Below, piece after piece: positions 1 to 34,708 of a stretch of DNA of 34,708 bases. Source of the DNA: Deltaproteobacteria bacterium. GTDB taxonomy: Bacteria; Desulfobacterota; Binatia; UBA9968. The notes beneath the pieces were generated by a model, which made no database searches, was not told the origin of the DNA, and saw only the letters and a list, made by a program, of their open reading frames with translations. The stretch is taken from positions 1 to 34,708 of the forward strand of contig JAUYJC010000286.1 in assembly GCA_030688735.1 (NCBI GenBank), given 5' to 3'. The stretch's first letter is position 1. The number at the start of each line of letters is the position of its first letter. The translations under genes were made by a program, and so were the position numbers.

Positions 1-1
1 G

Positions 2-328
2 GAAATCGTCAACCGGTGTGACGCGGTGATCACCGGCCTGGGCGCTTGAGGGTCATGCACGTCGTGGAGTGTCCACGACGCCATTGAGCTGCAAAAGAAA
101 GGAAAGCCGACGGTGACGCTCTGCCAGTCGATCTTCATGGAACTGGCGCGCACGGAGGCGAAGTTTTTCGGCGTTGCTAAATTGCCGCTGGTCGAGATCC
201 CTCATCATCCGAGCGGCGGCGCGCGGCCGGGCGAGCACCGGGCCGACGCGGAGGGGGCGGTTGGTTTAGTGAACGAGCGGCTGACTTTGGCGGCTCGGAC
301 TTCCGTCCAACAACGACGGGTGGGTTGA
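2..328 (+). CDS. UGSC-family (seleno)protein, 5'-truncated, in-frame TGA read as selenocysteine
   Basis: The reading frame entering the window at base 2 runs to the stop at 326-328 and is interrupted only by TGA at 47-49. Read through, the codons around it give GLGA-U-GSC-TSWSVHDA, which is the signature of the UGSC family, where U is selenocysteine or cysteine. After the motif the protein continues with KGKPTV, FFGVAKLPLVEIPHHPSGG and a C-terminal helix, as expected for the family. The family is known only as putative redox-type (seleno)proteins with no established reaction. A hairpin of SECIS type starts 10 nt after the TGA (see next entry). The N-terminal part lies outside the window. The next gene starts 18 nt downstream, so the two are probably co-transcribed. 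The alternative is that TGA is a true stop and translation restarts at GTG 113, but the coding match directly on both sides of TGA argues against this. Confidence 0.8.
47..80 (+). promoter_or_regulatory. Candidate bacterial SECIS element after UGA 47-49
   Basis: Bases 60-67 (CGTCGTGG) pair perfectly with 73-80 (CCACGACG), giving an 8-bp stem closed by the 5-nt loop AGTGT at 68-72. Eighteen nucleotides separate the TGA from the loop, and G is the second loop base. The published general bacterial SECIS model asks for a loop 16-37 nt after UGA and a G within the first two loop positions, and both are met. The hairpin lies wholly within the coding region, as expected in bacteria where SelB binds the stem-loop just downstream of the UGA. 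Confidence 0.72.
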
Positions 329-346
329 GAAAGCGGGGAAAGAGCT

Positions 347-1420
347 ATGGAGATCGCCCGATTGACCTCACCCCTCGTCGAAGTCGAAGACAGCTGGGAA
401 GCGGCGAACGATTGGTTCCTGAAGGAAAAACTCAGCGACGGGTTGCCGATTGTGCCGCCGACGCCCGAGCGCGTCGCGCGTATGATCGAAGGGACGAACC
501 GCGATCCGCAGGAAGTGGTCGGCATCATTCCGCCCAAATGGGCGCCTTGCTCAATCGAAAAGATCGCCATCAACGCTGTCATGGCCGGCTGCCTGCCGGA
601 ATATTTACCCGTCGTTATCGCCGCGGTCGAAGCGGTTTGCGAGCCGCGTTTCAATCTTTACGGCGTGCAGGCGACCACCGGCTACGTTGGCCCGGCGTTG
701 CTCCTTAACGGTCCAATCAGAAAACAGCTTGATGTCAATTGCGACTCCGGTGTTTTTGGCCCGGGTTTTCGTTCCAATGCGACCATCGGACGCGCCATTC
801 GCTTGATCCTTATCGCTGTCGGTGGGGGATTTCCCGGTGAGACCGACCGCTCCACTTTCGGCTGGCCCGGCAAGTACACCATGTGCTTCGGTGAAAACCA
901 GGAAAAGAGTCCCTGGGAGCCCTATCACGTCGAATTCGGTTTTAAGCCGGAAACGAGCACGGTGACGGTGTTCGGCATCAACGGCTTCCTGCCGATTCAT
1001 ACCGCCGGCAATCGCGGCGAGCAGGCGCTGTCGTCCCTGGCCGAAGTGATCAAGATGCATCACGGCGTGAGCCATCTCGACGTCGGCAGTTTCGGCGGCG
1101 GCACGCCGCTGATTGCCCTCGGCATCGAAGACGCCGAGATCATGGCGCGGGACGGCATCACCAAGAAGCAGGTCAAGGATTATCTCTGGGAGCACGCTTC
1201 GCTGAAGTTCTCCGAAATCCCGGCGCGGCGCAAAGGTCATAAAAGCGACGAAGAATTGCTGCGCGAATCGCCGAACGTGACGCCCGACGGCATCGTTCAT
1301 CTTTCCACGAAGCCCGAAGACATCATGGTCGTGGTGCTCGGCGGCAAGCACCGCCACTCGGTGTTCCTACCGATGTGGACGGGGCGAAATACGCTCTGCG
1401 TGATCAAGCCGATTAGGTAA
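347..1420 (+). CDS. Conserved protein of unknown function, partner of the UGSC gene
   Basis: This is a 357-aa protein without signal peptide or clear membrane segments. The start ATG 347 follows a GGGGAAAGAG ribosome binding site. Near the N-terminus it has SDGLPIVPPTPERVARM (about residues 30-46), then IIPPKWAPCSIEKIAINAVMAG, and in the middle LDVNCDSGVFGPGFRSN followed by NATIGRAIRL. The C-terminus ends TGRNTLCVIKPIR. I do not recognise an enzyme family with known activity. My impression is that this kind of protein accompanies UGSC (seleno)proteins in other genomes, but I could not check this. Several cysteines (in APCSIEK, VNCDSG and NTLCVI) could be redox partners of the upstream Sec/Cys protein. 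The 18-nt spacing to the UGSC gene supports a shared transcript. Confidence 0.75.
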   Translation: MEIARLTSPLVEVEDSWEAANDWFLKEKLSDGLPIVPPTPERVARMIEGTNRDPQEVVGIIPPKWAPCSIEKIAINAVMAGCLPEYLPVVIAAVEAVCEPRFNLYGVQATTGYVGPALLLNGPIRKQLDVNCDSGVFGPGFRSNATIGRAIRLILIAVGGGFPGETDRSTFGWPGKYTMCFGENQEKSPWEPYHVEFGFKPETSTVTVFGINGFLPIHTAGNRGEQALSSLAEVIKMHHGVSHLDVGSFGGGTPLIALGIEDAEIMARDGITKKQVKDYLWEHASLKFSEIPARRKGHKSDEELLRESPNVTPDGIVHLSTKPEDIMVVVLGGKHRHSVFLPMWTGRNTLCVIKPIR

Positions 1421-1446
1421 ATAGCGGCAGTATCGGAGTGATGGAC

Positions 1447-1496
1447 TTTCGGTTATGAGGATGGAAGATAGAGGATCGAGGATCGCGCAAATTGCG
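1447..1496 (+). repeat. 50-bp repeat carrying a gene start (copy 1)
   Basis: Bases 1447-1496 match 10560-10609 at 46 of 50 positions. The block contains ATGAGGATGGAAGATAG and GGATCGAGGATCGCG, a member of the GAGGATGGA/GATCGAGGAT repeat family also found at 5731-5801 and 18279-18358. In both copies the ATG inside the repeat is the apparent start codon of a binding-protein gene, which therefore begins MRMED-x-GSRIA. Confidence 0.8.
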
Positions 1497-2455
1497 TTGC
1501 TTCTCGGCATGGCCGTTTTGTTCAACGCGCCTTGCGCCGCACAGGAGAAGATTCGCTTCCCCATTGCCGAATCGTCGAAAACGCTGAGCTACGGTCCGCT
1601 CTGGGTGGCGGCGAAGATGGGCTTCTTCGAGCGCGAGGGATTTGACGTGCCGATCATCACCATGCGCGGCTCGCCGCTGGTCATTCAAGCGCTGACCGCA
1701 GATTCTATCTACGTTGCCAATGCAACCGTCGATACACTTATAAGCGCCTATGAGAGAGGGGCCGATATCACCATGATCGGCGGGCTGATCAACGGTCTCG
1801 GGCTGAGCATGATCGGCGGCAAGCCATACAAGACCTACGCCGATCTACGCGGCACGACCATCGGCACGCAAACGCTGATTTCGGGCACCGGTTTCGCCTT
1901 GCGTTTGGTGCTGAAGGTCCATGGCATGGAATATCCGCGTGATTACAAACTCCTCAACATCGGCGCCGCTTCCGATCGTTATCAGGCGCTGACCTCGGGA
2001 CAGATTTCCTCGGCGCCGGTGGGCGTGCCGCTGGATCTCGTGGCCAGACAACAGGGATTCAACATCATCGGATACTTTGCCGACGACCTGCCCAACTACC
2101 AGTTCAATGTCTATATCGTGAAACGCTCCTGGGCCGAAAAAAACCGTCCACTGGTCGTGCGCTTCATGAAAGCGATGGCTACGACAATGCGCTGGATGTC
2201 GGACAATCGCGAGCCTGCCTGTACCTATTTGTCCAAGGAAATGGCGATTAGCATCGAGCATTGCCGCCACGCCTCGGAGTATAACTGGAAAAACCGCATC
2301 TGGGACCGCAACGCCGATTTGAACTTTGAGGGCGTGCGACGTTGATCAAAATTACCGCCGAGCAGGGCATCCTGAAAGAACCGCTGCCGGAGCCCTCGAA
2401 GTATATCGATCCTAGCTACCTTAGACAGGCGTTGGGGGAGATGAGCAGGAAGTGA
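1455..2455 (+). pseudogene. NMT1/SsuA-like ABC transporter substrate-binding protein, frameshifted near C-terminus
   Basis: The N-terminus has a repeat-derived n-region (MRMEDRGSRIA), a hydrophobic segment and an Ala-x-Ala-like cleavage site before QEKIRF. Then come SYGPLWVAAKMGFFEREGF, typical of NMT1/THI5-like periplasmic binding proteins, and the hinge-type segment KPYKTYADLRGTTIGTQ. The frame stops at TGA 2343-2345 after NFEGVRR. From about base 2339 the frame two positions further on gives TLIKITAEQGIL, YIDPSYLRQAL and a stop at 2453-2455. This matches the C-terminal layout of the intact paralogue at 8728-9711 (YVDQSYLREAL). A single missing base near 2338 explains the break. Either the gene is recently broken (the protein would lose about 37 residues) or the assembly has an indel. 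It would have been the first transporter-type gene after the UGSC pair. Confidence 0.85.
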
Positions 2456-2492
2456 GGGGCGAAGAGTTAGGAGTAAGAAGTAAGGAGTGGCC

Positions 2493-3494
2493 ATGAAACT
2501 GCGGATACGTGGCGCGTGCGCGATGGCGTTGTTGGGAGCTTTCTTGGCGGCTCCTCGCGCGATCGCCCAAGACAAGATAGGCGTGGGCCTCAGTTCGGTG
2601 AGCGCGCTGCACAGCGCCATGTGGGTCGCCGAGCAAAAGGGTTTGTTTCGCAAGCATGGTATCGACGCGGAAGTTATTATCACCGGGCAGGGTGGTACGG
2701 CGGGGATCAGCGCGCTGCTGGCTAACGATATTCAAATAGTGAGCTCGGCCGGAGACCTCCTGGTCGCTGCGGCATTGCGCGGTGGCGATACGGTGATGGT
2801 CGCCGGCGTGGTCAACAAAGGGCTGCAAAGAATCCTCACGAAACCGGAAATTAAAAGCCCCGCGGATCTCAAGGGCAGGCGGGTCGGCGTGACCCGCATC
2901 GGGGCGGTCTCGCACGTCGTATTACAGATGATGTTGCAGCGCTGGAAGATGAGCCTCAACGACGTTCAGGTGATGCAGATCGGTTCCTCGCCGAATATGC
3001 TCGTGAGCCTGGACAAAAACGGTATCGATGCCGCGGTGCTGACGATTCCCTCGATGTTTGTCGCGGAGGATCGCGGTTATCGGGTATTGATCGATATGGC
3101 CGACACGGACATCTACTATCTGCACACAATGATCGGCACGACCCGCAACTACATCAAGGGAAACCGCGACAAGGTGGTGAGATTCCTCAAGGGTTTTCTC
3201 GAAGGGCTGGCCTACGTTAAACAAAACAAGACAGAGAGCCTGGACATCGTCAAGAAAAAACTCCGCATCGGTCCGGAACAGGAACGTAATCTAGAACGAT
3301 CCGTAGAGCTTCTGAGCCTGAAGTACTACGAAGCGATGCCCTATCCGTCGTTGCGCGGTGTCGAGACCGTCCTCGGTTTCGTCGAGAAAGACAATCCCAA
3401 AGCCAAAGGCGCCGATCCTAAGTCCTTCGTCGACGACAGTTTGCTTCGTGAGATCGACGCGACCGGGTTTGTGAAAACTCTTTACGCCAAATAA
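2493..3494 (+). CDS. NMT1/SsuA-like ABC transporter substrate-binding protein
   Basis: This is a 333-aa exported protein. ATG 2493 is chosen because AAGGAG (2482-2487) lies at the right distance; the in-frame GTG at 2487 overlaps that site. The signal peptide runs MKLRIRGACAMALLGAF..AIA with likely cleavage before QDKIGVG. The mature start, HSAMWVAEQKGLFRKHGID, and the motif GGTAGISALLANDIQIVS are typical of NMT1-like periplasmic binding proteins of nitrate/sulfonate/taurine-type ABC systems. KSPADLKGRRVGVTRIG marks the hinge region. No ATPase or permease gene is nearby, so the partner must be elsewhere or absent. It lies 37 nt after the broken paralogue. The closest relative in the window is the protein at 10568-11572. 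The ligand cannot be inferred. Confidence 0.88.
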   Translation: MKLRIRGACAMALLGAFLAAPRAIAQDKIGVGLSSVSALHSAMWVAEQKGLFRKHGIDAEVIITGQGGTAGISALLANDIQIVSSAGDLLVAAALRGGDTVMVAGVVNKGLQRILTKPEIKSPADLKGRRVGVTRIGAVSHVVLQMMLQRWKMSLNDVQVMQIGSSPNMLVSLDKNGIDAAVLTIPSMFVAEDRGYRVLIDMADTDIYYLHTMIGTTRNYIKGNRDKVVRFLKGFLEGLAYVKQNKTESLDIVKKKLRIGPEQERNLERSVELLSLKYYEAMPYPSLRGVETVLGFVEKDNPKAKGADPKSFVDDSLLREIDATGFVKTLYAK

Positions 3495-3537
3495 AGGGCT
3501 ATTCTATTTGTGCCCAATTTTAAAACCCGCCTTTATT
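3490..3537 (+). terminator. Possible terminator hairpin after the binding-protein gene
   Basis: AATAAAGG (3490-3497) pairs with CCTTTATT (3530-3537). Inside lies GGGC/GCCC followed by AATTTT. It overlaps the stop codon of the upstream gene and precedes the crotonase gene, which has its own strong ribosome binding site. The loop is large, so this is a weak call. Confidence 0.3.
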
Positions 3538-3601
3538 CGCTTGACAGATCGATTCTCGCTTGAATAAGTAGGAACTAAATTAACCAAGGAGGCATAGAAC
3601 C

Positions 3602-4441
3602 ATGGCAGCAACATTATGGAAGGACTATAAGACCGTTAAAGTGGAGAAAGAAGACGGGATCACCTGGTGTATCCTGAACCGGCCGGAGAAGCGCAACGCG
3701 ATGAACCCGCAGATGCACTACGACATGCTCGAAGCGATAACCGAGCTGGAGGTCGATAAGGACACTAAAGTGCTGGTGATTACGGGGGCCGGGCCGAGCT
3801 GGTGCGCGGGGCAGGACCTGCGCGAGTATTTCCGCGGCACCGACGACAATGCGTTGGAACGGCGCAAGGCGAGCTGGGCGTCGCAGGAATGGCGCTGGCG
3901 CCGGCTGTTCTATTTCCCGAAGCCGACCATCGCCATGGTCAACGGCTTCTGCTTCGGCGGCGCGTTCACGCCGCTGATCGCCTGCGACTTCGCCATCGCG
4001 GCGGAAGACGCGACCTTTGGCTTGAGCGAAGTCAATTGGGGTATTTTCCCCGGCGGATTGGTGAGCCGCGTGTTGGCCGACGCCATGTGCTATCGCGACG
4101 CCATGTGGGCCATCATGACCGGCGATCCCTTCGACGGCAAGAAGGCCGCCGAGATGAAACTGATCAATTATGCCGTGCCGAAAGAGAAGCTGCGCGAGGA
4201 AACCATCAGCCTGGCGCAGAAGCTGATGAAAAAGAACCCGGCCGTATTGCGTGCCGCGAAGGAAGTCTACAAATATTGCCGCAACATGGATTACGGCCAG
4301 GCCGAGGACTACATGGGCGCCAAGGGCACGGCGCTTCGCTTTACCGATCCGGAAAGGGGCCGCGAGACCGGCATGAAGCAGTTCCTCGACGAAAAAACCT
4401 ACCGCCCGGGGCTTGGCGAGTATAAGCGGGGAGCGAAGTAA
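3602..4441 (+). CDS. Enoyl-CoA hydratase/isomerase family, closest to hydroxycinnamoyl-CoA hydratase-lyase
   Basis: This is a 279-aa crotonase-fold protein with a strong AAGGAGG ribosome binding site ahead of ATG 3602. It has ILNRPEKRNAMNP, the oxyanion-hole region WCAGQDLREYFRG (about 67-79), MVNGFCFGGAF and LSEVNWGIFPGG, in which Glu is residue 143. The whole protein follows the layout of feruloyl/p-hydroxycinnamoyl-CoA hydratase-lyase (HCHL, EC 4.1.2.61), including the C-terminal GMKQFLDEK and PGLGEYKR. In the Pseudomonas enzyme, as I recall it, Glu143 is catalytic and Tyr75 and Tyr239 contact the phenol. Here the first Tyr is kept (Tyr76) but position 239 is Gly in EDYMGAK, so the substrate may differ. 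Cytosolic; likely acts with the acyl-CoA dehydrogenase and CoA-transferases that follow. Confidence 0.85.
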   Translation: MAATLWKDYKTVKVEKEDGITWCILNRPEKRNAMNPQMHYDMLEAITELEVDKDTKVLVITGAGPSWCAGQDLREYFRGTDDNALERRKASWASQEWRWRRLFYFPKPTIAMVNGFCFGGAFTPLIACDFAIAAEDATFGLSEVNWGIFPGGLVSRVLADAMCYRDAMWAIMTGDPFDGKKAAEMKLINYAVPKEKLREETISLAQKLMKKNPAVLRAAKEVYKYCRNMDYGQAEDYMGAKGTALRFTDPERGRETGMKQFLDEKTYRPGLGEYKRGAK

Positions 4442-4449
4442 GCTTCGCC

Positions 4450-4480
4450 GTTCAAGGTTCAAGAGTTCAAGGTTCAAAGT
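4450..4480 (+). repeat. TTCAAGGTTCAA direct repeats in intergenic spacer
   Basis: The spacer between the crotonase and acyl-CoA dehydrogenase genes holds two copies of GTTCAAGGTTCAA separated by a few bases. Such short tandem words occur in other spacers here (for example 2450-2487 with GAGTTAGGAGTAAG-like units). No function is evident. The open frame across it is not counted as coding because the dehydrogenase start lies further down. Confidence 0.55.
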
Positions 4481-4547
4481 TGGTTTCGGATTTTGGACGG
4501 GCCGCATCCGGTCTGATCCAAAATTCGGAATCCAAATTGGAGCGACG

Positions 4548-5711
4548 GTGGATTTCAATTTACCCGAAGAGCTGCAACTTCTAAAAAAAACTGTCCGCAA
4601 GTTTGTCGACAGAGAGCTGATTCCGATCGAGCGCGAGTGCCGGCCCGAAGGCGAGGACATGCCGGAGCAGTTCGTCAAGCCGCTCCAGGAAAAAGCCAAA
4701 GCCATCGGTTTGTGGCTCCTCGATGTGCCACAGGAGTACGGCGGCGCGGGGCTGGATCTCATGAGCCGCTGCGTGATCATGGAAGAGGTGGCACGCACCG
4801 TCGCGATCCCGTTTCGTTACGCGCCGATCTTCGGCCCGGAGGTGCGGCCGGTGCTGTTTCACTGCAATGAAGAACAGAAGCAGCGCTTTCTCTTTCCGGT
4901 CATTCGCGGTGAGAAGCGGATTTGCTTCGCGCAGACGGAACCTGACGCCGGCAGCGACCCGGCGGGGATGAAGACTCGCGCCGTCAAAGACGGCGATCAT
5001 TACGTCATCAACGGCACCAAGCGCTTCATCACCGGCGCGAAAACCGCCGACTACGCGCAGGTGATCGCGGTCACCGACCCCGCGAAGGGCGCCCGCGGCG
5101 GGGTGAGCTGTTTCGTCGTCGACATGAAGGCGCCGGGGGTGAAGCTGGAGCGATTGTGGCCGACGATGATGGGCGACACTCCCGGAGAGATTTATTTTGA
5201 CAATGTGCGGGTGCCCGCCGCTGACATGATCGGCGGCGAAGGGCAGGGTTTCGCCATCGCGCAGAAATGGATCGAAGAGGGACGCATCCGCGGCCACGGC
5301 GCGCGTCCCGTGGGTATTGCGTCGCGCGCCCTCGACATGATGATCGAGTATTCCAAAGTCCGCACGACCTTCGGCCAGCCGCTCGCCAACCGCCAGGCGA
5401 TCCAGTTCATGATCGCCGACTCGGCGATGGAGCTGCACGCCTGCCGTCTGATGGTTTACGAGTGCGCCTGGCGCCACGACCGCGGCGAAGACATTCGCCA
5501 GCTCTCCTACATGACCAAGATTCAGTGCGCCGAGATGGCGAGCCGCGTGGTCGACCGCTCGATTCAAGTGCATGGCGGCCTTGGGCTGATGCGCGAGCTG
5601 CCGCTGGAGTGGTGGTACCGCCAGGTGCGCAGCCTCCGCATCACCGAGGGCACGCCGGAAGTTCTGCGCTGGCGCCTGGCGCAGCATATTATTCGGAATC
5701 ATAAGAGCTAG
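4548..5711 (+). CDS. Acyl-CoA dehydrogenase
   Basis: This is a 387-aa flavoprotein starting at GTG 4548 (reads MDFNLPEELQLLKK), preceded by GGAG at 4539-4542. The open frame extends upstream to 4413, but that part is repeat-derived spacer, so the family-typical start is preferred. It has the N-terminal helical domain, the FAD/substrate signature ICFAQTEPDAGSDPAGMKT, the mid-domain DHYVINGTKRFITGA and the C-terminal domain with QVHGGLGLMRELPLEWWYR. The Glu in RITEGTPEVLRW (about residue 367) is at the catalytic-base position of medium-chain type enzymes. It oxidises an acyl-CoA to the 2-enoyl-CoA, passing electrons to ETF. With the adjacent crotonase and CoA-transferases it fits a CoA-thioester degradation route. 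Confidence 0.9.
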   Translation: MDFNLPEELQLLKKTVRKFVDRELIPIERECRPEGEDMPEQFVKPLQEKAKAIGLWLLDVPQEYGGAGLDLMSRCVIMEEVARTVAIPFRYAPIFGPEVRPVLFHCNEEQKQRFLFPVIRGEKRICFAQTEPDAGSDPAGMKTRAVKDGDHYVINGTKRFITGAKTADYAQVIAVTDPAKGARGGVSCFVVDMKAPGVKLERLWPTMMGDTPGEIYFDNVRVPAADMIGGEGQGFAIAQKWIEEGRIRGHGARPVGIASRALDMMIEYSKVRTTFGQPLANRQAIQFMIADSAMELHACRLMVYECAWRHDRGEDIRQLSYMTKIQCAEMASRVVDRSIQVHGGLGLMRELPLEWWYRQVRSLRITEGTPEVLRWRLAQHIIRNHKS

Positions 5712-5730
5712 CCAGAGAAGCCGAATACAG

Positions 5731-5801
5731 TCGAGGATGGAGAATTGAGGATGGAAGATGGCGTTTTTCGATCCTCGATCCTCCAACTTCGATCCTCGGT
5801 C
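5731..5801. repeat. Intergenic palindrome, GAGGATGGA / TCCTCGATCC family
   Basis: The left arm repeats GAGGATGG, GAGGATGGAAGATGG and the right arm, after GCGTTTTT, repeats CGATCCTCGATCCTCC and CGATCCTC. The arms can fold into a long imperfect hairpin between the acyl-CoA dehydrogenase and the first CoA-transferase gene. It is the same family as the blocks at 1447, 10560 and 18279. Confidence 0.7.
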
Positions 5802-5837
5802 TGATTAGTTTGCGAGAGATGCAAAAGTAACCTTCCA

Positions 5838-7046
5838 ATGACTGACACGCCCCAACCAACCTCGCTGCTACCGGGTTATCGCGTTCTCGATTTGACCTCT
5901 TCGATGGGTGCGCTGTGCGGTAAGATGCTGCGTGATCTCGGCATGGAGGTGCTCAAGATCGAGCCGCCGGGCGGCGATCCGACCCGCAGCGAACCTCCTT
6001 TCGCCAAAGGCCACGCGCACGGCGAAGGCAGTCTCCGCTTCGCATATCTCAACGCCGGCAAGCGCAGCGTCACACTGGACATCGACAAAACTTCAGGACA
6101 AAAACTCTTGCTCGACTTAGTCGAGCGGACGGATATCCTAATCGAGGACTTCGCGCCCGGTCAACTCGCGGCGTTGGGTCTCGGCTACGACGCGCTGATC
6201 GAGCGGCAGAATAAACTGATTCTGGTATCGATCAGCGGTTTCGGCCAAGAAGGTCCCTACGCGCATTTCAAAACCACCGATATCGTCGGCAACGCCATGG
6301 GCGGATTGCTCTACATCAGCGGCGATCCGACGATGACGCCGTGCAATCCGCCGGAGACCCAGTCGTGCTATTACGCGAGCTTGTTCGCAGCCTACGGCGT
6401 AACCCTGGCGCTCTGGCAGCGCGAGACCCGCGGCATCGGCGCGTGGATCGATGCGTCGGTGCAAGCGGGCATGGCTTTGCACGAGCATGTGGCGTTCAAT
6501 TATTCCGCCGAAGGGCGCGTGATGAAGCGCGCCGGCAGCCAGCACCAGCACAACGCGCCGGCGAACCTGTTCCAATGCAAGAACGGTTGGATCTCGCTGT
6601 TCGTCACGCAGAATCATTGGCCCATGCTGCTCAAGGTTTGGGACAACCACGACCCGGAACTCGACGATCCCAAATGGATCAACAGCAACCTGCGCCGGCA
6701 GCATGCCGACTATATCAACGCGCAGGTGACGTCGTTCACGTCGCGATTTCTCAAGGAGGATCTCGCCGAGATGTTGCAAAAGCACGGCATCCCGGGTTTG
6801 CCGGTCAATTCGCCGTCGGATTTCATGAAGGACCCGCATATCCAGGCGCGCGGCTTTTTTGCCGAGGTCACCCATCCCGTGCTCGGCACCTTCGCGCAGC
6901 CGGGCAGCCCGTTTATGGTCGATGGCAGGCGTGGCGCGCCGGCCCCCGCGCCACTGTTGGGACAGCATAATCAGGAAGTGTTCGGCGGCGATCTCGGTTT
7001 GAGCGCGGGCGAAGTGGCCGCGCTTACGGTGGAGGGTGTGATTTAG
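5838..7046 (+). CDS. CaiB/BaiF-type CoA-transferase (family III), catalytic Asp apparently replaced
   Basis: This is a 402-aa protein starting at ATG 5838. N-terminal LPGYRVLDLTSSMGALCGKMLRDLGMEVLKIEPPGGDPTR is typical of family III CoA-transferases, followed by LLIEDFAPG-like and VSISGFGQEGPYAHFKTTD segments, and C-terminal DPHIQARGFF with HPVLGTFAQPGSPF. These enzymes move CoA between carboxylic acids via an enzyme-bound Asp anhydride. Lining up by hand with the neighbour at 7265, the Asp of PDHIGF corresponds to Cys177 in TQSCYY, so the usual nucleophile may be missing. The two CoA-transferases are neighbours and could form a heteromer, or act on different substrates of the same pathway. 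Confidence 0.88.
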   Translation: MTDTPQPTSLLPGYRVLDLTSSMGALCGKMLRDLGMEVLKIEPPGGDPTRSEPPFAKGHAHGEGSLRFAYLNAGKRSVTLDIDKTSGQKLLLDLVERTDILIEDFAPGQLAALGLGYDALIERQNKLILVSISGFGQEGPYAHFKTTDIVGNAMGGLLYISGDPTMTPCNPPETQSCYYASLFAAYGVTLALWQRETRGIGAWIDASVQAGMALHEHVAFNYSAEGRVMKRAGSQHQHNAPANLFQCKNGWISLFVTQNHWPMLLKVWDNHDPELDDPKWINSNLRRQHADYINAQVTSFTSRFLKEDLAEMLQKHGIPGLPVNSPSDFMKDPHIQARGFFAEVTHPVLGTFAQPGSPFMVDGRRGAPAPAPLLGQHNQEVFGGDLGLSAGEVAALTVEGVI

Positions 7047-7090
7047 AGAAAGAATAAGTAAGATTCTTCGGGGTTTGCTGTGAAAGAGTA

Positions 7091-7168
7091 TTCACCACAG
7101 AGACGCAGAGTTCGCAGAGAGTTCTTTCTAGTCCCTCTCCTCCGCGCCCTCCGTGCCTCGGCGGTGGC
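7091..7168. repeat. Intergenic palindrome, TTCACCACAGAG / CTCGGCGGTG family
   Basis: The left arm reads TTCACCACAGAGACGCAGAG and the right arm CTCCGCGCCCTCCGTG then CCTCGGCGGTGG, an imperfect inverted repeat with word-like subrepeats. A second member lies at 9797-9884. This type of repeat is familiar from many environmental bacteria, and its function is not known to me. It lies between the two CoA-transferase genes. Confidence 0.7.
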
Positions 7169-7264
7169 AAGGAGCCCGAAAGAAGCACCAGCGGAATCCG
7201 GGGACGTTTTCCCGCATTGCGTTTCACTTCATCCAGGCTACGAACTTAGACCGAAGGGAGATTT

Positions 7265-8479
7265 GTGAACAGCGCTAACCGCATGCTCGAAGGCGTCCGC
7301 ATCCTCGCCTTCACCACCGGCTACGCCGGCCCCTATGCCGGCCGCTTGCTCGCCGGATACGGCGCCGAGGTGATTAAGATCGAATCGAAAAAAGGCGGTC
7401 TCGACACCTTCCGCCATTACGGCCAGCACAAAGACATCGACGCGGCGCCGCGCTTCATCGAGTGCAATCTTGGCGTGCGCTCCATGGCCGTCAACTTGAA
7501 GCATCCGACCGGCGCGCGGCTGATTCGCGAGCTCGCCGGCAAAGCGGACGCGATCTTGGAGAATTTTCGCCCCAGGGTATTGGACAAATTGGGCTTGGGC
7601 GACGACGAGCTGCGAAAAGTTAATCCGAAACTTGTGATCGTGAAGCTGCCCGGCTTCGGCTCCGAGGGACCGAAGAGCGGCTACGGCACATGGGGATTCA
7701 ATCTCACGGCCTTCTCCGGCATGACCTATCTTTGGAATCATCCTGAGCAGGACCGGCCCATCGGCAGCCAGGGCGTCTACCCGGATCACATCGGGTTCGT
7801 CATGGGGCCGACGCTGATGGTTGCCGCGCTGCTCAACAGCCGGCGCACTGGAAAAGGTGTGACCGTCGATCTGGCGCAGATCGAAGGCACGGCTTACATG
7901 CTCGGTGCGACCTATCTCGAAACTTCGGTCAACGGCGCCGATCCACAACCGAAAGGCAATCACTATGTAGCGGCGGCCCCGCATGGCTGCTTCCGTTGCC
8001 AGGGCGAAGACCGTTGGTGCGTGATGTCGGTGCGCGATGATAATGAATGGCAGAGCTTCTGCCATGTCATCGGCCGGCCCGAGTTAGTCGGGGATGCGCG
8101 TTATACGGACCCGCAATCGCGCTTGGAGCACAGGGCCGATCTCAATGCGATCGCGCAGCAGTGGACAGAGAACAGAAGCGCGGAAGAGGTCATGAATCAA
8201 TTGCAAGCCGTCGGCGTTCCAGCGGGGGTCGTCCAGACCGGCGCCGATCTGTTGGAGGACCCGCAACTGCGTCAGCGCAATTATTTCGCATCCTTCGCTG
8301 ATTCGCTCATCGGTCCCTTCGAAATCCCGCGCAGCGGCATTCTCTTCAAGAACATGGTCGAAGAACCGCTGCGATTGCCCAATCGCTTTGGCGCCGACAA
8401 CGATCAAATTCTCAGCGAGCTTCTCGGCTACGATCAAGCGACCATCGATCAATGGCGCCGGGAAGAAGTGCTGACGTAA
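7265..8479 (+). CDS. CaiB/BaiF-type CoA-transferase (family III)
   Basis: This is a 404-aa protein. GTG 7265 is used because AAGGGAG lies just upstream; ATG 7283 (MLEGVRIL) is a possible alternative. It has MLEGVRILAFTTGYAGPYAGRLLAGYGAEVIKIE, NLKHPTGARLIRELAG, LENFRPRVLDKLGLG and KLPGFGSEGPKSG, all family III landmarks. Asp174 in YPDHIGFVMG sits where the catalytic aspartate is expected, followed by RRTGKGVTVDLAQ. It differs clearly from the upstream CoA-transferase, so this is not a recent duplication. Likely cytosolic, activating an organic acid with CoA for the dehydrogenase and crotonase encoded upstream. Confidence 0.9.
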   Translation: MNSANRMLEGVRILAFTTGYAGPYAGRLLAGYGAEVIKIESKKGGLDTFRHYGQHKDIDAAPRFIECNLGVRSMAVNLKHPTGARLIRELAGKADAILENFRPRVLDKLGLGDDELRKVNPKLVIVKLPGFGSEGPKSGYGTWGFNLTAFSGMTYLWNHPEQDRPIGSQGVYPDHIGFVMGPTLMVAALLNSRRTGKGVTVDLAQIEGTAYMLGATYLETSVNGADPQPKGNHYVAAAPHGCFRCQGEDRWCVMSVRDDNEWQSFCHVIGRPELVGDARYTDPQSRLEHRADLNAIAQQWTENRSAEEVMNQLQAVGVPAGVVQTGADLLEDPQLRQRNYFASFADSLIGPFEIPRSGILFKNMVEEPLRLPNRFGADNDQILSELLGYDQATIDQWRREEVLT

Positions 8480-8544
8480 TGCCGTGACCGAGGTTCAATG
8501 CGAAATCAGGCGACCGTTGCAATTCGACTTTACTAGCGATTCCT

Positions 8545-8653
8545 TCCCCCTTTGATGGGGGAAGGTTAGGATAGGGGTGTGCGTGGGCGACCGGCTGGTC
8601 GCCTACGCGACGACACCCCCACCTTTGTCCTCCCCCGTCGAGGGGGAGGAAAT
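8545..8653. repeat. Intergenic palindrome, CCCCCTTTGATGGGGG / CCTCCCCCGTCGAGGGGG family
   Basis: The outer arms are TCCCCCTTTGATGGGGGAAGG and its near complement ending in GTCGAGGGGGAGG, with GGGGTGT/ACACCCCC next inside. The centre is GCGTGGGCGACC (8581-8592), loop GGCT, and GGTCGCCTACGC (8597-8608), a 12-bp stem with one G-T pair. The whole 109-bp block can fold as one long hairpin between the second CoA-transferase and the next binding-protein gene. Confidence 0.75.
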
Positions 8654-8727
8654 AGGAGGGACGGGTTGCATCCAACAGCAGTTTGGGTCCTACTTTCCGT
8701 GCTGGCTATCTGCCAGTGGAGGACCGC

Positions 8728-9711
8728 ATGACAAGAAAGATATCTTCCGTCGCGCTCCTTCTAATCCTGCTATTACAACCGTCGCTGGGTCTAACTCAGG
8801 AGAGGGTTAAACTCCGCGTCAGCTCCGCTACCAAGACGCTCGGTTACGGCCCGCTTTGGATCGCTTCAAGAATGGGATTCTTCGAGCGCCAGGGACTCGA
8901 TGTCGAGCTGGTGGTCATTCGCGCTTCCGACGTGGGTATTCAAGCTCTGGCAGGGGGCTCTTTGGAAATTGCCGGCAGCTCTTCCGACGCGCCGATTGCG
9001 GCCATCGAGAAAGGGCTCGATCTCGTTATGATCGGCGGGATTATCAACGGACTGACTCAATCGATCATGGCCGCCAAGAAGTTCAAAACCTATAACGACC
9101 TGCGCGGCGCAACGTTCGGCGCCATCAGCCTCACCTCCGGCGTGACCTTCGCGCTCCGGCAAGTTCTTAAAGTCAAAGGGCTCGAGTATCCACGGGATTA
9201 CAAGCTTTTGGTGATCGGCGGCACGCCGCAAACCTACGCGGCATTGATCAGCGGCCAGATTGACGCCGCCGCGCTTTCGTTGCCGGTCAACTATGCTGCC
9301 GAAGAGCAGGGCTTTAATGAAATCGGCCGGTTCGTCGATGTCATTCCAAATTACCAACTGGCGTCTTTATCGACCAAGCGCGCCTGGGCGGAGAAAAACC
9401 GGTCCATTATCGCGCGCGTCATGAAAGCGATGGCGCAGACCATGCGCTGGATCCATCAGAACAAAGAACCGGCCGTAGACTATCTCGCTAAAGAGAAGAA
9501 TCTCAAACGCGACCACGCGCGGCGGGGTTGGGAATTCTACACGAGCACGCGCACGTGGCATCCTGACGGCGATCTCAATATCGATGGCCTTCAGATCGTC
9601 ACACAGATATATTTCGAGCAGTCGCAGGCCAAAGGCCCGGTGCCCGACGCGGCCAAGTACGTCGATCAAAGTTATCTACGGGAGGCGCTCAAAGAATTGC
9701 CGAGCCGGTAA
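8728..9711 (+). CDS. NMT1/SsuA-like ABC transporter substrate-binding protein
   Basis: This is a 327-aa exported protein. ATG 8728 follows GGAGG at about 8718. The open frame starts at TTG 8683, but those codons carry no signal sequence. The signal peptide MTRKISSVALLLILLLQPS leads to a mature start near TQERVKLR. The family signature KTLGYGPLWIASRMGFFERQG is followed by KTYNDLRGATFGAIS and PNYQLASLSTKRAWAEKN. The C-terminus YVDQSYLREALKELPSR shows what the frameshifted paralogue at 1455-2455 should look like. The two share long stretches (MGFFER-G, EYPRDYKLL, AWAEKN, MKAMA-TMRW). No ABC permease or ATPase gene is adjacent. It follows the CoA-transferases and may be co-transcribed unless the palindrome upstream acts as a terminator. 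Confidence 0.88.
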   Translation: MTRKISSVALLLILLLQPSLGLTQERVKLRVSSATKTLGYGPLWIASRMGFFERQGLDVELVVIRASDVGIQALAGGSLEIAGSSSDAPIAAIEKGLDLVMIGGIINGLTQSIMAAKKFKTYNDLRGATFGAISLTSGVTFALRQVLKVKGLEYPRDYKLLVIGGTPQTYAALISGQIDAAALSLPVNYAAEEQGFNEIGRFVDVIPNYQLASLSTKRAWAEKNRSIIARVMKAMAQTMRWIHQNKEPAVDYLAKEKNLKRDHARRGWEFYTSTRTWHPDGDLNIDGLQIVTQIYFEQSQAKGPVPDAAKYVDQSYLREALKELPSR

Positions 9712-9796
9712 ACTCTGGCTCTTCCGGATTGCTGAGAGGGGGTTCACCACAGGGGCTTAGCGCGGCGGAAGCCGCAACCAAAGATGCAATCCTTAT

Positions 9797-9884
9797 TTCA
9801 CCGCAGAGGCTCAGAGTTCGCAGAGTTCGGAGTATTTTATAATCGAAAACTCTTTTCTCCGCGCCCTCCGCGTCTCCGCGGTGA
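9797..9884. repeat. Intergenic palindrome, TTCACCGCAGAG / CTCCGCGGTGA family
   Basis: The left arm TTCACCGCAGAGGCTCAGAG then GTTCGCAGAGTTCGGAG, and the right arm CTCCGCGCCCTCCGCG then TCTCCGCGGTGA, form an imperfect long hairpin with an AT-rich middle. It belongs with 7091-7168. A related short piece, TTCACCACAGGGGCTTAG, lies at about 9742. It separates the third binding protein from the acetyltransferase gene. Confidence 0.72.
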
Positions 9885-9960
9885 GCTGCACCGAAACCTG
9901 AAGAACCTAAACTCTTGTATATTTTTCCGCGCGACCTTATAACTCAGCCATCATGTCTGG

Positions 9961-10539
9961 TTGGACCATCCTAGAGTGATTAACCCGCCCAAAAGCCTCA
10001 AAACCGAACGTCTACGACTGAGAAGAGCAAAACTGACCGACGCCGAGGTGATTTTCCGCGAGTATACCCAGGACCCGGAAGTCACCAAATACGTAAGCTG
10101 GCGCGCGCATCGGAACGTGGAGGAGACCCGCGAGTACGTGGGCATGTGTTTGCTCGCCTGGGACGTTGGCAAGGCGTTTCACTGGGTCATCGAGCGCAAG
10201 GAAGACAACCAGCTTATCGGCATGATCATCGCCAGGGTCAACGTGGAAAAGTGGGAACTCGGATTCGTCTTGGCCCGCCCGTTTTGGGGACAGGGATATA
10301 TGACCGAAGCCGTCAAAGGCATCATTGCCTGGGCGCTCAAACGAAAAGAGATCTATCGCATCTGGGCGGTTTGCGACGTGGACAACCTGGCCTCTGCCCG
10401 CGTGATGGAAAAGGCCGGCATGCAGCGCGAAGGGGTCTTGCACCGCTGGTCGGTGCACCCCAACCTTAGCGATGAACCACGGGACTCTTATTGTTACGCG
10501 ATAACGAAGCAAAGACGAGATGGGAATGGGCAGGAGTGA
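9961..10539 (+). CDS. GNAT-family N-acetyltransferase, RimJ/RimL-like
   Basis: This protein is about 190 aa. It opens with KTERLRLRRAKLTDAE and has the acetyl-CoA-binding motif ELGFVLARPFWGQGYMTEAV (about residues 98-117) and the C-terminal RVMEKAGMQREGVL that is typical of acetyltransferases of the ribosomal-protein alanine type. There is no ATG in the right place: TTG 9961 and GTG 9976 are the candidates, and neither has a clear ribosome binding site, so the start is uncertain. The substrate is unknown (protein N-terminus or small amine). It lies between two binding-protein genes on the same strand, but a palindrome separates it from the upstream one. Confidence 0.85.
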   Translation: MDHPRVINPPKSLKTERLRLRRAKLTDAEVIFREYTQDPEVTKYVSWRAHRNVEETREYVGMCLLAWDVGKAFHWVIERKEDNQLIGMIIARVNVEKWELGFVLARPFWGQGYMTEAVKGIIAWALKRKEIYRIWAVCDVDNLASARVMEKAGMQREGVLHRWSVHPNLSDEPRDSYCYAITKQRRDGNGQE

Positions 10540-10559
10540 TGGAGTATTGAAGTAGGGGG

Positions 10560-10609
10560 TTTCGGTCATGAGGATGGAAGATAGTGGATCGAGGATCGCG
10601 AAAGTTGCG
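10560..10609 (+). repeat. 50-bp repeat carrying a gene start (copy 2)
   Basis: This is the second copy of the block at 1447-1496, with 46 of 50 bases identical. It supplies ATG 10568 and the first codons of the next gene (MRMEDSGSRIA). Outside the block and the signal peptide the two genes are clearly different binding proteins, so the repeat rather than gene duplication explains the shared start. Confidence 0.8.
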
Positions 10610-11572
10610 GCGATTGTCAGTATGGTCGTTTTGCTTTTCACGCCTTGCTTAGCGCAGGAGCGCGCGCGGATCGGCTGGGCGGCGATGACGGCGTCGCATG
10701 TGCCGCTCTGGGTCGCTCAGGAAAAAGGCATGCTCGTAAAGCACGGCCTCACGGCGGAACTTATTTTCTTCAGCGCCGGTACCACGGCGCTGCAAGCTCT
10801 CGTCGCTGGTGACCTCGACGTGGTTCTGACCTCGGCGCCCAATGTCGTGAATCCTCGTTTCGGGGGAGCCGATACGGTCATGATCATGTCGGTCATTCCG
10901 ACGTTTATCGATCACATTATCGCCGCGCCGAACATCACCAGCCCGGAGCAACTGAAAGGCAAGATCGGCGGAGTCAACCGGCAGGGCACCGTCTCAGAGA
11001 TGGGACTTCGTCTGGCGTTAAGGCGGCTCGGCGTGGACCCGGAAAGAGATACCAAGATTATCACGGCGGGGGGAAACCCGGAGCGGCTGGCGGCGATCTC
11101 CAAAGGGATCGTTCACTTCACGATCATGAACGAGCCGTTTCTCAAGGAGGCCGAGAGGCTCGGCTTCCGCGATCTGGTGAACATAGCGACGCTGAAAATA
11201 CCGCTTCAGTGGAACGGCGTCGTTACCAGAGAAGCCACAGTCAAAGCCCGGCGGCCGATGTTGACTCGGGTGGTGCGCGCGCTGACCGAGGCGATTCATT
11301 ACATCAAAGTTGAGAAAGAAGGGACCAAGGCGGTCATCGGTAAATATGCCAGGCTCACCGATCCGGACGGCCTGGAGCGAACCTACAAGAAGTACGCCTC
11401 CGTTCTGCCGGAGACGCCATACCCCGACCCCGCCGGCATCAAGACGCTCTTGGACGACATGGCCCCGCGCAATCCCAAAGCGGCCGCCGCGGACCCCAAG
11501 AGCTTCGTCGATCAAAGCTTCGTGCAGGAGATGGAAGCGTCGGGGTTTATCAAGCAACTGTACAGGAGGTAA
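10568..11572 (+). CDS. NMT1/SsuA-like ABC transporter substrate-binding protein with repeat-encoded N-terminus
   Basis: This is a 334-aa exported protein. The n-region MRMEDSGSRIAK comes from the 50-bp repeat, followed by the hydrophobic VAAIVSMVVLLFTP and cleavage near CLA-QE. The mature protein has SHVPLWVAQEKGMLVKHGL, GTTALQALVAGDLDVVLT and SPEQLKGKIGGVNRQG, as in NMT1-like periplasmic proteins, and ends DPKSFVDQSFVQEMEASGFIKQLYRR. The same C-terminal pattern occurs in 2493-3494 (DPKSFVDDSLLREIDATGF), its closest relative here. AGGGGG about 8 nt upstream of ATG 10568 can serve as ribosome binding site. No membrane partner is encoded nearby. Confidence 0.87.
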   Translation: MRMEDSGSRIAKVAAIVSMVVLLFTPCLAQERARIGWAAMTASHVPLWVAQEKGMLVKHGLTAELIFFSAGTTALQALVAGDLDVVLTSAPNVVNPRFGGADTVMIMSVIPTFIDHIIAAPNITSPEQLKGKIGGVNRQGTVSEMGLRLALRRLGVDPERDTKIITAGGNPERLAAISKGIVHFTIMNEPFLKEAERLGFRDLVNIATLKIPLQWNGVVTREATVKARRPMLTRVVRALTEAIHYIKVEKEGTKAVIGKYARLTDPDGLERTYKKYASVLPETPYPDPAGIKTLLDDMAPRNPKAAAADPKSFVDQSFVQEMEASGFIKQLYRR

Positions 11573-11625
11573 GGAGTGAGGGGACAAGTTTTGGATTGCC
11601 GATGAAACCAAATTCGGGAACCGGA

Positions 11626-11970
11626 TTATAGCAATGCCAGAGTATTCTTGAGAGCGCGTTCGACCTCGGCGAGCAGTGCGGGCGTCAGACTTCCCAACCG
11701 TTTGACCAGACGCCGTTTGTCGACCGCTTTGATCTGTTCGGTTACGACCTTGGATGCAAACGTCAGACGGGCAACCCCCTTGGGTATGATCGCGTGACTG
11801 GGAGAGAGATGCGCCGTGTTCTTGGTCAGTGGGACGATGACCACGAGTCGGCTGAACTGATTGATACTATCGTTGGAGAGCACGATCACCGGCCGGGTCT
11901 TTTTGATCTCGACGCCGAGGGTGGGGTCGAGACTTGCGACGACGACATCACCCCGCTTTACGCCGACCAT
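11626..11970 (-). CDS. MazF/PemK-type toxin (endoribonuclease)
   Basis: This 114-aa protein opens with VKRGDVVVASLDPTLGVEIKKTRPVIVLSND, the standard N-terminus of MazF/PemK (CcdB-fold) toxins, and has VIVPLTKN and the C-terminal KRRLVKRLGSLTPALLAEVE. Such toxins cut mRNA at short sites and are neutralised by the upstream partner. Its start codon lies within the end of the antitoxin gene (23-bp overlap), which indicates translational coupling. Confidence 0.9.
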   Translation of the reverse strand: MVGVKRGDVVVASLDPTLGVEIKKTRPVIVLSNDSINQFSRLVVIVPLTKNTAHLSPSHAIIPKGVARLTFASKVVTEQIKAVDKRRLVKRLGSLTPALLAEVERALKNTLALL

Positions 11971-12253
11971 TGGTTTCCTCCAACTGCAAGATATCCCAGG
12001 CCTCTTGGTCGGTTAATTTCCACTCGCCCAACAGCTCGCGTTCCTCTTTCGCCTCGCGGTTCGAGCGCCGGCGATAGTAGGCTGCGTAATCGCGCTCCAG
12101 TTGCCTGCGTGCGACTGAATCGAGAAAGGACGTTAGCATGCTCGTGATCACACGGCTGCGGCGCGCTTTGGGAATGACGGCGTTGGCCCGCTTCACCAAG
12201 GCTCGGGGAAGTGAAACGCTTACGATTTCATATTGTCGTCGAGCGGCTGGCAT
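11948..12253 (-). CDS. Antitoxin paired with MazF/PemK, ribbon-helix-helix-like
   Basis: This protein of about 101 aa starts at the ATG at 12253, which has GGGAGG 7 nt upstream. A longer frame to 12319 lacks such a site. The N-terminal QYEIVSVSLPRALVKRANAVIP and RSRVITSMLTSFLD look like a ribbon-helix-helix DNA-binding segment. The charged C-terminal half (RREAKEERELLGEW, DQEAWDILQLEE) is the likely toxin-binding part. It precedes the toxin and overlaps it, as in mazEF operons, and probably represses its own promoter. Confidence 0.82.
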   Translation of the reverse strand: MPAARRQYEIVSVSLPRALVKRANAVIPKARRSRVITSMLTSFLDSVARRQLERDYAAYYRRRSNREAKEERELLGEWKLTDQEAWDILQLEETNGRRKAG

Positions 12254-12290
12254 AAGTTTACCTCCCAATTTGCATGGAAGATTTATATTA

Positions 12291-12319
12291 ACGGTATTCG
12301 ATAGAAGTGATGCTGTCAA
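12291..12319 (-). promoter_or_regulatory. Possible promoter of the mazEF-like operon
   Basis: On the minus strand a perfect TTGACA (12319-12314) is followed after 17 nt by TACCGT (12296-12291) as a weak -10. This places transcription start about 30 nt before the antitoxin ATG. The flanking AT-rich stretch could hold the antitoxin operator, but no clear palindrome is visible. Confidence 0.35.
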
Positions 12320-12338
12320 TATTGAGGATCGGAACTAG

Positions 12339-12395
12339 ATCGGCGTGACGGTCCCGCCCAACGTGCTGGTGCGGGCGCAGAAGGTGATCAGGTAA
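12339..12395 (+). pseudogene. Remnant: last 18 codons of an ABC_sub_bind-type binding protein
   Basis: The frame gives IGVTVPPNVLVRAQKVIR and a TAA stop. This is almost the C-terminus of the intact gene at 13206-14285 (IGVTIPPNVLVRAQRVIK) and of the second remnant at 15152-15226. No upstream coding sequence remains. It lies directly upstream of the HigBA-like pair. Confidence 0.85.
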
Positions 12396-12439
12396 ATTTA
12401 TCGTTTTGACTGAGTGTACCGAGAATAGTACAGTTGTCT

Positions 12440-12790
12440 ATGAATTCCGGCCTCAAACGTTTGCCCGCTCACTTCTATCGATCCGAAGGCGGTCGAGAAC
12501 CCGTGCGGGAATGGCTGAAGGGGCTTGAGCGCGAGAACCGAAAGGTTGTCGGGGAAGATATAAAGGACGTTGAGTTTTCTTGGCCTATCGGCATGCCGCT
12601 CGTCAGATCGCTTGGCCGCGAATTGTGGGAAGTCAGGAGCCGCTTGTCACGAGGGCGGATCGCCCGGGTTCTGTTCTGTGTAGAGCGGCAACGGATGGTG
12701 TTGCTCCACGGTTTCATCAAGAAAACCCAAAAGACACCGAGACATGATATCGACTTGGCGCTTAAACGTAAAAGGGAAGGCGGCATATGA
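12440..12790 (+). CDS. HigB/RelE-type toxin (Gp49-like family)
   Basis: This protein is about 116 aa. ATG 12440 is preferred over TTG 12434, though neither has a strong ribosome binding site. Features are AHFYRSEGGREPVREWLKGL, the core GMPLVRSLGRELWEVRS and RVLFCVERQRMVLLHGFIKKTQKTP, the hallmark of Gp49/HigB-type toxins of the RelE superfamily, which cleave ribosome-bound mRNA. Its stop overlaps the antitoxin start in an ATGA. The last 39 bases are duplicated at 15084-15122. Confidence 0.9.
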   Translation: MNSGLKRLPAHFYRSEGGREPVREWLKGLERENRKVVGEDIKDVEFSWPIGMPLVRSLGRELWEVRSRLSRGRIARVLFCVERQRMVLLHGFIKKTQKTPRHDIDLALKRKREGGI

Positions 12791-13068
12791 AAAAGAAGCA
12801 CATCGGGTCATCCTTTGATAGCTGGCTGCGAGAGGAAGGCATTTATGAAGAGGTCGCCGCATCTGCAATCAAGCGCGTTCTCGCCCGGCAAGTCGCAGCG
12901 GCAATGAAAGAGAGGAAATTTTCTAAGTCGGAGATGGCCCGGCGGATGCACACCAGCCGCGCTGCGCTCGATCGCCTGCTTGATCCCGAGTATGATGGCA
13001 TTACCTTGAACACGCTTAAAAAAGCAGCCACGGCGGTGGGCCGTCAACTCCGGCTAGAACTTATTTAG
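12787..13068 (+). CDS. HigA-type antitoxin (XRE-family HTH)
   Basis: This 93-aa protein starts in the ATGA overlap with the toxin stop. It begins MKKKHIGSSFDSWL, has a helix-turn-helix in KFSKSEMARRMHTSRAALDRLL (about residues 44-65) and ends TAVGRQLRLELI. This is the usual partner of Gp49-type toxins: it neutralises the toxin and binds the operon promoter. The first codons are duplicated at 15119-15150. Confidence 0.9.
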   Translation: MKKKHIGSSFDSWLREEGIYEEVAASAIKRVLARQVAAAMKERKFSKSEMARRMHTSRAALDRLLDPEYDGITLNTLKKAATAVGRQLRLELI

Positions 13069-13104
13069 TTTTTCTCCGAAAGTGGACCATCAGCTCAGGA
13101 CGAT

Positions 13105-13143
13105 CCCCTCACCCTCGCCCGCTCCCAGATGGAGTGGGAAGGG
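13105..13143. repeat. Fragment of a CCCCTCACCCTCGCCC / GGGAAGGG palindrome
   Basis: CCCCTCACCCTCGCCCGCTCCC is followed by GGAGTGGGAAGGG. This partial inverted repeat lies between the antitoxin and the next binding-protein gene and resembles widespread intergenic palindromes of this wording. Confidence 0.45.
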
Positions 13144-13205
13144 AAAAGAGATTTCATGGTCTCGGGCGACGCATAATGGTTCATGACAATTTGGGAGGCA
13201 AATAC

Positions 13206-14285
13206 ATGAAGAAAAGTTTTAGGATTCGATCCTCCGATTCTCACTCCGACAATCGAAAATCCAAAGGAAGTCCCGCTGACGAAAAGCGGTCCCGCAGACT
13301 AAAATGGCTGGGCCTTTCGGCAATCGTTCTCATGCTCGTGGTCGCTGGGACTGCGGCTCAGGCGCAGCAGACCGGGAGGATCCCCCAGATAGGGTATTTG
13401 TTAACGACTAGCGTTCCCACCATTGTTGGGCCTCAGATTGAGATATTTCGGCAGGCGCTGCGAGATCTCGGTTATATCGAGGGAAAAAACATCCTGATTG
13501 AGTATCGTTATATTGAGGGACAACAGGACAGGGTTCCAAGTCTCATTGCCGAACTTGTGCAACTCAAGGTCGAAGTGCTTATCGTTGGAACTCTAACATC
13601 GATCCGCGCAGCCAAGCAGGCGACCACAACGATCCCCATTGTTATGGTGACCACCGGTGATCCAGTCGCGACTGGGATAGTCGATAGCTTGGCACGGCCG
13701 GGCGGAAACATAACGGGGCTCACAAAACTTACCCGAGAACTAAACGGAAAACGGCTTGAATTGCTCAAGGAGGCGGTTCCAGGGATCTCACGCGTCGGAG
13801 TCCTTTGGGATCCGAGAGGACCAGGGCCGGCTATTGCTTTTAAAGAGTATGAGGCTGCGGCGATCTCTCTAAAGATAAAACTTCAATCCCTCGAAGTACG
13901 GGACGCGAACCCTGATTTTGAAGGCGTATTTAAAGCTGCGGTCAAGGGGCGCGCGAGCGCTCTCATCGAGATTTCAAGTTCCGTATTCAATCGTCACGCG
14001 AGACGGATTGCCGACTTTGCCATAAAGAACCGATTACCTTCAATGTGCGAGGCAAGTCAGTTTGTCGAGGCCGGCTGTCTGATGTCCTATTCATCCAGCG
14101 ATGCCGAGATTTTCCGACGCCTAGCGATTTACGTCGACAAAATTCTTAAAGGCACCAAGCCGGCCGACTTGCCTGTGGAGCAGCCGATGAAGTTTGAGTT
14201 CGTTGTCAATCTCAAAACCGCCAAGCAGATTGGCGTGACGATTCCGCCGAATGTGTTGGTAAGGGCGCAGCGGGTCATTAAGTGA
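13206..14285 (+). CDS. ABC transporter substrate-binding protein, ABC_sub_bind (PF04392-like) family
   Basis: This is a 359-aa exported protein. ATG 13206 follows GGGAGG at good spacing; the frame upstream to 13134 covers a palindrome and has no such site. The signal peptide is unusual. A charged n-region of about 32 residues (MKKSFRIRSSDSHSDNRKSK and on) precedes the hydrophobic WLGLSAIVLMLVVAGTAAQA. The DNA of this n-region (ATTCGATCCTCCGATTCTC, CAATCGAAAATCCAAAG) looks like intergenic repeat words. The mature part has IPQIGYLLT, LRDLGYIEGKNILIEYRYIEG, TTTIPIVMVTTGDPVATGIV, SLARPGGNITGLT and the C-terminus IGVTIPPNVLVRAQRVIK. This family often occurs as single genes of unknown ligand, and no permease is near. 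It lies between remnants of the same family. Confidence 0.88.
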   Translation: MKKSFRIRSSDSHSDNRKSKGSPADEKRSRRLKWLGLSAIVLMLVVAGTAAQAQQTGRIPQIGYLLTTSVPTIVGPQIEIFRQALRDLGYIEGKNILIEYRYIEGQQDRVPSLIAELVQLKVEVLIVGTLTSIRAAKQATTTIPIVMVTTGDPVATGIVDSLARPGGNITGLTKLTRELNGKRLELLKEAVPGISRVGVLWDPRGPGPAIAFKEYEAAAISLKIKLQSLEVRDANPDFEGVFKAAVKGRASALIEISSSVFNRHARRIADFAIKNRLPSMCEASQFVEAGCLMSYSSSDAEIFRRLAIYVDKILKGTKPADLPVEQPMKFEFVVNLKTAKQIGVTIPPNVLVRAQRVIK

Positions 14286-14405
14286 AGAAGGCTCCGCCTG
14301 AGGAGGATTCGGCTGAAACAGGTAATAGGCAAGAGGCAGTAGGCAACAGTGGGCGGATTGCGTAAGCCGTGCTACACTCGGAGGACTTGAGACACGAGGT
14401 GAACT

Positions 14406-14621
14406 ATGGGCGTCAGGACATTCGAAGGTATCGTTGAGCAGGGCCAAATTCGTTTGCCGGCTACGGTTAGGTTACCAGAAAAAGCAAAGGTCTATGTGGT
14501 CATACCGGATGTTGAGGTCCAAACAGTAGCCTTCATCGGCAGCCCGCGGCTTGTGCATCCTGAGCAGGCCGCCGACTTCAAAAAGGAAGTGATCGAGGAA
14601 CTGCCCGATGCCGACGTATGA
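14406..14621 (+). CDS. Small conserved protein upstream of a retropepsin-like protease
   Basis: This 71-aa protein starts at ATG 14406 with GAGGTGAAC upstream. MGVRTFEGIVEQGQIRLPATVRLPEKAKVYVVIPD looks like a small beta-rich domain of AbrB/DUF104-like antitoxin type, and the acidic tail KKEVIEELPDADV resembles the degradable tail of antitoxins. It overlaps the next gene by 14 bp. Function is not established. A role as inhibitor or antitoxin for the downstream protein is inferred only from size, order and overlap. Confidence 0.75.
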   Translation: MGVRTFEGIVEQGQIRLPATVRLPEKAKVYVVIPDVEVQTVAFIGSPRLVHPEQAADFKKEVIEELPDADV

Positions 14622-15000
14622 CGGTCGATTTTTCAATCCGCCTGGGCCGCTCGCGAGAGTCACGCTTCGCACTTCGAGTGACGGGAACGCAGTGCCCGAT
14701 GTACTGATGTTGATCGATTCAGGGGCTGATGTGACATTGGTTCCGCAACAGTCGATTGATCTGCTTGGCGCAACCATAGATTCAGATTCAGCTTATGAGA
14801 TCATGGGTTTTGACGGCAGGAAGAGTATTGCCCGTGTTGCAAGTCTTGAGCTGGTTTTTCTCAGAAGAGTTTTCAGAGGACGATTTCTCATCGGCAATCA
14901 AGAATGCGGCGTCCTGGGACGCGATATCCTCAATCATGTCGCACTGTTGTTGGACGGTCCGCGGCTGGTGTGGGATGAACAAAATTTCACCGGCAAATAA
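14608..15000 (+). CDS. Retropepsin-like aspartyl protease domain protein
   Basis: This 130-aa protein starts at ATG 14608, inside the previous gene. It has the active-site type motif VLMLIDSGADVTLVPQQS (DSGA, about residues 33-50), a flap-like GFDGRKS and the late hydrophobic-hydrophobic-Gly motif CGVLGRDILNH. These are the three landmarks of single-domain retropepsin-like aspartic proteases, which act as dimers. There is no signal peptide, so it is likely cytosolic. Natural substrates of such bacterial single-domain proteins are mostly unknown. Confidence 0.82.
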   Translation: MPTYDGRFFNPPGPLARVTLRTSSDGNAVPDVLMLIDSGADVTLVPQQSIDLLGATIDSDSAYEIMGFDGRKSIARVASLELVFLRRVFRGRFLIGNQECGVLGRDILNHVALLLDGPRLVWDEQNFTGK

Positions 15001-15083
15001 CCACCCGTCTGCTTGCTCTGCTGTTTCTCAGGCCCTCCCCCCGCGCCGACGAGGGGCGAATGCTGGCTCCGCGGGTAGTAAAT

Positions 15084-15150
15084 GACTTGGCGCTTAAACG
15101 TAAAAGGGAAGGTGGCACATGAAAAAGAAGCACATCCGGTCATCCTTCTA
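15084..15150 (+). pseudogene. Remnant: HigB end and HigA start
   Basis: Bases 15084-15150 repeat 12752-12818 with only a handful of mismatches, covering the last codons of the HigB toxin (LALKRKREGG) and the first of the antitoxin (MKKKHIRSSF) before a stop. It is joined directly to a binding-protein tail at 15152, so it marks a deletion endpoint. Confidence 0.88.
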
Positions 15151-15151
15151 A

Positions 15152-15226
15152 CTAAAGACAGCCAAGCAAATCGGCGTGACGATTCCACCCAACGTGCTGG
15201 TGCGGGCGCAGAGGGTGATCAGATAA
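15152..15226 (+). pseudogene. Remnant: last 24 codons of an ABC_sub_bind-type binding protein
   Basis: The frame reads LKTAKQIGVTIPPNVLVRAQ, then RVIR and TAA, nearly identical to the end of 13206-14285. Nothing of the gene body remains upstream; instead the HigB/HigA remnant abuts it. Confidence 0.88.
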
Positions 15227-15295
15227 AAGTGCTGAGTGCTGAGGACTGAGATCGAGATAAAAACCCCAGCACTCATCCTTCAGTACTCAGCACTT
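15227..15295. repeat. Intergenic palindrome, AGTGCTGAGTGCTGAG / CTCAGTACTCAGCACT family
   Basis: The left arm AAGTGCTGAGTGCTGAGGAC and right arm CCTTCAGTACTCAGCACTT are near-complementary and enclose about 30 bases. A second member lies at 15811-15885. It directly follows the binding-protein tail remnant and could act as a terminator. Confidence 0.75.
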
Positions 15296-15310
15296 AACCG
15301 GGGAGGTGCG

Positions 15311-15421
15311 ATGAAAAATATTCTTTCCATTCTTCTTATCGTCGCGGTAGTGGGTACCATCGCCCGGGTTCAACAGCCGGCGGGAAAAGTTCCGCGGATC
15401 GGGTTTAGGAGCGGCGCTTGA
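15311..15421 (+). pseudogene. Truncated start of an ABC_sub_bind-type binding protein
   Basis: GGGGAGGTGCG precedes ATG 15311. The 36-codon frame gives a signal-peptide-like MKNILSILLIVAVVGTIA and then QQPAGKVPRIGFRSGA before TGA 15419-15421. The latter matches the mature start of this family (compare QQTGRIPQIGYLL at 13206-14285). The rest of the gene is missing, and a minus-strand small gene occupies the following DNA. It is either a decayed gene or a small exported peptide; decay is more likely given the neighbouring remnants. Confidence 0.75.
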
Positions 15422-15503
15422 GACCCTTGTCAAAGAGGACGATTAAGAGGCCAACTAAAGCAATGATGCCGAGAACAATAAGAGCTGCAACAAGAGGATT
15501 CAT
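15405..15503 (-). CDS. Small single-span membrane protein, 32 aa
   Basis: On the minus strand ATG 15503 is preceded by GGAGGTGTCCAA. The product MNPLVAALIVLGIIALVGLL then IVLFDKGLKRRS is one hydrophobic helix with a basic tail (positive-inside, C-terminus cytosolic). Its start overlaps the restored stop of the upstream small gene in an ATGA, which supports a two-gene unit. It overlaps the truncated binding-protein start by 17 bp on the other strand. I know no function for it. Confidence 0.6.
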   Translation of the reverse strand: MNPLVAALIVLGIIALVGLLIVLFDKGLKRRS

Positions 15504-15707
15504 TTGGACACCTCCATGCCATCAAGGAGATAACCGGAGAGAGCAAGTAAGAATCCTATAAATGACGCCGACGAGAAGTCCAGCAGAGCTAAAACTCTCT
15601 GGTTTTGCAAAGGGACCGACAACAAGAACCGCGAAAGCGACTTTGGACATGTCCCAAAAATACTTTGCCAGGCTTTCTCTCTGCTTCTCGGTACGAATGA
15701 TCTTCAT
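15500..15707 (-). pseudogene. Small two-span membrane protein with a one-base frameshift
   Basis: The frame starts at 15707 with MKIIRTEKQRESLAKYFWDM and SKVAFAVLVVGPFA, as in small membrane proteins resembling DUF6722. It then has SSAGLLVGVI and drifts into a non-hydrophobic tail ending at 15522. Skipping one T of the TTT at 15562-15560 gives IGFLLALSGYLLDGMEVSK and a stop at 15502-15500 that overlaps the next gene's ATG. The restored product has 68 residues and two membrane helices. An indel in a homopolymer (real or from assembly) is the simplest cause. Confidence 0.6.
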
Positions 15708-15810
15708 GGCCAGATTCTTAGGTCTTGAGAATAACCCATTGCCCGAAGGCGCGTCAATGGCGAGTGCGACGGGAGTAGATCAGAGGGGCGGACAGGATTA
15801 TCAGATGGCA

Positions 15811-15885
15811 GTGCTGAGTAACGAGTGCTGAGGACTGAGTTGGTGATCCGGAAATACTCAGCACTCAGGACTCGTCACTCAGCAC
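15811..15885. repeat. Intergenic palindrome, GTGCTGAG / CTCAGCAC family
   Basis: GTGCTGAGTAACGAGTGCTGAGGACTGAG is mirrored by CTCAGCACTCAGGACTCGTCACTCAGCAC, forming a hairpin of more than 25 imperfect pairs just upstream of the NnrS-like gene. It is the same family as 15227-15295. Confidence 0.78.
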
Positions 15886-15961
15886 CTGCTTGAGGAGTGT
15901 TTGCAAGGGGCTTGTTGCCGCGTGACGTTGGTTGCCCCGATTGGGAATGGGGAGCAAGTTT

Positions 15962-17116
15962 ATGCCTGTTCTATTCGCCCTCGGTTTTCGACCGTTTTTT
16001 CTATTAGCCGGCTTCTTCGCCATTTTCTTGGTGGCGGCCTGGGTCCCGGTTTTTGTCGGCGGGTTCGCCTTCGGCACATACTACGGACAGCTCGGTTGGC
16101 ACAGCCATGAAATGATTTTCGGTTACGCCTCTGCGGTCGTCGCCGGGTTTCTTTTGACCGCGGTGCGCAACTGGACGGAGAGGCCGACACCGACGGGCGG
16201 CTATTTAGCGGCGATAGCCGCGTTGTGGCTCGTAGGCAGAATCCTGCCGTTGTTCCCCGAGAGTTTTCCGGGGTGGTTAATCGCGCTCGTCGATCTTACG
16301 TTTTTGCCCGCAGTTGCGATCGGCATCGGGGTCCCGCTGGTGCGTAAAAATGAAAAACGGAATCTGGTTTTTCTTCTACTCCTGTCCGGTCTGTTCATTG
16401 CCAACCTTCAGGTTCATCTCGATCTCTTGGGTTACGGACGGCAGCTTGCGGGAATCGGGGTTTTCCTCGGACTTCATATCGTCATTCTGTTGATCGTGAT
16501 CATGGGCGGAAGGGTGATCCCGTTCTTCACCGAACGGGCGCTCCAGGGCGTCGTGATAAAGCGGCGGCCGGTCATCGAGTGGCTGGCGCCGATCAGCGCG
16601 CTTGCGTTTTTGTGCGCCGAGCTTTTTCGCGCGGACACCTTCATCGTGGGAGCTTGCGCGGCGCTGGCCGCGGTCGTGAACGGCATCCGCCTGGCAAGCT
16701 GGTACACCCATCGTTTTTGGCGCGTGCCGCTGCTGTGGGTGCTGCATCTCGGTTATGGCTGGATCGTCGCAGGCTTCTGTTTGGAAGCGGCGGTGGCTTT
16801 CGGGGCGATCCCGCCGCAGTCCACCACCCATGCATTCACCGCCGGCGCCATCGGCGTGTTGACCCTTGGAATGATGGCGCGCGTCGCTCTCGGCCATACG
16901 GCGAGACCGCTAAGGGTCGGAACGGTCATGGCCGTTGCCTTCGGTCTGGTCAACCTCTCCGCTTTCCTGCGCGCTTTGCTGCCCATCTGGTACCCGGAAC
17001 GGCTTTCAGAGTTCGTTGTTCTTAGCGGGGCATTGTGGTGTATCGCGTTTTTTATCTTCGTGGTCATCTATACGCCGATTCTCACGCAGCCAAGAATCGA
17101 CGGGCGGCCTGGCTAG
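15962..17116 (+). CDS. nnrS: NnrS family protein (haem/copper membrane protein linked to NO metabolism)
   Basis: This 384-aa polytopic membrane protein has about 12 predicted helices. ATG 15962 follows GGGGAGCAAG; in-frame starts further upstream (TTG 15932, ATG 15947) are less likely. The family signature is seen in ALGFRPFFLLAG at the N-terminus, GQLGWHSHEMIFGYASAVVAGFLLTAVRNWT, with the WH-x-HEM motif (likely metal/haem ligands), GLHIVILLIVIMGGRVIPFFTERAL, and ALGHTARPLR near the C-terminus. NnrS proteins have been linked to nitrosative-stress protection and denitrification. No nitrite or NO reductase gene is visible in the window. Confidence 0.9.
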   Translation: MPVLFALGFRPFFLLAGFFAIFLVAAWVPVFVGGFAFGTYYGQLGWHSHEMIFGYASAVVAGFLLTAVRNWTERPTPTGGYLAAIAALWLVGRILPLFPESFPGWLIALVDLTFLPAVAIGIGVPLVRKNEKRNLVFLLLLSGLFIANLQVHLDLLGYGRQLAGIGVFLGLHIVILLIVIMGGRVIPFFTERALQGVVIKRRPVIEWLAPISALAFLCAELFRADTFIVGACAALAAVVNGIRLASWYTHRFWRVPLLWVLHLGYGWIVAGFCLEAAVAFGAIPPQSTTHAFTAGAIGVLTLGMMARVALGHTARPLRVGTVMAVAFGLVNLSAFLRALLPIWYPERLSEFVVLSGALWCIAFFIFVVIYTPILTQPRIDGRPG

Positions 17117-17256
17117 AGCCTTCCGTAAGTTAGGCCGGTCGTGCGCCAAGAGGTTTCGGTATTGCAGCCTCCGATACGATCTGAAATAGGTGAAATCAGC
17201 ATGACTCACGGTTATTAGGCTTTCCAACTCTGGCTTTGATGTCGAAGGAGGAATCG

Positions 17257-18270
17257 ATGTTTGTGCGCAAATCGTTCGTCGCTCACTTCCGCCTCTTAAT
17301 ATTGGCCCTTGTCTGTGGAGTTTTGCCCGGCGGCAAGACAGTGCTCGGCGCTGAAAGACTCGTGGGGCTCCAGGCCGCGCCGAGCATTGCGATGGCGTTG
17401 CCTTGGTTCGCCGAGGAGGCTCGGCTGTATTCGAAGTACGACCTCGATTTTCAACTGGTTTAAATCGCTTCCTCCGGGATCGTGACGGCGGCGATGAGCG
17501 GGGGCAGCGGCTCCGTCGCCATCGCCGGGGGCGAGGGACCGATCCGCGCTTTCCTTAGTGGCAATACTGACTTTGTATTCATCGGGTCGGTGAAAAACGT
17601 ACTCACTCACAGCATCATGGGTAAGCCGGAAATCAAGACGCCGGAAGACCTGAAGGGTAAGAAAATCGGCGTGGGCCGCATCGGCGGTAACTCGCACTAC
17701 TTTACGGTCTACGGCATGCGCCAAAAAGGGTTGGACCCGAGCCGGGACGCGAACTTGATTCAAACCGGCGGCGCTCCGGAAACTTTCCAGGCATTGGCTT
17801 CGGGCGCCGTGGACGCCGCCTCCATCACCACCCCACAGGATACTCGCGCGGCCTTCTTGGGTTACAACTATGTCATCGACGGGCGAGAACTGAAGCCAGC
17901 TTACATCGCAGTGGGATTCGTGACGCTGCGCTCGGTTATTGCCAAACGGCCAAAGGTGATTAGCCAGTTCATGCACGTGATGGCGGAGTCCTTCAAACTG
18001 ATGGTGACGGACCGGGAGCTGGCATACAAGATCATGGCCAAAAGGATTAATTTGACTGATCGGAAGGTTTTCGACGCGGCCTATAGCGCTGAGCTTAAAG
18101 TGTTGGAGCCGAAGTTCGAGATCAAAGCCGGCGCGATCCAAGCGACGTTGGATGAGATTGGCCGCACCGATCCGCGCGCCGCGAAAGTCTCGCCGCAGCA
18201 GTTGATCGACCGGCGCTATCTTGAAGAGATGGAGAAGGACGGGACGTTCGAGCGATTGGGTTTGAAATGA
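17257..18270 (+). pseudogene. NMT1-like ABC transporter substrate-binding protein with in-frame stop
   Basis: ATG 17257 has AAGGAGG at ideal spacing. The signal peptide is followed by AERLVGLQAAPSIAMALPWFAEEARLYSKYDLDFQLV and then TAA (17461-17463, codon 69). The same frame continues at once with IASSGIVTAAMSGGSGSVAI, IKTPEDLKGKKIGVGRIGGNS and the C-terminus LIDRRYLEEMEKDGTFERLG. A tyrosine codon (TAT/TAC) changed to TAA is the natural explanation. The rest is well preserved over 260 codons, so the mutation is recent or an error. An internal restart at ATG 17494 would lack the signal peptide. Confidence 0.85.
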
Positions 18271-18278
18271 GACCGGTT

Positions 18279-18358
18279 GAGGATGGAGGATTGAAGATCG
18301 AGGATGGTGTCCCGCCGACTCTCCCCGCGATTCTCCATCATCGATCCTCTATCCTCGA
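18279..18358. repeat. Intergenic palindrome, GAGGATGGAGGAT / CGATCCTCTATCCTCGA family
   Basis: GAGGATGGAGGATTGAAGATCGAGGATGG is mirrored by CCATCATCGATCCTCTATCCTCGA. It lies between two convergent genes, and the stop codon of the minus-strand gene (18349-18351) is inside the right arm. The family also occurs at 1447, 5731 and 10560. Confidence 0.75.
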
Positions 18359-18696
18359 CCCGATTCATCAGGTTCGTTTTCGCCCAGACTGTTGGTGTCT
18401 TGCCGGCGTTGCTGCTTTTCAGCTTTCTTCACGGCGATCTCCCGCGCTCGGTCCTCGATGGAAATAACGCGGTCAGGTTGGGGCTTGCCAAAACGTTTTT
18501 GATAAATCTGTTCGATGAAGACCGGTAGGGGAGCTTTCCACGGTTCTTGCTTGTGGTTGGCTAGCTTACCCAATTTGCGCGGGTTCATGCCGAGCTCGCG
18601 AGCCATCTGGACCTGCGCATGCGACAGGTGAAAGCGCTTGCGCGCCTCGATCCACCTTTGCATCTCTTCAGTTATGCGCGGTATGGTCTGCGCCAT
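18349..18696 (-). CDS. Conserved 115-aa protein of unknown function
   Basis: ATG 18696 is chosen because the family-like start MAQTIPRITEEMQRWIEARK follows GGGGTGAGC; the frame extends to 18735. The core FHLSHAQVQMARELGMNPRKLG, HKQEPWKAPLPVFIEQIYQ and RFGKPQPDRVIS is of a kind I have met as a widespread hypothetical protein. A helix-turn-helix-like stretch (HAQVQMARELGMNPRKLGKL) suggests nucleic acid binding, but this is inference. The C-terminal tail is charged and ends in the palindrome. No operon partner is adjacent. Confidence 0.72.
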   Translation of the reverse strand: MAQTIPRITEEMQRWIEARKRFHLSHAQVQMARELGMNPRKLGKLANHKQEPWKAPLPVFIEQIYQKRFGKPQPDRVISIEDRAREIAVKKAEKQQRRQDTNSLGENEPDESGRG

Positions 18697-18894
18697 GCTC
18701 ACCCCTATTTTGAAAAAGCCGGCTGCTCGTCGCAAACCGCTGTCCGGTTGTCACACACGGCGCAGCTCCACGCGAGTTGTTCGAGGGGTTAACTTCTTGC
18801 ACGCCATGATTGGTCTACACCGCGAAACTACGTTTATCGTTTGACACTCCGCGTTGCGCCAGCACAACGCCCTCATGACCTCGGCAACTCATTC

Positions 18895-19134
18895 CTACTC
18901 CAGATCCGGCAACTCATGCCTCGCCAATAGCACTCTGATCGACCGCGCCTTGCCGGGCGTGCGCTCAATAAGTCCGTTCCGTTCGAGAGTCAGGACCATT
19001 TGGTGCACGGTCGGCGGAGTGACATCGAAGTGGCGTTGCAGCTCCGCTTCAGAGGGGGAGTAGCCGTGAATCTTGCCGTAATAATAGATGAACGCCAAGT
19101 ATTTTCCCTGCTTTTCCGTGTAGCGCTGTTGCAT
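18895..19134 (-). CDS. LexA-type winged-helix DNA-binding protein without protease domain
   Basis: This 79-aa protein starts at ATG 19134 (MQQRYTEKQGKYLAFIYYY); the frame is open up to 19224. It follows the N-terminal domain of LexA: EKQGKYLAFIYYYGKIHGYSP, SEAELQRHFDVTPPTVHQMV and LERNGLIERTPGKARSIRVL, with the recognition helix around TPPTVHQMVLTLE. The autoproteolytic Ser/Lys domain of full LexA (about 200 aa) is absent. It may be a stand-alone repressor or small regulator. Targets are unknown. Confidence 0.82.
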   Translation of the reverse strand: MQQRYTEKQGKYLAFIYYYGKIHGYSPSEAELQRHFDVTPPTVHQMVLTLERNGLIERTPGKARSIRVLLARHELPDLE

Positions 19135-19287
19135 AGAATCGATCCTTTGACTCGAGCCCCAGCCATGGCCGGGGGATTTGGCTGAGGATTTCGCCCCACG
19201 GGCTTGCCCGTGGGGCGCCACCACAAATTAACTGCTTCGCTTGACCAGCACTGTCCTGATTACACTTCCCCCTCGGATGATCGCTTC

Positions 19288-19911
19288 TTAGAAAGCCCCC
19301 TGCTCGCATATCCGAAGGTTTTCACGAGCCAGCTCGTCGGACGAATCCATCGACACGGCTCGGAGCAGAAGTTCTCTCGCCCTTTCCAGCCGACCGGATT
19401 CGTACAGACTCCACCCCAAATCATTGGTCAACTCCTGACTATTCGGTTCGAGCGCAAACGCGTTCTCATACGCAGCAACAGCCTCGTCAAGAAATCCTTC
19501 GTGGGCGGCGCAGCAGCCGAGACCTTGATAGAGATTCGACCGGTCAGGAAATCTCTCCACCGCTCCTCGAAAGAGATCAAGACCGTCCGCATATTCCTTG
19601 CTCCGAATAAGGAAACTCCCTGCCACGTCGATTATCTCCCGAATATCGCAGTCGTTCTCTGGCAGTGATAGGAGGGAGAGAAAAAGACGTCTCCCTTCGT
19701 TCTCTCGGCGGCGCTGGTATTCGATCGATCCCATGGTCAGAACCGCCGGAGGATAGTCGGGCCTTAACGCCAAAGCACGTTTTGCGGCGGCTACGGACTG
19801 CTCCGTATCGCCAAGAGCCATTTGAAAAATGCTGTCGGCGTACGCCGCTTCGGCGTCGAAAAGCTGTCAGCTCTTCGAAGCGTCGTCGCTCTCGTTACGC
19901 TTGCGTGACAT
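19288..19911 (-). CDS. Tetratricopeptide-repeat protein, in-frame TGA near the start
   Basis: The clear coding part runs from ATG 19821 (MALGDTEQSVAAAKRALALR) to 19288, 177 aa, and carries about four TPR-like units: DYPPAVLTMGSIEYQRR, EYADGLDLFRGAVERFPD, NLYQGLGCCAAHEGFLDEAV and ELTNDLGWSLYESGRLERA. Upstream in the same frame are 15 protein-like codons (QLFDAEAAYADSIFQ), a TGA at 19869-19867 and then MSRKRNESDDASKS from ATG 19911. This suggests an original 207-aa protein interrupted at codon 15. Translation from 19821 would still give most TPRs. TPR proteins serve as protein-protein adaptors. It is probably in one unit with the gene ending at 20045. Confidence 0.78.
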
Positions 19912-20044
19912 GGCGATCTCGTGATTTTACGTTCCTCGTAATCTGCCCCTTCTCGATCCTAATAATCGACGGCGATCGTTCCGCGACGAGGCCCAGATGC
20001 GTCGGCTGAACGGCTCTGTCGCCGCGGTCGTAGCGCAGCGTGGT

Positions 20045-20485
20045 CTAGGCGGTGCTGGCGGACATGACGGTGACATGGTAGCCATCGGGCGTCGTGGTGA
20101 CCTCGTATTCAACAATGATTCTCCCGTCGTCTGGGAAGAAAAGCTCTTTTCTCCGGCTCAGAGCTAGGACTATTTCGCGCAGCATGGCGGGATCGGGAAG
20201 ATCCCGCTCGCGCGTGGCTTCGACAAGTTGCTTCTCACGCTCGGGCTCCGATAACAAGGCGAGGTTCCACGCGATGGTTCCTATCCCAATCAGGGCCTTG
20301 TAGGCGATGAGAGTGGTCGCTTCCTGTCGATACGGTTCGATAAGCTCGACGAGCGCCTCGGACAGAGGACTCTTTGGCGGTAATGTCGGGCGCGATGTGG
20401 TCCGGAGTGCGGTTCCGAGAGTGTCTGACGACGAAGGGATGCCTCTCTCGTTACGCTGGTGTTTTCTTCTGCTCGCCCGTCCCAT
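20045..20485 (-). CDS. Conserved 146-aa protein of unknown function
   Basis: ATG 20485 ([15 protein letters not shown]) is preferred over the start at 20542 because basic GRASRRK-type starts are usual for this kind of protein. It has a basic disordered N-terminus of about 35 residues, a helical middle ([38 protein letters not shown]) and a C-terminal beta segment ([20 protein letters not shown]). The 130-nt gap to the TPR gene and shared strand suggest a transcript. No function can be given. Confidence 0.7.
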
Positions 20486-20538
20486 ACTTTCTACCTGCCA
20501 GAATTTCGCGCCGCCTTCAACATGTTCACGCCGTGAGG

Positions 20539-20712
20539 TCACGATGGTCGAAACGCTTTAGAAGACGTGGCCTGTTCCACCGAGTAAAGCCAGTCCGCGA
20601 CGGCTTGACGGGTCGCTGAATCGCCCTTTACGACGGCGAACCGCGATAACGGGACTACCAGCACTCGATCGTGCCGAAGCAAGGCTAACCGGCGCGCTGA
20701 TTGGACCGGCAA
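20539..20712 (-). CDS. Possible small ORF or gene remnant, 57 codons
   Basis: A minus-strand frame from TTG 20712 to TGA 20541-20539 reads [20 protein letters not shown], then [20 protein letters not shown] and WLYSVEQ. The composition looks protein-like, possibly the end of a regulator, but there is no ATG and no ribosome binding site, and I recognise no family. It lies 53 nt upstream of the 146-aa gene and overlaps a plus-strand binding-protein tail. Treat as tentative. Confidence 0.2.
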
Positions 20713-20786
20713 TGATCGACCGGCGCTTTCTTGAAGAGATGAAGAAGTCCGGCTTCTTTGAGCAGCTTTGGGGCGGGAAGCGCTAG
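20712..20786 (+). pseudogene. Remnant: C-terminal tail of an NMT1-like binding protein
   Basis: The frame gives [20 protein letters not shown] then GGKR and TAG. This matches the end of the gene at 17257-18270 (LIDRRYLEEMEKDGTFERLG). No gene body remains upstream, so it is a leftover of a deleted paralogue. Confidence 0.8.
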
Positions 20787-20949
20787 GTTAGAACGAGTCG
20801 GTAGTAAATTGCGCAGACAGGTCAATGTAACGCTTACCCATGGCCGCGCGGCAGCCTGATCCGAGCGCTTCTTCGCGATGGTCGGCACGACCAAGTGACC
20901 AATCCGGAGCCACCGTCAGCCGGCGCATCTCAATTCGAATTGCGCCCCT

Positions 20950-21990
20950 CTAATTTCTCATCATCTTCTTCACTCTATCGATGACCTCTGGAGGTTGGAT
21001 CATGATGTCTTTGGTTAGCGATTCCAGTTCTTCGCCGGTTGTTATATCTAGGTCCCATCTACGCTTCTTGGCATCGGCCAATAGCTCTGCGTCGTTCAGC
21101 GCCGTGGTAAAAGCTGTGCGCAAAATTTTAACCCGGTCGGCGGGGGTGCCCGGAGGGGCAATGAAAGGACGACCGAGATCGCCGGCTGAGAGCAGCACTT
21201 TGGCTACCCTCTTGATGGCATCGGGTGTTTTATGTGTTTCCATCAATTCGTATAAGGTTGGGACATCGGGCAATTTGGCATAGCGCGTAGCGCCGCTTTG
21301 TACTAAGGCGCGAACGAAACCCTTCTTTATCCACGTGCGGGTGGGTTCGCGGCCGACGTATGCCGAAGCGGTGCCGGCGCGGCAGTGCGCTTCGCCTTTC
21401 TCGATGGCCAAGTTCATCTCACCGCCGCCGCCATAGCCGGCGACGATATTTATCTTAAGGCCGAGCCCTTCCTCAAGGAGCCGCGGCAAGAAGTAGCTCA
21501 ATCCGGACCGGGCCAATGCGGCGCACCTTGGCGGCTCGGCCGCCTTGCGAATGTCTTCCAAAGTTTTGTACGGCCCATCCGTTCGAATGTAAAGCACCTG
21601 ATCGATCCGCTCCGGCGAGCCGATCCAGGAAAATTTCGGCCAGTCGAATTTTACTTCCTTGGCGCCGACAAGCTGATCGATGTAGAGGGCCGGATTGATC
21701 AGTCCGAGAGTCAAACCGTCGGGTTTGGCGATGTTATAAACGTAGTTGGCCGCGATAACGCCGGCGGCGCCCGGCATGTTTTGCACCACGATATCGGGGC
21801 GTCCTGGAATCTGTTTGCCGAGATGTTGGGCGATAAAGCGCGCCCAGTCGTCCATCGCTCCACCGGCGGAGTTGCCGACCACAAGCCTGATGGTATTGTC
21901 CTTAAAAAATTCAGGCGCAGCGGCAAGCGCGCTACCAAAGAGATGGGCAAAGCCAATTAGAGAAGCTACGCTAGAAACGACTCTTTTCAT
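20950..21990 (-). CDS. TctC-like tripartite tricarboxylate transporter substrate-binding protein
   Basis: This is a 346-aa exported protein whose start at 21990 follows an AAGGGGGATTTT site. The signal peptide MKRVVSSVASLIGFAHLFGS..ALA is followed by FFKDNTIRLVVGNSAGGAMDDWARFIAQHLGK, IPGRPDIVVQNMPGAAGVIAANYVY and KPDGLTLG, the standard TctC layout. Cys156 (PPRCAA) and Cys203 (AHCRAG) are 47 residues apart, as in two other paralogues here, suggesting a disulfide. C-terminal IAPPGTPADRVKILRTAF is also typical. It is alone on its strand, with no TctA/TctB. The ligand is probably a carboxylate, unspecified. Confidence 0.88.
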   Translation of the reverse strand: MKRVVSSVASLIGFAHLFGSALAAAPEFFKDNTIRLVVGNSAGGAMDDWARFIAQHLGKQIPGRPDIVVQNMPGAAGVIAANYVYNIAKPDGLTLGLINPALYIDQLVGAKEVKFDWPKFSWIGSPERIDQVLYIRTDGPYKTLEDIRKAAEPPRCAALARSGLSYFLPRLLEEGLGLKINIVAGYGGGGEMNLAIEKGEAHCRAGTASAYVGREPTRTWIKKGFVRALVQSGATRYAKLPDVPTLYELMETHKTPDAIKRVAKVLLSAGDLGRPFIAPPGTPADRVKILRTAFTTALNDAELLADAKKRRWDLDITTGEELESLTKDIMIQPPEVIDRVKKMMRN

Positions 21991-22527
21991 AAAATCCCCC
22001 TTACCGGTCTTGCCTTACACGGCCCAATGTAATCGATACCGGCTGCTTTGAACAAGTTCTTTAAACGTTGATGCAAGAAATTTGTCGAATCGCGCCTCCG
22101 CCATAGGGTCGCGGCAGTTGACGGCTCACCGCGAAAGTAATCGAAAGGATTGTGTTGTGTCAATTGAAATCCTAGGCGTCGTTGAAGCCATTTTCAGGAA
22201 TCGCAGGCCGCCGGGTCTAAAATCTAGCCAAACCTATTTGAATTTTTCCGACGAGAAGAAGATAGGAAAAGATGATATCTCGCGCAAAGAACGCAAAGGA
22301 CGCCAAGGTGACGGGCCCCAGGCCAGTCATCCCGAGCGAATGCGAGGGATCTAAGAAAGATTTCTCCCTTTGGTCGAAATGACAGGGCGAAGCCTTTGCG
22401 AGCTTAGCGTGCTTGGCGCGATAATTTTTCTTGAACTCGTCCTGTTTAACAACTCCCTGGTTAGTATCTAACACTGGAGCCTAAAAGTGTGGTAATCAAG
22501 GCCGTGCTTCTAAGGAGGTATTCGAAC
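21991..22527. other. 537-bp spacer between divergent TctC-like genes
   Basis: The first about 290 bp hold the upstream region of the minus-strand gene, and I see no convincing gene (a 90-codon frame from 22082 is not family-like and runs into the repeat). Bases 22279-22423 form a nested palindrome. The AAGGAGG of the next gene is at about 22513. Promoters for both genes must lie here, but none stands out. Confidence 0.5.
22279..22423. repeat. Palindrome with a second palindrome inserted
   Basis: The outer arms are CTCGCGCAAAGAACGCAAAG with GACGCCAAGG, and CCTTTGCGAGCTTAGCGTGC with TTGGCGCGA. Between them (22326-22383) lies a different word-like element beginning GTCATCCCGAGCGAATGCGA and ending CCCTTTGGTCGAAATGAC, whose GTCAT and ATGAC ends are complementary. 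Both types recur in many environmental genomes, to my knowledge without known function. The nesting indicates that at least one can insert into the other. Confidence 0.75.
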
Positions 22528-23556
22528 ATGTGGCAAAGGAGTTTGTCATTTGCATGGTTGCCGTTCGTGCTTAGTTTCTGGATAGCGAATACGGCGTACC
22601 CGTCCACGCACGACTTCTACAAAGGTAAAACAGTGCGGATTCTTGTCGGCGCCTCGGCGGGAGGAGCGTTCGATACTTGGGGACGCATGGTTGGCCGTCA
22701 TCTCGGCAAGCAAATTCCCGGCAGTCCGGTTGTGGTTGTCGAGAACGTCACCGGCGCTGGCGGCCTCATCCTGGCAAATCAAGTTTACAAGAGCATCAGA
22801 CCGGACGGTCTTACGATTGCGACTTTCAATGGCGGATTACTGATAGGGCAGATTCTCGGCCGGCCGGGCATCGAGTTCGACGCGCGCAAGTTCGAGTATC
22901 TCGGCGTGCCAACCAAGTTCGAATCGGTCTGCGCATTTTCGAAAACCAGCGGCATCACCAGCTTCGAGCGTTGGAAAGCGGCCAAGGCGCCGGTCAAAGT
23001 CGGCGGTACGGCGCCGGGTGCCAATTTAGTCGATATCCCCAAAATCCTCACGGCGGTGTTTGGCTTGCCGACGCAGATTATCACCGGTTATAAAGGCTTC
23101 GCCGAGATTCGCTTGGCGGTCGACGGCGGCGAACTGGCCGGCGCCTGCGGCGGTTGGGACGGCATCAAGCTGCTATGGGGAAGACAGATCGAAGCAGGCG
23201 ATGTGGCGGTGGTGCTGCAGACGAAATCCCCGCCGCTTGCCGATCTGCCGAAGGTGCCGGTACTGATGGATTTCGCCAACAACGACGACGACCGGCTGTT
23301 GATTGAAGCCGGCATCCAATTCCCGGTGCTGCTCAGTTTGGCCTATGCGCTGGCGCCGGCGACGCCGAAAGATCGCGTGCAACTTCTGCGCAAGGCATTG
23401 CTGGATACCTGGGCGTCGGCGGATTTTCTCGCCGATGTGCAGCGAGCACGGCTCATCGCCGATCCGACAACGGGCGAAGAGTTGCACAAGACGGTGGAGC
23501 GGTTGTTTACGCTCAAGCCGGCGGTGGCGGAAAAATTAAAAGATATCCTTAAATGA
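22528..23556 (+). CDS. TctC-like tripartite tricarboxylate transporter substrate-binding protein
   Basis: This is a 342-aa exported protein starting at ATG 22528 behind AAGGAGG; an upstream in-frame GTG at 22489 lacks a site. The signal peptide MWQRSLSFAWLPFVLSFWIA precedes FYKGKTVRILVGASAGGAFDTWGRMVGRHLGK, IPGSPVVVVENVTGAGG and RPDGLTIATFNGG. It is the most divergent of the four TctC-like proteins here: the PPRC-type cysteine is absent (APVKVGGTAPG), while ELAGACGGWDG keeps one Cys near the second site. The C-terminus has LAPATPKDRVQLLRKALL. There is no membrane partner nearby. It converges with the flavoprotein gene. Confidence 0.87.
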   Translation: MWQRSLSFAWLPFVLSFWIANTAYPSTHDFYKGKTVRILVGASAGGAFDTWGRMVGRHLGKQIPGSPVVVVENVTGAGGLILANQVYKSIRPDGLTIATFNGGLLIGQILGRPGIEFDARKFEYLGVPTKFESVCAFSKTSGITSFERWKAAKAPVKVGGTAPGANLVDIPKILTAVFGLPTQIITGYKGFAEIRLAVDGGELAGACGGWDGIKLLWGRQIEAGDVAVVLQTKSPPLADLPKVPVLMDFANNDDDRLLIEAGIQFPVLLSLAYALAPATPKDRVQLLRKALLDTWASADFLADVQRARLIADPTTGEELHKTVERLFTLKPAVAEKLKDILK

Positions 23557-23653
23557 AAACGCGTTGCGCCGTCGGTGTTCCTGCGGCTTCGCTGGACAGG
23601 CCTTGCCGCGAGGAAAGGTTGAAATTATCAAAAGTATTTTGCCTTCGGCGATA

Positions 23654-23717
23654 AACTCAGGATGGTGTGTTAGGACGGCCCACAAAGACGGGGTTCGACA
23701 AGCTTGCCACCCTGAGT
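23654..23717. repeat. Intergenic palindrome, ACTCAGGATGG / GTTCGACAAGCTTGCCACCCTGAGT family
   Basis: ACTCAGGATGGTG is mirrored by CCACCCTGAGT, with GGTTCGACAAGCTTG next inside the right arm. It lies between the convergent TctC-like and flavoprotein genes and may serve as a bidirectional terminator. Confidence 0.55.
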
Positions 23718-23724
23718 AAGGATG

Positions 23725-25074
23725 TCAGCGCGACGCGCGCAGCGAATCCGCCGCGTGTTGGCCGGCGATGCGGCCCCAGCCGAAGGAGGCGAGTTGACCG
23801 TTGCCCGGAAGATAGCCTTCCGGGCCGGGACCGGACACGCCCGAGGCTAGACCGCCACCAGCGTAGAGGTTGGGAATGATCGAACCATCGCGCCGAAGGA
23901 CCTGCGCGTTGGTGTTGATCCTGAGCCCGCCCTGTGTGTGAAACATGGCGACCCACACCTTGACGCCGTAGAGCGGAGCGCGCAGCGGATCGGAGAACGT
24001 TCGGCCGAAGCGATCCTGTTGTCCCAAGGCTCCGTTTTGTTCGCGAACGGCGTCCTCCAGGCCCGACGGATCGACTCCAATGGCGCTCGCCAGTTCGTTT
24101 GCGCTCCCTGCTTTTTTTAACAGGCCCGCGGCGACAATTTTAGAAAGACCTTTCTCCATCTCCCTATAGATGCGCTCGTCGAATATCTCGTAGGCCTGTT
24201 TGCCGGGCAGCTCGAGCATTTTTGCCCCCAATCCGCCGGGAAAGTGAGACTCGTTGGCGAAGCGCCTGCCGGTACGGTCAACGAGAATCGCGCCGAGCAT
24301 CGCGAGATTCGTCGGTACTTCGAGATGGTGAGTGGCGATGAACGTGGGAAAGGGTTGGAATGCGCCCATGTTCTCTAGGACGGCGCCAGCCTCGAGCGCC
24401 ATCTTGAGACCGTCTCCCGTGCTGCCGGAATGACCGGAAAACGGAATATCGACCGCCTGGGGAATGAAGTGCGACAACCAATCGCGACTTGCGGCAAAGC
24501 CCCCGGTTGCGAGAATCACCTTGTGTGCCGAAAGCCTCCTCTCTTCCGTGACAATGCCACTGACCGCTCCGTCGGGCTCGATGATCAACGACAAGACCGG
24601 CGTCGAAAAAAGCAGCCGGATATTCGCATGGCGCCTAACCGCCTCCATCATAAAGTCGATGATCGTTCGATCTTCCGTCCATGTGTGCGACCGATCGGCG
24701 CCGTGGCCGAAAGCATACCGGCGGATGACAAATTGGATTCCCGCGCTGTCCGCGAGCCATTCGACAACCCTGCCGGACTCCTGCGCAAGGCGGCGGGTAA
24801 GCGCGGGATCGCTCTGGCCCTGGTTTCGTTGCAGGATCTCCTCGGCATAGCGCCCGGGATCGTCTTCGATACCCTCCGCTCTCTGAAAGCGCGTGCCCGC
24901 GGCGCGCAGACTGCGCGATGAAAAGGCAGTGCCGCCGCCGGGCTGATCGGTTTTTTCCAGAACGAGCACGCCGGCTCCCTTCTGGGCGGCGGCGAGCGCC
25001 GCAGCCAAGCCGCAGCCGCCCGTGCCGACAACTAAAATATCGCTAAGAGCCGAATTCGCCTCACTCGATTTCAC
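23725..25074 (-). CDS. FAD-dependent oxidoreductase, fumarate reductase/ketosteroid dehydrogenase-like flavoprotein
   Basis: This is a 449-aa protein. It has the FAD-binding Rossmann motif VVGTGGCGLAAALAAAQKG (about 15-33), EKTDQPGGGTAFSSRSLRA, GIVTEERRLSAHKVILATGGF and the C-terminal FAD contact TQGGLRINTNAQVLR then LYAGGGLASGVSGPGP. This is the FAD_binding_2 family (fumarate reductase, 3-ketosteroid dehydrogenase, urocanate reductase types). It has no Tat or Sec signal and no haem or FMN domain, so it is a cytosolic flavoprotein that dehydrogenates or reduces an organic substrate. It sits between TctC-like genes, hinting that its substrate may be a carboxylate they bind. The exact reaction is not determinable. 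Confidence 0.85.
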   Translation of the reverse strand: MKSSEANSALSDILVVGTGGCGLAAALAAAQKGAGVLVLEKTDQPGGGTAFSSRSLRAAGTRFQRAEGIEDDPGRYAEEILQRNQGQSDPALTRRLAQESGRVVEWLADSAGIQFVIRRYAFGHGADRSHTWTEDRTIIDFMMEAVRRHANIRLLFSTPVLSLIIEPDGAVSGIVTEERRLSAHKVILATGGFAASRDWLSHFIPQAVDIPFSGHSGSTGDGLKMALEAGAVLENMGAFQPFPTFIATHHLEVPTNLAMLGAILVDRTGRRFANESHFPGGLGAKMLELPGKQAYEIFDERIYREMEKGLSKIVAAGLLKKAGSANELASAIGVDPSGLEDAVREQNGALGQQDRFGRTFSDPLRAPLYGVKVWVAMFHTQGGLRINTNAQVLRRDGSIIPNLYAGGGLASGVSGPGPEGYLPGNGQLASFGWGRIAGQHAADSLRASR

Positions 25075-25413
25075 TGGTCAGTCCTTTCTTGAGCGGCATG
25101 ATGCTCACCGCTTGGCAGTGGTTTGCTATGGGCAAAACGCTCAACGCGGGGGCTCGCCGGCAGGTTCGCACCGCCTAAGCGCTCCGTATGGCTATACGCC
25201 CAAGCCTGTTTCCTGTCCACTGCCAGTTCGAGCCAGTTAGCGAGCGCCAGTTCAGGCCGTTCCTGATGTCTCGGTCTCGAACGGCGAGGTCGGGCTACTG
25301 AGCATAAGATTCTGTGCACCCCCTTTTTTTTAGACCGAAGGAGTAGTAACTTACATGCGTCTAAGAGATGATAGCATTTCCCGGTGGATATCGACTGGTA
25401 TTAGGAGGCGATT
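25075..25413. other. 339-bp spacer between divergent genes
   Basis: This separates the flavoprotein (minus) from the TctC-like gene (plus). No gene, clear palindrome or RNA is recognised. A run of eight T follows CACCCCC at about 25319-25332. TTAGGAGG just before 25414 is the downstream ribosome binding site. Confidence 0.45.
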
Positions 25414-26478
25414 ATGAAGAACCGCACTGCTCTCATTATTCCGGCTTTGGCACTCTTATCTTCCTTAGTAATCATCCTGTTAGGGTCGCCTGCAACCCTT
25501 GAGGCTCAAAGCGAACCCTTCTTCAAGGGCAAGACCATCAGGATAGTCGTCGGTTTTACCCCTTCAGGATTCTACGATCGCTGGGCGCGGGTTGTTGCCC
25601 GGCATATGGGGAAACATATTCCCGGGAATCCGGACATCATCGTCCAGAATATGCCGGGCGCTGCATCAGTGGTGGCGGCCAACTATGTCTACGGCGTAGC
25701 CAAACCTGACGGATTAACTCTGGGTATGCCCAGCGCCAACATTTACATGGATCAGCTCGTGGGGCGCGAGGCGACCAAATTCGATGTGCGTAGATTCCAG
25801 TGGATCGGTACCCAGGACAAGAGGCACTTGCTTTTTTATATCCGCTCCGACACCCCTTATAAGTCCGTTGGGGATATTATCAAAGCCAAGGAGCCACCCA
25901 AGTGCGGTGAAACCGGCACTACCAGTTCCGGCTATCTTCTGACCAGAATTATCGATGAGGTCTTGGGCGGAAAGTTAAATATGGTGTTGGGGTACCCGGG
26001 TGGCGCTGAGGTGGATTTGGCTGTCGAGAAAGGCGAAGTGGTATGCCGCGGGATGAGCATCGATCCTTACTTTGGCCGCGAGCCTTTTATCAGTTGGGGT
26101 AAGAAAAGCTTTGTTCGCTTGCTGCTTCAAACCGGAACTAAACGCGATGCCAGGGCTAAGGACATACCCACGGTCTATGAGCTGATGGATCAATACAAAA
26201 CTCCCGATATCAACCGCCGGGTTGTCCGGGTAATTCTTGCCGGTGCCGAATTCGGCAGTCCGCTTTTTGTCGCTCCCGGCACACCTGCCGAGCGGGTGAA
26301 AATTCTGCGCGAGGCGCATGCCAAATCGATGAAAGACCCTGAACTGATAGCCGAGGCCGAAAAGGGTAAAATGGACATGGACCCGTCCACAGGCGAGGAG
26401 CTGCAAGAGTTGACCAAGGAGGTTATGGCCCAACCCCGCGAGGTGGTTGAGCAGGCGAAGAAGATTACCGGAATGTAG
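25414..26478 (+). CDS. TctC-like tripartite tricarboxylate transporter substrate-binding protein
   Basis: This is a 354-aa exported protein whose ATG 25414 follows TTAGGAGGCGATT. The signal peptide includes ALIIPALALLSSLVIILLG. The mature part has FFKGKTIRIVVGFTPSGFYDRWARVVARHMGK, IPGNPDIIVQNMPGAASVVAANYVYG and KPDGLTLGMPSAN. Cys164 (PPKCGETG) and Cys211 (VVCRGM) are 47 residues apart, as in the neighbours. The C-terminus has VAPGTPAERVKILREAHAKSM and TGEELQELTKEVMAQP. The next gene is a tandem paralogue 67 bp downstream, so they likely form an operon. No TctA/TctB is encoded. Confidence 0.9.
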   Translation: MKNRTALIIPALALLSSLVIILLGSPATLEAQSEPFFKGKTIRIVVGFTPSGFYDRWARVVARHMGKHIPGNPDIIVQNMPGAASVVAANYVYGVAKPDGLTLGMPSANIYMDQLVGREATKFDVRRFQWIGTQDKRHLLFYIRSDTPYKSVGDIIKAKEPPKCGETGTTSSGYLLTRIIDEVLGGKLNMVLGYPGGAEVDLAVEKGEVVCRGMSIDPYFGREPFISWGKKSFVRLLLQTGTKRDARAKDIPTVYELMDQYKTPDINRRVVRVILAGAEFGSPLFVAPGTPAERVKILREAHAKSMKDPELIAEAEKGKMDMDPSTGEELQELTKEVMAQPREVVEQAKKITGM

Positions 26479-26545
26479 CGACTGTCTTTACTTGCGTTAC
26501 ACTGTACGTCGGACATTAAACGAAATAAATGGAGGAGTTGGCGAA

Positions 26546-27577
26546 ATGAGGAAGGTTGTTTTCTTTGGCCTGCTATTTCTGTTAGCAGGCAGCTTCAATG
26601 TCCAGGCCCAGGCGCCGTTTTATCAAGGGAAAACGATACGGATCATAGTGGGCTATCCCGCGGGCGACACCAACGATCAGTGGCCGCGCCTGTTCGCTCA
26701 GTTTATGACCAAGTATATTCCCGGTAATCCCACTATCATCGTGCAAAACATGACGGGCGGGGGATCCATGATCGCCGCCAATTATGTCTATTCTGTGGGA
26801 AAAAATGACGGGCTTACCCTTGGGTGGGTGTCTCCCGCGCTTTACTTCGATCAGCTCGCGGGATTGAAGGAGGTGCAGTTCGATTGGCCGAAAATCACCT
26901 GGGTTGGCACCCCGGTGGAAAGCGAGCATGTGATGTACATGCGCAGCGATTCGCCGTACAAGAACGTCGAAGAGATTCGCAAGGCGGCGGTGCCGCCGCG
27001 CTGCGGCGCCACTGGAGTTTCCTCCACGGGCCATTACATGCCCAAGCTGATGGAAGAAACCATCGGCACGAAATTCAATATCGTTACCGGCTACCAGGGC
27101 GGCGGCCCAGTGGACCTGGCCGTCGAGCGGGGCGAGTTGCAGTGCCGCGCCTTGACCATCGAGGCTTTTTTCAACCGCGAGCCTTTCCATACCTGGCGTA
27201 AAAACAACTTCGTTCACACCGTCATGCAGACCGGGCGCAAACGGGATTCCCGAATGGCGAACACGCCGTTGCTGACCGAGCTGATGGAGCAATATAAAAC
27301 CCCCGAGCAAGGTAAACGTTTGGCCAAAGTCGTGATGGCCGCCGGCCTCTTTGGCCGTCCCATGATTGCCTCGCCGGGAATTCCTGCGGATCGAGTAAAA
27401 ATACTTCGGGAAGCCTTCGCGCAGGCAACCAAAGATCCGGAATTTATCGCGGAAACGAAAAAAAGAAGGTTCGACCTGGAACCGGTACGCGGGGAAGAGA
27501 TGGAATCGCTGGCGAAAGAGGTGATGAGCCAGCCGCCGGAGATTGTCGAAAAGATGAAAAAAATGCTGGGTATGTAA
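26546..27577 (+). CDS. TctC-like tripartite tricarboxylate transporter substrate-binding protein
   Basis: This is a 343-aa exported protein starting at ATG 26546 after GGAGGAGTTGGCGAA. The frame extends back to 26447 inside the preceding gene, but without a signal sequence. The signal peptide MRKVVFFGLLFLLAGSFNVQA precedes PFYQGKTIRIIVGYPAGDTNDQWPRLFAQFM, IPGNPTIIVQNMTGGGSMIAANYVY and NDGLTLGWVSPALYFDQLAG. Cys153 (PPRCGATG) and Cys200 (LQCRALT) again are 47 residues apart. It ends ESLAKEVMSQPPEIVEKMKKML. It is a paralogue of the upstream gene and also resembles the one at 20950-21990 (ALY-DQL-G-KEV-FDWPK). A strong hairpin follows. Confidence 0.9.
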   Translation: MRKVVFFGLLFLLAGSFNVQAQAPFYQGKTIRIIVGYPAGDTNDQWPRLFAQFMTKYIPGNPTIIVQNMTGGGSMIAANYVYSVGKNDGLTLGWVSPALYFDQLAGLKEVQFDWPKITWVGTPVESEHVMYMRSDSPYKNVEEIRKAAVPPRCGATGVSSTGHYMPKLMEETIGTKFNIVTGYQGGGPVDLAVERGELQCRALTIEAFFNREPFHTWRKNNFVHTVMQTGRKRDSRMANTPLLTELMEQYKTPEQGKRLAKVVMAAGLFGRPMIASPGIPADRVKILREAFAQATKDPEFIAETKKRRFDLEPVRGEEMESLAKEVMSQPPEIVEKMKKMLGM

Positions 27578-27598
27578 TCTCGGACCGAACCGTCGGTT

Positions 27599-27625
27599 GG
27601 CAGCGCACCTCTACGGTGCGCTGCC
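27599..27625. terminator. Strong hairpin between convergent genes
   Basis: GGCAGCGCACC (27599-27609), loop TCTAC, GGTGCGCTGCC (27615-27625): an 11-bp perfect stem. There is no T-run on either side, but its place between the stop codons of convergent genes suggests bidirectional termination. Confidence 0.6.
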
Positions 27626-27648
27626 GGGGTGAATTCATCGATGGCTCG

Positions 27649-28614
27649 TTAAGCCTGCTGCACCGCGTTCAGCTTCCAGGAGTTGGGTCCGACGGGACGC
27701 GTGAAGGTCCAGTATTCTTCAAACTCCACCGCTTCCGAGTTGCTGCCGGTGATCACGGCTCCGGTCTTGTCATCGACGCTGTAATCTAAAAGATTCGCCT
27801 TGATGCGGACGGTAATGTAATCTTCGCCGTTCTCCGTCCATGCTTCGGTGATCTCACTTTCCCGCAAAGCGATATTCTCCATCTTGTTTTGTTGACCGCG
27901 GGAGCGAAGCTCGTTGATCTCCTGTTCCCATGTTTTCATCAACTCGGAGCCGCAAAGCGCTCCCAGCGCGGTCGTGTCCTGTTTGTTCCACGCACCCTGA
28001 ACTTTGAAAAAAGTGTCCTGCGCGGTCTTCAGGAACTGGTCGGGATTGAAGCTCCGGTCCATCATCGTCAAGGATCGATAGTCGATCTGATCGACGGACG
28101 GCGCTTGTTGACCCAGCGCTGGCTCTAGCGCGGGTTGCATAGAGGGTTGTGTGTCCTGATACTGCATCGAACCGTATCCCGTCGCTACGGCGGGACGGCG
28201 GAACTTGCGGTAAAGGAAATAGCCCAACCCCGCCAAAAGCAGAACCTCTATCATACCAAAGCCGCTGCCGCCCAAGCCGCCCAAACCGCCAACGCCAGCG
28301 TTAGCTAAACCGGAGAAAAGCATGGAGCCCAAGAAACCGCCAATGATGGCTGTGCCGATCCCACGCATAAAGCCGCCGGGTTGCGGCGCCATGGGGCCGG
28401 GTTGTTGTGGAGGTGTGGCTTCCCGGCGCGGTTGTGATGGGCTGGGTTGCGCCGATCGACTTGGAGCCTGAAAACTTCGCGATCCGCGTGAGCCGCCCGA
28501 ACGGCCGCCGCCTGCCCGGGCGTCGGCGTAGGTCTCCAGAGCCAGCTCCGATAACCCGACAAAGGCGAGAAAACCGATCGCCGGCAGAATCATCTTACGA
28601 GTGAAAATGGTCAT
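27649..28614 (-). CDS. Tim44-like domain membrane protein
   Basis: This is a 321-aa protein. An N-terminal hydrophobic segment (MILPAIGFLAFVGLSELAL) is followed by a Gly/Ser/Pro/Gln-rich linker (about 33-80) and a glycine-rich double hydrophobic region (IGTAIIGGFLGSMLFSGLA and GMIEVLLLAGLGYFLYRKF). A Tim44-like domain follows from about residue 185, with FLKTAQDTFFKVQGAWNKQD, LGALCGSELMKTWEQEIN and the end EYWTFTRPVGPNSWKLNAVQQA. Bacterial proteins of this build are common in Proteobacteria. They are thought to be membrane-anchored, but their role is unclear. It lies 117 bp after the TRAP permease gene on the same strand. Confidence 0.88.
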   Translation of the reverse strand: MTIFTRKMILPAIGFLAFVGLSELALETYADARAGGGRSGGSRGSRSFQAPSRSAQPSPSQPRREATPPQQPGPMAPQPGGFMRGIGTAIIGGFLGSMLFSGLANAGVGGLGGLGGSGFGMIEVLLLAGLGYFLYRKFRRPAVATGYGSMQYQDTQPSMQPALEPALGQQAPSVDQIDYRSLTMMDRSFNPDQFLKTAQDTFFKVQGAWNKQDTTALGALCGSELMKTWEQEINELRSRGQQNKMENIALRESEITEAWTENGEDYITVRIKANLLDYSVDDKTGAVITGSNSEAVEFEEYWTFTRPVGPNSWKLNAVQQA

Positions 28615-28731
28615 GAGATTTAGGCTCTCCTAAACGGGAGTCTAGTTTGCCGGACTCTATCCGAACCAGGGCCGACAAGCAATATGGGTTACAGATAGTG
28701 ATCGTTGCGAGATCCGGTTCTGCTCCCACGC

Positions 28732-30684
28732 TCAGGGAGTGACGCCGCTCGGTTCGACGGTTGCCGATGGCGCGCGAGATGATTTGCTCCGCTCCCAAAG
28801 AAACAAGCTGACCCCCAATAATAAACCGGCAGCGTCGACGAGCACCCATGCGCCGTGCCAGGTGGGGAGCATGAGCAGCAAGCCGGCCACACAGAAGAGC
28901 CCGCGCTTGATCCAGCCTAATAGACGAAACAGATATCCCGCGCACCCGACCGCAAGCAAGAACGTGCCGATGGAGGCGGCCAAGACTGCGAGAATGATTT
29001 CGCCTCCGGTTCCCTTTAAAATAAGCGACGGATGGAGTGCGAAAGCGAACGGAACGATGTAGGCGGCGATGCCAAGCCGCATGCCCGTCCAACCGGTTTT
29101 CCAGAAATCCGAGTGGGCGATCGCAGCCGCAGTGTACGTGGCAAGGCAATTAGGCGGTGTGATCAGCGAGAGCATGCCGAAGTAGAACAGGAAAAGGTGA
29201 GCGGCGAGGGGATCTATGCCGAGCTGTGCCAGCGCCGGTCCGACGAGCACGGCGAGGGTGATGTAGACCACCGCGGTCGGCAAGGACATGCCCAGGAAAA
29301 TGCACACGATGGCCGTGAGTCCGAGCAGTAGATAAACATTGCCTCCGGACAGGGTCACTAGGATAAGCGAGAGCTTGAAGGTCAGCCCCGACAGTTGCAG
29401 GGCACCGATCACGAGACCGGCCAGAGCGGAGATGACGACTATGTCGAGAAGCGTTCGTCCGGTCTCTTCAAGGCATGTGACCATTCCTTTAAAAGTCGGG
29501 CGTGTCTCTTTTTGCAGGGCTCCGACAATAAAGGTGAGGATGACGGTCATGATCCCGGCTTGTCCGGCGTCCCAGTTCTCGATCATCAGCGCGTAGATCA
29601 AGAAGCCGAGCGGAATCAAAAACACCCACCCGAAACGCATGACGCCGCGCCATGTTGGAATTTGCGAAACGGGCAATCCACCGAGTTTATACTTGGCCGC
29701 TTCCAAATCGACCTGGGTGAAAAGCGCGAGATAGTAAAGTAGCGCCGGCACCGCAGCTCCGAGGGCCACTTGACCGTATGGAATATTGAGAAACTCGGCG
29801 ATGAGAAAAGCCGCTGCGCCCATGACCGGCGGCGCGATCTGTCCGCCGTTGGAAGCTACCGCCTCGATGGCGGCGGCCAGATGCGAAGGGTAGCCGGTGC
29901 GCTTCATCAAGGGAATCGTGATCGCGCCGTCCACCGCCACGTTGGCGACGGCGCTGCCTGATACGGTGCCGAAGAGCGCCGAAGATACGACCGACACTTT
30001 CGCCGATCCGCCGCGGTAGCGGCCCATGGCGATCAGGGCGACGTCGGTGATGAACTTATCCCCGCCTACGGCATAGAGCGCCTGCCCGAACAGGATAAAT
30101 GCGACAACCACGCTGGCGGCGACGGTCAAGGGAATACCCAAGATGCCGCTCGAATCGAGATAGAGGTAGGTCGCAATACGCTGCCACGAAAAGCCCTGGG
30201 TATATAAAATGCCGGGAAGCAGGTAGCCGAATTTTGTGTACAGAATACATACCGCCCCGAGTCCTGCGAGCACCGATCCGGCGACACGGCGGGTAGCTTC
30301 CAGGATCAGTAGAACCGCCAGTCCGCCGAGCAACCAGCGCTCCGGCGCTAGGATGCCGAGCCGGTAGGCGATCGAGGGATACATCACCATGACGTAGCCG
30401 CCCGTGAGCAGACTGCCGGCAAAGCCGAGCCAATCGTACCACGGCACGCGCCGGCCTGATTCCCTCGGATGGACTTTGACGCGGATAAACACACCGGCCA
30501 CGCCGAGCCCGAAGAAAAGCCCCAAGAACTGTTCTTTGAAGAAAGTAAGATTGAGGTAAGGCTGGAGCTGGCCGGCCCACGCGGCGCCCGACAAGGTCAA
30601 GAGCAAAAGAAGCGTTCGATCCGCAAGGCTCGCGAATCCACTTAACGAACGGAATTTACCCGAGGGGCTTTGATCGTCGGTCAC
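28732..30684 (-). CDS. TRAP transporter fused permease (DctQM-type, TAXI system)
   Basis: This is a 650-aa integral membrane protein with many helices: an N-terminal small-subunit-like part (about 1-150) fused to the large DctM-type channel. Typical conserved stretches are ALFGTVSGSAVANVAVDGAI, TIPLMKRTGYPSHLAAAIEAVASNGGQIAPPVMGAAAFLIAEF, LGMSLPTAVVYITLAVLVGPAL and LITPPNCLATYTAAAIA. It takes up organic anions with Na+ or H+ using the binding protein encoded 100 bp upstream. It is the only transporter membrane component in the window and might also serve other binding proteins, although TctC and NMT1-like proteins normally use other permease types. Confidence 0.92.
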   Translation of the reverse strand: MTDDQSPSGKFRSLSGFASLADRTLLLLLTLSGAAWAGQLQPYLNLTFFKEQFLGLFFGLGVAGVFIRVKVHPRESGRRVPWYDWLGFAGSLLTGGYVMVMYPSIAYRLGILAPERWLLGGLAVLLILEATRRVAGSVLAGLGAVCILYTKFGYLLPGILYTQGFSWQRIATYLYLDSSGILGIPLTVAASVVVAFILFGQALYAVGGDKFITDVALIAMGRYRGGSAKVSVVSSALFGTVSGSAVANVAVDGAITIPLMKRTGYPSHLAAAIEAVASNGGQIAPPVMGAAAFLIAEFLNIPYGQVALGAAVPALLYYLALFTQVDLEAAKYKLGGLPVSQIPTWRGVMRFGWVFLIPLGFLIYALMIENWDAGQAGIMTVILTFIVGALQKETRPTFKGMVTCLEETGRTLLDIVVISALAGLVIGALQLSGLTFKLSLILVTLSGGNVYLLLGLTAIVCIFLGMSLPTAVVYITLAVLVGPALAQLGIDPLAAHLFLFYFGMLSLITPPNCLATYTAAAIAHSDFWKTGWTGMRLGIAAYIVPFAFALHPSLILKGTGGEIILAVLAASIGTFLLAVGCAGYLFRLLGWIKRGLFCVAGLLLMLPTWHGAWVLVDAAGLLLGVSLFLWERSKSSRAPSATVEPSGVTP

Positions 30685-30784
30685 TCTCGCCTCAGAGCAG
30701 AATCCCTCGCTCGGCAGTCAGTTGCTAGATTCGAACATAGTCGAACTGCGTCATGGGAATATCTTTTGGCGGCGGCACAGCTGT

Positions 30785-31828
30785 CTATGGGTTTAGCGCC
30801 AACAGCCTTTTCTGGGCCGCGTCCATCTGGGCGGACCAGATCTTATGCTCTTTGTAGAACTGCACCGCTGCCGGGTGATAAGGCATCGTCACTTCGGGAT
30901 CCACGGCTCGCTCGTGTGTCCATTCCCTGAACCCGGGGTGCACCGGAGGCAGCTTGGCGACGTTGTCCCAAATCGCTTTCAAGACGGCCTGAACCACGGC
31001 GTCGGGAATCGACTTGTGGCCGATTAGATATATGTCGTAGGTGTAGGTACAGGTGTCTTCGACAATACCAGTCGACGATCCGGCCTTCATCGTCGTGAGA
31101 TAGTACCCCGGCACCGCCTTCTTGATGCGCTCTTCACCCTGTTTCGAGCAATCGAGCGAGATGTAGCGAATGCCCACCGCCGCGTCCGCCTCCTTGACTT
31201 TGGCAGAGCCGATGGCATGGGTGGTGACGTCGGCGCGTCCTTGAACCAGCGCATCGACGCCGTCGTTGACGGCAGGCACCGGCACGACTTTAACATCGTT
31301 CCACGTAAGCCCACCATTGGATATGGAGCCGAAGACGTTATACCAAACGGCCAACTGCGCCGGGTATTCTCCAGTGACGCGCTTCCCTTTGACATCTTGA
31401 ATGGTTTTGATCGGCGAGTCCTTTCTGACTATCAAGCTGCTGCGCAACGGCGAGCCGCGCATGATGAGACGGGAATTGGGAACATGCGGGTACGGATTCC
31501 TGCCGCCGATTTTTAGGCGGTTAGGCCCTTGATAGGCGAGCCCCATATCGACGGCGTTAACGGTCCCGAAGTCGAGTTCGCCGCTGTCGATTAGCGGCAA
31601 AAAGGTGCTCGTGCCCGCGTAGGGCTGCACCTGCATCTGGATCGGCGTCGATTCACTCACCACCTTGGCCAGGCCGCTGGCGAGCGCGTAAAACAGCGAT
31701 CCCGGCGGATTGGAACCGATTCCCGCCGACTTGGGTAACTGTTGGGCGTGGCCGGTTACGGAGCAAACCAATACAGTAAGAAAAGCGGCGGCGATGAATA
31801 GCGATAATTGACTCCTGTGGATACTCAT
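30785..31828 (-). CDS. TAXI-family TRAP transporter solute-binding protein
   Basis: This is a 347-aa exported protein with AAAGGAGGAATTCC before the start at 31828. The signal peptide MSIHRSQLSLFIAAAFLTVLVCSVTG..HAQ is followed by LPKSAGIGSNPPGSLFYALASGLAKVVSE and QVQPYAGTSTFLPLIDSGELDFGTVNAVDMG, which is the TAXI layout. DVKGKRVTGEYPAQ, DALVQGRADVTTHAIGS and the C-terminal HPAAVQFYKEHKIW are also family-like. It is first in the unit with the fused permease. The likely substrate class is carboxylates or amino acids. A good promoter precedes it. Confidence 0.92.
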   Translation of the reverse strand: MSIHRSQLSLFIAAAFLTVLVCSVTGHAQQLPKSAGIGSNPPGSLFYALASGLAKVVSESTPIQMQVQPYAGTSTFLPLIDSGELDFGTVNAVDMGLAYQGPNRLKIGGRNPYPHVPNSRLIMRGSPLRSSLIVRKDSPIKTIQDVKGKRVTGEYPAQLAVWYNVFGSISNGGLTWNDVKVVPVPAVNDGVDALVQGRADVTTHAIGSAKVKEADAAVGIRYISLDCSKQGEERIKKAVPGYYLTTMKAGSSTGIVEDTCTYTYDIYLIGHKSIPDAVVQAVLKAIWDNVAKLPPVHPGFREWTHERAVDPEVTMPYHPAAVQFYKEHKIWSAQMDAAQKRLLALNP

Positions 31829-31855
31829 TGGAATTCCTCCTTTGAAGTTGCGCTC

Positions 31856-31885
31856 AATCTAATCCGATGAATTCAGTTGTGTCAA
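31856..31885 (-). promoter_or_regulatory. Likely promoter of the TAXI/TRAP operon
   Basis: On the minus strand TTGACA (31885-31880) and TAGATT (31861-31856) are separated by 18 nt, in a sigma-70-like arrangement. The start of transcription would be about 20 nt before the ATG, leaving a short leader with the AAAGGAGG ribosome binding site. Confidence 0.45.
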
Positions 31886-31937
31886 TGGTGGCAAAAAAGT
31901 TAGAAAGCAAGGAAACTCGCCCCCCCCTGGCTTTCTT

Positions 31938-33020
31938 CTAGGCCGGCTGTGCCCCCAGATGCTTCGCCAGGAAATCTCCGATCAGTGGGCGGTAGCGAAA
32001 GGGCATGTTGTTGCAAACGTGATTGCCGCCTTCGAGCAAGACCCATTCCTTTGGGCCCGAGGCCTCGTCATAGGTTCGTTTTGCTTGTTCCACCGGCACG
32101 AAATCTTTCGTGCCGTGCACGACCATCAGCGGGCAGCGAATCTTGGGCGCCAAACCCTCGAGCGTGCAGCGGCTGTGCAGCTCCACGAGCTTCTGCTTGT
32201 CGTAGACCTTCCAGATATGCGCCACGCGGGCGAACTCGAAGGGGTCTTCGAGCCGGTTGAGCACGCGGGTGCGGTCGTACATGCCTCCGGCGAAGGCGCA
32301 GGCCTTGATGCGGGTATCGCAGGCGGCGGAACGCGGCGCGAGATAACCGCCCATGCTCGGTCCGAAGACGCCGATGCGCCCGGCATCGACCGCGGGTGAT
32401 TTTTCGAGGTAATCGATGACCGCCGAAGTGGCGCGCTCGAACTCGACAATCATGCCTCCTTGAAACCAGCTTTCGCCCTGACCCGGCCCGTCAAAGGTAA
32501 AGGTCGCCATGCCGCGTCTGAGAAAGCCGTCCTCCATCGTGCGCGCTTCCTCTTTAGTCGATTCAAGACCGGAGATGATAACTACCACCGGCGGTTTTTT
32601 GATTCCCGACGGCACCCGGAGATAAGAGGCCAGGCGAAAGTTTTCCAAGGGCACTTCGTGGCGTTCCGCTGGCGGGTCGAGATAAGGCGCCGCCTTGGCG
32701 TAGCACTCGACGCGCTTCTTCGCCGCCGGAATATACTCGTCCAAATTATACGGCGAGTTGTTGCAGCCGAAATGATAGGCCATCGAGGCCATGAGATACG
32801 CCTCGGTGGCGCTTGCCCGGTTTCCTTCAGCCTCAGCCTTGCGCGCGAACTCTTCGTGCCCCGCCGCGGTCACGCACCATTCACGGCACCAGTCGTCCCA
32901 TGTGCGGATGCGTTCGCCGGTCGTCATGAGATCGTTGTAATCGATCCCCTGAACGATCATGCGCGGCGTCCAGGTTTTCAAAACGTGATCGACGGTGGGG
33001 TCGGGATGATTGGCGAGCAT
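31938..33020 (-). CDS. Alpha/beta hydrolase, FrsA/DHPON-hydrolase-like
   Basis: This is a 360-aa protein with a perfect AAGGAGG before the start at 33020. A helical N-terminal region (about 1-125) precedes the hydrolase core: PPVVVIISGLESTKEEAR, FTFDGPGQGES, the nucleophile elbow GVFGPSMGGYLAPRSA (Ser222), VVHGTKDFVPVEQA (Asp306) and EGGNHVCNN (His334), a full catalytic triad. The combination of a helical lid-like N-terminus and this core is seen in 2,6-dihydroxypseudooxynicotine hydrolase and related C-C or ester hydrolases. No signal peptide is seen. It precedes the TAXI/TRAP unit on the same strand (110 bp), so it may act on the imported compound. Its 5' end is echoed at 34143-34205. Confidence 0.88.
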   Translation of the reverse strand: MLANHPDPTVDHVLKTWTPRMIVQGIDYNDLMTTGERIRTWDDWCREWCVTAAGHEEFARKAEAEGNRASATEAYLMASMAYHFGCNNSPYNLDEYIPAAKKRVECYAKAAPYLDPPAERHEVPLENFRLASYLRVPSGIKKPPVVVIISGLESTKEEARTMEDGFLRRGMATFTFDGPGQGESWFQGGMIVEFERATSAVIDYLEKSPAVDAGRIGVFGPSMGGYLAPRSAACDTRIKACAFAGGMYDRTRVLNRLEDPFEFARVAHIWKVYDKQKLVELHSRCTLEGLAPKIRCPLMVVHGTKDFVPVEQAKRTYDEASGPKEWVLLEGGNHVCNNMPFRYRPLIGDFLAKHLGAQPA

Positions 33021-33214
33021 GATATCCTCCTTAACGAGCGAAACAATTTTACGGCGCCGCGGCCTTGCCGACGCGGGCTGTCATATCCGTGCTCGGCGCC
33101 TTGTCGCCATCTTCCTCAAGCGTTCATTTGTGCCGTCGCGCCGAGGAAATGGAAATGGGACCGCGCTTTGCATTACGACAACGTGCGATCACAAACCTAG
33201 CCACATTTCCAGAC

Positions 33215-33424
33215 TTAGGCTGTGTGTTCTTGGAGTTCACATGGATGCAGCGAAAGATACTCTCTCACCTCGAGATTCATCCGATCGATTTCGGCCAGAA
33301 AGCCACCTGCGGATAACCGGTAGTTTTGTGGATTGGTTTCGGCCTTTCGGAGTTTTTGCACTTGTTGCTGAAAATATCTGATGCGCTCTTTGGCCGCTTC
33401 AAGTTCTTGATCGTTACTAATCAT
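33215..33424 (-). CDS. Small helical protein of unknown function, 69 aa
   Basis: ATG 33424 follows AGGTGATCAGCG. MISNDQELEAAKERIRYFQQ and QVQKLRKAE form a likely coiled coil, then NYRLSAGGFLAEIDRMNLEVREYLSLHP. I have met similar short proteins next to toxin-antitoxin genes, and here it lies 115 bp downstream of a HigA-like gene on the same strand. Whether it belongs to that operon is open. Confidence 0.65.
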   Translation of the reverse strand: MISNDQELEAAKERIRYFQQQVQKLRKAETNPQNYRLSAGGFLAEIDRMNLEVREYLSLHPCELQEHTA

Positions 33425-33539
33425 CGCTGATCACCTAAACTATCCCACGTTAAGTTTTGTCTCGTTTGGTTCGCCAATATTCCACTTCGAAATGTTTCTC
33501 AATCGGCCATTTGTTCCGTTCGATTGCGACGGGCAGAAA

Positions 33540-33770
33540 TTAATCAGCTTCCAGCTCCGGCACGTGCTCATCTTCGTACTTCTCTATCAACACGCCAATG
33601 ATTTCCATGAGTGAGGCCAAGGGATGCGATTCGTCTTCTCCCGCTTCATCGATTAAGCGGTCGAGCAACCCGACAAGCTGGCGATACTCTTCCTCCGTAT
33701 GAGGAACGAAGACCGTGCCTGCTAGCGAGGACCAGGCGCTCACCGTTTTGTTGACGTCAAGATTCTGCAT
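33540..33770 (-). CDS. HigA-type antitoxin, short form
   Basis: This 76-aa protein begins 3 bp after the toxin stop. VNKTVSAWSSLAGTVFVPHT, EEEYRQLVGLLDRLIDEAG and EDESHPLASLMEIIGVLIEK then YEDEHVPELEAD is the usual pattern of the N-terminal dimer/toxin-contact region of HigA-like antitoxins that pair with PF09907-type HigB toxins. No helix-turn-helix follows, so it may be truncated or a naturally short form. The same frame stays open for 27 codons after the TAA, with protein-like content, which would fit a former longer protein. Confidence 0.78.
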   Translation of the reverse strand: MQNLDVNKTVSAWSSLAGTVFVPHTEEEYRQLVGLLDRLIDEAGEDESHPLASLMEIIGVLIEKYEDEHVPELEAD

Positions 33771-33773
33771 GAT

Positions 33774-34061
33774 TTACTCCTTCCACTTTGCCTCATCGTA
33801 GTCGGCGTGTGTGAGCACAGCCCGAATGTAGATCTTCTTTCGATTATAGTGAATGGCCGCGATCAAGCGAACTCTATTCCCGCCGATGTTGAACACAGTC
33901 AGTTTACCAACTTGATCGGCAGATGAAAACCTGGCTCGCAATTCAGCAAAATTCGAGAAATCATTGTGCTTCGCCAAGCTGTACCAACGAGCCAAGGCCG
34001 TTTTTGCTTCGGGATATTGCTCGGCAAATTCATTGAGGCGTTTGCGGGTGATCACATGCAT
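33774..34061 (-). CDS. HigB-type toxin (PF09907-like mRNA interferase)
   Basis: This is a 95-aa protein, MHVITRKRLNEFAEQYPEAK. TALARWYSLAKHNDFSNFAELRARF, VFNIGGNRVRLIAAIHYNRKKIYIRAVLTHADYD is the standard sequence pattern of HigB toxins, including the C-terminal LTHADYD. It precedes the antitoxin, the reversed order that defines higBA operons. It would cleave mRNA on translating ribosomes. Confidence 0.92.
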   Translation of the reverse strand: MHVITRKRLNEFAEQYPEAKTALARWYSLAKHNDFSNFAELRARFSSADQVGKLTVFNIGGNRVRLIAAIHYNRKKIYIRAVLTHADYDEAKWKE

Positions 34062-34142
34062 ACGGGAATGATATGCCTCTTGCGTTTAGGAAAGTGCTCG
34101 CTACCAGCCAACGCCGCTAGGATTAAACCGGCGGTCGAAGTC

Positions 34143-34190
34143 TTATGCCGAGGCTAAGGGCCGGTCGGGGTCCGCAGATTTGGCGAGCAT
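34143..34190 (-). pseudogene. Remnant or duplicate of the hydrolase gene start
   Basis: CTAAGGAGGCCATC precedes ATG 34190, and the 15-codon frame MLAKSADPDRPLASA ends in TAA. The ribosome binding site and first codons resemble those of the hydrolase at 33020 (AAGGAGGATATC, MLANHPDP). About 25 bp around the start are nearly identical (3 mismatches). It lies next to the insertion-sequence end, so an inserted or deleted hydrolase copy is likely. Confidence 0.5.
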
Positions 34191-34276
34191 GATGGCCTCC
34201 TTAGCACCTGGGTTGTTTGATCCGAACAAAAATTAGTGTTGTGTCCGCCGAATCATGCACTGAGCGGTGTTTGGCC

Positions 34277-34303
34277 TAGCAGCCCGTGGTAGAAGTCCGA
34301 TTT
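34277..34303. mobile_element. Putative end of the insertion sequence
   Basis: The sequence TAGCAGCCCGTGGTAGAAG lies just beyond the transposase stop codon and has the look of a terminal inverted repeat. The other end is outside the window, so the pairing cannot be checked. Confidence 0.35.
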
Positions 34304-34708
34304 TTACAAAACGGACGGAAACAGTACGAAGCGGTGACTTGGGACCGCAAATAGTCTCAGATCGAGTCCTCGGCGCCGATCAGCGGCCACTCGGTCGCGC
34401 AGTAGCAGCCACAGAGTAAAACAAAAAGCCCATACGGCAGCCAAACGGCCCTGCAGGCCGCGTGGGGTTCCAATACCCGTCAACGTGCGCATCCACAGAC
34501 CCAGATTGCACGCCGCCGCATGCACGAGCAGCCGTTTGAGAATGTTGCCGTGCCCGCGCAGATGAGTCCGGCGCATGGCGCCCGTCTCGTAGAGGTGGGC
34601 ATTGGGTCGCTCCAACAATTCGCCGCGTCGCCGCATCAACTGCTGGCCGCGGTCGCCCTTGATGCGCCGCCGATTGGCATACACCGCGTCGCGTTCGGCG
34701 TGCTGATC
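34304..34708 (-). CDS. Transposase, C-terminal part (cut by window end)
   Basis: The frame is open to the last base of the window and reads DQHAERDAVYANRRRIKGDR, GQQLMRRRGELLERPNAHLYETGAMRRTHLRGHGNILKRLL, HAAACNLGLWMRTL and GIGTPRGLQGRLAAV. ERPNAHLYETG then RRTHLRG is the C-terminal region of DDE transposases in which the final acidic residue (E of LLERP) completes the catalytic triad. I am unsure of the IS family (IS5/IS1182-like groups are possible). The N-terminal half and the other IS end are outside the window. Confidence 0.82.
   Translation of the reverse strand, partial: DQHAERDAVYANRRRIKGDRGQQLMRRRGELLERPNAHLYETGAMRRTHLRGHGNILKRLLVHAAACNLGLWMRTLTGIGTPRGLQGRLAAVWAFCFTLWLLLRDRVAADRRRGLDLRLFAVPSHRFVLFPSVL

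Follow-up and report, generated by a model that had tools for sequence, protein, structure and literature searches.

A gene at positions 2-328 of the analysed DNA (34,708 nucleotides from a bin of a Binatia-like deltaproteobacterial host, hereafter the window) is supported, on the sequence evidence, as a selenoprotein gene of the UGSC family that carries a bacterial-type SECIS hairpin and belongs to a host with a complete selenocysteine (Sec) machinery. The hairpin at 60-80 almost certainly directs SelB and tRNA-Sec to decode the in-frame UGA at 47-49 as Sec. The conserved pairing of this gene with the next one, at 347-1420, argues that the two products very probably act as a complex. The selenoprotein call itself is ordinary, the window copy being a genuine additional member of a known selenoprotein family; what goes beyond that family is the pairing with the partner, homology to the C-terminal domain of GrdB, and a modelled alpha/beta fold. 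The features on which the argument turns are the following.

2..328, forward strand: UGSC selenoprotein gene, 3' part (residues 81-188 of 188 plus stop), with a PF24696 match running across the TGA
47..49, forward strand: UGA read as Sec-96, motif AUGSCTSW; TGA in all related copies that cover the site, Cys in some homologues
60..80, forward strand: predicted SECIS hairpin, stem 60-68/72-80, G as second base of AGTGT
326..328, forward strand: terminating TGA of the UGSC gene, shortly past the end of the PF24696 match (profile position 171 of 172, residue 95 of the window piece)
347..1420, forward strand: partner gene, 357 aa, adjoining UGSC and outside any Pfam or NCBIfam family
C530:9012-9250: UGSC gene, 5' part, on contig C530
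C530:5056-6746: UGSC(TGA)-partner pair, same genome
C158:8017-9630: UGSC(TGA)-partner pair, same genome (these last two are the further pairs L035 and L036)

From base 2 onward the frame stays open as far as the stop TGA at 326-328, its sole interruption being the TGA at 47-49. Translated with that TGA as Sec, the 108 residues of the window piece match PF24696 (UGSC) with an E-value of 2.3e-26 (93.4 bits, profile positions 78-171 of 172) and NCBIfam NF041046 with 3.2e-22, and similarity is present on both flanks of the TGA, which bears out its reading as Sec in the initial annotation. That annotation had also taken 2-328 for the gene; the reading frame stands, but the window holds the 3' part only, and the 5' part lies on C530, whose final 141 bases are the first 141 of the window in an exact overlap that has no other full-length occurrence in the bin. 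Joined, the two contigs encode a protein of 188 residues with Sec at position 96, starting at an ATG preceded by an AGGAGG-type ribosome site. The joined protein reaches 142.2 bits against PF24696 (E 2.4e-41; gathering cut-off 25 bits), so the proposed family membership holds, as do the other family traits, namely a match along the whole profile, Sec in U-G-S-C, a bacterial SECIS and homologues with Cys. It departs from the family in scoring 112.2 bits against NF041046, below the NCBI curated equivalog cut-off of 125 bits though far above that of Pfam, and in having a separate rather than a fused partner; a paralogue from this genome reaches 132.4 bits. The accession first given for the family, PF20696, has to be replaced by PF24696, as it denotes the unrelated UbiD_C, which has 57 matches of its own in the bin, i.e. 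many UbiD-type decarboxylases.

How constant is the UGA? UGSC was found in 28 of the 35 genomes of the order, and every one of the roughly 70 copies that cover the site in these 28 genomes has TGA there, the two order-level copies that lack it being fragments that end short of the site. The homologues run on past the TGA, whereas the initial annotation had named frames ending there as evidence against the call. A phylum-wide draw found UGSC in 30 of 297 genomes; a few of these hold many paralogues, a handful of them without TGA. Three genomes (G067, G241 and G285) each hold at least 11 paralogous UGSC fusions, about 600 aa long; several have no TGA and some adjoin TGA copies, and it is possible that they form Sec/non-Sec subunit pairs. 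In a wider genome collection a Cys codon replaces the TGA in Natrialba asiatica, Mycobacterium szulgai, M. gordonae and one Binatia contig, and an exchange of Sec and Cys at one column classically marks a genuine Sec site. Sec with Cys at +3 is kept in nearly all copies; a divergent UGSC-partner fusion, L063, has U-S-T-C instead of U-G-S-C.

The hairpin has the geometry first described for it: a perfectly paired stem at 60-67/73-80 (CGTCGTGG/CCACGACG) that begins 10 nt after the UGA, and a loop AGTGT, 18 nt from the UGA, with G in second place. It thereby conforms to the bacterial SECIS model, in which a hairpin lies just after the UGA and has an early G in a small loop (PMC1088965). RNA folding adds a pair, A68-U72, giving 9 bp and the loop GUG (MFE -21.6, z -2.3). 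Taken alone, the window hairpin is modest, 9 of 200 codon-reshuffled versions folding equally well. The comparison was therefore made over 95 distinct Sec sites, with the proteins held fixed and the codons redrawn 200 times from each locus's own usage. At least 8 of the 9 pairs form at 65 of these sites against 6.1 expected from the reshuffles (maximum 15); mean pairing is 7.56 of 9 as opposed to 5.14 (maximum 5.57), and mean MFE -17.1 as opposed to -12.3. The loop codon is AGT at 77 of the 95 sites, while AGT makes up 10% of the Ser codons in the partner genes of the same loci, and the arms of homologues show compensated changes (TCGTGGA/TCCACGA, TCGTGCA/TGCACGA, TCGGGCA/TGCTCGA, TCATGGA/TCCATGA). 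Judged from these 95 related sites, which share descent and so are not independent, the hairpin is under selection beyond that on the protein sequence. The Cys-type genes number four, which does not suffice for a control, and two of them retain part of the stem.

The host bin (6.76 Mb in 634 contigs, 90% complete) encodes what decoding would need. The genes selA, selB and selD are adjacent on contig C482, with scores far above the cut-offs in every case, selD having an in-frame TGA of its own, and there is one tRNA-Sec (74 bits), for which ARAGORN agrees and gives the anticodon TCA. The machinery on which the initial annotation had made its call depend, in particular selB and selC, is thus in place. 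Five full-length genes of the GrdB family are also found (on C341, C121, C510, C12 and C8), and in that on C341 a TGA stands in frame at the expected Sec site (STUGTSTRSG), from which it appears that the bin probably carries a rich selenoproteome.

The adjoining gene at 347-1420 had gone unmentioned in the initial annotation. Profile searches found no Pfam or NCBIfam family for its product. Across the partner sequences D31, C82, T111, R149, E183 and W190 are invariant, and C180 is present in 68 of 70. In three divergent fusions (L063, L064 and L065) the partner Cys that is invariant elsewhere gives way to Ala (MAGA instead of MAGC). Each of the three UGSC copies in the genome is followed by a partner gene, and there are exactly three partner genes in total. 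A short way upstream of the window's gene, beyond two NMT1-like binding proteins, lies the pair on C530, so that the window pair belongs to a tandem arrangement. Among the order-level loci the partner adjoins UGSC in 30 of 30, and when the partner served as bait in the genome collection, UGSC lay within 1 kb in 67 of the 79 usable loci, from Binatia, Chloroflexi, Betaproteobacteria, Rokubacteria, Acidobacteria, a Bacillus, a haloarchaeon and mycobacteria. The order of the two genes varies, UGSC being upstream of the partner in 44 loci and downstream in 25 (both in two). Mostly Poribacteria account for the 12 of 79 partner loci without an adjoining UGSC; six of their loci (L102, L106, L107, L114, L115 and L117) have a solitary, shorter partner with no UGSC found nearby.

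Some loci join the two genes outright: eight candidate fusions were flagged as one frame, and seven of them were read out as one ORF each, about 500-620 residues long. One, with Sec, belongs to a cultured strain, Bacillus dakarensis (L132:7422-9278), and its C-terminus shows a weak NifU-like domain (E 0.0019, below the cut-off) that would fit an iron-sulfur electron donor. A fusion of UGSC to an uncharacterised domain, Unknown_1, was reported in the 2008 GOS paper (PMC2398784), so that the pairing may be partly known already; Unknown_1 is possibly the partner family of 347-1420.

Does UGSC resemble any selenoprotein of known chemistry? Matches to TIGR01917 (GrdB) occur in 9 of 41 UGSC members, the best at 1.6e-4, and PrdB, GrdF and GrdH are also hit, weakly but repeatedly. 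An hhalign comparison of UGSC with GrdB of the same phylum gave 95.5% (P 1.6e-8) over 85 columns, Sec falling on Sec. On these alignments the part of UGSC surrounding Sec is remotely homologous to the GrdB C-terminal domain. The columns shared with GrdB/PrdB (PF07355) start shortly ahead of Sec, extend to the C-terminus and set UGSCTSW...GxPTV...IPHP(L)G of UGSC beside UGTCTRC...GIPTV...IPHPLG of GrdB. The differences are equally clear: UGSC does not have the GrdB N-terminal domain, Pfam scans gave no PF07355 match, the second Cys of GrdB UxxCxxC is usually Trp in UGSC, and, unlike GrdB/PrdB, UGSC is present, in its Cys form, in organisms like Natrialba and Mycobacterium. GrdB operates with a pyruvoyl subunit. 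The UGSC partner had no relevant match in NCBIfam, the search by which the GrdE/PrdA pyruvoyl type was considered, and kinship of the partner with the N-terminal part of GrdB was rejected (hhalign 0.4%).

AlphaFold2 modelled a natural fusion, L089, with a pLDDT of 95.6 and a pTM of 0.94, so that the predicted packing of its domains is confident. The UGSC domain of the model is an alpha/beta fold of repeating strand-helix units, and Sec opens the helix that follows the fourth strand. Foldseek lists PurE, lumazine synthase, DNPH1 and flavodoxin-type domains as its neighbours, none of them below an E-value of 0.001, and thioredoxin is absent from the 50 matches listed. The fold is thus predicted to be alpha/beta rather than thioredoxin-like, the modelled topology differing from the Trx-type beta-alpha-beta-alpha-beta-beta-alpha order, which contradicts the published guess. 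For the partner by itself (pLDDT 92.9) the PDB offers nothing significant (best E 0.0017, TM about 0.2); barbiturase and class I fumarase are its weak best matches (E 0.002-0.008, prob about 0.5), and kinship with class I fumarase was found unsupported by hhalign (2.3%). Sequence searches of the PDB with UGSC and with the partner returned nothing relevant.

The best reading of UGSC and its partner is a two-part selenoenzyme with GrdB-like selenolate chemistry, a distant cousin of the selenoprotein B of glycine and proline reductases. The core of this explanation, a selenoprotein that acts with its partner, is held with high confidence, a judgement that leaves the chemistry aside. For the chemistry, we infer complex formation, attack by a selenolate, resolution by Cys and an organic-acid substrate. 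The Sec selenolate, placed at a helix start in an alpha/beta domain as in the GrdB/PrdB selenoproteins, would attack a small organic acid, bound by the partner, at an electrophilic carbon or another bond; the Cys of U-G-S-C, three residues on, would resolve the intermediate as a selenenyl-sulfide, which a cellular thiol or an iron-sulfur donor would then reduce. Taken as a whole, this mechanism, drawn by analogy, is tentative, its chances being a little short of even. Around the gene, the window contains two NMT1-type binding proteins, an enoyl-CoA hydratase, an acyl-CoA dehydrogenase and two family III CoA-transferases, neighbours that fit organic-acid catabolism, though such genes are common here. 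In a survey of neighbouring genes TctC receptors were the commonest (21 of 127 ORFs); they are very abundant in many of these lineages generally, and no substrate is inferred from them. The window also contains toxin-antitoxin-like genes: a MazF-like toxin with a small upstream ORF (11626-12319), a Gp49-like gene with an HTH partner (12434-13068) and a HigB toxin (33774-34061).

Three other explanations bear on different parts of this reading. The TGA might have arisen by a sequencing error, or the gene might be dead and the TGA a decayed stop, a suspicion to which the metagenomic origin of the bin and the truncation of the gene by a contig end give some occasion; with the same codon TGA in about 70 related genes, a hairpin maintained by selection, two contigs identical over the TGA site and a Sec machinery in the host, such an explanation is extremely improbable. 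Two further proposals accept the selenoprotein and dispute its chemistry. UGSC might be a thiol-disulfide oxidoreductase of the ordinary kind, with a thioredoxin-like fold, that reduces protein or small disulfides, the partner being an accessory. The UxxC redox motif is common to UGSC and the thioredoxin-like selenoproteins, and the 2008 GOS paper considered a Trx-fold likely (PMC2398784); the predicted fold differs, however, the AlphaFold2 model being alpha/beta and without thioredoxin among its listed matches, and the sequence similarity of UGSC points to GrdB/PrdB instead, so that this explanation is unlikely.

Equally unlikely is a non-redox lyase or hydrolase in which the partner would be catalytic and Sec would serve as a metal ligand or acid-base group. 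It could draw on the partner's best, if weak, structural matches to barbiturase and class I fumarase and on the two near-invariant Cys of the partner, but TM-scores of about 0.2, the fumarase hhalign figure and the homology to GrdB argue against it, and Sec with Cys at +3 in nearly all copies suits redox chemistry better.

What would the GrdB-like selenoenzyme mean for the family? UGSC, recognised as a selenoprotein family from marine metagenomes onward, was among the commonest selenoproteins of metagenomes, with 255 genes in the 2008 GOS set (PMC2398784), and a 2026 review still counts families like UGSC as functionally uncharacterised (PMC13188914). UGSC and its partner may, at somewhat less than even chances, constitute a previously unrecognised two-component or fused selenoenzyme, its partner of a fold with no significant solved match, that would catabolise some organic compound, including in organisms that are not known to carry out Stickland metabolism. 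With a near-constant partner, natural fusions in a cultured Bacillus and a link to the catalytic domain of GrdB, the function of UGSC is now testable.
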